From: Sphingobacteriales bacterium 39-19
Lineage (GTDB): Bacteria > Bacteroidota > Bacteroidia > Chitinophagales > Chitinophagaceae
DNA: 64,000 nucleotides
Direction: 5' to 3'
NCBI GenBank assembly: GCA_001898465.1
Contig: MKTX01000015.1
Span: forward strand, 227,412-291,411
The notes under the pieces: model-generated
Told to the model about the DNA's origin: nothing
What the model saw: only the letters and a program-made list of their open reading frames with translations
The model's database searches: none
Made by a program: the position numbers and the translations under genes
Part shown: piece after piece, positions 1-64,000 of the stretch
How positions within the stretch are numbered: the first letter of the stretch is position 1
How the letters are laid out: each line of letters opens with the position of its first letter

Positions 1-2
1 AG

Positions 3-668
3 GTAGAAAACCTTTCCAAAACGGTAGATGGGAAAACCCTTTTTAGTAAAGTGAATTTTGATATTCAAAAAGGACAAAAAATTGCCTTTTTGAGCCGTGA
101 CCCTCAGGCATTGACTATGTTTTTTGAAATCATCAATAACAGGCAAAAAGCGGATAGCGGCCAATTTGAATGGGGAACCACCATTACGAAAGCCTATTTG
201 CCAAACGATAATTCAGCCTATTTTAAAGAGAGCAATTACAATCTCATGGATTGGCTTCGTCAATATGTGCCGCCGGGAACGAAAGATGTAGATGAAGACT
301 TTTTAAGGGGTTTTCTTGGTAAGATGCTGTTCAGCGGAGATGAAATCCTTAAAAAAACAAACGTATTAAGCGGGGGAGAGAAAGTGCGTTGCATGATAAG
401 CCGTATGATGCTTCAAAACCCGAATGTTTTGGTTTTGGATGAACCCACTAACCATCTTGATTTGGAAAGTATCATTGCGTTCAACGATGGTATGATCTCA
501 TTCCCGGGTATTGTATTATTTGCCACACACGATCACCAGTTTATGCAAACTGTGGCCAACCGCATTATTGAGCTAACCCCTCATGGAATCATTGACCAGC
601 TTATGAGTTTTGATGAATACCTGCAGGATGAACGCATAAAAGCGATCCGGGAAAATATGTATGCCTGA
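3..668 (+). CDS. ABC-F family ATP-binding protein, C-terminal part (5' end outside window)
   Basis: Frame is open from nt 3 (VENLSKTVDGKTLFSKVNF...) upstream of the listed ORF start; signature LSGGEKVR and Walker B VLVLDEPTNHLD. Confidence 0.9.
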   Translation, partial: VENLSKTVDGKTLFSKVNFDIQKGQKIAFLSRDPQALTMFFEIINNRQKADSGQFEWGTTITKAYLPNDNSAYFKESNYNLMDWLRQYVPPGTKDVDEDFLRGFLGKMLFSGDEILKKTNVLSGGEKVRCMISRMMLQNPNVLVLDEPTNHLDLESIIAFNDGMISFPGIVLFATHDHQFMQTVANRIIELTPHGIIDQLMSFDEYLQDERIKAIRENMYA

Positions 669-748
669 CATTTATTAACTAATTAATAGTGTTGAATTTT
701 GCATTATGGCATGATTTTTAATACATTAATAAAGAAAAAGAAAAGTAT

Positions 749-1219
749 ATGAAACTTAAAGCGCTTATTGCAGTTATTAGCTTTACATTACTAGTAAGTT
801 TTAGCTATGCACAAAGCAACATTCAATCGCAAGAATATAAAACAGCGTTAGGTGTAAAATTTTATCCCGGAGCGGTAAGTTTAAAGCATTTTGTAAAACC
901 CACAGCGGCGGTAGAAGGCTTGGGATATTTTTGGAACCATGGAATGCGAATTACCGGTTTGTATGAATTTCATCATAATATAAATGATGTTAATGGATTA
1001 AAATGGTATGTAGGGCCGGGCGCTCACGTAGGTTTTTATAATAATAAATATTACGATGGAGGCACTTTTATAGGAATAGATGGGGTAATTGGTTTAGATT
1101 ATAAATTCAAAGGAGCTCCTATCAATCTTTCATTAGACTGGCAACCTTCATTCGAGTTTGGAGACGGTGCAGGCTTTAGCGGAAACTGGGGCGGGCTTGC
1201 TATAAGATATGTATTTTAG
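749..1219 (+). CDS. Small secreted/outer-membrane beta-barrel-like protein
   Basis: 156 aa, N-terminal signal peptide (LKALIAVISFTLLVSFSYAQ), Gly/aromatic-rich alternating pattern, C-terminal aromatic residue (YVF). Confidence 0.6.
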   Translation: MKLKALIAVISFTLLVSFSYAQSNIQSQEYKTALGVKFYPGAVSLKHFVKPTAAVEGLGYFWNHGMRITGLYEFHHNINDVNGLKWYVGPGAHVGFYNNKYYDGGTFIGIDGVIGLDYKFKGAPINLSLDWQPSFEFGDGAGFSGNWGGLAIRYVF

Positions 1220-1241
1220 ATTTTAAGGATTGTAATTATAA

Positions 1242-1267
1242 AACCGGTGCAAATCACCGGTTTTTTC
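1242..1267 (+). terminator. Rho-independent-type terminator
   Basis: AACCGGTG-CAAAT-CACCGGTT followed by a T-rich tract. Confidence 0.75.
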
Positions 1268-1305
1268 TTTTTTGTCATTTTTACTATTAGCTTTGCAGGC
1301 TTCAC

Positions 1306-1812
1306 ATGAAAAAATGGATAAACCGGCTTCTTGAAGCACTATACCCGCCTTTTAAAAGAATGATGCCCCTGCAAACTTTTAAGTATGCGGCTTGTGGCGG
1401 TGGAAATAGTGTGCTGGGTTTGCTCAATTACTGGCTGGGGTATAATTATATATTCGATAAAAGCATTTTTGATTTTGGTTTTATGGCTTTTAAGCCACAC
1501 ATGGCAGCCCTTTTTTATTCATCATCCATTACTTTTTTCATTGGCTTTATATTAAATAAATATATTGTATTTACTGGTTCTTATTTAAGGGGCCGAATCC
1601 AGTTATTCCGTTATTTTTTATCGTTTGCCATTAACCTGGTAATTAATTACCTGATGCTTAAAGTACTGGTTGAGTATTTTCATGGAAATCCCATCATAAG
1701 CCAGGTAGCCACCATTCTTTTTGTGATATGCATTAGCTATCTTACCCAAAAGCATTTTACTTTTCGTATCCATAAAAAGCCGGGAGAAACCGATTTTACA
1801 GAACTCCATTAA
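1306..1812 (+). CDS. GtrA-like membrane protein
   Basis: 168 aa, about four TM segments; pattern FKYAACGGGNSVLGLLNYWL...FFIGFILNKYIVF typical of the GtrA family. Confidence 0.75.
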   Translation: MKKWINRLLEALYPPFKRMMPLQTFKYAACGGGNSVLGLLNYWLGYNYIFDKSIFDFGFMAFKPHMAALFYSSSITFFIGFILNKYIVFTGSYLRGRIQLFRYFLSFAINLVINYLMLKVLVEYFHGNPIISQVATILFVICISYLTQKHFTFRIHKKPGETDFTELH

Positions 1813-1913
1813 TTTTTTTAAGAACTTACTGCCATTTTTGCACCTTTTTTTTGGTTGGCATAGTGATTGTCAATTGATAAGCGTATCAATTTACATTTTA
1901 AAAAATATATATA

Positions 1914-3821
1914 ATGGGAAAAATAATTGGAATAGATTTAGGTACTACCAATAGTTGCGTTGCTGTAATGGAAGGTAACGAACCAGTAGTTATTGCTAAC
2001 GATGAAGGGCGGCGTACCACTCCTTCGGTAGTAGCATTCTTAAAAAATGGGGAACGTAAGGTAGGCGACCCCGCTAAGAGGCAGGCTATTACCAACCCAC
2101 AAAATACCATCACCAGTGTGAAGCGTTTTATGGGACGCCGTTTTGATGAAGTAACGGAAGAAAGCAGCCACTGGAGCTATAAAATTGTAAAAGGTGACAA
2201 TAATACCGTACGTATTGATATTGATGGCCGCCCTTATACCCCACAGGAAATTAGCGCCATGATTTTGCAAAAAATGAAAAAAACAGCTGAAGATTACCTG
2301 GGCCAGGAAATTAATGAAGCCGTAATTACCGTACCTGCTTATTTTAATGATGCACAGCGCCAGGCGACTAAAGAAGCGGGTGAAATTGCCGGGCTTACAG
2401 TTCGCAGAATTGTAAATGAACCTACGGCTGCAGCACTGGCTTATGGATTGGATAAAGGAAAACACGATCAAAAAATCGCTGTGTTTGACTTGGGGGGTGG
2501 TACATTTGATATCTCTGTACTGGAATTGGGAGATGGTGTTTTTGAAGTAAAATCTACCAATGGCGATACCCACCTGGGTGGTGATGATTTTGATAAAGTG
2601 ATCATGGATTGGTTGGCAGAAGATTTTAAATCAGAAGAAAATATTGACTTACGTAAAGACCCCATGGCTTTACAGCGTTTAAAAGAAGCCTCAGAAAAAG
2701 CCAAAGTAGAATTATCCTCATCTACCGAAACTGAAATTAACCTTCCTTATATTACTGCAGTGGATGGGGTGCCAAAACACCTGGTAAAAAAATTAACCCG
2801 TGCCAAGTTTGAATCACTGGCCGATAAATTATTTGACCGCTGCCTGAAACCCTGCGAAACCGCATTGAAAGATGCAGGCATGAGCGCTTCAGACATTAAT
2901 GAAGTGATCCTGGTAGGAGGTAGCACCCGTATTCCTAAGGTACAGGAAATTGTAGAAAAGTTTTTTGGCCGCAAACCTCATAAAGGTGTAAACCCCGATG
3001 AAGTGGTAGCCATTGGCGCTGCTATACAAGGTGCGGTATTAACTGGTGAAGTAAAAGATGTATTATTACTGGATGTTACGCCACTTAGCCTGGGTATTGA
3101 AACAATGGGTGGTGTAATGACAAGGTTAATTGATAGCAATACAACCATCCCTACAAAAAAATCTGAAACTTTTTCTACTGCCAGCGATAACCAGCCGGGT
3201 GTACAAATACACGTTTTACAAGGAGAAAGGCCCATGTCAAATCAAAACAAAAGCCTGGGTACCTTTAATTTAGACGGTATTCCACCGGCTCCCCGGGGTG
3301 TTCCTCAAATTGAAGTAACATTTGATATTGATGCCAACGGTATTTTACATGTAAGCGCAAAAGATAAAGGAACCGGTAAAGAACAAAAAATAAGAATTGA
3401 AGCGGGTAGTGGTTTAAGCAAAGAAGAAATAGAAAAAATGAAAGCCGATGCCAAGGCCAATGAAGCTTCGGATAAAGCCGAAAAAGAAAAAATAGAAAAA
3501 ATAAACCAGGCCGATAGCTTGATTTTCCAAACCGAAAAGCAATTGAAAGAATACGGCGATAAAATACCCGGCGATAAAAAATCAAATATTGAAGCCGGCC
3601 TGAATAAATTAAAAGAAGCCCATAAATCGCAGGATCTGCCAACTATTGATGCAGCTGTTACCGAATTGAATGCGGCATGGACGGCTGCCAGTGAAGATAT
3701 GTACAAGGCTACACAAGATGGCGGTGCCCAACCTCAGCAAGATGCCGGCGCTCAGGGAGATGCCAATGCAGGTGCGGGTGCAGATAATGTAACCGATGCT
3801 GAATTTGAAGAGGTAAAATAA
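1914..3821 (+). CDS. dnaK: Molecular chaperone DnaK (Hsp70)
   Basis: [49 protein letters not shown]-terminal [11 protein letters not shown]. Confidence 0.98.
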
Positions 3822-3845
3822 GTTTTACAGAGGAACACTTGTATA

Positions 3846-3877
3846 GGAGGCCGGGGTAAAACCGGCCTCTTTTTATG
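3846..3877 (+). terminator. Terminator downstream of dnaK
   Basis: GAGGCCGG-GGTAAA-ACCGGCCTC followed by TTTTTAT. Confidence 0.8.
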
Positions 3878-3897
3878 AAAACCGGCTGTAAAGAGTG

Positions 3898-5160
3898 TTA
3901 CCTAAATAATGCCTGCAGGGTAACGGGCGTTTTTTGTAATAACACGATGGTTTTATTTTCGGTAAGTTCTTTTACAATGTCGTCATCATAATGCCTGATG
4001 GTAAGGAGCGTAAGATTTTTTTCGAGTGAAACATTAAATTGTATCCCCGCTTCTAAAGCAATTTGCTCAATTTTTTCGGGCCGGTCATCAAAACAACAAA
4101 GCAGCGATATGGCTGAATTTTGAATTAGATTGGGATTGAGCCTGGCTGTTTTAAATATTTCCTGTAGTTGCTGTACCGGCTTTCCTTCTACAAATGAAAA
4201 ATCTTTAGAACTAAACTGCATGAGCACCTGGTTTTCTTTTTTTACAATTACCGGGGGTAATTTTTTTGAGAGCGTGCTGCTGATAAGGGTTCCGGGGAGT
4301 TGGGGATTTAAAAAACTTTTTACATACAGGGGTATATTTTTATTTTGAAGGGGCTTAATGGTTTTAGGATGTATCACCTGTGCCCCATAGTAAGCCATTT
4401 CTATCACTTCGCTGTAACTCAATGATGGAATCCCAATGGCATCTTTAAATTGCCGGGGGTCGGCATTCATAACAGCGTCAACATCTTTCCAAATAGTAAG
4501 TGAGGAAGCATCTAATAAATTGGCAAAAATGGCAGCCGTAAAATCACTTCCTTCCCTGCCCAGTGTGGTACTCTCATTTTCATCGGTAGCGCCTATAAAC
4601 CCCTGGGTAATTACAATATCATAAGTGTGGAATAGTTTTTTAATTTCTGTTTCTACTTTTTGTTGGGTGTAAGCCCAGTCAATAGCGGCTTCTCTAAAAT
4701 TATCATCTGTACGAATAATGTCCCGCACATCTACCCAGCAGGCGTTTAATTTTTCTTCTACACAATACTGGTACATAATCCAGGTGCTGAGTAACTCACC
4801 GCAGCATACAATTTGATCATAATAAAAATCATAATCTTTCACCGGTTTATCATGCAGCAACCATTCCACTTCGGTAAAGAAATCTTTCATCCTGTTTTCT
4901 GCTGCCTGCCAATTTAAAACAGTAATGTATTTTAACGTGTCGAGATGTTGTTGCTTAACCCGGTTAAATAATGATAAAGCTTCTTTTGAGTTGCCACTAA
5001 AAAATGATTCTGCCACTTTTTCCAAGGCATTGGTTGTTTTACCCATTGCTGAAATAACCAAAAGCATTTTTTCCCGGGGATCATTTTTTAGGATGGCTCC
5101 AGTGCTTTTCATCCTTTCAATCGTTTGAATACTTGCGCCACCAAATTTAAAAATCCTCAT
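3898..5160 (-). CDS. lysC: Aspartate kinase
   Basis: MRIFKFGGASIQ start, TTLGREGSDFTAAIFA and DPRQFKDA motifs of aspartokinases. Confidence 0.85.
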   Translation of the reverse strand: MRIFKFGGASIQTIERMKSTGAILKNDPREKMLLVISAMGKTTNALEKVAESFFSGNSKEALSLFNRVKQQHLDTLKYITVLNWQAAENRMKDFFTEVEWLLHDKPVKDYDFYYDQIVCCGELLSTWIMYQYCVEEKLNACWVDVRDIIRTDDNFREAAIDWAYTQQKVETEIKKLFHTYDIVITQGFIGATDENESTTLGREGSDFTAAIFANLLDASSLTIWKDVDAVMNADPRQFKDAIGIPSLSYSEVIEMAYYGAQVIHPKTIKPLQNKNIPLYVKSFLNPQLPGTLISSTLSKKLPPVIVKKENQVLMQFSSKDFSFVEGKPVQQLQEIFKTARLNPNLIQNSAISLLCCFDDRPEKIEQIALEAGIQFNVSLEKNLTLLTIRHYDDDIVKELTENKTIVLLQKTPVTLQALFR

Positions 5161-5275
5161 ATTGTATTGTTATTTTTCTAAAACTAAGGCTGCAGTTCCT
5201 TATTCCTGATTCGTTAAATAGCTTACTTTTGAAGCTGCAAAGCTAATGGCTAATTTCTAACTGTAAAATTGTTTT

Positions 5276-6289
5276 ATGCTTGTTAATAGGAATGTACAAA
5301 CACTTGATGAGTTTACCATCCAGGAGCTTCGGAATTTTCCCCGGGCAACCGGCGAATTATCTGGCCTGTTACGGGATATCGGGCTGGCAGCCAAGCGGGT
5401 GAATGTAGAAGTAAATAAAGCCGGCCTTGTAGATATTTTAGGGGATGCCGGTACCATGAATGTGCAGGGTGAAGAAGTAAAAAAATTAGATGTATTTGCC
5501 AATAATCAATTTATGGGGGTGTTACGCCATGGTATTAGTTGCGCCGGCATCGGCAGCGAAGAAATGGATGATATCGTAGTGTTTAATGATGAGGTAAGCA
5601 ACAAATCAAAATATATATGCATGTTCGATCCGTTGGACGGGAGCAGTAATATTGATGTAAATGTTTCTATCGGTACCATTTTTAGTATTTATCGTCGGGT
5701 GAGTGAATTGGGGAAACCCGCTACCCTACAGGATTTTCTGCAACCCGGAAATAAACAGGTAGCTGCGGGCTATATTATTTATGGCTCTTCTACCATGATG
5801 GTGTATGCTACACGCCGGGGTGTAAATGGTTTCACGCTCGATCAGTCTATTGGCGAGTTTTCACTTAGTCATCCCAATATTCAGTGCCCGGATTGGGGTA
5901 AAATATATTCTGTAAATCATGGAAACTTCTTCCGGTATCAACCCGGTGTAAAAGAATATATTACGGCATGCCAGAAAAAAGACAGTTCTAACGGCGGGCC
6001 ATATACACAGCGGTATATTGGGAGTATGGTAAGTGATGTGCATCGCAATCTTATTAAAGGAGGTATATTTATGTATCCCGGCACAACCGATAAGCCCAAT
6101 GGAAAACTTCGATTATTATACGAATGCAATCCTTTTGCATTTATAGTAGAAAAAGCCGGAGGTAAAGCAACCAATGGAGAAATCCGGATTTTAGATATTC
6201 AACCCACAAAACTTCATCAGCGCACCCCTTTTTTTGTAGGGAGCGCAGGCATGATGGATGAACTGGAAAGCTATATTGATAAAAAGTAA
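5276..6289 (+). CDS. fbp: Fructose-1,6-bisphosphatase class 1
   Basis: FDPLDGSSNIDVNVSIGTIFSIYR and RLLYECNPFAFIVEKAGGKAT motifs. Confidence 0.95.
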   Translation: MLVNRNVQTLDEFTIQELRNFPRATGELSGLLRDIGLAAKRVNVEVNKAGLVDILGDAGTMNVQGEEVKKLDVFANNQFMGVLRHGISCAGIGSEEMDDIVVFNDEVSNKSKYICMFDPLDGSSNIDVNVSIGTIFSIYRRVSELGKPATLQDFLQPGNKQVAAGYIIYGSSTMMVYATRRGVNGFTLDQSIGEFSLSHPNIQCPDWGKIYSVNHGNFFRYQPGVKEYITACQKKDSSNGGPYTQRYIGSMVSDVHRNLIKGGIFMYPGTTDKPNGKLRLLYECNPFAFIVEKAGGKATNGEIRILDIQPTKLHQRTPFFVGSAGMMDELESYIDKK

Positions 6290-6290
6290 A

Positions 6291-7055
6291 ATGACAACAA
6301 AAAAAATTATTACCGTACAAAACCTGGTAAAAAAATATGGCGATTTTACGGCTGTAAATAATATTTCTTTTGACGTGTATGAAGGAGAAATATTTGGCCT
6401 GCTGGGCCCGAATGGCGCCGGCAAATCTACCACCCTCGAAATTATGGAAACGCTACGGGAGAAAACATCGGGACAGGTGATGGTCGATGGGTTTAACCTG
6501 GACGAGGATCCCGGCAATATCAAAAAAATTATTGGCGTACAACTACAATCTTCCGGCTTTTATCCCAACCTGAACTTAGTAGAACTGATTGAACTGTTTA
6601 GCGGATTATACAACCGTAAAACTAATGCCACCCAATTACTTGAAAAAGTGAACCTGGTAGATAAAGCTAAAAATAAGAGCAAAGAATTAAGCGGTGGCCA
6701 AAAACAACGCTTTAGTATTGCCACCACCCTTATTAATACACCCCGGATTATTTTTTTAGATGAACCCACTACCGGCCTGGATCCGCAAGCCCGCCGAAAT
6801 TTATGGGATCTCATCAAACAAATCCGTGAAAATGGAACTACCGTTATCCTAACTACGCATTATATGGACGAAGCCGAGCAACTTTGCGACCGGATCGCTA
6901 TAATGGATAAAGGAGAAATCATAAAAATGGCTTCACCCGATAAAATGATTGACGAGTTACTGGCTACCGGTTTCGAAAAACCAAAACCTGCTAAAGCAGC
7001 TAACCTGGAAGATGTTTTTATACATTTAACAGGAAGAGAAATGAGAGATGAATAA
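6291..7055 (+). CDS. ABC transporter ATP-binding protein
   Basis: Walker A GPNGAGKST, signature LSGGQKQR, Walker B IIFLDEPTTGLD; ATG at 6291 preferred over the ORF-track start. Confidence 0.9.
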   Translation: MTTKKIITVQNLVKKYGDFTAVNNISFDVYEGEIFGLLGPNGAGKSTTLEIMETLREKTSGQVMVDGFNLDEDPGNIKKIIGVQLQSSGFYPNLNLVELIELFSGLYNRKTNATQLLEKVNLVDKAKNKSKELSGGQKQRFSIATTLINTPRIIFLDEPTTGLDPQARRNLWDLIKQIRENGTTVILTTHYMDEAEQLCDRIAIMDKGEIIKMASPDKMIDELLATGFEKPKPAKAANLEDVFIHLTGREMRDE

Positions 7056-7107
7056 GCTTTCCTAAATTTGAATTGATTTTTATATTTTAAAACGGATACG
7101 TATATAC

Positions 7108-7833
7108 ATGAAAAAAATAACACAACTGGTTATTCTCGCCAGCCTTTCGTTACCAGTATTTGCACAACAAAAGAAAACAGTAAAAACAGTAAAAACAACA
7201 TCTGCCGTAACTTCCCCTGTTTTAAAAAACGGAATTGATAGTTTTAGCTATGCCGCCGGCATCAATATTGCACAAAGTATGAAGGCACAGGGTATTGAAA
7301 ATATTAATAATGCCCTGATGCAAAAAGCAATGGAGGATGTATTTGCCAATAAAAAATTAATGATGGATGAACAACAAGCAGGTATGACCTTGCAACAAAA
7401 GTTACAGGAGTTTGCCCAAAAGAAAATAAATGCCGAAAAAGTAAAAGGCGCCGCCTTTCTTGCAAAAAATAAAACCCGCCCTGGGGTTATCACATTACCC
7501 GATGGGCTTCAATATGAAATTTTAAAAGAAGGTAACGGGCCCAAGCCCATAGCTACCGATACCGTGGTAGTGGATTATGCAGGTACACTTATTAATGGCG
7601 CCAAAGTAGATAACTCTTTTGACCGGGGCGCCCCTGTACATTTTGTAGTAACCCAGGTTATAAAAGGCTGGACGGAAGCCTTGCAGCTAATGCCCAAAGG
7701 CTCTAAATGGAAAGTATATATACCCAGCGAACTGGGTTACGGCGACCGGGGCAATGGGGCTGTAGTACCCGGGGGATCAACTTTAATTTTTGAAATAGAA
7801 TTACACGATATAAAACCTTTAGCAAAAGAATAA
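7108..7833 (+). CDS. FKBP-type peptidyl-prolyl isomerase, exported
   Basis: Signal peptide, FKBP_N region, C-terminal FKBP domain (VVVDYAGTLINGAKVDNSFDRG...IPSELGYGDRG). Confidence 0.9.
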   Translation: MKKITQLVILASLSLPVFAQQKKTVKTVKTTSAVTSPVLKNGIDSFSYAAGINIAQSMKAQGIENINNALMQKAMEDVFANKKLMMDEQQAGMTLQQKLQEFAQKKINAEKVKGAAFLAKNKTRPGVITLPDGLQYEILKEGNGPKPIATDTVVVDYAGTLINGAKVDNSFDRGAPVHFVVTQVIKGWTEALQLMPKGSKWKVYIPSELGYGDRGNGAVVPGGSTLIFEIELHDIKPLAKE

Positions 7834-8357
7834 TGGATGCATTGAAATACCCGGTAGGCATTTATGAACCCCAGCCATTTTCTGAGGCATTGCGGCACGA
7901 GTGGATGCAGGAAATTAAATGGCTTCCAAACCAATTAGAATCGGCGGTTGAAAACTTAGATGAAGAAGTCCTGCATAAACCTTACCGGCCCGGTGGATGG
8001 ACAATTCATCAATTAGTACACCATGTTGCCGATAGCCATGCCAATGCTCTCATCCGTTTTAAAATGGGGCTTACGGAAACAAATCCCGAAATAAAACCTT
8101 ACAACCAGGATGCCTGGGTGCAACTGGCAGATACAAAAAATTTGCCCATCAATATCTCGCTTACTCTCCTGCATGGCATTCATCTTAAATGGACAGCCCT
8201 TTTAAAAGATATGCAGGCAACCGATTGGCTAAAAACAATGTATCATCCTGAATATAAAAAGGAAATGACCTTGTGGTATATGCTGGGTTTATATGCCTGG
8301 CATGGAAAGCATCATACCGCACATATTCTCCGCTTTAGAGAAAGGGAGAAAGTATAA
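7833..8357 (+). CDS. YfiT/DinB-type bacillithiol transferase-like metal-dependent protein
   Basis: RPGGWTIHQLVHHVADSHANAL and WHGKHHTAHI metal-binding His pattern of the YfiT/DinB fold. Confidence 0.8.
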   Translation: MDALKYPVGIYEPQPFSEALRHEWMQEIKWLPNQLESAVENLDEEVLHKPYRPGGWTIHQLVHHVADSHANALIRFKMGLTETNPEIKPYNQDAWVQLADTKNLPINISLTLLHGIHLKWTALLKDMQATDWLKTMYHPEYKKEMTLWYMLGLYAWHGKHHTAHILRFREREKV

Positions 8358-8368
8358 ATCCGCAGCAT

Positions 8369-8911
8369 ATGTTTAAAACATTAGCAACTAAATATATTAC
8401 AAAGCACCCTTATTTTACATCAAGGGAAGATGCCTATCAAACGCCGCTGGGTAAAATCGTAGATCCCTATTTTGTAGTTGAGATGCCCTCCAGTGCATGT
8501 GCCATGGCCATTACAGCAGATCATCAAATGATTTTTGCAGAACAATACCGCCATCCCATTGGCCAAACTATTTTAGAACTACCGGGCGGTTTTATTGAAC
8601 CCGGTGAAGATGAAAAAAGCGGTATCGCAAGAGAATTACTGGAAGAAACAGGCTATGCATTTTCTAACATTCATCATTTAGGTATTACTGCTGCTAACCC
8701 GGGCGTGCTTAATAATTTTACACATCTTTTTATTGCTACCGGCGGCCAAAAAATGCAGGAACAATCGTTAGATAAAAATGAAGAAATAAGCCTGGTATTA
8801 AAATCATTACATGAAGCGCATGAGTTATTGCTTCAAAATAAAATTGTACAAAGTATGCATGCACTCTGCATGTTTTATGGATTTCATTATTTGGCCTCTT
8901 ATAAAAGTTAA
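8369..8911 (+). CDS. NUDIX hydrolase
   Basis: Nudix box GGFIEPGEDEKSGIARELLEETGY. Confidence 0.9.
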   Translation: MFKTLATKYITKHPYFTSREDAYQTPLGKIVDPYFVVEMPSSACAMAITADHQMIFAEQYRHPIGQTILELPGGFIEPGEDEKSGIARELLEETGYAFSNIHHLGITAANPGVLNNFTHLFIATGGQKMQEQSLDKNEEISLVLKSLHEAHELLLQNKIVQSMHALCMFYGFHYLASYKS

Positions 8912-8912
8912 A

Positions 8913-10217
8913 TCAGGGTTCTCCGTATCCATCCAGTTCTGCAATAATGAAAAAACTACCGCATATAATGATCGTATCATCTTCAGCAGCCTTTTCTTTG
9001 GCAGCTTGTAATGCTTCATTTACGTTAGCGTAACCCATTCCTATTAAGTTTTTTTCATGGGCCTTTTTTTGCAGATCCCTACAATTGAATGCCCTGGGTA
9101 TCTGTGCCTGTGTGAAGTAGTAACTTGCTCTTTTGGGGAACAGGTCAAGAATGGCATCAATTTCTTTGTCTTTTACAAAACCCAGTATAAAATGCCTTGC
9201 CTGGTTTGGGTATTCATTTTCTAACTGTGAAATAATATATTGTATACCTGCTTCATTGTGGCCCACATCTACAATAATGGTGGGGTTTTCCTGTATAATA
9301 TCCCACCGGCCTAAAAGACCGGTGAGTTGTTTTACATGAGAGAGGGCATATTTTTCTGATGCATTGCTAATAGTGAAATTCATTGTGCGCAAAACTTTTT
9401 CTGCTGCCAGTACCGTTTTTATGTTTTCTGCCTGGTACCGGCCCGTAAGGTCCAGTACATAATGTTCCAAAAAATGGGTGTGCATATCTGTAACATCACA
9501 CTCCAGTAAATTTCCTGTTTTGGTGACCCCGCTTACCCGGTAAGCATCCTGTGCCCAGGTAACAGGTGCATTGGCTTCTTTTATTTTTTGTTCAAATACC
9601 GGTTTTGTTTCCGGGGTATAGGCACCAATTATTACCGGGGTATTGTTTTTTATAATTCCTGCTTTTTCATATGCAATGGCTGCTAAACTATTACCCAGGA
9701 TGTTCATATGGTCAAAACTAATATTGGTAATGATGCTCAAAATGGGTTGTAAAATATTGGTACTGTCCAGGCGGCCACCCAACCCTGTTTCTATAATAGC
9801 AATATCTGCTTTTTGATCGGCAAACCAGGCAAAAGCCATGGCCACAGTAATTTCAAAAAATGAAGGTTTAATTTTTTCAATAAGTACTTGTGTTTCTTCT
9901 GCAAAATTTACTACAAAATGATGATCAATTTTTTCACCATTAATGCGGATACGCTCTGCAAAATCTTTAATATGGGGCGATGTGTATAAACCCGTTTTAT
10001 AACCCGACTCCTGTAAAATAGCCGCCAGGCAATGGCTGCAACTGCCTTTGCCATTGGTTCCGGCAATATGTATGCTTTTAAATTGGTTTTGTGGATTGCC
10101 CAGTGCAGCGCATAAAGCTTCAATATTATGTAAGCCTTCTTTGATGGCCGCTTTACCGGTATTGCTGAATAATGGCAATTGGCTGTATAAAAAATCAATC
10201 GTTTGCTGGTAGGTCAT
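8913..10217 (-). CDS. folC: Bifunctional folylpolyglutamate/dihydrofolate synthase
   Basis: HIAGTNGKGSCSH P-loop, LYTSPHIKDFAERI, IVDVGHNEAGI. Confidence 0.92.
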   Translation of the reverse strand: MTYQQTIDFLYSQLPLFSNTGKAAIKEGLHNIEALCAALGNPQNQFKSIHIAGTNGKGSCSHCLAAILQESGYKTGLYTSPHIKDFAERIRINGEKIDHHFVVNFAEETQVLIEKIKPSFFEITVAMAFAWFADQKADIAIIETGLGGRLDSTNILQPILSIITNISFDHMNILGNSLAAIAYEKAGIIKNNTPVIIGAYTPETKPVFEQKIKEANAPVTWAQDAYRVSGVTKTGNLLECDVTDMHTHFLEHYVLDLTGRYQAENIKTVLAAEKVLRTMNFTISNASEKYALSHVKQLTGLLGRWDIIQENPTIIVDVGHNEAGIQYIISQLENEYPNQARHFILGFVKDKEIDAILDLFPKRASYYFTQAQIPRAFNCRDLQKKAHEKNLIGMGYANVNEALQAAKEKAAEDDTIIICGSFFIIAELDGYGEP

Positions 10218-10266
10218 TGAATAGCAGCGTTAAAAATAAACAGGTTTTGGTAATGGTAGAATGAGG

Positions 10267-11094
10267 TCAATTGATATTAAAATTAAACTGCACCGTAACC
10301 AGCGATTCATCCTTAGCCTTATCAAATTGCATATTGCTTAAGTAATTCATGATAGCAGCGGCATATCTTTTATCATAGCTGGTGCTGGGTTTTACCATTT
10401 GTACAAAATGCCCTTTGCCTTCGGGTGATACTTTGATACTTGCAAAAATGGTTGCTTTGGGCAAGTCGCCGGTAAATGAATAAAAGCGAATGATCTTTCT
10501 GTTACCACTGGTAACCCTTATTCCGCCCACTTTACCACCGGGGGTATTGCCATAAGAATCCTTATTTCCCGAAGGGTCACCGGCATCGCCAGGCCCACCG
10601 GGATTATTGCCCTGTTTTTTAAACCCGTTATCTTCTGTATCGTTATTACCATTTCCTTTTCCCGGGCCATTATATGTAAACTTTGGTTTTTGTGGTTTGG
10701 GGGCAGGTTTTGTAACCGGTGCAGGCGGTGTATTGATTTTTGGTTTTGTTGTTTTTATTGTTTTTGTAACCGGCGCAGCATTCTCTTCGGCATTATCATC
10801 AGGGGTTACGGCCTGGTCTTGCCCGGGCTGAGGTGATGAGGTTTGCAGGTCTTCAACAATGGCATCGGGAGTAGGGTTCCGTTCTCCTTTAATGAGCGGT
10901 TGAATTTCGCCAAAACCTTCTTCGTTATTTCCCAGGTTGATTTCAATTAAATCTTGTGCAGGAGGAACTGACGGCGGTGCAACTTTCCAACTGATAAGTA
11001 TAAATAAAAGGAATAGCAAGGCGCATACGATAAGCGTATAGATGAGCGCTTTCCGGTTTTTGCTTTTTTCAAATTGTATCTCTGCCGTATTCAT
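10267..11094 (-). CDS. TonB-like energy transducer / proline-rich periplasmic linker protein
   Basis: Single N-terminal TM, Pro/Lys/Thr-rich linker, TonB-like C-terminal domain. Confidence 0.6.
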   Translation of the reverse strand: MNTAEIQFEKSKNRKALIYTLIVCALLFLLFILISWKVAPPSVPPAQDLIEINLGNNEEGFGEIQPLIKGERNPTPDAIVEDLQTSSPQPGQDQAVTPDDNAEENAAPVTKTIKTTKPKINTPPAPVTKPAPKPQKPKFTYNGPGKGNGNNDTEDNGFKKQGNNPGGPGDAGDPSGNKDSYGNTPGGKVGGIRVTSGNRKIIRFYSFTGDLPKATIFASIKVSPEGKGHFVQMVKPSTSYDKRYAAAIMNYLSNMQFDKAKDESLVTVQFNFNIN

Positions 11095-11281
11095 GCCCTA
11101 AAGGTATTTATTATCTTTTTAAACAGATGCATAGAATGGGAGATTCCCATAAAAAGGCAAGAGACTTTAACAAAATTTCAATGCTTGGGTATCTATATGG
11201 AATCTATTGGTAAAATAACATGAAATGGCCTTATTTTTACCAAAAAGTATCAACACTATTTTTTCTCTTTTTAATACCTAT

Positions 11282-13183
11282 ATGACAAATGGATTTCGAT
11301 TGATCCCGGTATGCGGGTTGCTGTTTTTCTTAAGCAGCTGCCAGGATAAAAAGCAGGACCCGGGCTTAAAAGAAAAAATCAATTATTGGAATGAACGCCA
11401 ATCACATTTTACATTAAAGAACCGTGACTCCCTTTTATATTTTGCAAAGCTCATACAGGAAAATGCAAAGAATTTACCGGTAGATTACCAGGTAATGGGG
11501 TTGATAGGAATGGCAAAATATCATTCTTATAGCAAGACGGATCTTTCTATGAAATTATTTGAACAAGCTTTAGCGCTGCTGGAACATTCACATACCGATT
11601 CGCTGAAAGCAAAAGTGTATGCCGGCCTGGGACTGGGTTATAAAAAGAAATCAGATTTTGCGCTGGCCTTAGAATATTTTTTTAAGGCTTTACGGATTTA
11701 CGAAGATCAAAAAAATCAAAGAGGTATTGGTGCCGTACTTTCAAATATTGGCGAAGTGTATCAACTTAAATTTGACTTACCTACCGCCAAAAAATATATA
11801 CTCCAGGCAATTGAAGTAAACAAGCAAGACCATAATGGAATTTCTTATCTGGCATCCATGCAAACCTTAGCCAATATCTATGGCATAAGCAATAATTTTG
11901 ATAGTGCACTGATCATTGATAAGATCGGTATAGCAGCGGCCGACTCAATGGCCTCATCTTCATTACGGTCTATTTTTTTTAATAATATGGGTAACTGTTA
12001 TATGTATATGAATAAATTTGATAGCGCCCACTATTATTTTACACAATGCCTGGCGCTTGATTCGGCAGAGGGTAACCTGGCGTATATGGCCGATAATTAC
12101 CTCACTTTAGGCGAACTGGAAAAGCGAAAAATGAATTATCCCAAAGCAGAGCAATATTTTGCGCATGCTATTTTACTGGCCGATAGTTTAGGTTCAAAAC
12201 AATTTAAATTCAATGCCTGGAATGAATTGTCGGAGATTTATCGCAAGGATAATAAGCTGCTGCTGGCACTGGATGCAAAAGATTCCGGCATGCGCAGTAA
12301 AGACATGATGATAAATGAAAAAACAGAAGAAAAAATTGCAGAGCTGAGGGAATTATACGAAACCGACAAAAAAGAACAAATGATTGCCCTTCAGCAATCA
12401 AAATTATCGAAGCAAAAATTAATACTTATTGGGGGTGGTATTTCAATGGGGCTTTTATTTTTATCCGGATGGTTGTGGTACCATCGGTATAAAATAAAAA
12501 AGGAAAAAGAATTACAATTGAGTTTAATCGGCCAAAGAGAAACGGCAACACTGGAAATATTAAAAGCAGAAGCGCAGGAACGAAAAAGAGTGGCAGCAGA
12601 ATTGCACGATGGGGTAGGGCAGGTAATGGTGGCCGCCTGGCTGAACCTGCAGGTACTGGAAGATCAACTAAAAGGATTAGACAGCGAACAACAAAATTTA
12701 TTACATAAAGCAACAGGCATGGTAGGCGAAAGTTGTAAGGAAGTAAGGCATGTAAGCCATGCCATGATGCCTACCGTATTGCAAAATAAAGACTTTGCCG
12801 ATGCTGTAAAAGATTTTACAAATAAAATTGATAGTAAGATCATCTCTATTGATGTACATACCGAAGGCCTTGAAAAACCTTTGGAAACAGTGGTAGAAAC
12901 TATTTTATACCGGGTGATACAAGAAGCCGTAAACAACACCATAAAACATGCCCGGGCTACCCAGTTAGATATATCATTATACAACCAGCCCGAGGGCATT
13001 ACCTTATTAATAGAAGATAACGGCATTGGTTTCAGCAAAGCCAATCTTGAAAAAGAAGGCCAGGGAATGCAAAACATGAAAAGCCGTATTGCATTTTTAC
13101 ATGGCACTATACATTGGGAAAGCAGCCCCGGCAATGGCACCCTGCTTTCTATAAATATCCCTGCAAAAAATGAAAAAAAATAA
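11282..13183 (+). CDS. TPR-containing sensor histidine kinase (HisKA_3/HATPase_c)
   Basis: TPR-like region, one TM, ERKRVAAELHDGVGQVMVAA (HisKA_3), VIQEAVNNTIKHARA and EDNGIGF (HATPase). ATG at 11282 gives a signal with a lipobox-like LSSC. Confidence 0.85.
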   Translation: MTNGFRLIPVCGLLFFLSSCQDKKQDPGLKEKINYWNERQSHFTLKNRDSLLYFAKLIQENAKNLPVDYQVMGLIGMAKYHSYSKTDLSMKLFEQALALLEHSHTDSLKAKVYAGLGLGYKKKSDFALALEYFFKALRIYEDQKNQRGIGAVLSNIGEVYQLKFDLPTAKKYILQAIEVNKQDHNGISYLASMQTLANIYGISNNFDSALIIDKIGIAAADSMASSSLRSIFFNNMGNCYMYMNKFDSAHYYFTQCLALDSAEGNLAYMADNYLTLGELEKRKMNYPKAEQYFAHAILLADSLGSKQFKFNAWNELSEIYRKDNKLLLALDAKDSGMRSKDMMINEKTEEKIAELRELYETDKKEQMIALQQSKLSKQKLILIGGGISMGLLFLSGWLWYHRYKIKKEKELQLSLIGQRETATLEILKAEAQERKRVAAELHDGVGQVMVAAWLNLQVLEDQLKGLDSEQQNLLHKATGMVGESCKEVRHVSHAMMPTVLQNKDFADAVKDFTNKIDSKIISIDVHTEGLEKPLETVVETILYRVIQEAVNNTIKHARATQLDISLYNQPEGITLLIEDNGIGFSKANLEKEGQGMQNMKSRIAFLHGTIHWESSPGNGTLLSINIPAKNEKK

Positions 13184-13820
13184 AATCCATATTGCGATCG
13201 TAGATGATCACCAAATTATAATTGATGGCCTGGTGGCTTTGCTTAAAAACCATCCCAACCTGAAAATTGTTACATCGGCTAATAGCGGGGAAGAAATACT
13301 ACAACTCATACCAAAATATGAAATAGATATTTTACTCACCGATGTAATGATGCCGGTTATGAGCGGGTATGAATTGGCGAAATTGGTTAGCCGGCAATAC
13401 CCCGGTATAAAAATTATTGCTTTAAGTATGAGTGGACAGGGGCAGGTAGTTCATGATATGATTGAAGATGCTGATATTTCCGGTTATTTATTAAAGCAAA
13501 CAAATGCCACCGAACTGGCAGCAGCTATTGAAAAAGTATATGAAGGTGGCCTTTATTTTCACCCCGAAGTATTACAGGAACTGGAGAAATTATCCAATCA
13601 AAAAAAAGAAGTATCAAAAGTTAATATTACCAACCGGGAAAAGCAATTAATTGCATTGATAGAGAACGAGTATTCCAATAAGCAAATTGCAGAAGAATTA
13701 AATATTTCTTTACTTACGGTAGAAACGCACCGGAAAAATATTCTTCGTAAAACAGGTACCAGCAATGTACTCTCCCTGGTAAAATGGGCCTACGAAAACG
13801 GGGTTCTTAAAAACAAATAA
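13170..13820 (+). CDS. NarL/LuxR-family response regulator
   Basis: Receiver domain (VDDHQ, LLTDVMMPVMSG) and LuxR HTH (NREKQLIALIENEYSNKQIAEELNISLLTVETHRKNI); 14-nt overlap with the upstream kinase. Confidence 0.9.
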   Translation: MKKNKIHIAIVDDHQIIIDGLVALLKNHPNLKIVTSANSGEEILQLIPKYEIDILLTDVMMPVMSGYELAKLVSRQYPGIKIIALSMSGQGQVVHDMIEDADISGYLLKQTNATELAAAIEKVYEGGLYFHPEVLQELEKLSNQKKEVSKVNITNREKQLIALIENEYSNKQIAEELNISLLTVETHRKNILRKTGTSNVLSLVKWAYENGVLKNK

Positions 13821-13888
13821 ATACCTATTAGCAGGTATTTTTAAAATACATGTGGCAGATATCTTTGTCTTCAAAAATTATCAACCGC

Positions 13889-15280
13889 ATGAAAAAAGTA
13901 TTTTTATTTATTATCTCCCTGGTAAGTATCACCGGTATGGCTATTGCCAATGATGTAGTGGTAACCAATGTATCGCTCATCAATCAAAATACATCTGGCC
14001 CGTTAAATACGCATTATTCCGATGTGCAGTTTAGTATAAGCTGGAAGAATAGCTGGCGTACCAGTACCAATGAATCGAATTACGACGGGTGCTGGGTGTT
14101 TATAAAATACCGGAAGCAAAGCACTTCAGTATGGCTGCATGCTACATTAAATATGAGCGGGCAGGTATCTCCCGCCGGAAGCGTGGTAAAACCTGTTGCC
14201 GATGGCAAAGGTGCTTTTGTGTATCCCAGCGCCAATGGGATAGGGGATGTAAATTATAACAATGCCACATTGCGATGGAATTATGGCAGCGATGGCGTTT
14301 TAGATAATGAGAAAGTAGAAATAAGAGTGTATGCAGTAGAAATGGTAAATGTTCCGCAAGGATCTTTTAACCTGGGTAATTCTTCTTTAGAATCTTATCA
14401 TTTTAAAGATGGCGCCAGCGGAAGCTGGTTTCCTGTTACCAGCGAAAATGCAATAAACTGTGGTACAGCCCCGGGCCAGTTAAATACCGATTATTATTTT
14501 ACTTCTTTACCTGCTATCCCGGCAGCCTATCCAAAAGGATACAATAGCTATTGGATCATGAAATATGAATTTAGCAATCAACAATACCTTGACTTTTTAA
14601 ATACATTAGATCAAACCAGTGCCAATGCATTAAATTCAATTGGCGCTACAGGATCAGTTCCAAACATGGTTACTACTTTTCCCGAAAGAGCAGCCGTGGG
14701 CTTCACTTCACTTAATATCCTGTCCTGGTTAGACTGGGCAGCTATGCGGCCCATGACGGAATTTGAATATGAAAAAGCTTGCCGGGGCGCCAACAATACC
14801 CCCTCACCGCTTGAATATGCATGGGGAAATACTACACTCACTACAATTTCAGGGGGTACTAATATAGGTGCCAATAATGAAACCTGGTTAAATGGCAATG
14901 CTAATTATGTAACCGGTGGGCCTTATACAGCAATGCGCTGCGGAGCCCTCGCTACAGCTACCAGTAACAGAACACAAAGCGGTGCCAGCTTTTATGGCGT
15001 GATGGAAATGAGTGGAAATGCTTCAGAACTTACTGTTTGCGCAAATAATAATGGCACTGCATTTACCGGTAACCATGGCGATGGTGTATTGGATGCGCAG
15101 AGCAATGCCAATGTTCCCGGCTGGCCCAGCCTTACGAATGATTTGTCAATAATTATAAGAGGGGGGTCATTTGCATCTGTTTATGCTAATCTACAGATCT
15201 GCGATCGCAGTGCGGGCGTAATATATGTAAGTTCTTCTTATGTTGGCTTTGGCGGACGAGGGGTACGTACTGCTGAATAA
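13889..15280 (+). CDS. SUMF1/formylglycine-generating-enzyme-like domain protein, exported
   Basis: Signal peptide from the ATG at 13889; WLDWAAMRPMTEFEYEKACRGAN and C-terminal IIRGGSFAS...GGRGVR pattern. Confidence 0.8.
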   Translation: MKKVFLFIISLVSITGMAIANDVVVTNVSLINQNTSGPLNTHYSDVQFSISWKNSWRTSTNESNYDGCWVFIKYRKQSTSVWLHATLNMSGQVSPAGSVVKPVADGKGAFVYPSANGIGDVNYNNATLRWNYGSDGVLDNEKVEIRVYAVEMVNVPQGSFNLGNSSLESYHFKDGASGSWFPVTSENAINCGTAPGQLNTDYYFTSLPAIPAAYPKGYNSYWIMKYEFSNQQYLDFLNTLDQTSANALNSIGATGSVPNMVTTFPERAAVGFTSLNILSWLDWAAMRPMTEFEYEKACRGANNTPSPLEYAWGNTTLTTISGGTNIGANNETWLNGNANYVTGGPYTAMRCGALATATSNRTQSGASFYGVMEMSGNASELTVCANNNGTAFTGNHGDGVLDAQSNANVPGWPSLTNDLSIIIRGGSFASVYANLQICDRSAGVIYVSSSYVGFGGRGVRTAE

Positions 15281-15389
15281 AAGACAAAAACAATTTTATT
15301 TCGCATACCCGGTTGTAAGAACCGGCCTCACCGTCGGAATAAAAGCAACAATTATTTTTGAGAAACAGGCGATCCTTAAATAGCACGAC

Positions 15390-16313
15390 ATGAAGAAATA
15401 CTTCTTATTATACTTTATTATTCTTTTGGCAGGTGCATTACATGCCCAGCCACCCAATAATACCATTTTTTATGGGGGTTCCGGGGATGGGTTTGCGTCT
15501 GCGGTTAATATCATTACCCCCAATACTATTTTTTATGGAGGAAGTGGTGACGGTTTTGTATCACAAACCAATGCGGTTTTTGCAAATACCATCTTTTATG
15601 GAGGAATTGGCGATGGTTATGCATCACAAGCCAATATCGTTATGCCCAACATGATTTTTCTGGGAGGGATAGGTGATGGTTTTGCAGCATTTGGAAATTT
15701 GGCAGTACCCAATAATATTTATTTTGGTGGCGTGGGCGATGGATGGCATGCCATTGTTACCCCGCTCATTCCTTTACCCGTAACACTCATATCATTTACC
15801 GCTACGCAGGCAGGCAATTCTCACCTGGTGAGCTGGGTAACCAGTGCAGAAATCAATACTCATTTCTTTGAAGTACAGCGCTCCGCAAATGGGATCGATT
15901 TTAGTACAGCAGGATGGCAAAATGCGAAAGCAGCCAATGGGATGGGCGCTTCCTATTCTTTTTCGGTTCATAATCCATGGATAGGAAATAATTTTTATCG
16001 TTTGAAAATAGTCGATCGGGATGGTAGTATTACCTACAGTAATACCTGTTTGCTTAAAAATACAGGTGCTATTTCTATCGCTATTTATCCCAATCCTACG
16101 GCTGAGAAATTATATGTAAACATTCCTGTTATGGCGAACATACAACAGTTGAAGGCTACCATACAGGATGCAAATGGAAGGCTCATCATGCAGGCTGTTT
16201 TAGAAACTAGCAACAGCAATGCATTGCCCGTTAATCATTTACCTGCCGGCATCTATACATTACAATTTATTTTGGATAATCAGCATTTCGTTTACCGCTT
16301 TTTAAAAAATTAA
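15390..16313 (+). CDS. Exported repeat protein with type IX secretion (Por) C-terminal sorting domain
   Basis: Signal peptide; five 21-aa repeats (NTIFYGGSGDGF...); C-terminal YPNPTAEKLYVNI...LPAGIYTLQF typical of the T9SS type A domain. Confidence 0.8.
   Translation: MKKYFLLYFIILLAGALHAQPPNNTIFYGGSGDGFASAVNIITPNTIFYGGSGDGFVSQTNAVFANTIFYGGIGDGYASQANIVMPNMIFLGGIGDGFAAFGNLAVPNNIYFGGVGDGWHAIVTPLIPLPVTLISFTATQAGNSHLVSWVTSAEINTHFFEVQRSANGIDFSTAGWQNAKAANGMGASYSFSVHNPWIGNNFYRLKIVDRDGSITYSNTCLLKNTGAISIAIYPNPTAEKLYVNIPVMANIQQLKATIQDANGRLIMQAVLETSNSNALPVNHLPAGIYTLQFILDNQHFVYRFLKN
15459..15773 (+). repeat. Five in-frame 63-bp (21-aa) tandem repeats
   Basis: NTIF/NMIF/NIYF starts at 15459, 15522, 15585, 15648, 15711; exact 63-nt spacing. 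Confidence 0.9.
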
Positions 16314-16480
16314 TCAATATCTGCTTTTTCATGTGGAAGTATTCCACCAGGGGTTGCTTTTTAAGCAATCCTTTTTTTATTCTGCAAATCGGGCCGCTGG
16401 TTCCTAAATCTTCTCTTTCAATTTATTTTAGGTACGGTCAACTATTGTTAACTTGCCGCAGATTGCAAAAGAATAATTTT

Positions 16481-18112
16481 ATGATGGATATGAATTTTAA
16501 CAAGAATGAAGATGCTATGAAAATGGCCTGGAGCCGGGTAAAAAAGCATTTAGAGATAATATACCAGGGGGGTGGCGCAAAAGCCATCGCAAAGCAAAAA
16601 GAAAGGCACAAACTCACAGCCCGGGAGCGTATTGCATACCTCTGCGATGAAGGCAGGCCCTTTACCGAATTGGGCGCTTTTGCCGGTTTTGAAATGTATG
16701 CCGAACATGGCGGCTGCCCCGCTGCGGGTACGGTAAGCGGGTTGGGATGGGTGAGTGGCAGGCAATGCATGATCATAGCAAACGATCAAACTGTAAAAGC
16801 CGGGGCCTGGTTCCCGATTACAGGTAAAAAAAACCTGCGTATGCAGGAAATTGCCATGGAAAACAGGCTGCCCGTAATTTATATTGTAGATAGTGCCGGC
16901 GTGTACTTACCCATGCAAGATGAAATATTTCCTGATAAAGAACATTTTGGCCGCATTTTCAGGAACAATGCAAGAATGAGCGCAATGGGTATTACACAAA
17001 TTGCAGCAGTAACAGGCGCCTGTGTTGCCGGGGGCGCATACTTACCCATTATGAGCGATGAAACCCTGATGGTAGAAGGCAACGGATCTATTTTTTTAGC
17101 AGGCCCTTACCTGGTAAAAGCAGCTATTGGCGAAGATGTAGATGCCGAAACCCTGGGCGGAGCCGAAACCCATAATGCCATTTCCGGTATTGCAGATTAT
17201 AAATGCAAAACAGAAGAAGAATGTTTAGACCAGGTAAAGAAAATTATTTCTAAGCTGGCAAAACCCGCATCAGCAGGATTCAGCAGAATAGCGCCGGTAA
17301 ACCCGGCCGCACCAGTTGAAAACATATATGGCATTATGAGCGAAGACAATACTAAACCTTATGATGTACTCGATATTATTCATTGCATGGTAGATAATGA
17401 CAGCTTCGATGAGTTTAAAAAAGAATATGGAAAAACAATTATCTGCGGCTATGCCCGTATTGAAGGATGGGCTGTAGGAATCGTTGCCAACCAACGCTTA
17501 ATTGTAAAAAGTAAAAAAGGGGAAATGCAACTGGGTGGCGTAATCTATAATGATAGTGCAGACAAAGCTGCCCGTTTTATTTTAAACTGCAATCAAAAGA
17601 AAATACCACTTGTATTTTTGCAGGATGTAACCGGCTTTATGGTAGGTAGCCGGAGCGAACATGCGGGCATCATAAAAGATGGGGCAAAATTAGTAAATGC
17701 AGTTGCCAATTCGGTAGTACCTAAAATTACCATCATTACCGGTAACAGTTATGGAGCCGGCAATTATGCCATGTGCGGTAAGGCTTACGATCCCCGTTTT
17801 ATTTATGCCTGGCCTACGGCAAAAATTGCAGTGATGGGGGGTGAGCAGGCTGCTAAAACAATGCTTCAAATTCAAGTAGGCGGTATGAAGGCAAAAGGCA
17901 AAGAAGTTACCGAAGCAGAAGAAAAAGAAATACTAAAAAAAATTACAGACTCTTATCAAAAGCAAACCACGCCTTATTATGCAGCAGCCCGGCTTTGGGT
18001 AGATGCCATAATTGACCCCGCAACTACAAGGCAGCATATTGCTGAAGCATTAATTGCTGCAGATCAGCAAAACGATATCCCCGAATTTAAAACCGGCGTG
18101 TTCCAGGTATAA
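16481..18112 (+). CDS. Acyl-CoA carboxylase, carboxyltransferase beta subunit
   Basis: RERIAYLCDEG, TGACVAGGAYLPIMSDE, GFMVGSRSEHAGIIKDGAKLVNAV, GNSYGAGNYAMCGKAYDPRF; ATG at 16481 preferred. Confidence 0.9.
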   Translation: MMDMNFNKNEDAMKMAWSRVKKHLEIIYQGGGAKAIAKQKERHKLTARERIAYLCDEGRPFTELGAFAGFEMYAEHGGCPAAGTVSGLGWVSGRQCMIIANDQTVKAGAWFPITGKKNLRMQEIAMENRLPVIYIVDSAGVYLPMQDEIFPDKEHFGRIFRNNARMSAMGITQIAAVTGACVAGGAYLPIMSDETLMVEGNGSIFLAGPYLVKAAIGEDVDAETLGGAETHNAISGIADYKCKTEEECLDQVKKIISKLAKPASAGFSRIAPVNPAAPVENIYGIMSEDNTKPYDVLDIIHCMVDNDSFDEFKKEYGKTIICGYARIEGWAVGIVANQRLIVKSKKGEMQLGGVIYNDSADKAARFILNCNQKKIPLVFLQDVTGFMVGSRSEHAGIIKDGAKLVNAVANSVVPKITIITGNSYGAGNYAMCGKAYDPRFIYAWPTAKIAVMGGEQAAKTMLQIQVGGMKAKGKEVTEAEEKEILKKITDSYQKQTTPYYAAARLWVDAIIDPATTRQHIAEALIAADQQNDIPEFKTGVFQV

Positions 18113-18251
18113 ATCACTTAAGTGGCCGTATCCATTCCCCTGCACAGCATGAACGAAAAATATAAAATAAATTATAAATATCTTCCCTAAATCTGATGAG
18201 GGCAATGGCTGAGGCTTATTTTCTATTATCTTTACCCGTATTGAAAAAGCT

Positions 18252-19412
18252 ATGAATTCAAAAAAAAGAATAGCCCTTTTTGGGAGTACGGGATCTATTG
18301 GTACGCAGGCGCTCGATGTAGTTCGTGAGCATCCCGAAATATTTGAAGTTACCCTTTTAACCGCTCAAACTAACGATGAGTTACTTGCTGCCCAGGCCCT
18401 GGAATTTAAGCCTGCACTGGTAATTATTGGTGATGAAAGCCGTTACGAAAAATTAAAAGAAGCTCTATCGGGCGGTTCCATTGAGGTACAATCCGGTAAC
18501 CAGGCCATAGAAGATGCTGCCGAAAGAGATGATTATGAGATAATGCTGGCCGCTATTGTTGGTTTTGCAGGTTTAAAGCCTACCCTTAAAGCCGTGGCAA
18601 AGGGTAAAATTATTGCCCTTGCCAATAAGGAAACACTGGTAGTGGCCGGTGATGTGGTTATGCAGCTGGCGGTAGAAAATAAAGCCCCCATCATACCGGT
18701 AGATAGCGAACATTCTGCCATATTTCAATGCCTGGTAGGCGAGGCCCGCAACCCCATCGAAAAAATAATTCTTACTGCAAGCGGGGGGCCCTTCCTGGGT
18801 AAAAAACCCAACTTTCTGGTAAACGTAAAACGAGATCATGCCTTGCAGCATCCCAATTGGAGCATGGGCGCTAAAATTTCAGTTGACTCGGCAACGCTTA
18901 TGAATAAAGGCTTAGAAATGATAGAAGCCAAATGGCTCTTTAACCTGGAGCCATCACAAATAGAAGTGATCATACACCCCCAAAGCGTAATTCATAGTAT
19001 GGTACAGTTTACCGATGGCAGTATGAAAGCCCAAATGGGCCTGCCCGATATGAAACTACCCATCCAATATGCACTGGGTTTTCCCTACAGGCTAAAAAAT
19101 TCTTTTGAAAGATTTAATTTTCGAAAATACCCCAACCTTAGTTTTGAAGAACCCGATTATAAAACTTTCCGGAACCTCGGTTTAGCCATAGAAGCCTTAA
19201 AGAATGGCGGTAATATGCCTTGCATTTTAAATGCCGCCAATGAAATTGCCGTATGGGCTTTTTTAAAAAATCGTATCGGTTTTCTTGATATTACCGCCGT
19301 AGTGGAAAAAACAATGCAAAAAATTAACTTTATTAAAAGCCCTTCTTTAGAGGAATATTTTGACAGTGATGGCGAGGCTCGTAACTTCGCCGCTTCTTTA
19401 TTAAAACTTTAA
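18252..19412 (+). CDS. dxr: 1-deoxy-D-xylulose 5-phosphate reductoisomerase
   Basis: LFGSTGSIGTQALDVV, ALANKETLVVAG, PVDSEHSAIFQCL, TASGGPF. Confidence 0.97.
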   Translation: MNSKKRIALFGSTGSIGTQALDVVREHPEIFEVTLLTAQTNDELLAAQALEFKPALVIIGDESRYEKLKEALSGGSIEVQSGNQAIEDAAERDDYEIMLAAIVGFAGLKPTLKAVAKGKIIALANKETLVVAGDVVMQLAVENKAPIIPVDSEHSAIFQCLVGEARNPIEKIILTASGGPFLGKKPNFLVNVKRDHALQHPNWSMGAKISVDSATLMNKGLEMIEAKWLFNLEPSQIEVIIHPQSVIHSMVQFTDGSMKAQMGLPDMKLPIQYALGFPYRLKNSFERFNFRKYPNLSFEEPDYKTFRNLGLAIEALKNGGNMPCILNAANEIAVWAFLKNRIGFLDITAVVEKTMQKINFIKSPSLEEYFDSDGEARNFAASLLKL

Positions 19413-19533
19413 AACATGTATGGTCCTGGCAGCCGTTTTTCATAGCATCATCGTTGCGTCGCACACTTGTACTGCAGTACATTTGGCAACCCGGCCCGGT
19501 ACAGGATCATCAACATAACTTTATTTATTTCAA

Positions 19534-20931
19534 ATGTTTTTATCAGATACTTTATTAGCAATTAACTGGAGTAGTGTAGGCCTTAAAGTAGCCCAATTGC
19601 TGCTCTCTCTTTCCATACTTGTCGTGCTGCATGAATTTGGCCATTTTATAACTGCTAAATGGTTCAAATGCCGGGTAGAAAAATTTTACCTTTTCTTCGA
19701 TCCCTGGTTCTCCATTTTTAAAAAGAAGATTGGCGATACCGTATATGGCATTGGCTGGTTACCACTTGGCGGCTATGTAAAAATAGCCGGCATGATTGAT
19801 GAAAGTATGGATAAAGACCAAATGAAATTGCCGCCACAACCTTTTGAATTTCGCAGTAAGCCCGCCTGGCAAAGGCTTATTATCATGCTGGGCGGTGTAA
19901 CTGTAAATGTAATCCTGGCTTTTTTCATTTATGCCATGATATTATGGGTATGGGGACAGGACCGTATCATTAATTCTTCTATAAAAAACGGCATCTGGAT
20001 TACCGATTCTGTGATGTACGATATTGGCTTACGCAACGGCGATAAACTGTTAGCAGTAAATGGAGACAGCATACATTATTTTGAAGATGCCGGAAAAAAA
20101 ATCCTGTTAAGCGGGGGTGGGTATGTTGCTATTGTACGCAATGGAAAAGATACCAGCCTGGAAATTCCACGCCGCTTAATTGGCGCCCTGGTAGAAAAAA
20201 AACGGGCAAAAGGATCTATGTTCTTACCCCGTATCCCTGCCATCATGGGTGCTTTTGATGCAAAAGATACCACACCGGCTGCCCGGGCTCATTTGCAATA
20301 TTGGGATAAAATTGTAAAAGTAGATTCTGTTCCTGTTGCATTTTTAGATGAGGCCGCCACTTATTTTGACAGTCATAAAAATGAAACCGTAAACCTCACC
20401 GTAGATCGTAAAGGCAGCCTGCTTCATTTACCGGTACACTTAGATGAAAATGGTAAAATGGGGCCTGCTTTATTGTCTTTTCCGCAATACGATAGCCTGA
20501 ATTTATTTAAATACGAGCATACCTCTTATAATTTCTTCAGTTCATTTCCGGCCGGGTTTAAACTGGCCATCACATCGCTAAAAGATTATATCGATCAGTT
20601 TATTTTAATACTATCGCCCAGCACAGAATCGTATAAAGCAGTGGGCGGTTTTAAAGCGATGGGATCTGTTTTTTCAGGTGATGAATGGAACTGGCACCAG
20701 TTCTGGAGTATCACCGCTTTCTTTTCAATTGTACTGGCGTTTATGAACCTGTTGCCCATACCGGCATTAGATGGGGGGCATGTATTATTTACATTAGTAG
20801 AAATGATTACAGGCCGCAAACCCAGCGACAAATTTTTAGAATACGCCCAGGTGGTGGGCATGGTTATTTTGCTGGCATTAATGCTATATGCTAACGGAAA
20901 CGATTGGTTTGGCTGGGGCAAAGGAAAATAA
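19534..20931 (+). CDS. rseP: Site-2 intramembrane metalloprotease RseP/MmpA
   Basis: VVLHEFGHFITAKWF (HExxH), PDZ regions, MNLLPIPALDGGHVLF (LDG motif). Confidence 0.93.
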   Translation: MFLSDTLLAINWSSVGLKVAQLLLSLSILVVLHEFGHFITAKWFKCRVEKFYLFFDPWFSIFKKKIGDTVYGIGWLPLGGYVKIAGMIDESMDKDQMKLPPQPFEFRSKPAWQRLIIMLGGVTVNVILAFFIYAMILWVWGQDRIINSSIKNGIWITDSVMYDIGLRNGDKLLAVNGDSIHYFEDAGKKILLSGGGYVAIVRNGKDTSLEIPRRLIGALVEKKRAKGSMFLPRIPAIMGAFDAKDTTPAARAHLQYWDKIVKVDSVPVAFLDEAATYFDSHKNETVNLTVDRKGSLLHLPVHLDENGKMGPALLSFPQYDSLNLFKYEHTSYNFFSSFPAGFKLAITSLKDYIDQFILILSPSTESYKAVGGFKAMGSVFSGDEWNWHQFWSITAFFSIVLAFMNLLPIPALDGGHVLFTLVEMITGRKPSDKFLEYAQVVGMVILLALMLYANGNDWFGWGKGK

Positions 20932-20938
20932 GATTACA

Positions 20939-21256
20939 ATGCGTTTTTTTTCAAAATTTGTATTTATCTGCAACCTCTGTTTTATAGCAGCGGTCATCCT
21001 GCGGCTGGTAGAACGTGGCCGTAAAATAAATATGGAGCAGGGTGGGCCCTTTAAAAATGTAATAAGTTTCCAGCCTTTAGAAAGTACTTTAATTATACTG
21101 GGTTATACTGCCGTATTGTTCAATATTATTTTTGTAATTATTGCGCTCCCCCTGTGGCTGGCAAAGAAAACCATACCGGCTCCCAAATTCCTGGTTTGGT
21201 TTAATGTAATATTATTTATCGTTCAGCTTTATTACTTTTTTTTTAGTACTTTTTAG
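20939..21256 (+). CDS. Small membrane protein, unknown function
   Basis: Hydrophobic segments; ATG at 20939 immediately downstream of rseP. Confidence 0.5.
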   Translation: MRFFSKFVFICNLCFIAAVILRLVERGRKINMEQGGPFKNVISFQPLESTLIILGYTAVLFNIIFVIIALPLWLAKKTIPAPKFLVWFNVILFIVQLYYFFFSTF

Positions 21257-21273
21257 GAACCCGGTTATTTTGC

Positions 21274-21972
21274 TTACATGCCCAGTACATCATTCATTTG
21301 GTAAATTCCCTTTTTGCCTTTTAAAAATTCGGCTGCCAGTACAGCGCCTGTGGCAAAGCCGGTGCGGTTATGCGCCGTATGAATTATTTCAATATCGTCA
21401 ATGCTTGATGCGTAACTTACATGATGAGTGCCCGGCGCAGGGTCTGTTCGCTTGCTGATAATAGAAAGCGCTCCGGGGGTACCTGTTTTGTTATTTACCC
21501 AATGGGTTAGCTCCGGGCGGGCTTCTATAATTTGTTTAGCCAGGGTAATTGCGGTACCGCTGGGTGAATCTTTTTTTGCAGTATGATGAATCTCTTCAAC
21601 TACTACCTGGTACTCCGGGTGGTTTGCCATAAGGGCAGCCAATTTTTTATTGAGTGCAAAAAAAAGATTAGCACCTACACTAAAATTGCTGGCAAACAAT
21701 AAAGTTCCATGCTTATAATGTATATCAGCCATAGACCAGCCTGTACTGCCACATACCACGGGTATTCCCGCATCAAAACAAGTATTGATGTTTTTTATGG
21801 CGCTTTCGGGGTTTGTAAATTCAATGGCAACATCGCATTGTTGTAAATTCTCTTTATTAAATGCTTCCGGATTTGAACTATGAATGATAAGTCCAATTTC
21901 ATGGCCTCGTTGTTTGGCTATTTCTTCAATGGCTTTACCCATTTTGCCGTAACCGATAAGGGCTAATTTCAT
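21274..21972 (-). CDS. dapB: 4-hydroxy-tetrahydrodipicolinate reductase
   Basis: MKLALIGYGKMGKAIE, CDVAIEFTNPESA, EEIHHTAKKDSPSGTAITLA. Confidence 0.94.
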   Translation of the reverse strand: MKLALIGYGKMGKAIEEIAKQRGHEIGLIIHSSNPEAFNKENLQQCDVAIEFTNPESAIKNINTCFDAGIPVVCGSTGWSMADIHYKHGTLLFASNFSVGANLFFALNKKLAALMANHPEYQVVVEEIHHTAKKDSPSGTAITLAKQIIEARPELTHWVNNKTGTPGALSIISKRTDPAPGTHHVSYASSIDDIEIIHTAHNRTGFATGAVLAAEFLKGKKGIYQMNDVLGM

Positions 21973-22015
21973 GTGTACTATTTTTTGTATTTGCCAGCTG
22001 CTGTTGGGCTTGTTT

Positions 22016-22609
22016 TTATTTTCCCAGCTTCATCACTAAACTTACCCCGGTGGTATTGGCCAGTGGGCTATAGCCGGGTATAATGTGTAAACTAAGATCG
22101 TTACTTACATCAAAAGTTTTTAAGTGAGCATCTACAGCCGCATCGGCCACATTCACCCCCCAGGAAATAAGAAAATATAAAACGCAATAATCCATATTCT
22201 GCCGCACTGAATTCCTGAAATTACGTATCCGGTCGGGCTGGTCCTTTACGGTATAATATGGTTGCTTAATTTGGTAATCATTCGATGGGTCGCCATCGGT
22301 TGCCAGGCGGTAAGCATCCCTCGATTCAATATATTGTTTTTTGTTTCTAAAAAATAAAGCAGATGTGGTACCCAACAGGCCGTACACGATGGGCACTTTC
22401 CATATTTTTTTGTTGGTTATTTGTCCCCAGCCGGGTAAAATGGCAGAACGTATGATTGCCTTTTTAGGATTATAATGCTTTGCGGTATCAACTATGGTAA
22501 AGGTATTTTTTTTTGCACCCGGTTTCACTGCCATACTATCCTTTACCTGTGCACATAGCATACCGGGGAATCCGGCCAGGAATAGTATCATCACATATGG
22601 CTTCCACAT
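22016..22609 (-). CDS. DUF5683-like membrane-associated protein
   Basis: AIIRSAILPGWGQITNKKIWKVPIVYG motif; located between parB and dapB. Confidence 0.7.
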   Translation of the reverse strand: MWKPYVMILFLAGFPGMLCAQVKDSMAVKPGAKKNTFTIVDTAKHYNPKKAIIRSAILPGWGQITNKKIWKVPIVYGLLGTTSALFFRNKKQYIESRDAYRLATDGDPSNDYQIKQPYYTVKDQPDRIRNFRNSVRQNMDYCVLYFLISWGVNVADAAVDAHLKTFDVSNDLSLHIIPGYSPLANTTGVSLVMKLGK

Positions 22610-23523
22610 TAGCTTACCTCTATATTCAGTTTTTCTAAAAGTTGGTTAAGTTCTTCCAGGCTATAATATTCCAGGGTTATACTTCCCTTCCCTGCTTTGT
22701 TATGGGTCATTTTTACCCGGGTATTAAACCGGGAGGCTAATTTATCTTCTATTTTTTTAAATGCTGAGGGAATGGGTGATTTTGTAGTGTTTTTAACAGG
22801 ATCACGGGGTGCATATATTTTGCGAACCAGTTCTTCTGTTTGCCTTACAGATAAACCTTTTGATTTTATTTCGGAGAAAATATATAACTGTTTATCCACT
22901 GCATCTACATTCACCAGGGCTCTTGCATGGCCCATACTGATTACGCCATTGCGAACGGCTACCTGTATATCGGGGGGCAATTTTAAAAGGCGGATATAAT
23001 TGGTTACCGTACTTCTTTCTTTGCCCATGCGTTCTGCCACTTGCTCTTGTGTATAATCCAGCTCTTCCATCATACGCCGGTAACTCAATCCTATTTCAAT
23101 GGCATTCAGGTTTTCTCTTTGCAGGTTTTCCAGCAATGCCAGTTCAAGCAACTGGTTATCGTTGGCTTCCCGGATATATACAGGCAGGTCTTTTAGCCCG
23201 GCAATTTTTGCGGCCCGGTACCTGCGTTCTCCTGCAATAATGCGGTACCGGCCATTCGGCATTACTGCTACTGTAACCGGCTGAATGATATTATGCAGTT
23301 TTATGGAGGCCGCCAGTTCACTTAAAGCAGTTTCATCAAAATCTTTACGGGGTTGGTTGGGGTTTGCTTCTATTTTATCAATAGCTACCCGCTGGCTATG
23401 GGCCGTTTTTTCTACTACTTCGTTTTTTAAATTTCCTTCAGTCGTTTTCAGGTCGCTGTTTATATTTTGCAAAAGGCTCCTGATTCCTTTTCCTAAAGCA
23501 TCTTTTTTATTTGGCTGTGTCAT
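22609..23523 (-). CDS. parB: ParB/RepB/Spo0J partition protein
   Basis: IEANPNQPRKDFDE, RYRIIAGERRYRAAKIAG, LLENLQRENLNAIE. Confidence 0.95.
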   Translation of the reverse strand: MTQPNKKDALGKGIRSLLQNINSDLKTTEGNLKNEVVEKTAHSQRVAIDKIEANPNQPRKDFDETALSELAASIKLHNIIQPVTVAVMPNGRYRIIAGERRYRAAKIAGLKDLPVYIREANDNQLLELALLENLQRENLNAIEIGLSYRRMMEELDYTQEQVAERMGKERSTVTNYIRLLKLPPDIQVAVRNGVISMGHARALVNVDAVDKQLYIFSEIKSKGLSVRQTEELVRKIYAPRDPVKNTTKSPIPSAFKKIEDKLASRFNTRVKMTHNKAGKGSITLEYYSLEELNQLLEKLNIEVS

Positions 23524-23558
23524 GATGATCGAGTGTATGCCCTGTTTGTAAAAGGGCG

Positions 23559-24359
23559 TTAGGTCATTATTTTATCTTCCTGGTTTATTTTAGTAAGATT
23601 ATTTTTTTGTAAAATTTCTTTGGCTAAGTTCAGGTAGTTAATAGCGCCTTTACTATCTGCATCGTACAGGATTACAGGTTTTCCAAAGCTGGGCGCTTCA
23701 CTTAACCTGGTATTGCGATGAATAATACTGCTGAATACCATATCTTCAAAATGCCTGCGTACTTCACTTACCACCTGGTTGCACAATCTTAAGCGGCCAT
23801 CGTACATCGTCATTAAAATCCCTTCAATTTGTAATGATGTGTTTAACCTGCTTTGTACAATTTTTACGGTATTGAGTAATTTACCCAGGCCTTCCAATGC
23901 AAAAAATTCTGTTTGTACTGGAACTACTACACTGTCTGCAGCTACTAATGCATTTACGGTAATAAGGCCCAGGGAAGGAGAGCAATCAATTACAATGAAA
24001 TCATATTCATCTTTTACGGGTTCAATAATTTTTTTTAATACGGTTTCCCTGTTGGGGTAATTGATCATTTCTATTTCGGCACCTACCAGGTCAATATGCG
24101 AAGGGATAAGGTCTAAATGCGGAATGGCTGTTTTTAAAATCACTTTTTTGGCTTCCGCTTCATTCACCATGCAGTCGTACAGGCTTTTGGTGATATTATG
24201 CAGATCGAAACCCACGCCCGTAGTACTGTTGGCCTGGGGGTCGGCATCTACCAGCAATGTTTTATATTCTAAAACGGCAAAACTGGCGGCCAGGTTTATC
24301 GCTGTAGTGGTTTTACCTACTCCTCCTTTTTGATTTGCAATTCCAATGATTCTTGCCAT
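23559..24359 (-). CDS. parA: ParA/Soj ATPase
   Basis: IIGIANQKGGVGKTTTAINLAA, LLVDADPQANSTTG. Confidence 0.96.
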   Translation of the reverse strand: MARIIGIANQKGGVGKTTTAINLAASFAVLEYKTLLVDADPQANSTTGVGFDLHNITKSLYDCMVNEAEAKKVILKTAIPHLDLIPSHIDLVGAEIEMINYPNRETVLKKIIEPVKDEYDFIVIDCSPSLGLITVNALVAADSVVVPVQTEFFALEGLGKLLNTVKIVQSRLNTSLQIEGILMTMYDGRLRLCNQVVSEVRRHFEDMVFSSIIHRNTRLSEAPSFGKPVILYDADSKGAINYLNLAKEILQKNNLTKINQEDKIMT

Positions 24360-24609
24360 AATTGTTGCCTGTTTTTTCTGTTTTGCCCGGCCAGGCTGCT
24401 TATACTAATATTTTGTAATGCGAAAAATAAAAAACACTTTCTACGGGTTTTTAGTTTCAGCCGGGCAAATTTAACCATTCGGGCTAAATAATAAGGGAGC
24501 CCGGCACTATATTTTGAAAATGCTTTTCTTTCCCCGGAAACAAGCTTTGTAACCGGGTGAAAATGAGCTCACCCTCAATTTAGTATATTTGATACCTTAT
24601 TTTATAAAT

Positions 24610-25860
24610 ATGAGAACACCTGCGGGAGTCGCAATTATTATTTTAATCATGCTGGCGCTTGATTTTTATGTTTTCCAGGCGGTACGTACCATTAGTCAAA
24701 ACGCAACATCTAAAACCAGGTTCATTCTTTTTTCCATTTACTGGGGCATTAGTATTTTGTCTGTACTGGGGTTTCTTTTTTTTGTTTTTACTGATAGTCC
24801 TTTTCTGGGTAAAAGGTTTCGTACCTATCTTTTTGCCAGTATAACGGGCATCGTGTTTGCAAAAATGATCGCTATCATTTTCTTTATTGCCGATGATATC
24901 CGCAGGGCCATTCAATGGATTGCCTCCAAAATATTTTTAAGCAGGCAGGAAGGAGAAATATTCCAGGCTACTCCTATTGCCCGTTCTGCTTTTTTAAGCT
25001 GGATGGGTATGGCTGCGGGAACTGTGTTATTTGGAAGCCTGCTGCAGGGCTTTTCAAATAAATACAATTACCATGTGCGGAAAGTGAAACTTCATTTTCC
25101 AAACCTGCCCAAAAATTTCCGGGGATTAAAAATTGTGCAGATTTCTGATATTCACAGCGGGAGCTTTACCAATAAAAAAGAAGTGGAACATGGCGTTTCA
25201 TTGGTAATGGAACAGCAGGCAGATCTTATTTTATTTACCGGTGACCTGGTAAACGACCGGGCCGAGGAAATGGATGAGTATAAAGAAGTATTTAATAAAA
25301 TACAGGCACCGCTGGGCGTATTCTCTACCCTGGGCAATCATGATTATGGCGATTATGTATCCTGGCCAATAAAAGGTATGACCAAAGCAGAAAATCTTGA
25401 ATTGGTAAAGAAAGCACATGCTGATATGGGTTGGCGATTATTAATGAATGAGCATATAGCCATTGAAAAAAATGGAGAAAGTTTTGCATTGATTGGAATT
25501 GAAAACTGGAGTGCCAAAGCCCGTTTCCCCAAGCATGGCCGTTTGGACCTGGCCTATCCCGGCGCAGAAAAATATCCGTTTAAAATTTTAATGAGTCACG
25601 ATCCCAGCCACTGGGATGCCGAAGTAAGGCCACAGTATAGTGATATAGATCTTACGCTCAGCGGCCATACACATGGAATGCAATTTGGGGTAGAAATACC
25701 GGGTTTTAAATGGAGCCCCATTCAATATGTGTATAAGCAATGGGCCGGCTTGTACGAAAGTGAAAATCAAAAATTATATGTAAACCGGGGATTTGGGTTT
25801 ATTGGTTATCCCGGCAGGGTAGGCATTATGCCTGAAATCACTGTATTTGAACTGGTATAA
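24610..25860 (+). CDS. Membrane metallophosphoesterase
   Basis: N-terminal TM segments; ISDIHSGS, FTGDLVNDR, GNHDYGD, LSGHTHGMQFG. Confidence 0.9.
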   Translation: MRTPAGVAIIILIMLALDFYVFQAVRTISQNATSKTRFILFSIYWGISILSVLGFLFFVFTDSPFLGKRFRTYLFASITGIVFAKMIAIIFFIADDIRRAIQWIASKIFLSRQEGEIFQATPIARSAFLSWMGMAAGTVLFGSLLQGFSNKYNYHVRKVKLHFPNLPKNFRGLKIVQISDIHSGSFTNKKEVEHGVSLVMEQQADLILFTGDLVNDRAEEMDEYKEVFNKIQAPLGVFSTLGNHDYGDYVSWPIKGMTKAENLELVKKAHADMGWRLLMNEHIAIEKNGESFALIGIENWSAKARFPKHGRLDLAYPGAEKYPFKILMSHDPSHWDAEVRPQYSDIDLTLSGHTHGMQFGVEIPGFKWSPIQYVYKQWAGLYESENQKLYVNRGFGFIGYPGRVGIMPEITVFELV

Positions 25861-25912
25861 ATTTAATAAAGGGAATCCTATTGACCAATTTAATCATGAT
25901 TAGAATGATACT

Positions 25913-26488
25913 ATGAACAATCAAATAAAAATAACAGCTGCCAGGCACCCTGATATTCCTGCAGTACTTGTATTGCAAAGCAAATACCTGGTAACAAATA
26001 TGAATGAAGAAGAAAAAAAACAGGGCTTTGTTACCACGCCGTTTACGGCAGAACAACTTAAAAAAGTAATTGACCTGGATGGATTATTTGTAGCCAAAAC
26101 CGATGAAAGGGTAGTGGGCTATGCATTTGGTGCCGGCTGGGATTATTTTGAGCAATGGCCAATTTTTCCATTTATGACAAACCGGTTTATAGAACTTCCT
26201 CCTTTTAAAGGAATACAAATTACAGGTGCCAACAGCTTTCAATACGGCCCCGTATGTATTGAAACGGAATTCAGAGGTAGTGGCCTGCTGAATCATTTAT
26301 TTGAAGCGATGAGGCTGGGCTTGCGGGAGCGGTTTCCCATAAGTGTAACCTTTATTAATAAAATAAATGAAAGATCTGTACAGGCGCATACCCGCAAATT
26401 AGATTGGGAAATAATTGATGAATTTTCTTTCAACAATAATCATTATTTCATGCTGGCTTTTGATATGCATCATTCTGTACTGAAATAA
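25913..26488 (+). CDS. GNAT-like N-acetyltransferase
   Basis: GPVCIETEFRGSGLLNHLFEAMR motif A-like; overall GNAT size. Confidence 0.65.
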   Translation: MNNQIKITAARHPDIPAVLVLQSKYLVTNMNEEEKKQGFVTTPFTAEQLKKVIDLDGLFVAKTDERVVGYAFGAGWDYFEQWPIFPFMTNRFIELPPFKGIQITGANSFQYGPVCIETEFRGSGLLNHLFEAMRLGLRERFPISVTFINKINERSVQAHTRKLDWEIIDEFSFNNNHYFMLAFDMHHSVLK

Positions 26489-26492
26489 AGGA

Positions 26493-27761
26493 TTATTCAA
26501 AATCGGGGTACAATAAATATTTTTTACGAATCATTTTATATTCATCTAATTCCGGCTGCCAGCTCTTGCGTATTTCTACTTCTGTTTTTCCATCTTTTAC
26601 CTGTTGTTGTAAACGATCATTACCGGCCAGCTTATTTATAAAATTATTTTTCAGGAAAAAACTGTCTTTGCCCGGGAAAAGTTTATATGCTTCCAGCAAA
26701 TATTTTAATTGAATTTTCCCGGCCAGTTCTTTACGTATCTCTTCGGGGCTTCCATCAATAAACCAGCCATAGCATTTTTGATAAAAACATTTACTGTTTT
26801 TGGCGCCCGCATTGGGCATCGGGGTAAATGAATATAAGTTCCCGGGAAGTGAAGGGTGTCCAAAAACCTGGAAGGGGTGATCGGTGCCCCGGCCTTCGCT
26901 TAAAACGGTACCTTCAAAAAAGCAGGTGGAAGGATACAGGTAAATACTTTGCATATTTTTTAAATTGGGCGAAGGCATCACGGGCAGTATATATTTACTG
27001 CTATGGGTATAGTTATTACATTTAATTATCTGTACATGAAATGCTGTGTCTGCAGTAGGGGTGGTTGTTTTATTATAGGCATTTATGGCATTGGCTTTAT
27101 CGCTTAGCCAGTTTTCGCCTGCCATCATCAGTGCATATTCACCCATCGTTAAGCCATATACAATGGGAATGGGCTGGCGGCCTACAAAACTTTGAAATTT
27201 TTTATCGAGTACCGGCCCATCCACATAAAATCCATTAGGGTTTGGCCTGTCGAGAATTAATAAAGGTTTGTGATTTTCGAGGCAGGCTTCCAGCACATAT
27301 TCAAGCGAAGAGATAAATGTATAAAAACGTACACCCACATCCTGGATATCAAAAACCAGTATATCAATATCTGCAAGATCTGCTGCAGTAGGCTTTTTAT
27401 GATTGCCATATAAACTAATAATGGGAATTCCTGTTTTTGCATCCAGGTCGTTTGCAACTTTTTCACCGGCATCTGCGGCGCCTCTAAATCCATGTTCGGG
27501 GCCAAATATTTTTACGATACGGATGCCATAGGTTCTTAAGGTATCCACTAAATGCGAATTGCCCACCAGGCTGGTTTGATTGGCAAATATGCCAATTTTT
27601 TTATTTTTTAACAGGGGCAGGTACACGGCCATCCGTTCGGCGCCGGGCTGTATTTGGGAATGTTCAGATGCTGCCAGGGGCCTGGTTTGGCTGCAGCCCG
27701 GTAAAGCGGATAAAGCAATGCTGGCGAATAAAATAAACCTTTTCATAACACTAAGTTGCAT
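26493..27761 (-). CDS. DUF1343 / NamZ-like exo-beta-N-acetylmuramidase
   Basis: GIFANQTSLVG, IFGPEHGFRGAADAGE, DIQDVGVRFYTFISSL, RPNP; lipoprotein-like signal. Confidence 0.85.
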   Translation of the reverse strand: MQLSVMKRFILFASIALSALPGCSQTRPLAASEHSQIQPGAERMAVYLPLLKNKKIGIFANQTSLVGNSHLVDTLRTYGIRIVKIFGPEHGFRGAADAGEKVANDLDAKTGIPIISLYGNHKKPTAADLADIDILVFDIQDVGVRFYTFISSLEYVLEACLENHKPLLILDRPNPNGFYVDGPVLDKKFQSFVGRQPIPIVYGLTMGEYALMMAGENWLSDKANAINAYNKTTTPTADTAFHVQIIKCNNYTHSSKYILPVMPSPNLKNMQSIYLYPSTCFFEGTVLSEGRGTDHPFQVFGHPSLPGNLYSFTPMPNAGAKNSKCFYQKCYGWFIDGSPEEIRKELAGKIQLKYLLEAYKLFPGKDSFFLKNNFINKLAGNDRLQQQVKDGKTEVEIRKSWQPELDEYKMIRKKYLLYPDFE

Positions 27762-27870
27762 AAAAGTTTTGAAAGCATTTAGGCATTTATCATTTACTTT
27801 GTAATCTTTGCAAATATTTATTTATTCATTTTATTCCTGCTATACAATGCAGGAAGTACAAATTAACATT

Positions 27871-28299
27871 ATGGCACAAGTAAAAAATGGCGACAAAGTA
27901 AGAGTACATTATACCGGTAAATTAGTAAGCGGCGAACAATTTGATTCTTCTGCAGGGCGTGAACCATTAGAATTTGTAGTGGGTGCGGGGCAAATGATAA
28001 AAGGATTTGATGCAGCCTTGCCGGGCATGGCCGTAGGAGATAAAAAAGTGGTAAATATTCCTGCTGCGGAAGCATATGGTGAAAAAGATGATAATGCCAT
28101 CATTGAATTTCCAAAAGAAAATGTTCCGGCCGATATGAAACTGGAACCAGGCATGCAATTGAACCTTACCAACCAGCATGGGCAGCCTTTTCCTGTAACC
28201 GTATCAGAAATTAAAGAGGATGTGGTGATCCTGGATGCCAATCATTTTTTAGCAGGCAAAGAACTGGTTTTTGATATTGAATTAGTAGAGATCGTTTAA
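27871..28299 (+). CDS. SlyD-like FKBP-type peptidyl-prolyl isomerase
   Basis: VRVHYTGKLVSGEQFDSS...GAGQMIKGFDAALPGM, NHFLAGKELVFDIELVEI; ATG at 27871. Confidence 0.93.
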   Translation: MAQVKNGDKVRVHYTGKLVSGEQFDSSAGREPLEFVVGAGQMIKGFDAALPGMAVGDKKVVNIPAAEAYGEKDDNAIIEFPKENVPADMKLEPGMQLNLTNQHGQPFPVTVSEIKEDVVILDANHFLAGKELVFDIELVEIV

Positions 28300-28319
28300 T
28301 TTTTTAAAAAAATATAAAG

Positions 28320-29576
28320 ATGGATTTTCACATTAACCGGGCTAGCCTGGCAGAGCGCTTTATGCGGTATGTACAAATAGACACACAAAGTGATCCTGAA
28401 AGTGAAACATTTCCCACCACGGAAAAGCAAAAAGACCTGAGCCGGTTATTGGCACAGGAATTAAAAGACATGGGCGTTAGCCGGGTGGAGACCGATGCAT
28501 TTGGCTATGTATATGCCACCCTGCCTGCCACCAGTTCTAAAACAGCGGTGATCCCTATTTGTTTTTGTGCACATGTAGATACAGCGCCAGATTGCAGTGG
28601 TACCCATGTAAAACCCATCTTGCATAAAAATTATGATGGGAAAGATATTATTCTGCCCGATGACAAAAGCCAGGTTTTGAGTGTAAAAGATGCGCCCTAT
28701 TTACTTACACAAATAGGAAAAGATATTATTACGGCAAGTGGCAACACGTTATTGGGTGCCGATGATAAAAGCGGCGTGGCCATTATCATGGAAATGGCAG
28801 CCTTTTTATTGCAAAATAAAAATATACCGCATGGCGAAATAAAAATTGTGTTTACACCCGATGAAGAAGTAGGGAAAGGAACAGCTAAAATAGATATGCA
28901 AAAAGCAGGCGCACCCTTTGGCTATACTTTAGATGGCGGAGAAGCCGGCAGCCTGGAAGAAGAAACCTTTAGCGCTGATGCGGCTACCATTACGGTACAT
29001 GGAATTATTGCACATCCCGGCTATGCAAAAAATACACTTGTGAATGCCATGAAAATAGCCGGAGAAATACTGGCAGCCTTACCTAAAAATGAATGGAGTC
29101 CCGAAACTACGGATGGCATGCAGGGATTTGTTCATCCTGTTTCACTAAACGGTATGGCAGAAAAAACAACGATTGGTTTTATTGTGCGTGATTTTAAAAC
29201 GGCAGAACTAGCCAATCATCATGCCAGGCTAAAGGAAATAGCAGAAAAAGTGGTGGCCGGTTTCAAAGGTGCCAAAATGGAATATACCATTCATGAGCAA
29301 TACCGGAATATGAAAGATATTTTACAACAACATCCGCAAGTAGTGGCCTATGCTGCTGAAGCCATAAAACGGGCGGGGTTAACGGTAAAGATGGAGAGCA
29401 TAAGGGGTGGAACCGATGGCAGCAGGCTAAGCTATATGGGAATGCCCTGCCCCAATATTTTTACAGGGATGCAAAATATTCATAGCAAGTTAGAATGGAT
29501 TAGCGTTTATGATATGGCCAAATCGGTAGAAACTTTGATTCATTTAAGTATGATCTGGGAAGAAAAGAACATGTAA
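28320..29576 (+). CDS. pepT: Peptidase T
   Basis: AHVDTAPDCSGTHVKP, TLLGADDKSGVAIIMEM, FTPDEEVGKG, RGGTDGSRLSYMGMPCPNIFTG. Confidence 0.95.
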   Translation: MDFHINRASLAERFMRYVQIDTQSDPESETFPTTEKQKDLSRLLAQELKDMGVSRVETDAFGYVYATLPATSSKTAVIPICFCAHVDTAPDCSGTHVKPILHKNYDGKDIILPDDKSQVLSVKDAPYLLTQIGKDIITASGNTLLGADDKSGVAIIMEMAAFLLQNKNIPHGEIKIVFTPDEEVGKGTAKIDMQKAGAPFGYTLDGGEAGSLEEETFSADAATITVHGIIAHPGYAKNTLVNAMKIAGEILAALPKNEWSPETTDGMQGFVHPVSLNGMAEKTTIGFIVRDFKTAELANHHARLKEIAEKVVAGFKGAKMEYTIHEQYRNMKDILQQHPQVVAYAAEAIKRAGLTVKMESIRGGTDGSRLSYMGMPCPNIFTGMQNIHSKLEWISVYDMAKSVETLIHLSMIWEEKNM

Positions 29577-29737
29577 AAAATTCATATCAAAACTTTTGAT
29601 ACTTTGTCTAAAAATCCATTTCATATTGTTTGATATTATTTAAAGAAATCAAAGGAAATGTTCCATCTAAAGGCATTGTTTAATTTATAAAAAAATTATA
29701 TTCACACAGAATATTTCTTTCTCTTTGGACGGTGTCT

Positions 29738-30061
29738 TCACCGACCGGAACGTAATTCTAAATATTTGATTAATGAAATATACCCCGGAAAATGCCTATG
29801 GAATCCTGAAGAATCTAAATATACTTCTAAGTTATTGCAATTCTTTAAGGCCTCCATTTGTGTAAGCAATGGAAGATTTACATTTTTTGCATTTTGCGAC
29901 CATTGCCTAAAAATACTTATTTCATTTTCTGTGAGTGTTGATTTATCTAACCAAAAGCGGGTTATCATTACTGCTCCCGCAAATACATCGGTACGAAATG
30001 CGATGCAATTTTTATATATTCCATCTATTTTGTTATTTATATGGAAAATATTTGTTTTCAA
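29738..30061 (-). CDS. Short hypothetical protein, possibly a fragment of a tandemly duplicated gene
   Basis: 107-aa ORF ending LIKYLELRSGR; its terminal DNA recurs as a 20-bp direct repeat at 30096-30115. Confidence 0.35.
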   Translation of the reverse strand: MKTNIFHINNKIDGIYKNCIAFRTDVFAGAVMITRFWLDKSTLTENEISIFRQWSQNAKNVNLPLLTQMEALKNCNNLEVYLDSSGFHRHFPGYISLIKYLELRSGR

Positions 30062-30290
30062 TTTGCAGTCAATATACCAGTCGGCATAATAATCAACCGA
30101 AACGTAATTCTAAATGTCTATAAACCCAATTTTGAAGGTACCTGAAAATTTATGTTCTACAGCTTAATACGCAAAGGAAGAAGCGCAAAGGCTACAAATC
30201 AAAGAACATGAGATTCTCTTGTAGTAGCGTAAAATATCCTTGTACTACAACATCAAAAAAATATTATCTTGCGCTTTAAAAAAAATAATT

Positions 30291-31214
30291 ATGGCATTTT
30301 TACAATACTGGTGGTTATTCCTGCTGATCATTGGTTTTTTTAGCTGCTTTGTTACCATTAGCCAGGGTTTCATTGGCGTAGTTACCATGTTTGGTAAATA
30401 CCAGCGCATATTAAGGCCCGGGCTGAATTTTAAAATTCCGTTCCTGGAACAGATTTATAAAAAAATCAGTATCCAAAACCGTTCGGTAGAGCTGGAATTC
30501 CAGGCGGTAACGATTGACCAGGCAAATGTGTATTTTAAATCGATGCTTTTATATTCGGTACAGAATGAAACCCCCGAAACGATACAAAAAGTAGCTTTTA
30601 AATTCATCAGCGACCGGGATTTGATGCAGGCGCTGGTACGTACTATTGAAGGGAATATCCGAGCCTTTGTGGCAACCAAAAAACAATCAGAAATTTTAGC
30701 TTTACGTAGAGATATTGTAGAGTTTGTAAAAGAACATGTAGATCTTTCTTTAGAAGACTGGGGTTATCACCTGCAGGATTTGCAGATCAATGACATTACA
30801 TTTGACCAGGCAATTATAGATAGTATGAGTAAAGTTGTGGCCAGTAATAACCTGAAAGCCGCTGCCGAAAATGAAGGGCAGGCTTTGCTTATCACCAAAA
30901 CAAAAGCAGCTGAGGCCGAAGGAAACTCCATTAAAATTGCTGCCGAAGCAGAAAGGCAAGCCGCCCAGCTAAGAGGGCAGGGGGTTGCCTTATTCAGAGA
31001 AGAAGTGGCAAAAGGAATGAGCCAGGCTGCAGCCGAAATGAAACAGGCCAACCTGGATACCAATGTAATTTTATTTAGCATGTGGACCGAAGCCATTAAA
31101 AACTTTGCAGAATATGGCAAAGGAAATGTGATCTTTTTAGATGGTAGCAGCGATGGTATGGAAAAAACCATGCGCCAGATTATGGCTATGCAACAAATGG
31201 AAGTGAAGCCCTGA
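30291..31214 (+). CDS. SPFH/band 7 domain membrane protein
   Basis: N-terminal TM, GFIGVVTMFGKYQRILRPGLNFKIPF, coiled-coil AAEAEGNSIKIAAEAERQAAQ. Confidence 0.9.
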   Translation: MAFLQYWWLFLLIIGFFSCFVTISQGFIGVVTMFGKYQRILRPGLNFKIPFLEQIYKKISIQNRSVELEFQAVTIDQANVYFKSMLLYSVQNETPETIQKVAFKFISDRDLMQALVRTIEGNIRAFVATKKQSEILALRRDIVEFVKEHVDLSLEDWGYHLQDLQINDITFDQAIIDSMSKVVASNNLKAAAENEGQALLITKTKAAEAEGNSIKIAAEAERQAAQLRGQGVALFREEVAKGMSQAAAEMKQANLDTNVILFSMWTEAIKNFAEYGKGNVIFLDGSSDGMEKTMRQIMAMQQMEVKP

Positions 31215-31235
31215 TTAAAAACAATAATCAAATAA

Positions 31236-31261
31236 AAAGCCGGCTATTGCCGGTTTTTTTA
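31236..31261 (+). terminator. Rho-independent-type terminator
   Basis: CCGGC-TATT-GCCGG followed by TTTTTTT. Confidence 0.65.
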
Positions 31262-31430
31262 TAAAACTTATTCACGGGTGTTTATAAAATATCAGGTACC
31301 CCTGCTAAGATTAACAAATTATTGGGCAGCGATACCCCAATCATTTATTTTATTGCATGCATTGTAAAGCGCATTAACTAAATTGCGGCATCAAAAATCT
31401 GGTTTTAAAAATTACCTTAAGTAAAATTTT

Positions 31431-32117
31431 ATGTTTGATATTTTTTTGCAGGTGGATACGGTGGGCCGCACGATGTCGGCAGCCGGCGAAGTAACAAAAA
31501 CAGAATCGGTATGGAGTATGCTGGGTAAAGGCGGGCCCTTAATGATCCCTTTGTTTATTTTATTTGCCCTGGCTGTTTTCTTTTTTATTGAACGTCTGCT
31601 GGTAATAAAAAAGGCATCGAAGGTGGATGATAATTTTATGAACATCATAAAAGACCATATTATCAATGGCAATGTTTCGGCGGCACGCAGCCTGGCCAAA
31701 AACACAAATAACCCGGTTGCCAAAATGATTGATAAAGGCATTCAGCGTATTGGTAAACCCATTGATGCAATTGAAAAAAGCATGGAAAATGTGGGAAAAC
31801 TGGAACTGTATAAAATGGATAAAAACCTGGGGATATTGGCCGTGATAGCACGTATTGCCCCCTTATTTGGTTTTGTGGGTACCATTGTGGGCCTGGTTAT
31901 TTTATTGAAAGATTTTGCAACCATATCTAACCCGTCTATCAGCCAAATTGCAGATGCGATGTATATCAAACTTATTACCTCAGCTACCGGCCTTATCATT
32001 GGTATGCTGTCTTACCTCGGGTATAGTTATTTAGATACCCAGGTAAACCGGGTAAGCAACCGCATGGAAGTAGCCAACAGTGAGTTTATCGATATTTTGC
32101 AGGAACCCACCCGCTAG
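31431..32117 (+). CDS. MotA/TolQ/ExbB proton channel family protein
   Basis: LGILAVIARIAPLFGFVGTIVGLVILLKDF; three TM segments. Confidence 0.9.
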   Translation: MFDIFLQVDTVGRTMSAAGEVTKTESVWSMLGKGGPLMIPLFILFALAVFFFIERLLVIKKASKVDDNFMNIIKDHIINGNVSAARSLAKNTNNPVAKMIDKGIQRIGKPIDAIEKSMENVGKLELYKMDKNLGILAVIARIAPLFGFVGTIVGLVILLKDFATISNPSISQIADAMYIKLITSATGLIIGMLSYLGYSYLDTQVNRVSNRMEVANSEFIDILQEPTR

Positions 32118-32143
32118 TATGCGGCAACTTTAATATTAAAATC

Positions 32144-32551
32144 ATGTCTTTAAGAAATAATAAATTCAGATCAGAACATTCAGAGCTCGACACCGGGCCG
32201 CTGAATGATATCCTCTTTATTTTATTGATGTTCTTCTTAATGATCAGCACGCTGGCCAATCCTAATGTAATTAAAATGAGTGTACCCCGGGCAAAAAGCG
32301 ATACCAAACAAAAGCAAAGTGTGGTAGTGAGTGTAGATAAAGATAAAAATATGTATGTGGGCGAAAAAAGAATTGCGCCGGATTCTTTAGAAGCAGCCTT
32401 ACGCAAATACATCAACGAAGGCGATAGTATAAAACCCGCTGTTGTAATCAATGCCGATTCGCTTTCTCAATGGGGCGAAATTGTAAAAGTAATGAAAGTG
32501 GCCAGGAAATTAGGAGCTACCACTTCGGCTACTGTTTCGGGCTCCGATTAA
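32144..32551 (+). CDS. ExbD/TolR-family biopolymer transporter
   Basis: LNDILFILLMFFLMISTLANPNVIKMSVPRA; downstream of the ExbB-like gene. Confidence 0.9.
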   Translation: MSLRNNKFRSEHSELDTGPLNDILFILLMFFLMISTLANPNVIKMSVPRAKSDTKQKQSVVVSVDKDKNMYVGEKRIAPDSLEAALRKYINEGDSIKPAVVINADSLSQWGEIVKVMKVARKLGATTSATVSGSD

Positions 32552-33386
32552 GGATTAAAAACCGGTTATTACCAGACATGTCTTTTTCTAAAGCAGCCTG
32601 CCAGCCGGTAGCTATAAAATATTTTATGGCTTCTTCTGCTACATCATAATGGGTTTCAGCAAATACTTTTCCGCCGGGTAATAAATGGCCTTGTGCAAAT
32701 GCAGCGATCTTCTTATAAAATAAAAAGGGTTCTTCAGTATCTGCAAATAAGGCCAGGTGTGGCTCGTGGTTGGTAACCCGGGGGTTCATATTCTTTTTCT
32801 CGGCAACCGGGATATAAGGCGGATTGCTGATGATACAATCATACATGCCCAAAGCGGGCCATGTGGTTTCATCTAAAAAATCCTGTTGCAGCCATGCTAC
32901 CTGTACAGCTAAGTCTTTTGCATTTAGCCGGGCAGTGGTCAGCGCACCGCTACTTACATCCAATGCGGTTATGCGGGCTGCAGTCAGCAACTTTTTCAGG
33001 GTTATAGCAATACAGCCACTGCCGGTACCGATATCTAAAATGCGGGGTGATGTGAAGTGTTTAAGAAATGGCAGTGATTTTTCTACCAGTTCTTCAGTTT
33101 CGGGGCGGGGAATTAAAACAGATTCATTTACCAGGAATTTAAATTTATAAAACCAGGCTTCCTGCAAAATATATTGAATGGGCTTGTATTGCTGAAGTGC
33201 TTTTATATATTCTTCCATTTTCTGCTGAACGGGAACCGGGATTTCTCTGTAATGCTGATCCGGTTGATTAAACGGCGGAATACCTGCATGCTCAAAAAGC
33301 AGTTTACAAATGGTTGCTGCTTCTCCTGCATCATAATAAGCAGCCAGGTTTTTCAGCAAAAAATCTTTTAATTCTCCCAAAGTCAT
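32529..33386 (-). CDS. prmC: Peptide chain release factor N5-glutamine methyltransferase
   Basis: IPRPETEELVE, ILDIGTGSGCIAITL, CIISNPPYIP (NPPY). Confidence 0.95.
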   Translation of the reverse strand: MTLGELKDFLLKNLAAYYDAGEAATICKLLFEHAGIPPFNQPDQHYREIPVPVQQKMEEYIKALQQYKPIQYILQEAWFYKFKFLVNESVLIPRPETEELVEKSLPFLKHFTSPRILDIGTGSGCIAITLKKLLTAARITALDVSSGALTTARLNAKDLAVQVAWLQQDFLDETTWPALGMYDCIISNPPYIPVAEKKNMNPRVTNHEPHLALFADTEEPFLFYKKIAAFAQGHLLPGGKVFAETHYDVAEEAIKYFIATGWQAALEKDMSGNNRFLILNRSPKQ

Positions 33387-33430
33387 ACCCTACAAACTTA
33401 ATCTATTTTTTACTCCTTAATTTTACCCTC

Positions 33431-34471
33431 ATGGAGTGGAAAGATATTTATATGCACCGTTGCCTGCAATTAGCTAATCAAGGGGCGGGCTTTACTGCGC
33501 CCAACCCCATGGTAGGCGCTGTGCTGGTTTACGAGAATGAAATTATAGGAGAGGGCTTTCACCGGGCGTATGGGGGCCCGCATGCTGAAGTAAATTGTTT
33601 TGAATCGGTATTACCCCGGCACCGGCAATTCATTTGTAAGAGTACCCTGTATGTTTCATTAGAACCTTGTTCCCATTATGGGAAAACACCCCCTTGTGCC
33701 GCCCTGGTCATTAAGCAGCAGGTACCCCAGGTGGTAGTAGCTTGCCGGGATGCCAACAGTAAAGTAAACGGGGGCGGCATTAAAATGATGCAGGATGCCG
33801 GCATTCTGGTGAGGGAAGGGGTATTAGAAAAAGAGGCGCTGGAATTAAACCGCCGGTTTTTTGTTTTTCATCAAAAAAAACGTCCTTATATTATTTTAAA
33901 ATGGGCAGAAACGGCCGATCATAAAATAGCAAAGCCAGGCCCGCTTCCGATAGCTATCAGCAATGACCTTACCCATACATGGGTGCATCAATGGAGGGCA
34001 GCGGAAGCAGCCATTATGGTAGGAAGTAATACAGTATTAACAGACGATCCTTATTTAACTACCCGGCACTGGCCGGGGAATAACCCGTTACGCATTGTAG
34101 TGGGTAACCGGGTTCAGCCCGGTAAATCTTTACATGTACTGGATAACACGGTGAGTACCTGGGTATTTAATAACCATTTACAATGTGAGCATGAAAAAAC
34201 ACGATTTATAAAATTGCCTGAATCCCCACAGTTCATCCGGGATGTATTGCAGTATTTACATGGGCAACAAGTTCTCTCCGTATTGGTAGAAGGCGGGCAG
34301 CAACTATTGCAATCATTTATAGATGCCGGCCTGTGGGATGAGGCCAGGGTGATTACCAATACTGAAATGTTTTTGAATGAAGGAATTCAGTCACCGGAAT
34401 TAAAATATTACAAAAACGGCGAAACAGCCGATCTTAAAAATGATCGCATCCGTATTTATCGAAGGCTCTAA
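33431..34471 (+). CDS. ribD: Bifunctional riboflavin deaminase/reductase
   Basis: MHRCLQLANQGAGFTAPNPMVGAVLV, GPHAEVNCFES, LEPCSHYGKTPPCA; ATG at 33431. Confidence 0.94.
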   Translation: MEWKDIYMHRCLQLANQGAGFTAPNPMVGAVLVYENEIIGEGFHRAYGGPHAEVNCFESVLPRHRQFICKSTLYVSLEPCSHYGKTPPCAALVIKQQVPQVVVACRDANSKVNGGGIKMMQDAGILVREGVLEKEALELNRRFFVFHQKKRPYIILKWAETADHKIAKPGPLPIAISNDLTHTWVHQWRAAEAAIMVGSNTVLTDDPYLTTRHWPGNNPLRIVVGNRVQPGKSLHVLDNTVSTWVFNNHLQCEHEKTRFIKLPESPQFIRDVLQYLHGQQVLSVLVEGGQQLLQSFIDAGLWDEARVITNTEMFLNEGIQSPELKYYKNGETADLKNDRIRIYRRL

Positions 34472-34485
34472 ACTGCTCACTCAAA

Positions 34486-35082
34486 ATGGAAAGTTATTTC
34501 ACTATTGAAAGTACATCTAATGCTGAATATAAAGACCGGGGCAGCCGGTTTATAGCGTATGCAAATCCCTGTAAAACATCAGCCGAATTTAAAAATCAAT
34601 TAAAAGATTTAAAAAAAGAACATCCAAAAGCTGTACATCATTGCTTTGCCTATCGCCTGGGTACAGACGGAAACCTCTTCAGATCGAGTGATGATGGGGA
34701 GCCTTCGGGTACAGCAGGCAAGCCCATCCTGGGGCAAATAGACAGTAAAGGTTTGATTGATGTTTCTGTAATCGTTGTACGGTATTTTGGAGGTACTTTA
34801 TTAGGTGTGCCGGGTCTTATTCAAGCCTATAAATCAGTTACTGCCCTGGCTTTACAAATTATACCTATCGTGCAAAAGCCCATACTTAAAAATTATCAGT
34901 TACATTTTGATTATACCCGCCTAAATGCGGTGATGCATATTATCAAACAAGTTCAGGGAGAAATTATAAAGATTGAAAACCAGTTATTTTGCGATTTAAA
35001 AGTAGGAATACCTGTAACCAGAGAAGCAGAATTTATATATAAACTTAAAGAAATCAATAACATAGAAATAATTAATTTTTAA
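34486..35082 (+). CDS. YigZ/IMPACT family protein
   Basis: DRGSRFIAYA, HHCFAYRLG, DDGEPSGTAGKPIL, VVRYFGGTLLGVPGLI. Confidence 0.92.
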   Translation: MESYFTIESTSNAEYKDRGSRFIAYANPCKTSAEFKNQLKDLKKEHPKAVHHCFAYRLGTDGNLFRSSDDGEPSGTAGKPILGQIDSKGLIDVSVIVVRYFGGTLLGVPGLIQAYKSVTALALQIIPIVQKPILKNYQLHFDYTRLNAVMHIIKQVQGEIIKIENQLFCDLKVGIPVTREAEFIYKLKEINNIEIINF

Positions 35083-35154
35083 TAGTTGTTAAATTTAATT
35101 TAACAATAGTAACCTTAACAAAATTTTATACCTTTAGACACAATTTTTCTGAAT

Positions 35155-36066
35155 ATGCTAAAATCTACTATTACTGTCTTACTGTTATTTTTTATGTTCA
35201 CTGCAAGTTCGCAGCAGTTGCACTTTACCACACAGTATATACAGCACAATTCCATGATTAATCCTGGTGCTGCCGGGATTGCGAACAAGGACATGATTGG
35301 CCTGTCCTATCGAAACATGTGGTCATCATTCCCGGGTAACCCTACTACCTATATGATTTACGGAGATTTTAATATCCCCAAAATGAATTCCGGGGTAGGG
35401 GCTTATCTATACCGGGATCAAACCGGGCCTACCAGCCGAACCGGTTTACAATTGGCTTTTTCAAAACATATCCTGGGTCAAAATGGAAGAGATAAATTTG
35501 GCCTGGGTATCGAAATCAGGGGCTTGCAATATGCCATTGATAAAAGTAAACTCAGTGCATCATTAGAAGATGATCCTGTTTTAGCCGGGGCTGAAAACAA
35601 ATTTGCCTTTGATGCCGGTGCCGGTGCTTATTATACCAATGGAAAAATAAGCCTGGGTGCTGCCGCCAGCCAGTTAATTGAATCCAAAATTGATTTTGGA
35701 AATCCTACCGGTACTGATATCCGGGGAAAACTTTACCGGCACTATACTTTTACTGCCAATTACAAAATTCAAACCGGCGATGATATTTACATCATACCCA
35801 ATGGTATGGTTCGCCTGGTAGAACATGCTCCTGCAGAATATGAGTTAGGCGCCCTGATGAATTACAAAGAAAAAATTTGGTGGGGACTGGGCTGGCGTTT
35901 CAACCAGTTCTGGACATTACAGGCCGGCGTTAAAATTTTACAAAGAATGGGCCTTACCTATAGTTATGATATTTATCAAACACCTATTGATGTATTTACG
36001 GCCGGTTCCGGCGCTCATGAAATAGGTTTACGTTTTGATCTTAAAAAGGGATCACCACAATTTTAA
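35155..36066 (+). CDS. PorP/SprF-family type IX secretion system membrane protein
   Basis: QQLHFTTQYIQHNSMINPGAAGIANKDMIGLSYRNMWSSFPGNPTTYMIYGDF. Confidence 0.9.
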   Translation: MLKSTITVLLLFFMFTASSQQLHFTTQYIQHNSMINPGAAGIANKDMIGLSYRNMWSSFPGNPTTYMIYGDFNIPKMNSGVGAYLYRDQTGPTSRTGLQLAFSKHILGQNGRDKFGLGIEIRGLQYAIDKSKLSASLEDDPVLAGAENKFAFDAGAGAYYTNGKISLGAAASQLIESKIDFGNPTGTDIRGKLYRHYTFTANYKIQTGDDIYIIPNGMVRLVEHAPAEYELGALMNYKEKIWWGLGWRFNQFWTLQAGVKILQRMGLTYSYDIYQTPIDVFTAGSGAHEIGLRFDLKKGSPQF

Positions 36067-36103
36067 TTTACGATAAGGTTAATCAACAACTAATTTAATT
36101 TTT

Positions 36104-39100
36104 ATGAAATTTATCAATACAAAAAAAATGTGCAAGAGTACTGCTACCGGGTGGCTTCGCTACTTAACGGTATTCGTATTTACGCTTAGCATTGGGTTGG
36201 TCTCTTATGGCCAGGCGCCCATAAATGATGATCCTTGTGCGCCCACAGAACTTACGGTGGGTACCACTTGTGTGTATACATCGGGTACTACCTTAAATGC
36301 AACAATAACCCCCGGCACCCCGGCTCCCGGTTGTGCTAATTTCCAGGGGGGCGATGTGTGGTATTCGTTTGTAGCTCCTGCAGGCGGGTCTGTTATTATT
36401 AATACACAGGCCGGCGGAATGACGGATGGAGGAATGGCGCTGTTTGGAGGTGCAGATTGTAATACCCTTACTTTAATAGAATGTGATGATGATGATGGCC
36501 CCGGGTTAATGCCTATGATTGTTCGGAGTGGCCTAACCCCCGGCAATGTTTATTTTATTGCAGTGTGGGAATATGGTAATGATAACCCGGGTACTTTTGA
36601 TATTTGTATTTCTGTTCCACCACCACCGCCCGCTAATGATGATTGTGCGGGCGCTATTTCATTAACTGTGAACCCCGACCAGAATTGTGCAGTAATTACC
36701 CATGGTACTACAGAATCGGCTACACAAACTACGGGTGTACCGGCACCTACTTGCGGAGCAGCTGGTGTAAATGATGATGTATGGTATTCTTTTGTAGCCA
36801 CCGGCCCTGTTCATGTAGTTTCCTTATTAAATGTTGTGGGGTCTGTAACGGATATGGCCATGTCATTATATAGCGGAAATTGTACTGCTTTAACCCATAT
36901 GATATGTTCTGATCCCAATACCATGTCGATAGGCGGGCTTACTGCAGGTAATACTTATTATATAAGGGTGTGGACCTATACTTCCACCGCCGGAGCTTCG
37001 GCCAGTTTTGATATTTGTGTGGGTACACCACCGCCGCCACCAGCCAATGATGATTGTGCCGGTGCCGTTACCTTAACTGTGAATCCCGATTTGAATTGTG
37101 GGGTGGTAACTGCCGGTAGTACCATTTCAGCTACACAATCTACGGGTGTACCTGCACCTTCTTGTGCAGCCACCGGCGTAAATGATGATGTATGGTTTCA
37201 ATTTGTAGCTACCTCGCAACAGCATGTAATAAGCTTATTAAATGTAACCGGTGTAACTACCGATATGGCCATGAGTGTATATGGTGGCGCATCCTGCGGC
37301 TCCTTAACTCACCTGATGTGTTCTGATCCCAATACCATGACGGTAGGCGGGCTCACCATTGGCCAAACCTATTATGTACGGGTTTGGACCTATACATCTA
37401 CCTCTACATCTACTGCCAGCTTTAATATTTGTGTGGGTACACCACCGCCCCCACCTGCCAATGACAATCCATGTACAGCTACAGCATTAGAAGTACAAGC
37501 TACCTGTACCATGCAGACCTTTACTACTGCATCTGCAACCGGAACTACCGGGGTACCGGCACCGGGTTGTGCCAATTACCAGGGAGGTGATGTGTGGTTT
37601 AGTGTAGTAGTTCCTGCGGGCGGTACACTGGTTTTTGATACCCAGTCTGGTGTAATGACGGATGGCGGTATGGCTATTTATAGTGGTGCCGATTGTAATA
37701 ACCTTTCATTAATAGAATGTGATGATGATGATGGAGCTGGCCTAATGCCAAAAATTGTACGTACCGGTTTAACCCCTGGCTCTACTATTTGGATCCGGGT
37801 ATGGGAATATGGAAATGATAACCAGGGTACTTTTGGCCTTTGTGTAACCCTGCCACCACCGGCACCTGCAAATGATGAACCTTGTAATGCTACATTATTA
37901 GCAGCAAGCTACGGCTCTTGCAATAATCAAACCTTTACGGTAGCGGGTGCCTTACCCAGTGCAGGCATACCTGCACCCGGATGTGCCGGTAGTGTTTTTA
38001 AAGATGTATGGTTTAAAGCAGTTGTTCCCTGCGAAGGAAACCTGTCGATCACCACTTCAGCAGGCCAAATCACTGATGGCGGTATGGCTATTTACAGTGG
38101 CACCTGTGGTAATTTAAGTTTAATAGAATGTGATGATGATGATGGCCCGGGCGCTATGCCAGCGATCACCAGGAGTAACCTTACCCCCGGTGATACCATC
38201 TGGATCCGTTTTTGGGATTATGGCGGTAACGATGATGGTACGTTCCAAATATGTGTGGAAGTAAAAATGCCACCCATCATTTTACCGGCTCAACCTGCTT
38301 CTCCCACTTGTACGGTAGCACAACCTTCTTTCTGTACAAGTACGGTGCCTTATGTATTGCCAAATGTTTCCGGGCAAACGCCAACACAGGCGCCCGGTGG
38401 CGGTATTTATGGTTGCCTGTATTTGATTCCAAATCCTACCTACTATCAACTGCAAATACAAAATTCGGGAAGTATTGAACTTACCATTTCACAACAAAAT
38501 AATTCCGGCTCGGGTGTAGATGTGGATTTTGTGATTTGGGGTCCATTCAGTACACCATTAGCTTGTTCACAAATATCTGCTGCAAATATTGTGGATTGTA
38601 GTTACTCGGCCGATCCGGTTGAAGTCATTAATATACCCAATGCCGTGGCAGGGGAATACTATGTTTTACTGGTTACCAACTGGGGCAACCAGGCAGGTAC
38701 CATTACCTATCAGCAAACAGGGGGTACCGGTTCCAGTAACTGTTGTACATTAGATGCAGCGAATTCTGCACCGGTGGTTTGCCCCGGCGGCACTATAAAC
38801 TTTACTTCATCCCCGGTTGCCAATGCCACTTATTCATGGGTAGGGCCCAATTGTTTCTCATCTACTTTACAAAATCCAAATGGGGCGATAGCACCCAGTA
38901 CGCCGGGCCAATATGTATATACTGTAACAGCTTATACACCTACCGGCCAGGTATGTTCAGATACAACTATGGTAACAGTAGTTGCTCCACCCGATTTTGG
39001 CGCTGATTCTTCTGTAACAATTTGCCAGGGTAGTACCTTTGATTTAACCACATTGTACACTACTACCGGCCTCACCAGCAACTGGACTTTTGGTGGGTCT

Positions 39101-40189
39101 AATGTAAATAACCCGGCAGCCGTTTCAGCAGCAGGAACCTACCAGTTAGTAGGTATTAATGCTGCGGGTTGCAGCGATACGGTATTGGTAAATATTTCAA
39201 TTGACCAGGTGGCAGCAACCGCTCAAACTATACAGGGTAATTGCACCACTACGGGTACCATCACTGTAAATACAACATCTGGCATTTCTCCTTACTTGTA
39301 TGCTATAAGCAGTGCACCGGGTGAATATCAACCCGAAAATGTGTTTACACCCATCCCCGGAAATTATACCATTAGCGTAAAAGATTCTTTGGGCTGCTTG
39401 TTCTCACTGCCTGTTACATTAAGTTATACAAATAACCTGGTATTGGATGTAATGCCAGATACCATTGTTTGTAAAGGTGCGGCACCCGTTCAAATCAGGA
39501 CGAATAGCAATGCAACCGGCTTTAGCTGGACTCCTGCAGCCGGGTTAAGTGATGCCAATATTGCAAACCCGGTTTATACACCGGGCGACCTGGGAACATA
39601 CAAATACGTAGTTACCGGAACGCTGGGTGTTTGTTCTTTACAAGATAGCATCAGCTTTACCGTATTTACAGGGGTTACCGTAAATGCCGGCCCGGATATT
39701 ACATTGGTAAACCAGGAAACAGTACAAATACATGGTACGGCAGTAAATGCAGCTTCTGTATTGTGGACACCTGCTACCAGCCTGAGTTCTGCAACGGTAT
39801 TAAACCCCAATGTGAGAGGCGATAATATCGGAACATTTGTGTACACACTTACCGGTACCAGCCCCGAAGGTTGTACTGCCAGCGACGAAATGACCGTAAC
39901 CGTTATTCCATATTGTGTAAAAGTGAAAAATGCATTTACACCCAATGGTGATGGTAAAAACGATTACTGGCAAGTGTATGATAATATTGAATGTATTAAA
40001 AACGTAAAAGTGCACGTGTACAACCGCTATGGCGGTAAAGTATTTGAATCCAGGGATTACCGAAACGACTGGAATGGAACCTATAAAGGGAAACCAGTTC
40101 CGGATGGTACTTACTATGGTGTGGTTGAATTCTCACTCATCAATGGAAGGGTGTTTACTGTAAAAACAGATCTTACCATCCTGAGATAA
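36104..40189 (+). CDS. Large secreted modular protein with gliding-motility-associated C-terminal domain
   Basis: Five repeated ~137-aa N-terminal modules with PPPPPAND linkers, Ig/PKD-like middle, C-terminal KNAFTPNGDGKNDYWQVYDNIECIKNVKVHVYNRYGGKVFES. Confidence 0.9.
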   Translation: MKFINTKKMCKSTATGWLRYLTVFVFTLSIGLVSYGQAPINDDPCAPTELTVGTTCVYTSGTTLNATITPGTPAPGCANFQGGDVWYSFVAPAGGSVIINTQAGGMTDGGMALFGGADCNTLTLIECDDDDGPGLMPMIVRSGLTPGNVYFIAVWEYGNDNPGTFDICISVPPPPPANDDCAGAISLTVNPDQNCAVITHGTTESATQTTGVPAPTCGAAGVNDDVWYSFVATGPVHVVSLLNVVGSVTDMAMSLYSGNCTALTHMICSDPNTMSIGGLTAGNTYYIRVWTYTSTAGASASFDICVGTPPPPPANDDCAGAVTLTVNPDLNCGVVTAGSTISATQSTGVPAPSCAATGVNDDVWFQFVATSQQHVISLLNVTGVTTDMAMSVYGGASCGSLTHLMCSDPNTMTVGGLTIGQTYYVRVWTYTSTSTSTASFNICVGTPPPPPANDNPCTATALEVQATCTMQTFTTASATGTTGVPAPGCANYQGGDVWFSVVVPAGGTLVFDTQSGVMTDGGMAIYSGADCNNLSLIECDDDDGAGLMPKIVRTGLTPGSTIWIRVWEYGNDNQGTFGLCVTLPPPAPANDEPCNATLLAASYGSCNNQTFTVAGALPSAGIPAPGCAGSVFKDVWFKAVVPCEGNLSITTSAGQITDGGMAIYSGTCGNLSLIECDDDDGPGAMPAITRSNLTPGDTIWIRFWDYGGNDDGTFQICVEVKMPPIILPAQPASPTCTVAQPSFCTSTVPYVLPNVSGQTPTQAPGGGIYGCLYLIPNPTYYQLQIQNSGSIELTISQQNNSGSGVDVDFVIWGPFSTPLACSQISAANIVDCSYSADPVEVINIPNAVAGEYYVLLVTNWGNQAGTITYQQTGGTGSSNCCTLDAANSAPVVCPGGTINFTSSPVANATYSWVGPNCFSSTLQNPNGAIAPSTPGQYVYTVTAYTPTGQVCSDTTMVTVVAPPDFGADSSVTICQGSTFDLTTLYTTTGLTSNWTFGGSNVNNPAAVSAAGTYQLVGINAAGCSDTVLVNISIDQVAATAQTIQGNCTTTGTITVNTTSGISPYLYAISSAPGEYQPENVFTPIPGNYTISVKDSLGCLFSLPVTLSYTNNLVLDVMPDTIVCKGAAPVQIRTNSNATGFSWTPAAGLSDANIANPVYTPGDLGTYKYVVTGTLGVCSLQDSISFTVFTGVTVNAGPDITLVNQETVQIHGTAVNAASVLWTPATSLSSATVLNPNVRGDNIGTFVYTLTGTSPEGCTASDEMTVTVIPYCVKVKNAFTPNGDGKNDYWQVYDNIECIKNVKVHVYNRYGGKVFESRDYRNDWNGTYKGKPVPDGTYYGVVEFSLINGRVFTVKTDLTILR

Positions 40190-40212
40190 TTATTTTAAAA
40201 TCTTAAAATACA

Positions 40213-40238
40213 GCCTCCCTTTTAAGGGAGGCTTTTTT
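40213..40238 (+). terminator. Rho-independent-type terminator
   Basis: GCCTCCC-TTTTAA-GGGAGGC-TTTTTT. Confidence 0.85.
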
Positions 40239-40268
40239 GTTTATTATATTTGCTTAAATACAAATGGG

Positions 40269-40592
40269 GTGGATATAGAAACATTAAGAAATTATGCCCT
40301 GTCGAAACCGGGAACCGAAGAAAGTTTTCCTTTTGGAAACGACACGCTGGTATTTAAAGTGCAGGGAAAAATTTTCCTCTTGCTTCCTTTAGATGCAGCA
40401 GAAATAAAAATGAATGTAAAATGCAACCCCGAACTGGCGGTTGAGTTAAGGGCACAATATCCCGAAAATGTATTACCGGGATATCATATGAATAAAAAGC
40501 ATTGGAACACAATCATCATCAATAACCAACTAAAACAATCATTTGTTTATAACATGATTGATGAAAGTTATAAATTGGTAGCAAAAAAATAA
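40269..40592 (+). CDS. MmcQ/YjbR family protein
   Basis: LSKPGTEESFPFGNDTLVFKVQGKIFLLL, YHMNKKHWNTI. Confidence 0.85.
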   Translation: MDIETLRNYALSKPGTEESFPFGNDTLVFKVQGKIFLLLPLDAAEIKMNVKCNPELAVELRAQYPENVLPGYHMNKKHWNTIIINNQLKQSFVYNMIDESYKLVAKK

Positions 40593-40594
40593 AA

Positions 40595-41206
40595 ATGCGT
40601 TCAGCCAATAAATTAATCGCCTTTATTGTACTCCTGCTGGTGATAGCTGTGTTTATGCTGGGACGTGAAATGGGTAGCAAAAAAGTAAAAACTACCATTG
40701 TAAATAATACCAGTATGATCAAAGAAATTGCGGAATTGGCCGCTTTGAATGTGCAGGGGTTCAGTACCATAAAAGTAACGAATAAAGAAAGTTCCGGCAG
40801 CATGTACGGCGATTTGAAAAATGCATTGGCAGAAAAAACAATCCATATTACGGTTCCATATGAAGCGAAGTATGGGGTAGATATGAGCCATCAATTATTG
40901 AATATAGATACCCGGGCCGGAACCGTAAAAATATATTTACCTGCCGTTAAATTACTCAGTTTTCAATTAAAACTCGACCAGGTAGATGCCCTTTCAAAAA
41001 CCGGTTTCTTTTACACAGCCAGTATTGAAGATTATGTACAAGTGCAGCAAAGCCTGTATAAAGCCACCCTGCAAAATTTACAAGAGAATGAAGCAAATAA
41101 AAAATTAGCCGAAGACCATATTGCATTTATTTTAAAAAAATATTACGAACCGCTAAACCTGAAAGTAACCTGCGTTTTTGAAACGGCTAAAGCGCCATTA
41201 CCCTGA
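40595..41206 (+). CDS. DUF4230-like membrane-anchored protein
   Basis: Single N-terminal TM, extracytoplasmic alpha/beta region; family call from memory of pattern. Confidence 0.6.
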   Translation: MRSANKLIAFIVLLLVIAVFMLGREMGSKKVKTTIVNNTSMIKEIAELAALNVQGFSTIKVTNKESSGSMYGDLKNALAEKTIHITVPYEAKYGVDMSHQLLNIDTRAGTVKIYLPAVKLLSFQLKLDQVDALSKTGFFYTASIEDYVQVQQSLYKATLQNLQENEANKKLAEDHIAFILKKYYEPLNLKVTCVFETAKAPLP

Positions 41207-41211
41207 TTGTA

Positions 41212-42111
41212 TTATTTTGTAAAACTTGCGCTTACCACTAAATCTTTACTACCTGCTGTATACGTATAAAATCCTTCACCCGATTTTACACCCAATTTAC
41301 CTGCATTTACCATATTTACCAGTAAGGGGCAAGGGGCATATTTAGGATTTCCAAAACCATCCTGTAAAACTTTTAAGATACTGTAACAAACATCCAGCCC
41401 AATAAAATCGGCCAGTTGCAATGGCCCCATTGGGTGGCTCATACCTAGTTTCATTACGGTATCAATTTCAGGTACAGCAGCCACACCTTCATATAAACTA
41501 TAAATTGCTTCATTAATCATGGGCATTAAAATACGGTTGGCCACAAAACCGGGGTAATCATTCACACTGCAGGGAATTTTGCCCAGTGTTTTGCTTAACT
41601 CCACAATTACTTCGGTAACATCCTTTTTGGTAGCATACCCGTTTATAATTTCTACCAGTTTCATTACCGGTACCGGGTTCATAAAGTGCATGCCAATTAC
41701 CATTTCGGGACGTTTGGTGGCAGCAGCAATTTTTGTAATGGAGATAGAAGAAGTGTTGGTAGCTAAAATACAATGTGCAGGTGCCAGCTCATCAACCTGC
41801 TTAAATATTTTTAATTTCAGATCGGTGTTTTCAGTAGCGGCTTCCACTACCAGGTCGGCATCCTGTATGCCCGCTGCCACATCCGTGTAAGTTACAATTT
41901 GAGCTAAGGCATTGTTTTTTTGTTCTTCAGTAAGCGAACCTTTGGCAATTTGCCGGTCAAAATTTTTTGCCAGGGTAGCCAGCGCTTTTTTAAGCTGGTC
42001 AGCATTTACATCTACCAGGTTTACTTTAAAACCACTTTGTGCAAATACATGGGCGATCCCATTGCCCATGGTGCCGGCACCAATTACTGAAACATTCTTT
42101 ATGTTCATCAT
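41212..42111 (-). CDS. 3-hydroxybutyryl-CoA dehydrogenase
   Basis: VSVIGAGTMGNGIAHVFAQSG, ATNTSSISIT, GMHFMNPVPVMKLVEII. Confidence 0.94.
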   Translation of the reverse strand: MMNIKNVSVIGAGTMGNGIAHVFAQSGFKVNLVDVNADQLKKALATLAKNFDRQIAKGSLTEEQKNNALAQIVTYTDVAAGIQDADLVVEAATENTDLKLKIFKQVDELAPAHCILATNTSSISITKIAAATKRPEMVIGMHFMNPVPVMKLVEIINGYATKKDVTEVIVELSKTLGKIPCSVNDYPGFVANRILMPMINEAIYSLYEGVAAVPEIDTVMKLGMSHPMGPLQLADFIGLDVCYSILKVLQDGFGNPKYAPCPLLVNMVNAGKLGVKSGEGFYTYTAGSKDLVVSASFTK

Positions 42112-42142
42112 ACCCTTTGTTTATAAATAAAATAATTTGCTT

Positions 42143-43327
42143 TTATTTAAAAGCATTAAAGCCGGTAACATCCATACCGGTGATCAGTAAATGAATATCA
42201 TGAGTGCCTTCGTAAGTGATCACACTTTCTAAGTTCATCATGTGGCGCATTACCGGGTATTCCCCGGTAATACCCATTCCGCCTAGCATTTGGCGGGCAT
42301 CACGGCATATTTGAGTAGCCACCTCACAGGCATTTCTTTTTGCCATACTCACTTGCTGGGGAGTAACTTTTCCTTCATTCATCAAAACACCCAGCCTCCA
42401 GTTAAGCAATTGGGCCTTGGTGATTTCTGTAATCATTTCAGCCAGTTTTTTTTGCTGCAGCTGAAAGCCGCCGATCGGTTTGCCAAATTGCACCCTTTCT
42501 TTACTATATTCCAAAGCGGTATGATAGCAATCCATAGCAGCGCCAATGGCGCCCCAGGCTATACCATAGCGGGCCTTGGTGAGGCAACCCAATGGGCCTT
42601 TGAGTCCTTTTACATTTGGAAAAATATTTTCTTTAGGAACTTTTACCTGGTCAAAAACCAACTCGCCGGTAGCGCTGGCCCGCAGGCTCCATTTACCATG
42701 GGTAGTAGGGGTACTAAATCCTTCCATCCCTCTTTCTACCAGCAGGCCCTTTATGTCGCCCGCCTCATCTTTGGCCCATACAACTGCAATTTGTGAAAAA
42801 GGCGCATTGCTGATCCACATTTTGGCGCCATTTAAAATTACATGGTCACCGGCATCTTTTATGTTGGTGAGCATACTGCTGGGATCGCTGCCATGGTTGG
42901 GTTCGGTTAATCCAAAACAACCCAGCCATTCGCCGCTTGCCAGTTTGGGCAAATATTTATTTCTTTGTTCTTCGCTGCCATATTGGTAAATCGGGAACAT
43001 TACTAAAGAACCCTGCACACTGGCTGTACTGCGTACACCGCTATCGCCTCTTTCCAGCTCCTGCATCATGAGGCCGTAAGAGATATAATCTAATCCGCCG
43101 CCCCCATATTTCTCGGGAATCGTAGGCCCAAAGCAACCCAGTTCACCTAATTGTTTTACTATTTGTTGCGGAAATTCGGCTTTTTGGGCAAAATCTTCAA
43201 TGATGGGTGAGATTTCTCTCTTCACATAATTACGTACGGTTTCCCTAATGAGTTTATGCTCATCGGTGAGCAATTCATCTACATTAAAATAATCCGGGCT
43301 AATAAAATTGTCTGTTTTGGCTGCCAT
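42143..43327 (-). CDS. Acyl-CoA dehydrogenase (glutaryl-CoA dehydrogenase-like)
   Basis: GCFGLTEPNHGSDPSSM, RYGIAWGAIGAAMDCYHTALEYSKERVQFGKPI, LESVITYEGTHDIH. Confidence 0.92.
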   Translation of the reverse strand: MAAKTDNFISPDYFNVDELLTDEHKLIRETVRNYVKREISPIIEDFAQKAEFPQQIVKQLGELGCFGPTIPEKYGGGGLDYISYGLMMQELERGDSGVRSTASVQGSLVMFPIYQYGSEEQRNKYLPKLASGEWLGCFGLTEPNHGSDPSSMLTNIKDAGDHVILNGAKMWISNAPFSQIAVVWAKDEAGDIKGLLVERGMEGFSTPTTHGKWSLRASATGELVFDQVKVPKENIFPNVKGLKGPLGCLTKARYGIAWGAIGAAMDCYHTALEYSKERVQFGKPIGGFQLQQKKLAEMITEITKAQLLNWRLGVLMNEGKVTPQQVSMAKRNACEVATQICRDARQMLGGMGITGEYPVMRHMMNLESVITYEGTHDIHLLITGMDVTGFNAFK

Positions 43328-43621
43328 TTTTTAGTTTAATTGGTTATGGGCCCGGCGCCTTATTGCTGATCAGCTTCACAGGCGTCGCACTCTTGTACTT
43401 TACAATCTTCATTCGGCCATTCAAGGTCTTATTGATCCGGCAAAGATAGGGCTGCCCGGCATGAATAAAAAATTATGAAAACCAAAAATGTATCCGGGAA
43501 GATATTGCTGTTTTACCAATACCTTTACAGCAAGACATACCCGGCCCCGCCCGTTGTTTCATAACCTAATAGATTGTAGTTTTGGAGTAGGGGGCCCGGT
43601 ACCATGATGGCCCTGTAAAAA

Positions 43622-44233
43622 ATGGATACATCAATTAAAGCAAAAACATATTTAGCCCTTGGCGATAGTTATACCATAGGAGAACAAGTAGCCTTGCATG
43701 AAAGTTTTCCTTACCAATGGGTACAACTTTTCAGAAATGAAAATGTTTCATTTGCGGCAGCCGAAATTATCGCTAAAACGGGCTGGACTACCGGCGAATT
43801 ATTGAGCCAGCTGGAAAAAATAAAATTGCAACCCGTTTACCACTTTGTAAGTTTACTCATTGGCGTAAATAATCAATACAGGGGCCAGGAAATAGCTTTA
43901 TTTCAAAAAGAGTTTAAGCTACTATTGCATAAAGCAATTGAATTTTCAGGAGGCCACCCGGATCATGTTTTTGTGCTCAGCATCCCCGATTGGGGGGTGA
44001 CGCCCTTTGCCTCGGGCAGAAACCGGGCAGAAATTGAAAAAGAAATAGATGCTTATAATCTAATTTGTAAAGAGCAAGCCTTGCAATCAGGCGCTCACTT
44101 TTTAAATATCACATCGGCACAAAGGATAAATAGCCTGTCGGCAGCAGGCTTAGCCCCCGACGGGCTGCATCCGTCTGCAGCCGAATATCATGAGTGGGCA
44201 ACAAAATTATTTCAGTTGGCCAAGACCCTGTAA
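43622..44233 (+). CDS. SGNH/GDSL-type hydrolase
   Basis: LALGDSYTIGE, LLIGVNNQYRG, PDGLHPSAAEYHEWA. Confidence 0.88.
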   Translation: MDTSIKAKTYLALGDSYTIGEQVALHESFPYQWVQLFRNENVSFAAAEIIAKTGWTTGELLSQLEKIKLQPVYHFVSLLIGVNNQYRGQEIALFQKEFKLLLHKAIEFSGGHPDHVFVLSIPDWGVTPFASGRNRAEIEKEIDAYNLICKEQALQSGAHFLNITSAQRINSLSAAGLAPDGLHPSAAEYHEWATKLFQLAKTL

Positions 44234-44644
44234 ATAATTTTTATTTAGCTATTAGGAAATTTATTTGAATGTGATATAATAAGTTATTACAGAATTTTAC
44301 TTTTTCATATGAATCTGTAAGTTTTTAATGAATAATCATATTACTGAAAGTATCAAGGTGAGAATATCTTTATTTCCTGTTACCGTCTCCCGCCGGTATA
44401 TCGGGAGTTATAGAAACCTAACACCCTTTCTCTTTGTTTATTGTATATTAAAAACCTGCCCCAAATTTTATTCTTTTAGAGAGAAATAAGGATTTATTTG
44501 TCCTTATATGCCTGGGCCTCAAACACCTGCTGGCCGGTTTTATAAACCGGCTAACTTATGCCTGTAAATGTTTACAGGGAAGCTGCCTTTTTTATTTTGA
44601 AATGATACTTAAAAGATTAATATTTGTTTACCAAAATTAATTTT

Positions 44645-46651
44645 ATGAAGTCTTTACTTACCCTATTGCTCATAATCTCCATGTCGGCCATTGGCCAAAA
44701 CCCGCAAAGCCCATATTCAAAATTTGGAAATATTACATTGGAGGATATGCAAAGAAAAATATATCCTATTGACAGCAATGCGAATGCCGTTATTTTGAGC
44801 GATATCGGCGAAACGGCATTAAAGGGAAATTCTACCGGCTGGTTTTCTTTTACCATCAAAAGGCATGCGGTAGTGCATATATTAAATAAAACAGGTTACA
44901 GAGAGGCAACTCTGCAAATCCCGCTGTATGTAGATGGCCGGAACAAAGAGGAGATCACCCGATTAAAAGCGGTTACATATAACCTGGAAAATGGAAAAAT
45001 AATTACCACTAAACTTGAAAAATCAGCTCAATTTACCGAAGATGTAGACCTGCATCACCAATTGGTAAAATTCACTATGCCACAGGTGAAGGAAGGCAGC
45101 ATCATAGAATACCAGTACGAAGTAAATTCAGATTTTATCTCCGTTTTAGATCCCTGGTATTTTCAAAGTACTACGGCGCCTACCTTATGGAGCGAATTCA
45201 ATTTTTCTGTCCCCGATTTTTTTAGTTATGATTTTTTGAGCCGGGGTTACCTGCCTTTTAGTTTTACCAGCAAAAAAGTGAGAACAGATGATTTTGATGT
45301 ATCCAATTCCAGGTCAACCTCTGCTACCGACAGGGCAAGGATTTCTACCGGGGTAACCGATTATGTTTGGGCTATGAAAGATGTACCTGAGTTAAAAGTA
45401 GAAAGCTTTACCAATTCAATCCGCAACCATATCGCCAGGATGGAGTTTCAGCTGGCTTCACAAAATCACCCACTCTTAACCCGTGATTTTAGATCCACCT
45501 GGCAAGCCGTGATGAAAAGTTTACTGGAATCTGAAAATTTTGGAGAAAAACTGAATAGTAGTAATGGCTGGATGTCAACAGAAGTAAAACCATTGTATGC
45601 GGGGATGAATAATACCGCTGATAAAGTAAAAGCTATATTTTATTATGTACGGGATCATTTTACCTGCACTGGGAATACCGGGATTTTTACCAACCAGTCT
45701 TTGAAAGATGTATTTAAAACAAAGAAGGGGAGTGTAGCAGAAATTAATCTTCTTTTAACGGCTATCTTACGCTATGCAGGCATGGAAGCTGCGCCGGTTT
45801 TAATAAGTACAAGAGCGCATGGGTATGCTTTTGAATTCTCTCCCATGATCAACAATTTTAATTATGTAATTGTGAGCTGCAATGATGATCAGCAAAACTA
45901 TTACCTGGATGCCAGCGATGAAAGACTAGGGTTTAATAAGCTACCCCTGGAATGCTATAACGGCCATGCCCGTATGGCGAATCCAGTAGCTACCGGGCTT
46001 AATTTTTCTGCTGATGCATTAAAAGAAACAAAAACAACAGTACTCTTTTTCTCCCGGGATAAAGAGGGGAAATGGGGCGGATCCGTAACCCAATCACCCG
46101 GCTATTACGAGTCTTACCAAATCCGTAAATCAATAGCCGAAAAGGGATCAGAAAAATTTTTTAAAGAAATACAGGAAACTTACGGGCCTGCTTCTGTAAT
46201 TACCCAACCTTCTATAGACGCATTGCAGAATTATGATATACCCCTTACCCTTAAATATAATATTCAATTAAATACCGGCGACGATGATATTATTTATATC
46301 AATCCCACATTTGCCGAAGGGTATAAAAAAAATCCGTTCTCAGCTGCAGAAAGGGATTACCCGGTAGAAATGCCTTATACCTCCGATGAAACAATTATCT
46401 CCACCATTAGTATTCCCGATGGATATATGGTAGATGAGATCCCCAAACAAATGATCCTTAAATTAGATCCCGAGGGAAATACTGTTTTTGAATACCGGAT
46501 TTCTCAATCAGAAAAATTAATTTCATTTAAAAGCAGGATGAAGATTAACCCGGCCTTATATATGCCGGAAGCTTACCCCGGCTTAAGGGAATTTTTTAAC
46601 CTGGTTGTAAAAAAACAAAATGAACAAATTGTTTTCAAGAAGAAAAAATAA
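44645..46651 (+). CDS. DUF3857/transglutaminase-fold protein, probably catalytically degenerate
   Basis: Signal peptide; DUF3857-like N-terminus; expected transglutaminase Cys and His positions substituted (see findings). ATG at 44645. Confidence 0.75.
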   Translation: MKSLLTLLLIISMSAIGQNPQSPYSKFGNITLEDMQRKIYPIDSNANAVILSDIGETALKGNSTGWFSFTIKRHAVVHILNKTGYREATLQIPLYVDGRNKEEITRLKAVTYNLENGKIITTKLEKSAQFTEDVDLHHQLVKFTMPQVKEGSIIEYQYEVNSDFISVLDPWYFQSTTAPTLWSEFNFSVPDFFSYDFLSRGYLPFSFTSKKVRTDDFDVSNSRSTSATDRARISTGVTDYVWAMKDVPELKVESFTNSIRNHIARMEFQLASQNHPLLTRDFRSTWQAVMKSLLESENFGEKLNSSNGWMSTEVKPLYAGMNNTADKVKAIFYYVRDHFTCTGNTGIFTNQSLKDVFKTKKGSVAEINLLLTAILRYAGMEAAPVLISTRAHGYAFEFSPMINNFNYVIVSCNDDQQNYYLDASDERLGFNKLPLECYNGHARMANPVATGLNFSADALKETKTTVLFFSRDKEGKWGGSVTQSPGYYESYQIRKSIAEKGSEKFFKEIQETYGPASVITQPSIDALQNYDIPLTLKYNIQLNTGDDDIIYINPTFAEGYKKNPFSAAERDYPVEMPYTSDETIISTISIPDGYMVDEIPKQMILKLDPEGNTVFEYRISQSEKLISFKSRMKINPALYMPEAYPGLREFFNLVVKKQNEQIVFKKKK

Positions 46652-46653
46652 TT

Positions 46654-48573
46654 ATGCATAAAATTGTATTGTCAATTACCATCCTGTTTGTTTTTTCTTC
46701 GCAGGCTGCCGACAGAAAATTCCCGGTAAGCTCCATTCCTTTGCCATTATTGAAAAATGCAAATGTGGTTAAGCGCATGGAACAAACGGAGTTTACCATT
46801 TTAAACCCGGGCGCTTCTGTATTAAAATCACATTATGCCTTAACCATCCTGAATGAAAATGGGAGGAACCATGCCGCTTTGGAAATTTATTACGATAAAC
46901 TAAGGCAGGTACCTTCAATTGAAGGCATCTTGTATGATGCACTTGGAAATGAGATAAAAAAATTAAAAAACAAAGACATTGGTGACCAGAGTGCAATAGA
47001 TGATAATAACCTCATGGAGGATAGCCGGAAAAAAGTACATAATTTTTATTGCGGTAATTATCCATACACAATTGAATATATAGTAGAACAAAAATTCAAT
47101 ACTACCTTTTTTTTCCCTTCCTGGCTGCCACAGGAAGATGAAGACTATGCGGTGGAAGAAAGTTCTTTTTCTATCAGCTTCCCGCCAAATTATCCTGTTC
47201 GTTACCGGGCATTTAATTACCGGGGTGAGCCAGTAAAATTTACCGGGAAAGATAAAACTACTATGACCTGGAGCATCCTAAATATGCCCGCTATAAAAGC
47301 AAAATTTGCAGTAGCCGCCTGGCGAGACCTTACCACCCTGGTTTATTTTGCCCCTTCCCAATTTGAAATACAGGGATATAAAGGAGATATGACCACCTGG
47401 AAAGATTTTGGGTTGTTTCAAAACTCATTGAATGCCGGCAGGGATGTACTGCCGCAACATGTAATTGATAAAGTAAACAGCCTCACTGCGGGCATTACCG
47501 ATGTAAAAGAAAAGATCAGAATTTTATATGAATATTTACAGCAAAATACACGCTATATCAGCATCCAGCTGGGGATTGGCGGATGGCAACCTTATGAGGC
47601 AACTTACGTGGCAGCAAAAGGCTATGGAGATTGTAAAGCCCTGGCCAATTATATGCACAGCCTGTTAAAAGCTGCAAATATACGTTCAGTTTATACCATT
47701 GTATATGCAGGCAGGTCCGCTTATGCAAAAACGAGATTGATTGAAGATTTCCCGTCTAACCAGTTTAATCATGTAATTCTTTGCGTGCCCCTGGACAAAG
47801 ATAGTGTATGGCTGGAATGTACCGATCAAAATATACCTGCAGGATATATGAGTGATTTTACCGCAAACAGAAAAGCGCTTATGATTACTGAAGAAGGAGG
47901 CGTATTGGTTTCTACCCCCCGGTATGGCCTGAATGAGAATGAACAAATAAGAACTATACAAGCTGTAATGGATAATAGCGGCTCGCTGAATATGAGTGTA
48001 AATACCGTTTATACATGTGTACAGCAAGATGAGCTAAGCAGCATGATACACTCTTTATCAAAAGAAAAAGTAGAAAGATATTTGCAAAGGAGATTCCAGC
48101 TTTCAACCTACGAGGTAAATCATTTTAACTACAGTGAGAAAAAATCAAGCGCCCCGAAAATCGATGAGCAGCTTACTATTTCTGTACCGAACTATGCGAC
48201 AGTTTCGGGTAAAAGGATTTTTATTACACCCAATATTTTAAATAAAGCAGGCGCATATCTTACTGAAGACAGCCTGCGACAAACGGATTTTGTTTTAGCC
48301 CCGGCATACCGGGATAAAGACCTTGTGGAAATAAAAATTCCCGAAGGATATGGAATAGAATCATTTCCCAAAAACATTTCGCTGCATACAAAATTTGGCA
48401 CTTATTCTATTTCAGCAAAATTAGAAAACAATAAAATCATCTATTCAAGAACCAGGGAATTATATGAAGGCAGCTACCCGCCAGCTGACCAAAAAGAGAT
48501 TATCTCATTTTACAATGAAATTTATATGGCAGACCGGGCCAGGATTGTATTGGTTAAAAGCAAAACAGACTAA
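46654..48573 (+). CDS. DUF3857/transglutaminase domain protein
   Basis: Signal peptide; YISIQLGIGGWQPYEATYVAAKGYGDCKALANYMHSLL, FNHVILCVPL...WLECTDQ. Confidence 0.85.
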   Translation: MHKIVLSITILFVFSSQAADRKFPVSSIPLPLLKNANVVKRMEQTEFTILNPGASVLKSHYALTILNENGRNHAALEIYYDKLRQVPSIEGILYDALGNEIKKLKNKDIGDQSAIDDNNLMEDSRKKVHNFYCGNYPYTIEYIVEQKFNTTFFFPSWLPQEDEDYAVEESSFSISFPPNYPVRYRAFNYRGEPVKFTGKDKTTMTWSILNMPAIKAKFAVAAWRDLTTLVYFAPSQFEIQGYKGDMTTWKDFGLFQNSLNAGRDVLPQHVIDKVNSLTAGITDVKEKIRILYEYLQQNTRYISIQLGIGGWQPYEATYVAAKGYGDCKALANYMHSLLKAANIRSVYTIVYAGRSAYAKTRLIEDFPSNQFNHVILCVPLDKDSVWLECTDQNIPAGYMSDFTANRKALMITEEGGVLVSTPRYGLNENEQIRTIQAVMDNSGSLNMSVNTVYTCVQQDELSSMIHSLSKEKVERYLQRRFQLSTYEVNHFNYSEKKSSAPKIDEQLTISVPNYATVSGKRIFITPNILNKAGAYLTEDSLRQTDFVLAPAYRDKDLVEIKIPEGYGIESFPKNISLHTKFGTYSISAKLENNKIIYSRTRELYEGSYPPADQKEIISFYNEIYMADRARIVLVKSKTD

Positions 48574-48719
48574 TCTCCCAGCATTGTGTGCCATTTGGCA
48601 GGATCCTGTTTTACATATATAAATAAACAGGCAGCTGTAAAAAACGAAATTAAATACAAATGCAATCTATACCCTATTAAGGTTAATATTTTAATATATT
48701 TACTTACTGATATGGGATT

Positions 48720-51700
48720 ATGAAACAAAAATTATGGGTATTCAGGCTGTATGCCTGTTTTGTTTTTTGCTTTGTGTTTCAGGTAAAAATATTTTCACAG
48801 CCCATTCATAAAGCCAATGTAATAAACTCCGACCAGGGGCTTTCACAAAATTCTGTATATGCCATTCATCGGGATGTAAAAGGGTTTTTATGGATTGGTA
48901 CAGGAGATGGCTTAAACCGTTATGATGGCAAACAGGTAAAAGTATTTCGTAAAACATCTTCAAATTCGGGGAGTGTGCTTAAAGGGTTTTCTGTTCATTC
49001 AATGACCGAAGATAATCAGCATAATCTTTGGTTCAGTACAGAAAGAAACCTGGTTCAATACCACATGCCCTCCCAGGTTTTCACTGAAATTATACCCTTC
49101 GATGATTCTGCTTCTTACCCTGGCAATAAAGTGCTAATAGATGTAGATACACTTAATAATACCATCTGGTTATTACAACCAGCCGTTTGCATTTTCAGTT
49201 ATAATTATGTAACTAAAAAATTTAAAAGGTTTAACCTGCCCGGTAATGCAACCCGTAAAATGATTTTTTTAAATTCAAATGCGGTATTGGATGCCCATGG
49301 AAATATCTGGATGGGTTCTACAGATGGTTTGTATGGTTACGATATAAAAAAGAATGTATGGAAACAGTATTACCAGGGTTATGAATTGTTACGGCTTTGC
49401 AAGGATGCTTTTGGCAAAATATGGCTTTTAAACGAAAATAATTTATACAGCTTTGATCCCGCAACGCTTTGGCTAAAAGTTTTAAAAAATCATAAATCAA
49501 AATCAATTACTTATATTTCATTAGCAGCCGATCAGCGGGGGTATGTGTGGGTAGGCACACTGAACGGCATTCTTTATTACGCTTCTTCATTAGATGATGA
49601 AATAAATTGGGGAGCCAATATAAATGCATTGGCTTTTTCTCAAAATATCCTGGAATTACGATGCTTATATGTTGACAGGGACAACCTGCTGTGGATTGGA
49701 ACCGAAGGGGGTGGCGTTATACAGGTGAATTTAGAACCCGGTAATTTCCATATTTTTCCCAACCCGGATGATCCGGGTAACCTTAAAACTTTATACATTA
49801 AAAGTATATTTTGTGATGATGATTCAAAAGTATGGTTAGGTACTTTTAAAAAAGGGATATATATTTTAGATCCGGGTACGGGTACATCTACCGTATTACC
49901 GATTCCGGCCAACAAAAATTTTAAAAAATTTGCAGATGTTGTATATACGATAACTAAAGATGCAGAGGGCATTTACTGGATTGGGTATGATGGTTGCCTG
50001 ATTGCTTATAATAAAGGCCTGGGTAAATTTTATTTCCATAACCTGCCTGGCATCCTATCAGACAAGAGGCCGATAATAAATAAAATTAGTTTTCATAAAA
50101 ATGAAATGCTGTTATCCGCCACTACTGGTTTATATAAAGTGGTTACGCAAAATGCAGGTAGTTCAGTCAGCTTTAAAAAGATACTATCCACAGCTATCAT
50201 GGAAGCTCTTTATACTTCCGACGGAAGTTTTTGGGCATCTTCCCTGTATGTAGGGCTCATAAAAGTTTATGATGATTTAAGCTTTACTACTTTTTTTAAG
50301 GATAATGGTTTTAGATGCTTAACTGAAGATAAGGAACACGGAATTTTATGGGGCGCTTCACAAATGGGGCTGCTGGCTTATCACCTGCAAACCGGTAAAA
50401 GCCGGTTTTATAATGAAAGCGATGGGTTAATGAATACCTACCTGTACGGGATCATAAGAGACGGAAAAGAAATTTGGGTGAGTTCAAATAATGGAATTTC
50501 ATGCGCCCGGGTAAACTTTAAAAATGGGAGCATTTTCCCCACCTTACAATTTAAAAATTATTTTAAGCCCGATGGGCTTCAGAGTAATGAATTCAATACA
50601 GGCGCTTATGCCATTTCGAAAGAAGGCGTTATTTATTTTGGAGGTATCAATGGCTTAAATTGGTTTCAATCAAAAAATATTTCAGAAAATAAGTACCGGC
50701 CTGCCGTGTCGTTTACCAGTTTAAAAATAAATGATAAGGCCTATGCGGGTGATACTGCCATTGAATTTAAAAAAGCAATAACGGTGCAGTATAATGCCAA
50801 TACTCTTACCATTGGTTTTATGGGTTTAGAATTTTCTAATCCGAAAGGCATTAGTTACCAGTATAAACTGGAAGGGCTTGAAAAGGATTGGACCTATGGA
50901 AAAAATACTGACCTGGTGCGGTATGCTAATTTAGCGCCGGGTACCTATCAATTTAGATTAATGGCTTCTAACGCCGATGGATTAATGGGAGAAGAAGCAT
51001 CACTTCTTATACAGGTATTACCGCCTTTTTACAGTACCTGGTGGTTCCGGTTGCTCATGGCCATCCTGGTAATATCTATGGTTATCATCATTACCCATAA
51101 ACTTTCACAGTATAAATTAAAAAGAAAAATCAGGCATTTGGAAAAATTAAAACTGGTAAACGATGAGCGTATAAGGATTTCAAAAGAAATGCACGACGAC
51201 CTGGGGGCCGGCCTTACACAAATATCTTTGATAAGTGAAGCAGCTAAGCAAATTTATAAGGAGGGCGGGTACCCGCAAGAAGAATTAAAAAATATTTCTG
51301 CTACATCCCGGCAATTGATAGAAAATGTAAGTGAAATTATTTGGGCCATGAATCCTGAGTTTGATACCATATCGGGTATGTTTGCGTATTTGAGAGAGCA
51401 ATTGGGCAAACTCCTGGAATACTCCGGGAAATCCTATGAATTAAATTTTCCTGAAAATTATACGGAAGGTAAAATATCAAATATTCGCCGTAAAAATATT
51501 TCGATGCTCCTGAAAGAAGCAGTAAATAATTCAATTAAGCACAGCCATGCCAGTTCGGTGTTTGTAAAATTATCTATCATCGGAAATACGCTGCACATGG
51601 AGGTAAAAGATAACGGGCATGGCTTTGATACCACTACCGTATCCTGCGGCAATGGCCTTAAAAATTTTACTTACCGGTCAGCCTTAATAGGGGGCAGCGC

Positions 51701-51755
51701 TAAAATCATCTCTCATGCCCGGGGTACAGAAATTTATTTTAGCATACCACTTTAA
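48720..51755 (+). CDS. Two-component regulator propeller sensor histidine kinase
   Basis: Repeated propeller motifs (GLSQNSVYAIHRDVKGFLWIGTGDGLNRYDG), Y_Y_Y-like domain, TM, ERIRISKEMHDDLGAGLTQISL, HATPase. Confidence 0.92.
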   Translation: MKQKLWVFRLYACFVFCFVFQVKIFSQPIHKANVINSDQGLSQNSVYAIHRDVKGFLWIGTGDGLNRYDGKQVKVFRKTSSNSGSVLKGFSVHSMTEDNQHNLWFSTERNLVQYHMPSQVFTEIIPFDDSASYPGNKVLIDVDTLNNTIWLLQPAVCIFSYNYVTKKFKRFNLPGNATRKMIFLNSNAVLDAHGNIWMGSTDGLYGYDIKKNVWKQYYQGYELLRLCKDAFGKIWLLNENNLYSFDPATLWLKVLKNHKSKSITYISLAADQRGYVWVGTLNGILYYASSLDDEINWGANINALAFSQNILELRCLYVDRDNLLWIGTEGGGVIQVNLEPGNFHIFPNPDDPGNLKTLYIKSIFCDDDSKVWLGTFKKGIYILDPGTGTSTVLPIPANKNFKKFADVVYTITKDAEGIYWIGYDGCLIAYNKGLGKFYFHNLPGILSDKRPIINKISFHKNEMLLSATTGLYKVVTQNAGSSVSFKKILSTAIMEALYTSDGSFWASSLYVGLIKVYDDLSFTTFFKDNGFRCLTEDKEHGILWGASQMGLLAYHLQTGKSRFYNESDGLMNTYLYGIIRDGKEIWVSSNNGISCARVNFKNGSIFPTLQFKNYFKPDGLQSNEFNTGAYAISKEGVIYFGGINGLNWFQSKNISENKYRPAVSFTSLKINDKAYAGDTAIEFKKAITVQYNANTLTIGFMGLEFSNPKGISYQYKLEGLEKDWTYGKNTDLVRYANLAPGTYQFRLMASNADGLMGEEASLLIQVLPPFYSTWWFRLLMAILVISMVIIITHKLSQYKLKRKIRHLEKLKLVNDERIRISKEMHDDLGAGLTQISLISEAAKQIYKEGGYPQEELKNISATSRQLIENVSEIIWAMNPEFDTISGMFAYLREQLGKLLEYSGKSYELNFPENYTEGKISNIRRKNISMLLKEAVNNSIKHSHASSVFVKLSIIGNTLHMEVKDNGHGFDTTTVSCGNGLKNFTYRSALIGGSAKIISHARGTEIYFSIPL

Positions 51756-51784
51756 TACCATTTTTTAAAAGGATAATAATACCG

Positions 51785-52426
51785 ATGTTTGAAGAAGAAA
51801 TGCATTCATTAGCCATCATAGAAGACGACCCTACCGTCTTGAAGTACTTGAACCGGATTATCGGGGAAGCATTTCCGGGTATTGAAATATTTCTCTACAG
51901 CAACGGGAAAACCGCCTGTGCTGAACTGGCTGATAAAGAAGTAGAGATGGTTCTCTTTGATATAGAACTCCCGGGGATGAGCGGAATTGAATGTTTGTAT
52001 ATCCTAAAAGCCCGCAGCCCCCAGTTAAAATGTATGATGCTCACCAATTTTGATGATGCAGATAATATTTTTAAAGCTTTAAAAGCAGGAGCCAGCAGTT
52101 ATATTTTAAAAAACACCCAGCCCGAAAAAATTATAGAAGCGATAAGGGAACTCAATAACGGCGGCTCGCCCATGAGCAGCCAAATAGCCCGCAAGGTATT
52201 ATCGGCATTCCAGGAGCATGTGAATACCCACAACGATTTTTTTCATTCCTTAAGCCAGAGAGAGCAGGAGCTCATCCAGTATTTGGCTAAAGGGTACCGG
52301 TATAAAGAAATTGCGGCAAAATTATTTATCAGTGAAGATACCGTAAGAACGCACATCAGGAATATTTATGGAAAACTCCAGGTAAATTCCCGATTGGAGG
52401 CGCTCAGAAAAACGGGGCTTCTTTAA
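51785..52426 (+). CDS. LuxR-family response regulator
   Basis: IIEDDPTV, LFDIELPGMSGIE, SQREQELIQYLAKGYRYKEIAAKLFISEDTVRTHIRNIYGKL. Confidence 0.92.
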   Translation: MFEEEMHSLAIIEDDPTVLKYLNRIIGEAFPGIEIFLYSNGKTACAELADKEVEMVLFDIELPGMSGIECLYILKARSPQLKCMMLTNFDDADNIFKALKAGASSYILKNTQPEKIIEAIRELNNGGSPMSSQIARKVLSAFQEHVNTHNDFFHSLSQREQELIQYLAKGYRYKEIAAKLFISEDTVRTHIRNIYGKLQVNSRLEALRKTGLL

Positions 52427-52513
52427 AACGAATAATGCCTGCTACTACTATTATCACATTTTTTGGGTGTGGGTTATTGTATAAGTTTACATCATAACTT
52501 AAAAAATAAATTT

Positions 52514-53242
52514 ATGAAATTACGTAATGCAGTCTATGTATTAGCAACTGTTTTCCTTGTTTTATCTGTCAGTTGCAAAAAAGATAGCACCCCTGGAGAT
52601 CCCTACAAATGCACTACTTGTAAAACTACGCCCGATGCCCTGGCAGCTAATGATGCGAGCAGCAAAGGGGTTTACAAAGGAGTAGTGATTGGTTCTACAG
52701 GTACCATTTATTTTAACATTGCCAATAACGGTAGTACCATCAATGCCGTTATGGTATTAGATAATGTATCTACCACGCTTACTGCTTCGGTAAGCTGGGT
52801 TGCCGGTATATCTTATGTGTCACCCTTTACCGGAACCATCAATGGGTCACCGGTGGTTATTACATTCCAGGTAGATGCCAACGGGCAAAACCCGGTGATA
52901 TTAACTTCATCCATCCCCGGCCACCCGAGTGCCCAGTTCACTTTAGTGAAGGAATTATCCACTTCGTTAATTGAATGTTTTGAAGGTACCTATACCTCTA
53001 CCAGACCTGAAACCGGTACTTTCAATTTATTGCTTTCCCGGTCACTGGGCCGTTTTGGCGGATCCTCCAGGGAAACCGGTTCCACTACCAGCGAAGATAT
53101 TGATGAAGGCACCATTGATGCAAGTGGCAATTTAATTTCTAATGGCCAACCCATGGGCCATTTAGACGGCGATGTAATAACCGGTACTTTCCACGATTCA
53201 CAGGGTAATACGGTTACGATAAATGCCCACCGAACTTTATAA
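52514..53242 (+). CDS. Hypothetical lipoprotein
   Basis: MKLRNAVYVLATVFLVLSVSCKKD lipobox; ATG at 52514. Confidence 0.6.
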   Translation: MKLRNAVYVLATVFLVLSVSCKKDSTPGDPYKCTTCKTTPDALAANDASSKGVYKGVVIGSTGTIYFNIANNGSTINAVMVLDNVSTTLTASVSWVAGISYVSPFTGTINGSPVVITFQVDANGQNPVILTSSIPGHPSAQFTLVKELSTSLIECFEGTYTSTRPETGTFNLLLSRSLGRFGGSSRETGSTTSEDIDEGTIDASGNLISNGQPMGHLDGDVITGTFHDSQGNTVTINAHRTL

Positions 53243-53342
53243 TCTATTTTTCTGAAATCTATTTTTCATTACAGGCATCATACCCGTTTGTAGCATGAGG
53301 CCCCGGTAAGGAAAGCAGAAAGAGAATTAAAATTGTATTAGC

Positions 53343-53374
53343 ATAAAACCTCCGCAAGGAGGTTTTATTTTTTT
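53343..53374 (+). terminator. Rho-independent-type terminator
   Basis: ATAAAACCTCC-GCAA-GGAGGTTTTAT followed by TTTTTT. Confidence 0.85.
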
Positions 53375-53548
53375 TATGCTGCCGTATGAAAGGAGGGGCA
53401 AATAATATTTTTCGCAACTGCCTGCTACCTGGCTCCCGGGTTTCTTTTTTATATTAGTGTAGCGGGCTATTTATAAAAAAATAACGGCTCAATAAAAAGA
53501 CCGGCCCTTGCAGAATTGATTTTAAAATAAAATTGATAAATTGGGAAT

Positions 53549-53575
53549 GAAAAAGCCCCCGTCAAAGTCGAGGGC
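53549..53575 (-). terminator. Terminator of candidate tracrRNA
   Basis: Minus strand GCCCTCG-ACTTTGA-CGGGGGC-TTTTTC. Confidence 0.8.
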
Positions 53576-53640
53576 AACTTAATGTTTTCACAACGGGATA
53601 AACCCTTATTGCGATTTGCTTCGTTGTAAAAATAGATATA
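53549..53640 (-). ncRNA. Candidate tracrRNA, divergent from cas9
   Basis: Minus strand reads ...ACGAAGCAAATCGCAATAAGGGTTTATCCCGTTGTGAAAACATTAAGTTGCCCTCGACTTTGACGGGGGCTTTTTC. AAGCAAATCGCAAT (complement of 53608-53621) pairs over 14 positions, including 2 G-U wobbles, with crRNA GTTGTGATTTGCTT. Terminator stem GCCCTCG/CGGGGGC plus U-tract. 5' end not defined. Confidence 0.85.
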
Positions 53641-53662
53641 ATCGAATCAATAATCAAAATTT

Positions 53663-56600
53663 ATGAGTAAAAAAATTTTAGGACTTGATCTTGGAACTAC
53701 TTCAATTGGTTGGGCTTTTGTAAGAGAAGCTGAAGATTTTCAGGAAGAATCATCCATAGAAAGGATAGGCGTGAGAGTAAATCCATTAACAACAGATGAA
53801 CAAATAAATTTTGAAAAAGGGAAGCCTATATCTGTAAATGCAGATCGCACCCTTAAACGTGGAGCAAGACGCAACTTACAACGATACAAACAACGCAGAA
53901 CTAACCTCATACAATTATTAAAACAATATAAAATAATAAATGAAAATACAATTCTAGCAGAAGACGATAAAAATACAACGCACAGTACTTATGCATTACG
54001 GGCAAAAGCAGTATCTGAAAAAATAAGCAAAGAGGCCTTTGCCAGAGTTTTGTTGATGATTAATAAAAAAAGGGGGTATAAAAGCAGCCGGAAAGCCAAA
54101 AATGAAGATGAAGGGCAAGCCATAGATGGAATGTCAGTTGCAAAAAGATTGTATGAGGAAGATATAACTCCGGGGCAACTTTGCCTGCAATTGCTGAAAG
54201 AAGGTAAAAAAAAATTACCAGATTTCTATCTTTCTGATCTGCAAGCAGAACTTGAAAAAATCTGGAATTTTCAGAAAAAATTCTATCCGGAAATATTAAC
54301 TGATGAATTTAAAAAAGAAATTGAAGGAAAGGGACAACGAGCAACATCAGCAAGTTTTTGGGCTAAATATAAATTTAATACAGCTGAAAATAAAGGTTCA
54401 AGAGACGAAAAGAAAATGCAAGCATGGGAATGGAGAAGCAAAGCGATAAATACACAACTTACAAGAGAAGAAGTAGCATATGTAATTACTGAAATCAACA
54501 ATAATATTAATAATTCAAGTGGCTACCTTGGTGCAATCAGTGATAGAAGCAAAGAGCTTTATTTTAATAAAGAAACAGTTGGAGAGTATTTATTCAGGCA
54601 ATTACGCTACAGTCCTCATACAAGAGTAAAGAATCAAGTATTTTACCGGCAAGATTACTTAGATGAATTTGAAACTATTTGGGAAAACCAATCAAGATAT
54701 CATAACGAACTGACTAATGAACTGAAATCAGAAATAAGGGATGTAGTAATATTTTATCAGAGAAAATTAAAATCTCAAAAGGGCTTGATAAGCTTTTGTG
54801 AGTTTGAAAGCAAGCAAATTGAGATTCAAAAAGATGGAAAGATTGTAAAGAAAATAATTGGATTAAAAGTTTCGCCTAAGTCCTCACCATTATTTCAGGA
54901 ATTTAAAATATGGCAAATACTGCAGAACCTGGAATTTACAAATAAAGAAACTAAGGAAAAGAAAGTACCAGATTTTGAAGCAAAAAATCTTCTTTTTGAA
55001 GAACTCAATATTAAGGGAAACTTAAAAGGTGAAAAGGCGATTGAAATATTAGGATATAAACCAAAAGAATGGTTGGTAAATTATAAAGAATTAGATGGGA
55101 ATCGTACTAACCAGGTGTTATATGAAGGATACTTAAAGATATTGGAAGTAGAAGGTTATGATATTAAGGATTTACTAAAAATAAAATCAAATAAAGATGA
55201 AGTTAATCTTTCAGAATTATCAAAGCCTGTTTCTGAAATAAAAGATTTAATAAAATCAATCTTTGAATCCCTAAATATTAATACAGCCATACTCGACTTT
55301 AATCCTGAATTAGAAGGAAAAGATTTTGAAAGACAAGCATCTTACCAGTTATGGCATTTATTATATTCATATGAAGGCGACAATTCTAATACGGGCAACG
55401 ATGAATTGTATAGGCTATTATATCAAAAATTCGGGTTTGGTAAAGAGCATGCCCAAATTTTAGCTAATTTATCGTTTTCACAAGATTACGGGAGTTTGAG
55501 TGCCAAAGCAATGCGAAAAATTTATCCTTTCATTAAAGAGAATAGTTATAGTGAAGCTTGTTCACTTGCCGGTTACAATCATTCATCCTCTATTACAAAG
55601 GAAGAAAATGACAAAAGAGAATTAAAAGAAAAATTGGAATTGCTTCCTAAAAATAGTCTTCGCAATCCTGTAGTTGAAAAAATTCTGAATCAGATGGTAA
55701 ATGTCATAAACGCCATCATTGCAGACCCTTCCATGGGAAGGCCAGATGAGATTCGGATTGAACTAGCAAGGGAATTAAAGAAAAACGCAGCTGAAAGGGC
55801 AGAAATGACAATACATATTAATAAAGCAAAATCTGAGCATGATAATTACAGGAAAATACTTACTACCGAATTTGGAATACCCAACCCTACTCGAAATGAT
55901 ATAATCAGGTATAAATTATATGAAGAGTTAAAAGTAAATGGTTACAAAACACTTTATTCTAATACATATATACCAAGAGAGAAGTTATTTTCAAAGGAAT
56001 TTGACGTAGAACATATTATACCTAAGGCATTATTATTTGATGATAGTTTTTCTAATAAAACAATTTGTGCAAGACAGGAGAACTTAGATAAGGGTAACAA
56101 AACAGCTTTCGATTTTATTCAGTCTTTCTATGGAAAGGAAAAATTTGAAGAATATTTACAAAGAATTGAGAGTCTTGCAAAAATTAAAGAAGGTGATACA
56201 TTCGTAATTAGTAAAGCGAAGTATAAAAAACTTTTACTACCAGAAATCGAAATAGGAGAGGGATTTATAGAAAGAGATTTGCGCAACAGCCAATATATTG
56301 CCAAGAAGGCCAAAAGTATGCTGCTGGATATATGTAAAACAGTTGTCCCAACAACTGGAAGCATTACTGACCGTTTACGAGAAGACTGGGGACTCATTAA
56401 TATTATGCAGGAACTGAATTTTGAAAAATATAAAAAATTGGGTTTGATTGAAATGGTTGAGAAAAAAGATGGTAGTTTCAAAGAACGTATTACAGATTGG
56501 ACCAAACGCAATGATCATCGCCATCATGCTATGGATGCTTTAACAGTTGCATTTACAAAGCATAATCACATTCAGTATCTTAATTATCTGAATGCCCGTA

Positions 56601-57877
56601 AAAATGAAAACCATAAAATGCATGGGAATGTAATTGCAATAGAACAAAAAGAAACGGAACTTCTTGTAGATAGTGTAGGTAAAAGAAAGAGGAAGTTTAA
56701 ATTGCCTATATCTAATTTTCGGGAAGTTGCCAAAATGCATTTAGAAAACATTTTGGTTTCCTATAAAGCCAAAAATAAAGTTGCAACTAAAAACAAGAAC
56801 CGTTTTAAAACAAAAAATGGGGAGAAAGTTAAAATAGAACTAACTCCGAGAGGGCAACTGCATAAGGAAACTGTATATGGCAAAATGAAAAAATATGAAA
56901 CTAAAGAAGAAATAATTGGTTCTAAATTTGATGAAGCAACGATATTGAAAGTAGCCAATCTTGAACAACGAAATGCATTACTCCAAAGATTAAAAGAGAA
57001 TAACAACGACCCTAAAAAAGCATTTAGTGGAAAAAATAGTTTAAAAAGCAATCCCCTCTATTATGGGGTTGATAGCAAGCCAATACCTGAGAGGATAAAG
57101 ATTGTTTGGTTGGAAGATGATTATACCATTCGAAAAGAAATTACACCAGATTTAAAAATTGATAAAGTAATAGATATTGGAATTCGGCGTATCCTTGAAA
57201 ATAGATTAGCAGAATTCAATGGAAATGCAAAAGAAGCTTTTTCAAATCTTGAAAAAAATCCTATTTGGCTAAATGAAGGTAAAAGAATTGCGATAAAAAG
57301 AGTTACCATTAGTGGCGTAAAAAATGCCGAAACACTGCATTATAAAAAAGATCATTTAGGCCATGAAATGCTTGATAAGCAGGGGAAAAGAATACCTGTA
57401 GATTTTGTTAGTACAGGTAACAATCATCATGTTGCAATATACAAAGATGATAAAAGTGATTTACAAGAAAAGGTTGTATCATTTTATGAAGCTGTAGAAA
57501 GAATAAATCAAGAATTACCCATAATTGATAAATCTTTTAACCATGATTTAGGCTGGCAATTCCTTTTTACGATGAAACAAAATGAGTATTTTGTCTTCCC
57601 GAGAGATGGTTTTGACCCTTATGAAATTGATTTATTAAATCCTGATAATTATAAAATAATTAGTCCCAATCTATTTAGAGTACAAAAAATTGCTACTAAA
57701 AATTACGTATTCAATCATCATCTTGAAACAAAAGCAGTTGATGGAGAATTATTAAAAACTAAAAAAGATCTATCTGATATAACTTACCGCTTTATTCAAA
57801 CACCTGTTAATCTCAAAAATATTATTAAAGTTCGTATAAACCATATTGGTCAAATCGTAAAAATTGGAGAATATTAA
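53663..57877 (+). CDS. cas9: Type II-C Cas9 (1404 aa)
   Basis: RuvC-I KKILGLDLGTTSIGWAFV; Arg-rich bridge helix RTLKRGARRNLQRYKQRRTNLIQLL; RuvC-II EIRIELARELKK; HNH FDVEHIIPKALLFDDSFSNKTI; RuvC-III DHRHHAMDALTVAFT. Confidence 0.98.
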   Translation: MSKKILGLDLGTTSIGWAFVREAEDFQEESSIERIGVRVNPLTTDEQINFEKGKPISVNADRTLKRGARRNLQRYKQRRTNLIQLLKQYKIINENTILAEDDKNTTHSTYALRAKAVSEKISKEAFARVLLMINKKRGYKSSRKAKNEDEGQAIDGMSVAKRLYEEDITPGQLCLQLLKEGKKKLPDFYLSDLQAELEKIWNFQKKFYPEILTDEFKKEIEGKGQRATSASFWAKYKFNTAENKGSRDEKKMQAWEWRSKAINTQLTREEVAYVITEINNNINNSSGYLGAISDRSKELYFNKETVGEYLFRQLRYSPHTRVKNQVFYRQDYLDEFETIWENQSRYHNELTNELKSEIRDVVIFYQRKLKSQKGLISFCEFESKQIEIQKDGKIVKKIIGLKVSPKSSPLFQEFKIWQILQNLEFTNKETKEKKVPDFEAKNLLFEELNIKGNLKGEKAIEILGYKPKEWLVNYKELDGNRTNQVLYEGYLKILEVEGYDIKDLLKIKSNKDEVNLSELSKPVSEIKDLIKSIFESLNINTAILDFNPELEGKDFERQASYQLWHLLYSYEGDNSNTGNDELYRLLYQKFGFGKEHAQILANLSFSQDYGSLSAKAMRKIYPFIKENSYSEACSLAGYNHSSSITKEENDKRELKEKLELLPKNSLRNPVVEKILNQMVNVINAIIADPSMGRPDEIRIELARELKKNAAERAEMTIHINKAKSEHDNYRKILTTEFGIPNPTRNDIIRYKLYEELKVNGYKTLYSNTYIPREKLFSKEFDVEHIIPKALLFDDSFSNKTICARQENLDKGNKTAFDFIQSFYGKEKFEEYLQRIESLAKIKEGDTFVISKAKYKKLLLPEIEIGEGFIERDLRNSQYIAKKAKSMLLDICKTVVPTTGSITDRLREDWGLINIMQELNFEKYKKLGLIEMVEKKDGSFKERITDWTKRNDHRHHAMDALTVAFTKHNHIQYLNYLNARKNENHKMHGNVIAIEQKETELLVDSVGKRKRKFKLPISNFREVAKMHLENILVSYKAKNKVATKNKNRFKTKNGEKVKIELTPRGQLHKETVYGKMKKYETKEEIIGSKFDEATILKVANLEQRNALLQRLKENNNDPKKAFSGKNSLKSNPLYYGVDSKPIPERIKIVWLEDDYTIRKEITPDLKIDKVIDIGIRRILENRLAEFNGNAKEAFSNLEKNPIWLNEGKRIAIKRVTISGVKNAETLHYKKDHLGHEMLDKQGKRIPVDFVSTGNNHHVAIYKDDKSDLQEKVVSFYEAVERINQELPIIDKSFNHDLGWQFLFTMKQNEYFVFPRDGFDPYEIDLLNPDNYKIISPNLFRVQKIATKNYVFNHHLETKAVDGELLKTKKDLSDITYRFIQTPVNLKNIIKVRINHIGQIVKIGEY

Positions 57878-57891
57878 AAAATAAAATGATA

Positions 57892-57925
57892 GTGGTTTCG
57901 TTAGGTATTGGTAAAACCACCAATA
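57892..57925 (+). promoter_or_regulatory. Possible competing hairpins between cas9 and cas1
   Basis: GTGGTTT (57892-57898) / AAACCAC (57914-57920) versus TATTGGT (57906-57912) / ACCAATA (57919-57925). Confidence 0.35.
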
Positions 57926-57928
57926 TCC

Positions 57929-58825
57929 ATGATAAAGCGGACTCTTTATTTTGGGAACCCTGCGTATTTAAAAACCAATAACGACCAGCTTGTTATTGAT
58001 ATGCCCAATGCTGTTGAATCAAAATCAACACCCATTGAAGATATCGGCTTGCTGGTGCTGGACCACCAGCAAATTACCATTACACAAGCCTTACTGGCTA
58101 AATTATTAGCCAATAATACGGCCGTTATAACCTGCGATAATACCCACCATCCCACCGGCATGATGCTAAGCCTCGACGGGCATAGCCTGCAAAGCCAGAA
58201 ATTCCGGGCGCAGCTCGCTGCTACCATCCCGCTAAAAAAACAACTCTGGCAACAAACCGTAATAGCTAAAATAAAAAACCAGGCAGCCCTGCTGGCCGGT
58301 ACCAGGCAGGAAAATAAAATATTAATAAACCTTGCTTTAGAGGTAAAAAGCGGCGATGCTGAAAACTGCGAAGCACAGGCCGCTGCCTATTACTGGAAAA
58401 AACTGTTCCCGGGTTTCCTGGCATTTAAAAGAGACCGGTATGGGCCGCCCCCCAATAATTTACTGAATTATGGCTATGCTATCCTTCGGGCATCTGTAGC
58501 CCGTAGCCTGGTGGCAAGCGGCCTGCTTCCTACCCTGGGCATACATCACCGCAACCAGTACAATGCCTATTGCCTGGCCGATGATATCATGGAGCCATAC
58601 CGCCCCTATGTGGACTATACCGTTTACCATATTGTGATGAATAATGGTAAGTATCTTGAGATGACTCCTTCTATGAAAAAAGATTTACTGGCCATACCTG
58701 CCATGGATGTAACCATCGATGGCAAAAAGAGCCCCCTGATGAATGCCGTGCAGCGAACCACGGCCAGCCTGGCAAAATGTTATGAAGGCTGTTCCAGGAA
58801 AATATTATATCCTGAAATGGAATGA
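57929..58825 (+). CDS. cas1: CRISPR-associated endonuclease Cas1 (type II)
   Basis: MIKRTLYFGNPAYLKTNNDQLVI..., LLNYGYAILRASVARSLVASGLLPTLGIHHRNQYNAYCLADDIMEPYRPYVD; ATG at 57929. Confidence 0.95.
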   Translation: MIKRTLYFGNPAYLKTNNDQLVIDMPNAVESKSTPIEDIGLLVLDHQQITITQALLAKLLANNTAVITCDNTHHPTGMMLSLDGHSLQSQKFRAQLAATIPLKKQLWQQTVIAKIKNQAALLAGTRQENKILINLALEVKSGDAENCEAQAAAYYWKKLFPGFLAFKRDRYGPPPNNLLNYGYAILRASVARSLVASGLLPTLGIHHRNQYNAYCLADDIMEPYRPYVDYTVYHIVMNNGKYLEMTPSMKKDLLAIPAMDVTIDGKKSPLMNAVQRTTASLAKCYEGCSRKILYPEME

Positions 58826-58843
58826 AAAACTGGCGCACTATAA

Positions 58844-59188
<345 letters not shown>

Positions 59189-59266
59189 AAAAATCATTCA
59201 AAAAAGTAGCTGGTGGGGCCATATCATTTTTGTAAATTTCCTAATTAAAACGGGGTGAACAGGAAT

Positions 59267-59293
59267 AAAAAATGCTCAATCAGAGCATTTTTT
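59267..59293. terminator. Bidirectional terminator between cas2 and the array
   Basis: Perfect AAAAAATGCTC-AATCA-GAGCATTTTTT; U-tract on both strands. Confidence 0.8.
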
Positions 59294-61108
59294 TAATTCT
59301 AAAACTTAGTTCAAGATCATTAAAATCAGCAACTTATAAGGTTCGTACTGTGAAAGAACTAAGCTACTAAAAAATTTGAAAGCAAATCACAACAAGCGGC
59401 TCCGGTTTGTGTTATTAATAAAACTGTGAAAGAACTAAGCTACTAAAAAATTTGAAAGCAAATCACAACTAAATATACTTTTTTCATTTTTATAATTTAC
59501 TGTGAAAGAACTAAGCTACTAAAAAATTTGAAAGCAAATCACAACATCGGCCTTACAGCGTTGAGCCAAAAGGAACTGTGAAAGAACTAAGCTACTAAAA
59601 AATTTGAAAGCAAATCACAACTCAGTTACTACCTGCGCTCAGTGAATGACTACTGTGAAAGAACTAAGCTACTAAAAAATTTGAAAGCAAATCACAACAT
59701 AGCATCCCCGTTATAATTGGCGCCACTAACTGTGAAAGAACTAAGCTACTAAAAAATTTGAAAGCAAATCACAACCAAAATGCTAATAACGGTACTGCGT
59801 TAAAAACTGTGAAAGAACTAAGCTACTAAAAAATTTGAAAGCAAATCACAACCACGCCTCCGGTGGATAGCTTCACTGCTTTACTGTGAAAGAACTAAGC
59901 TACTAAAAAATTTGAAAGCAAATCACAACTATTCTTCCACGGCATGACCGGCAACGGCAACTGTGAAAGAACTAAGCTACTAAAAAATTTGAAAGCAAAT
60001 CACAACTCCAGTGGGAAAGTTGTTATTTTTGGCTCTACTGTGAAAGAACTAAGCTACTAAAAAATTTGAAAGCAAATCACAACCTCCAGATCTTAGCAGT
60101 TTCTGCAGCAATTACTGTGAAAGAACTAAGCTACTAAAAAATTTGAAAGCAAATCACAACAACCGCAAATACAACTGTAATCTCAGTGGAACTGTGAAAG
60201 AACTAAGCTACTAAAAAATTTGAAAGCAAATCACAACACAAAACGTCCGGACTCGTTAAAGAATAAACTGTGAAAGAACTAAGCTACTAAAAAATTTGAA
60301 AGCAAATCACAACAGTCATATAATTAACTGTTTTTTCATTAAACTGTGAAAGAACTAAGCTACTAAAAAATTTGAAAGCAAATCACAACCTCAGTTACTG
60401 GCTGGCAATATACTGGCGAACTGTGAAAGAACTAAGCTACTAAAAAATTTGAAAGCAAATCACAACTGTTGTTCAATTCAAACGGTGCTGTGTACTACTG
60501 TGAAAGAACTAAGCTACTAAAAAATTTGAAAGCAAATCACAACTACCGTGTAAATGTATATTTTCAGTTCCGACTGTGAAAGAACTAAGCTACTAAAAAA
60601 TTTGAAAGCAAATCACAACAGTAATGTAATTAACTGTTTTTTCATTAAACTGTGAAAGAACTAAGCTACTAAAAAATTTGAAAGCAAATCACAACAAAGA
60701 AAATATGCGGCACTTATAATTAAAAACTGTGAAAGAACTAAGCTACTAAAAAATTTGAAAGCAAATCACAACATACACCCAGCAAGTATTTCCATGCCTG
60801 TGACTGTGAAAGAACTAAGCTACTAAAAAATTTGAAAGCAAATCACAACACCAATGGTTCACATACTGCAACGATACAAACTGTGAAAGAACTAAGCTAC
60901 TAAAAAATTTGAAAGCAAATCACAACTACCTCCTAATTTCTGCCTGGCCCTACCTAACTGTGAAAGAACTAAGCTACTAAAAAATTTGAAAGCAAATCAC
61001 AACTAATCATGTTATGTAATTTGACCTAATCGACTGTGAAAGAACTAAGCTACTAAAAAATTTGAAAGCAAATCACAACAAACGTGCAGTGCGGAACAGG
61101 GTTATTTG

Positions 61109-62517
61109 ACTGTGAAAGAACTAAGCTACTAAAAAATTTGAAAGCAAATCACAACCCTTACTGTTCCCACGACCTGGTAGTCGTTACTGTGAAAGAACTA
61201 AGCTACTAAAAAATTTGAAAGCAAATCACAACTAAACTTTTGTACGAGCTACTTCACTTAAAACTGTGAAAGAACTAAGCTACTAAAAAATTTGAAAGCA
61301 AATCACAACTGTATCTTTCAATATATGCGGCCCGTTTGGACTGTGAAAGAACTAAGCTACTAAAAAATTTGAAAGCAAATCACAACTACTTGCTACTGCC
61401 TTAAATGTTGCTAAGGACTGTGAAAGAACTAAGCTACTAAAAAATTTGAAAGCAAATCACAACTAACAAAGCCAGATCCATCGAATAAGACAACTGTGAA
61501 AGAACTAAGCTACTAAAAAATTTGAAAGCAAATCACAACTTACATTCAACAAGCAGCAACGGTGCATCTACTGTGAAAGAACTAAGCTACTAAAAAATTT
61601 GAAAGCAAATCACAACATAATCACCTGCTTCCCAAACTACATCAGTACTGTGAAAGAACTAAGCTACTAAAAAATTTGAAAGCAAATCACAACATACCTT
61701 TAAAATTATATGCACTTTCTCCGACTGTGAAAGAACTAAGCTACTAAAAAATTTGAAAGCAAATCACAACATTGAATGAGTTGGAGATTGGCTATCCCGA
61801 ACTGTGAAAGAACTAAGCTACTAAAAAATTTGAAAGCAAATCACAACGCCCCAGCCGGGTTACGCCCTGGGCTATAAACTGTGAAAGAACTAAGCTACTA
61901 AAAAATTTGAAAGCAAATCACAACCCAGGAAGAATTTTACCAGGGCTGTTTTGAACTGTGAAAGAACTAAGCTACTAAAAAATTTGAAAGCAAATCACAA
62001 CGCAGCCTGACGGGACCATATTTAAAATACACTGTGAAAGAACTAAGCTACTAAAAAATTTGAAAGCAAATCACAACACCTCCGAATTAATTTTATATGC
62101 AAAATCAACTGTGAAAGAACTAAGCTACTAAAAAATTTGAAAGCAAATCACAACAATGTGGCATAATGGGTACGCTAAGGCAATACTGTGAAAGAACTAA
62201 GCTACTAAAAAATTTGAAAGCAAATCACAACTACTTCGTAGATTGATAAATATTGTACAGGACTGTGAAAGAACTAAGCTACTAAAAAATTTGAAAGCAA
62301 ATCACAACTTGTAACCATTCATTCTTTTTACTTCTACAACTGTGAAAGAACTAAGCTACTAAAAAATTTGAAAGCAAATCACAACGAGCAAACTTCGCAG
62401 TATGTAAGATGGGGTACTGTGAAAGAACTAAGCTACTAAAAAATTTGAAAGCAAATCATCCCTACGACATAGTAGGGATGAAAGAACTAAGCTACTAAAA
62501 AATTTGAAAGCAAATCA
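61109..62517. repeat. Copy 1 of 1409-bp duplicated array block (17 spacers plus hairpin)
   Basis: Spacer order CCTTACTG... through GAGCAAAC... and hairpin is repeated exactly at +1443 bp. Confidence 0.9.
62456..62481. repeat. Hairpin insert 1 in CRISPR array
   Basis: TCATCCCTAC-GACATA-GTAGGGATGA, 10-bp perfect arms; replaces spacer and 5 bp of both flanking repeats. Confidence 0.9.
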
Positions 62518-62551
62518 CAACCTCAGTTACTGGCTGGCAATATACTGGCGA

Positions 62552-63960
62552 ACTGTGAAAGAACTAAGCTACTAAAAAATTTGAAAGCAAATCACAACCC
62601 TTACTGTTCCCACGACCTGGTAGTCGTTACTGTGAAAGAACTAAGCTACTAAAAAATTTGAAAGCAAATCACAACTAAACTTTTGTACGAGCTACTTCAC
62701 TTAAAACTGTGAAAGAACTAAGCTACTAAAAAATTTGAAAGCAAATCACAACTGTATCTTTCAATATATGCGGCCCGTTTGGACTGTGAAAGAACTAAGC
62801 TACTAAAAAATTTGAAAGCAAATCACAACTACTTGCTACTGCCTTAAATGTTGCTAAGGACTGTGAAAGAACTAAGCTACTAAAAAATTTGAAAGCAAAT
62901 CACAACTAACAAAGCCAGATCCATCGAATAAGACAACTGTGAAAGAACTAAGCTACTAAAAAATTTGAAAGCAAATCACAACTTACATTCAACAAGCAGC
63001 AACGGTGCATCTACTGTGAAAGAACTAAGCTACTAAAAAATTTGAAAGCAAATCACAACATAATCACCTGCTTCCCAAACTACATCAGTACTGTGAAAGA
63101 ACTAAGCTACTAAAAAATTTGAAAGCAAATCACAACATACCTTTAAAATTATATGCACTTTCTCCGACTGTGAAAGAACTAAGCTACTAAAAAATTTGAA
63201 AGCAAATCACAACATTGAATGAGTTGGAGATTGGCTATCCCGAACTGTGAAAGAACTAAGCTACTAAAAAATTTGAAAGCAAATCACAACGCCCCAGCCG
63301 GGTTACGCCCTGGGCTATAAACTGTGAAAGAACTAAGCTACTAAAAAATTTGAAAGCAAATCACAACCCAGGAAGAATTTTACCAGGGCTGTTTTGAACT
63401 GTGAAAGAACTAAGCTACTAAAAAATTTGAAAGCAAATCACAACGCAGCCTGACGGGACCATATTTAAAATACACTGTGAAAGAACTAAGCTACTAAAAA
63501 ATTTGAAAGCAAATCACAACACCTCCGAATTAATTTTATATGCAAAATCAACTGTGAAAGAACTAAGCTACTAAAAAATTTGAAAGCAAATCACAACAAT
63601 GTGGCATAATGGGTACGCTAAGGCAATACTGTGAAAGAACTAAGCTACTAAAAAATTTGAAAGCAAATCACAACTACTTCGTAGATTGATAAATATTGTA
63701 CAGGACTGTGAAAGAACTAAGCTACTAAAAAATTTGAAAGCAAATCACAACTTGTAACCATTCATTCTTTTTACTTCTACAACTGTGAAAGAACTAAGCT
63801 ACTAAAAAATTTGAAAGCAAATCACAACGAGCAAACTTCGCAGTATGTAAGATGGGGTACTGTGAAAGAACTAAGCTACTAAAAAATTTGAAAGCAAATC
63901 ATCCCTACGACATAGTAGGGATGAAAGAACTAAGCTACTAAAAAATTTGAAAGCAAATCA
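62552..63960. repeat. Copy 2 of 1409-bp duplicated array block
   Basis: Same spacer order and hairpin as 61109-62517. Confidence 0.9.
63899..63924. repeat. Hairpin insert 2 in CRISPR array
   Basis: TCATCCCTAC-GACATA-GTAGGGATGA. Confidence 0.9.
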
Positions 63961-63983
63961 TCCCTACGGCATAGTAGGGATGA
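63958..63983. repeat. Hairpin insert 3 (loop variant) in CRISPR array
   Basis: TCATCCCTAC-GGCATA-GTAGGGATGA, 59 bp after insert 2. Confidence 0.9.
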
Positions 63984-64000
63984 AAGAACTAAGCTACTAA

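Follow-up and report, generated by a model that had tools for sequence, protein, structure and literature searches.

The 64,000-nucleotide stretch of DNA analysed here (the window; G000:C15:227412-291411) contains a type II CRISPR locus in which cas9, cas1 and cas2 are intact, and its position 64000 is the end of the contig, since C15 stops at base 291411. The features of the locus are:

53550..53632, minus strand: tracrRNA, with the anti-repeat GAAGCAAATCGCAAT followed by stem-loops and a terminator (hairpin plus T-run)
53663..57877, plus strand: cas9 (type II-C; TIGR01865, E 1.5e-142)
57926..58825, plus strand: cas1 (type II family; TIGR03639, E 4e-92)
58853..59188, plus strand: cas2 (TIGR01573, E 7.8e-21)
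59189..59346, no strand: leader (acquisition end), containing AAAAAATGCTCAATCAGAGCATTTTTT at 59267-59293
59347..64000, minus strand: CRISPR array, truncated where the contig stops; its repeat of 47 bp reads GTTGTGATTTGCTTTCAAATTTTTTAGTAGCTTAGTTCTTTCACAGT on the crRNA strand

The gene order is that of type II-C systems, in which cas9-cas1-cas2 is followed by leader and array, without a fourth adaptation gene after cas2. The array itself comprises 61 repeat cores and 40 distinct normal spacers of 29-30 bp. The anti-repeat of the tracrRNA forms a contiguous 15-bp duplex with the minus-strand repeat GUUGUGAUUUGCUUU, and because of this pairing the crRNA is read from the minus strand, from the side of contig C10, which meets the array at the end of C15, towards cas2. 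Transcription of II-C arrays is reported to run towards the variable, leader end (PMC8092290); the crRNA direction given here by tracrRNA pairing and leader position is likewise towards the leader, with the promoters in the repeats being putative. An A/T-run palindrome resembling AAAAAATGCTCAATCAGAGCATTTTTT is found beside the first repeat, on the cas2 side, in G016, G017, G025, G042, G049 and G061, and congener arrays with a nearly identical repeat have an A/T-rich palindromic leader at cas2, several of them also with altered last repeats at the far end. Given the tracrRNA direction and this conserved cas2-side leader, it is well supported that the hairpin tract described below is leader-distal, in the oldest part of the array and upstream in its crRNA transcript. 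In the window, the leader segment at 59267-59293 is an 11-bp perfect hairpin with A/T runs on both flanks, and may serve either as a terminator or within the acquisition signal.

A preliminary description of this DNA had reported three hairpins between truncated repeats of the type II-C array, and all three were recovered by searching the window. ATCCCTACGRCATAGTAGGGAT occurs exactly at 62458-62479 and 63901-63922, both times with the loop GACATA, and a third hairpin of the ATCCCTACGRCATAGTAGGGAT type, with the loop GGCATA, lies at 63960-63981. With up to 3 mismatches allowed, the number expected by chance in the window is 0.01. Counting the TC and GA flanks contributed by the repeat, the arms are 10 bp and perfect around a 6-nt loop, and the units are:

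62456..62481, no strand: hairpin unit 1, loop GACATA
63899..63924, no strand: hairpin unit 2, loop GACATA, copy of unit 1
63958..63983, no strand: hairpin unit 3, loop GGCATA, heading a tandem run that continues on contig C10

Each hairpin is preceded by a repeat from which ACAAC is missing and followed by one from which ACTGT is missing, and the hairpin units are spaced by 59 bp, against 76-77 bp for every other unit of the array. The arms, loop, repeat losses and period reported earlier are thus all reproduced. The preliminary description had added that unit 3 is not a simple copy of unit 2; the loops of these two differ by a single transition, and unit 2 repeats unit 1 through a 1443-bp duplication of the array. 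Arms of 10 bp in the hairpins compare with at most 6 bp in 40 of the 40 distinct normal spacers, repeat flanks included, and the hairpin is therefore no chance property of one spacer. For a random 20-mer of the same composition, the 7 outer positions pair with P = 8.6e-5, or about 0.005 across the array.

When the hairpin was sought in the whole host genome (G000; 3.32 Mb, 18 contigs), five copies were found: three in C15, and a pair carrying the loop GGCATA at the C10 end (126957-127037, minus strand). The genome-wide search advocated in the preliminary description thus adds two copies, at the C10 end only, and these bear out its guess that further units would follow past the window. Read in the array direction, C10 presents a hairpin, a core, a second hairpin, a truncated core ...TTTGAAAG and gcaagtatacaagc, a degenerate repeat end, before unique sequence begins, and the tract closes on this far side in the truncated repeat ...TTTGAAAGgcaagtatacaagc. 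The ends of C15 and C10 share an exact overlap of 41 bp, and the junction of the contigs falls within a series of tandem 59-bp hairpin units beside the degenerate terminal repeat. The GGCATA units of this tract, which stand behind one GACATA unit, number two or more, or at least three should the overlap not reflect true adjacency. Other contig ends also share repeats with one another, so this assembly commonly breaks at repeats.

The inner hairpin belongs to a larger rearrangement, the parts of which are:

61109..62517, no strand: duplicated block, copy 1, with spacers 24-40, the hairpin and the next core
62552..63960, no strand: duplicated block, copy 2, with the same spacer series at an offset of 1443 bp
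62480..62521, no strand: chimeric repeat (core 42), the crossover junction, in which the left end (GGGAT) is of the hairpin type and the right end (ACAAC) is normal

In the assembly as built, 17 spacers and the hairpin are repeated in identical order, spacer 14 stands between the two block copies, after the chimeric repeat, and spacers 15-23 are absent from the second copy. Core 42 is a recombinant of the hairpin-tract repeat with the repeat preceding spacer 14, and its position at the duplication junction is that expected of tandem amplification. With a chimeric repeat next to the inner hairpin and the 17 spacers recurring in unchanged order, the origin of this hairpin by the 1443-bp array duplication, a recombination step, is well supported. 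Replication misalignment is the accepted cause of repeat-spacer duplication and deletion (SpacerPlacer, PMC11472070), and the 1443-bp duplication, the chimeric junction repeat and the loss of spacers 15-23 from the second copy all resemble block events of that type, from which the present case differs in that the block also carries the abnormal 59-bp unit besides spacers.

The distribution of the hairpin was followed in 94 genus genomes (host included) and in samples of 399 family and 399 order genomes, both of which overlap the genus set. In its repeat context, and with up to 3 mismatches, the hairpin is absent from the 93 congeners, and the comparison with related CRISPR arrays that had been suggested earlier finds it missing from every related array recovered. 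Among the 399 family genomes, searched with one repeat-end pattern only, the short repeat-to-repeat gap junction occurs only in the host, bar one chance match in another genus, and in the order sample 1 of the 399 genomes matches with one mismatch, in unrelated coding sequence. With a free loop, the host genome contains no hairpin family, nor was a family of repeated palindromes found in a 474-kb sample of it, and a genome-contig collection searched in the same way returns matches scattered over unrelated phyla, none with the CRISPR repeat motif. A scan of the viral collection with short arms gave generic matches among the matches listed, Rfam returned a sub-threshold CRISPR repeat match only, and a literature search for hairpin or palindromic spacers within CRISPR arrays did not retrieve a description of such a unit. 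The hairpin is neither phage sequence nor a conserved element.

We consider it reasonably likely, with a probability of about 0.62, that mutation specific to this strain left the hairpins as a scar in the leader-distal part of an ordinary II-C array, by way of a template switch followed by amplification through recombination. According to this model, terminal decay would have altered the last bases of the preceding repeat from ACAAC to ATCCC before the switch; the array end is known to decay similarly, as a leader-distal repeat of G024, from the same genus, ends in ...GCAAATCATCAC (ATCAC). A nascent strand carrying ...GCAAATCATCCCTAC-GRCATA would then snap back during replication and copy its own arm to give GTAGGGATGA, having copied TCATCCCTAC plus six bases before folding, and would rejoin the template at the TGA of the following repeat (ACTG-TGA-AAG). 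One such event would generate the perfect hairpin, delete 18 bp (period 77 to 59) and remove the first 5 bp (ACTGT) of the next repeat. The 59-bp unit could subsequently multiply via slippage or unequal exchange across the identical 37-bp cores, with an A/G change acquired in one loop, and a larger exchange between the post-hairpin repeat and the repeat before spacer 14 would duplicate the array tail and carry one hairpin inward. We infer the template switch and the slippage from a tract whose position, orientation, uniqueness, tandem arrangement and chimeric repeat are directly observed.

A single template-switching event can produce a perfect hairpin, and in E. coli such switching occurs at quasipalindromes (PMC8794818, PMC7202029). 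The units described here share with such mutations the perfect 10-bp arms, the short loop, the net deletion and, at the point of return, a TGA microhomology common to the next repeat; unlike the template switches described, the present one is read from its product, with no ancestral sequence beside it (PMC7202029, PMC8794818). An ancestral or sister array with an intact junction was not found among the sampled relatives, and for this reason the switch is not reconstructable. The 10-bp arms are also partly due to the TCA/TGA symmetry of the repeat itself. In common with leader-distal degenerate terminal repeats, the tract lies beside a truncated last repeat and its repeat ends are eroded; it differs in that its eroded junction forms a perfect hairpin and occurs in tandem copies. 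An aberrant integration or recombination scar had been the third candidate of the preliminary description, of which the recombination part is now the best supported, while the integration part falls away for a leader-distal scar amplified between repeat cores.

The same product would also be expected if a pre-made palindrome had been inserted with a deletion. A small mobile element of the REP or MITE kind could have entered a leader-distal repeat or spacer, removed the repeat ends and been amplified with the array, and the leader-distal end does take inserts: the last repeat of G033, at the leader-distal end, contains a different palindrome, TCCCGAATCTGGTTCGGGACAAG, of which that genome has one near-copy elsewhere, and the array of G061 holds a 2.3-kb insertion with IS66-like ORFs. 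A palindrome insert in the last repeat of G029 was considered as a further parallel and set aside, the palindrome being imperfect and the tested pattern unmatched in that genome, which leaves G033 as the only clean parallel. The hairpin resembles REPs of the GTAG/CGTC superfamilies (PMC3733652) as a 20-40 bp palindrome, but unlike them it is not dispersed, is low in copy number and lacks an unpaired tag. In place of many dispersed intergenic copies there are five, all within the array; the flanks are CRISPR repeat, with GTAG inside the right arm, and there is no target-site duplication. Together with its absence from the repeats of 93 congeners and the single unrelated coding match in the order sample, this makes such an insertion unlikely, and the REP-like candidate put forward earlier, which would call for a tagged family, is not sustained. 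An origin of the hairpin in a true old spacer with a palindromic protospacer, of which it would be the worn core, is the least probable of the readings considered. A contig of the viral collection does contain CCCTACGGCATAGTAGGG, as the stretch of a hexapeptide-type acetyltransferase gene that encodes PYGIVG in ...APYGIVGGNPAK..., so a natural palindromic protospacer could exist, and the 20 bp together with the 10 lost bp would make up one spacer. However, a single exact match is within chance for so large a collection, the host genome has no matching gene and the flanks able to confirm the protospacer are gone; the acetyltransferase match is probably a coincidence. The gene lies on the minus strand of L249, with the 18-base hairpin core near 3116-3133 (PYGIVGGNPAK).

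An artefact of assembly or library preparation where the two contigs join would account for both contigs stopping within the tract with an exact 41-bp overlap, and the copy number and the 1443-bp duplication are as the assembler gave them. It is nevertheless improbable, considering that the hairpin unit is present at two separate places in C15 as well as at the C10 end, that its one-base variant is consistent and the chimeric repeat junctions are clean, and that a contig break is expected anyway at 59-bp tandem repeats. The hairpin is not a sequence that we recognise as an adapter, and presumably is none. Comparably small is the likelihood of a functional RNA, in which the hairpin at the upstream end of the pre-crRNA would serve as a 5' cap or insulator, or the units as decoy crRNAs occupying tracrRNA and Cas9. 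If transcribed, a unit would yield a crRNA without a guide, consisting of a stable hairpin and then a repeat that lacks its five guide-adjacent bases. Its predicted fold is strong (-15.7 kcal/mol, z about -6), the core retains 10 of the 15 tracrRNA-pairing bases and the part of the repeat that harbours II-C promoters is preserved in the unit (PMC8092290). On the other hand, the units are seen in one genome and are absent from related arrays with nearly the same repeat, the tracrRNA stem loses the 5 bp adjoining the guide, and a single loop substitution is the sole variation, which leaves no covariation test. That a run of spacer-less hairpin-crRNAs is kept as structured decoy or cap RNAs, tuning tracrRNA/Cas9 supply or shielding the 5' end of the pre-crRNA, is slightly less probable still. 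Nor is the role of punctuation or terminator proposed earlier supported: the hairpin is followed by GAAAG on the plus strand and TTTGC on the minus strand, with no U-tract, and the tract is at the upstream, not the downstream, end of crRNA transcription and missing from related arrays. A role of the hairpin as tracrRNA was rejected, as the real tracrRNA sits upstream of cas9.

A mutational scar needs no function, and a functional role of the units is unsupported; the hairpin run has the appearance of a scar left by mutation in one strain, not of a new functional component. The array tail is a compact natural record of CRISPR decay and expansion at the old end, combining a probable snap-back mutation, the tandem growth of a defective unit and a block duplication that returned the defect among working spacers. 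Hairpin units of this kind would be miscalled by CRISPR finders and would break assemblies.

Several minor observations were made in the same arrays. In the window, spacers 13 (60314-60342) and 17 (60620-60648) are near-identical (AGTCATATAATTAACTG... and AGTAATGTAATTAACTG..., 2 differences), which suggests two captures from variant copies of one target. The palindrome TCCCGAATCTGGTTCGGGACAAG is located on L187 (G033:C59) at about 1643-1665, and in a spacer of L187 starting AGAGTTCTGTTGTGATTG the repeat end recurs as its complement, so that TCACAACAGAGTTCTGTTGTGA makes a hairpin of 10 bp, with 2 nt in the loop, that spans the border of repeat and spacer. The insertion of G061, at 8816-11160 of L181 (G061:C72), has three ORFs, judged by eye to resemble an IS66-type element, and splits a II-C array. 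On L177 (G017:C16), at 1543-2710, a lone degenerate repeat is found 1.1 kb past the last good one, and the interval contains a 138-aa ORF.

Follow-up and report, generated by a model that had tools for sequence, protein, structure and literature searches.

An exact duplication of 17 spacers, together with a hairpin unit and a repeat core, was found at the hairpin end of the CRISPR array in the window, that is, the whole 64,000-nt stretch of DNA that was analysed (G000:C15:227412-291411). Judged from sequence comparison, the most probable reading, to which we assign a probability of roughly three in four, is that the old-end block was duplicated by recombination or replication misalignment between repeats, and that the hairpin was a pre-existing terminal cap and not the agent of the rearrangement.

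The array is part of a type II-C Cas9 system, in which cas9 (type II, 1404 aa; 53663–57877, + strand; TIGR01865, E 1.5e-142, and PADLOC Cas9 models), cas1 (type II; 57908–58825, + strand; TIGR03639, E 4.3e-92) and cas2 (58853–59188, + strand; TIGR01573, E 7.8e-21) are adjacent and a fourth cas gene beside them is absent. A 259-aa ORF (52463–53242), with a LuxR-type response regulator on one side and cas9 on the other, had no Pfam or PADLOC match. The cas2-proximal end is formed by a leader (59189–59346, + strand) with an AT-rich motif of the form CATTTTTTT..TTCTAAAA..CAAA, which adjoins cas2 in many related arrays of the family as well. The array itself (59347–64000, − strand as given by the tracrRNA) has 61 repeat cores in the window and continues in contig C10; its repeat is 47 nt long (ACTGTGAAAGAACTAAGCTACTAAAAAATTTGAAAGCAAATCACAAC on the + strand), its spacers are 29–30 nt, and an Rfam search of the array returned only a sub-threshold CRISPR repeat match. 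Comparison of 40 spacers with phage records yielded a single 21-nt match (E 6), and four patterns built from spacers or spacer pairs matched zero viral contigs. Only two positions distinguish spacer 13 (from 60314; AGTCATATAATTAACTG..) from spacer 17 (from 60620; AGTAATGTAATTAACTG..), as though the array had acquired two versions of a single target.

To orient the array, we used a predicted tracrRNA upstream of cas9 (53549–53639, − strand), recognized by its sequence, duplex and tail fold and composed of an anti-repeat (GAAGCAAATCGCAA), a stem-loop and a terminator-like hairpin with a T run. Since this anti-repeat can form a duplex with the 5′ end of the repeat as read on the minus strand (−19.6 kcal/mol), crRNAs are predicted to be read on the minus strand, so that the hairpin end would hold the repeat that comes first in the crRNA sense. 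Because the leader-like motif beside cas2 is common to many family members, we take the cas2-proximal end to be where spacers are acquired and the hairpin end to be the old, leader-distal one; in related arrays the far end is degenerate, whereas the leader at the cas2-proximal end is conserved. On the minus strand, many related repeats carry TATCTTTG, which resembles the Bacteroidota −7 box, a known motif, and the window's repeat has just TAGCTTAG. The orientation agrees with reports that type II-C arrays acquire at the 3′ end and have promoters in their repeats (PMC12638026; PMC12080349; Flavobacterium columnare, PMC8092290).

The duplication can be read directly from the sequence, which confirms the observation of the earlier note. 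The 1409 bp at 61109–62517 recur at 62552–63960 (both − strand) as an exact run with zero mismatches and an offset of 1443; the block holds 17 spacers (units 24–40 equal units 43–59) plus one hairpin unit (41 equals 60), its content being spacers 24–40 (S24–S40), a 59-bp hairpin unit (a 20-nt palindrome joined to a 39-nt core) and the core of the following repeat. The spacer ahead of the second copy (unit 42; 62522–62551, − strand) is an exact match to spacer 14 (S14; 60390–60419, − strand), its sole other source, and only in copy 1 are S14 and S24 separated by spacers 15–23 with their repeats (60420–61108, − strand). With its ordered identical spacers, maintained unit spacing and joints within repeats, the block has the features of a segmental spacer-block duplication. 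Chance is excluded because the 17 spacers share one order, and the same order speaks against independent re-acquisition, in which each of the 17 spacers would have been taken up twice; as the hairpin unit, which is not a spacer, was copied along as well, this explanation can practically be dismissed. The duplicated S14 also matches the organism's chromosome at 29 of 30 bases (G000:C7:536590-536621, in a 714-aa ORF), which may therefore be a self-target, mismatched close to the guide 3′ end.

Inspection of the joints placed them in the repeats. Both copies had been described as ending at the hairpin, which is not the case: identity runs 39 bp past the hairpin, through the next 39-nt repeat core, and stops after the core, where copy 1 continues with CAAC and S14 and copy 2 continues with hairpin G. 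The repeat at this joint (62479–62521, − strand) is visibly chimeric, its left end being of the type that follows a hairpin (GGGA-TGAAAG; GGGATGAAAG) and its right end normal (CAAC). From the make-up of its two ends, this chimera is the expected trace of a putative crossover or template switch that joined the repeat following hairpin A to the one preceding S14. The second joint, from S14 to S24, lies inside a normal repeat and equals a deletion of nine units.

We infer that the ancestral order would have been S14, S15–S23, S24–S40, hairpin A, hairpin G and hairpin G, followed by a truncated last repeat, and that the repeat core after hairpin A would have paired with the repeat just ahead of S14; the product would run from S40 through hairpin A and the chimeric repeat into S14, and on through a second S40 to hairpin A and hairpin G. 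Copy 2 would have lost spacers 15–23 through a second repeat–repeat event, or the crossover partner may already have been without them. The model proposed earlier, a larger duplication from S14 to the hairpin followed by loss of nine spacers, is a shortest history and is backed by the chimeric repeat, but it shares this rank with an equally short variant, a single unequal crossover with a sister array that would already have been without S15–S23.

The assembly itself offers a different explanation, namely that the strain or sample contains a single copy of the block, or a mixture of arrays with and without S15–S23, whose paths were joined up during assembly. Inexact repeats a few hundred bases long (70–640 bp) are common to many contig ends, which suggests reads too short for an exact 1.4-kb repeat; with such reads, copy number and order may be the assembler's choice. 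The contig breaks merely ~60–100 bp past the second hairpin A, and the junction graph would be equally satisfied by the reversed copy order, with the deletion in copy 1. The overlaps between contig ends revealed no constant k-mer size, their lengths being irregular (41 and 48 nt), and a search for LSU rRNA as a means of counting copies found none in this assembly. Against misassembly stand the two new junctions, from hairpin A to S14 and from S14 to S24, which must stem from reads or chimeras and are less prone to misassembly because each (~125 bp) fits within one read, as well as the comparable block duplications in two single-contig genomes (L177 and L190). The misassembly alternative raised in the earlier note is therefore still open for copy number and order and less likely for the junctions, and as an account of the whole we consider it unlikely.

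Block duplications of this kind were not confined to the window. In a comparison set of about 100 related arrays, drawn from Cas9 relatives and from the family and perhaps including a few duplicates, blocks of at least three spacers were duplicated in 8, including this one, and the 17-spacer block is the longest in the set. The duplicated blocks comprise 10 spacers in L177, 5 in L190, 5 at the array end in L184 and 10 in L074, and others were found in L049, L064 and L175. In a same-genus genome, an array is interrupted by an insert of ~2.3 kb within a repeat (L145:10845-13163). Duplicated spacer blocks and misalignment between repeats have been described in the literature (PMC8047081, PMC11472070), and the present block resembles those reviewed (PMC8047081) and counted by SpacerPlacer (PMC11472070) in its ordered contiguous units, its joints inside repeats and its secondary deletion.

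None of the seven duplications in relatives has a hairpin alongside, which argues that a hairpin is dispensable for the process. This bears on the suggestion that the hairpin promotes the rearrangement, whereby replication stalling or cleavage at the palindrome would lead to template switching and the blocks would end beside it. One joint does lie at most 39 bp from a hairpin with a 10-bp stem and a DNA fold of −9.4 kcal/mol, but the break falls inside the CRISPR repeat that follows and not in the hairpin itself; at the second joint, S14/S24, there is no hairpin, and the stem is short. A driving role of the hairpin was therefore not upheld and seems very improbable.

A better reading is that the hairpin is the array's terminal unit and was carried inward; its terminal place can be read from the sequence. 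It has the sequence TCCCTACG[A/G]CATAGTAGGGA, and accordingly exists in A and G forms: hairpin A (TCCCTACGACATAGTAGGGA; 10-bp stem including the flanking TCA/TGA of the repeats) at 62459–62478 in copy 1 and 63902–63921 in copy 2, and hairpin G (TCCCTACGGCATAGTAGGGA) at 63961–63980, with two further G units located by genome search in contig C10 (126958–126977 and 127017–127036). These five copies, obtained with up to 3 mismatches allowed, are all in this array. The window stops at the end of contig C15, which is joined by a 41-nt overlap to the end of C10, where hairpin G, a core and a second hairpin G are followed by the last repeat, broken after TTTGAAAG. The terminus of the array is a tandem of at least three hairpin units, one of the A form and two or more of the G form. 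According to PMC8047081, rearrangements seldom involve the terminal unit, whereas here the terminal hairpin unit was copied inward. Some end-repeat inserts in related arrays belong to small dispersed palindrome families and in this resemble the short palindromic interspersed repeats of bacterial genomes; the window's hairpin, in contrast, has no other copy in its own genome. Palindrome clusters (TCCCTACAG..CTGTAGGGA) of a shape resembling the window's hairpin occur in another genome of the family, outside any array examined (G259:C16:27484-27620, C23:33656-34591 and C30:118646-118805).

What such a terminal unit might do is suggested by its position. CRISPR arrays hold one more repeat than spacers, and in type II-C arrays the surplus repeat is the old one, which would therefore yield an extraneous crRNA with flanking DNA as its guide. 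The hairpin sits in the very place from which, on the crRNA strand, the first repeat would draw that flanking DNA: the stem-loop, a 10-bp stem with its flanking bases, fills the guide position, and GTTG is lost from a repeat that retains its promoter half. The hairpin guide alone folds at −10.1 kcal/mol, tighter than 39 of the 40 spacers. The hairpin-adjacent repeat is without its first four bases (GTTG), its promoter half being whole, and owing to this loss its predicted tracrRNA duplex is weaker (−12.6 kcal/mol, compared with −19.6 kcal/mol for the normal repeat). Both sequence marks of extraneous-crRNA suppression, a structured guide and damage to the repeat that comes first in crRNA sense, are present, and on this basis the stem-loop and the GTTG loss together should silence the useless crRNA. 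According to PMC12080349, type II-C systems counter extraneous crRNAs by terminators, guide hairpins and repeat mutations, and in a cell-free test a hairpin in the guide kept C. jejuni Cas9 from targeting. The window's array is like the suppression described there in the first repeat concerned, the old end, the hairpin at the guide position and the damaged tracrRNA-pairing end; it differs in its tandem hairpin units within repeat-spaced DNA, and the relatives differ in the mid-repeat inserts of their end repeats, neither of which appears in the part of the paper available.

Among the 67 readable far ends of related arrays, both repeat halves were present in 40, and the promoter half was kept with the tracrRNA half lost or split in about 26. 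An automatic call of L072 as the sole reverse case proved to be an artefact of the inserts in that array. The far-end bias alone is no proof of selection, as erosion from the outside inward would produce an equal bias. Mid-repeat inserts were found at the far end of L028, L039, L042, L070, L072, L090, L146, L149, L169, L182 and L195, in several of these arrays in more than one successive unit, and none was found elsewhere in about 2800 full repeats; the apparent internal split repeats of the automatic survey were in reality spacers resembling a repeat start and followed by an intact repeat. The inserts of L149, L169, L146, L070 and L072 fold well (z about −3 or below), and those of L042, L182, L090 and L195 have no good fold. 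In Pedobacter cryotolerans, the last repeat runs into a perfect 23-bp hairpin of its own sequence and then a T run (L035:17568-17650).

The insert seen in Bacteroidales, a structured palindrome of 65 nt whose stem shows compensatory changes, is situated in the end repeats of three arrays (L070:16931-16995 and 17406-17470; L072:13560-13625, 13708-13772 and 13853-13918; L090:17099-17163), and it had no Rfam match in these loci. A covariance model found it dispersed in other genomes, partly as a 66-bp tandem, with 32 copies in the L071 genome, and the initial idea that it is specific to CRISPR ends, based on a 14-mer seen only there in three genomes, was dropped in view of those copies. As this palindrome family is dispersed, the end-repeat inserts likely arose by short palindromes landing in the end repeat.

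Palindromes in or beside the first repeat (in crRNA sense) of Bacteroidota type II-C arrays may represent a recurrent, selected cap that arises repeatedly from unrelated palindromes and that was here multiplied and moved inward by recombination, a tentative reading to which we give roughly one chance in three. Such a cap would keep the promoter half of the repeat apart from the half that pairs with the tracrRNA, or it would block the false guide. The copying of a block by recombination between repeats is a known type of event, and the hairpin cap is its less familiar part. The rearrangement carries its own marker, since a terminal cap now lies inside the array, so that both the joint and the direction can be read. 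The survey also raises the question of why many Bacteroidota type II-C arrays have an insert, often palindromic, in their end repeat when none of the ~2800 full repeats elsewhere contains one.
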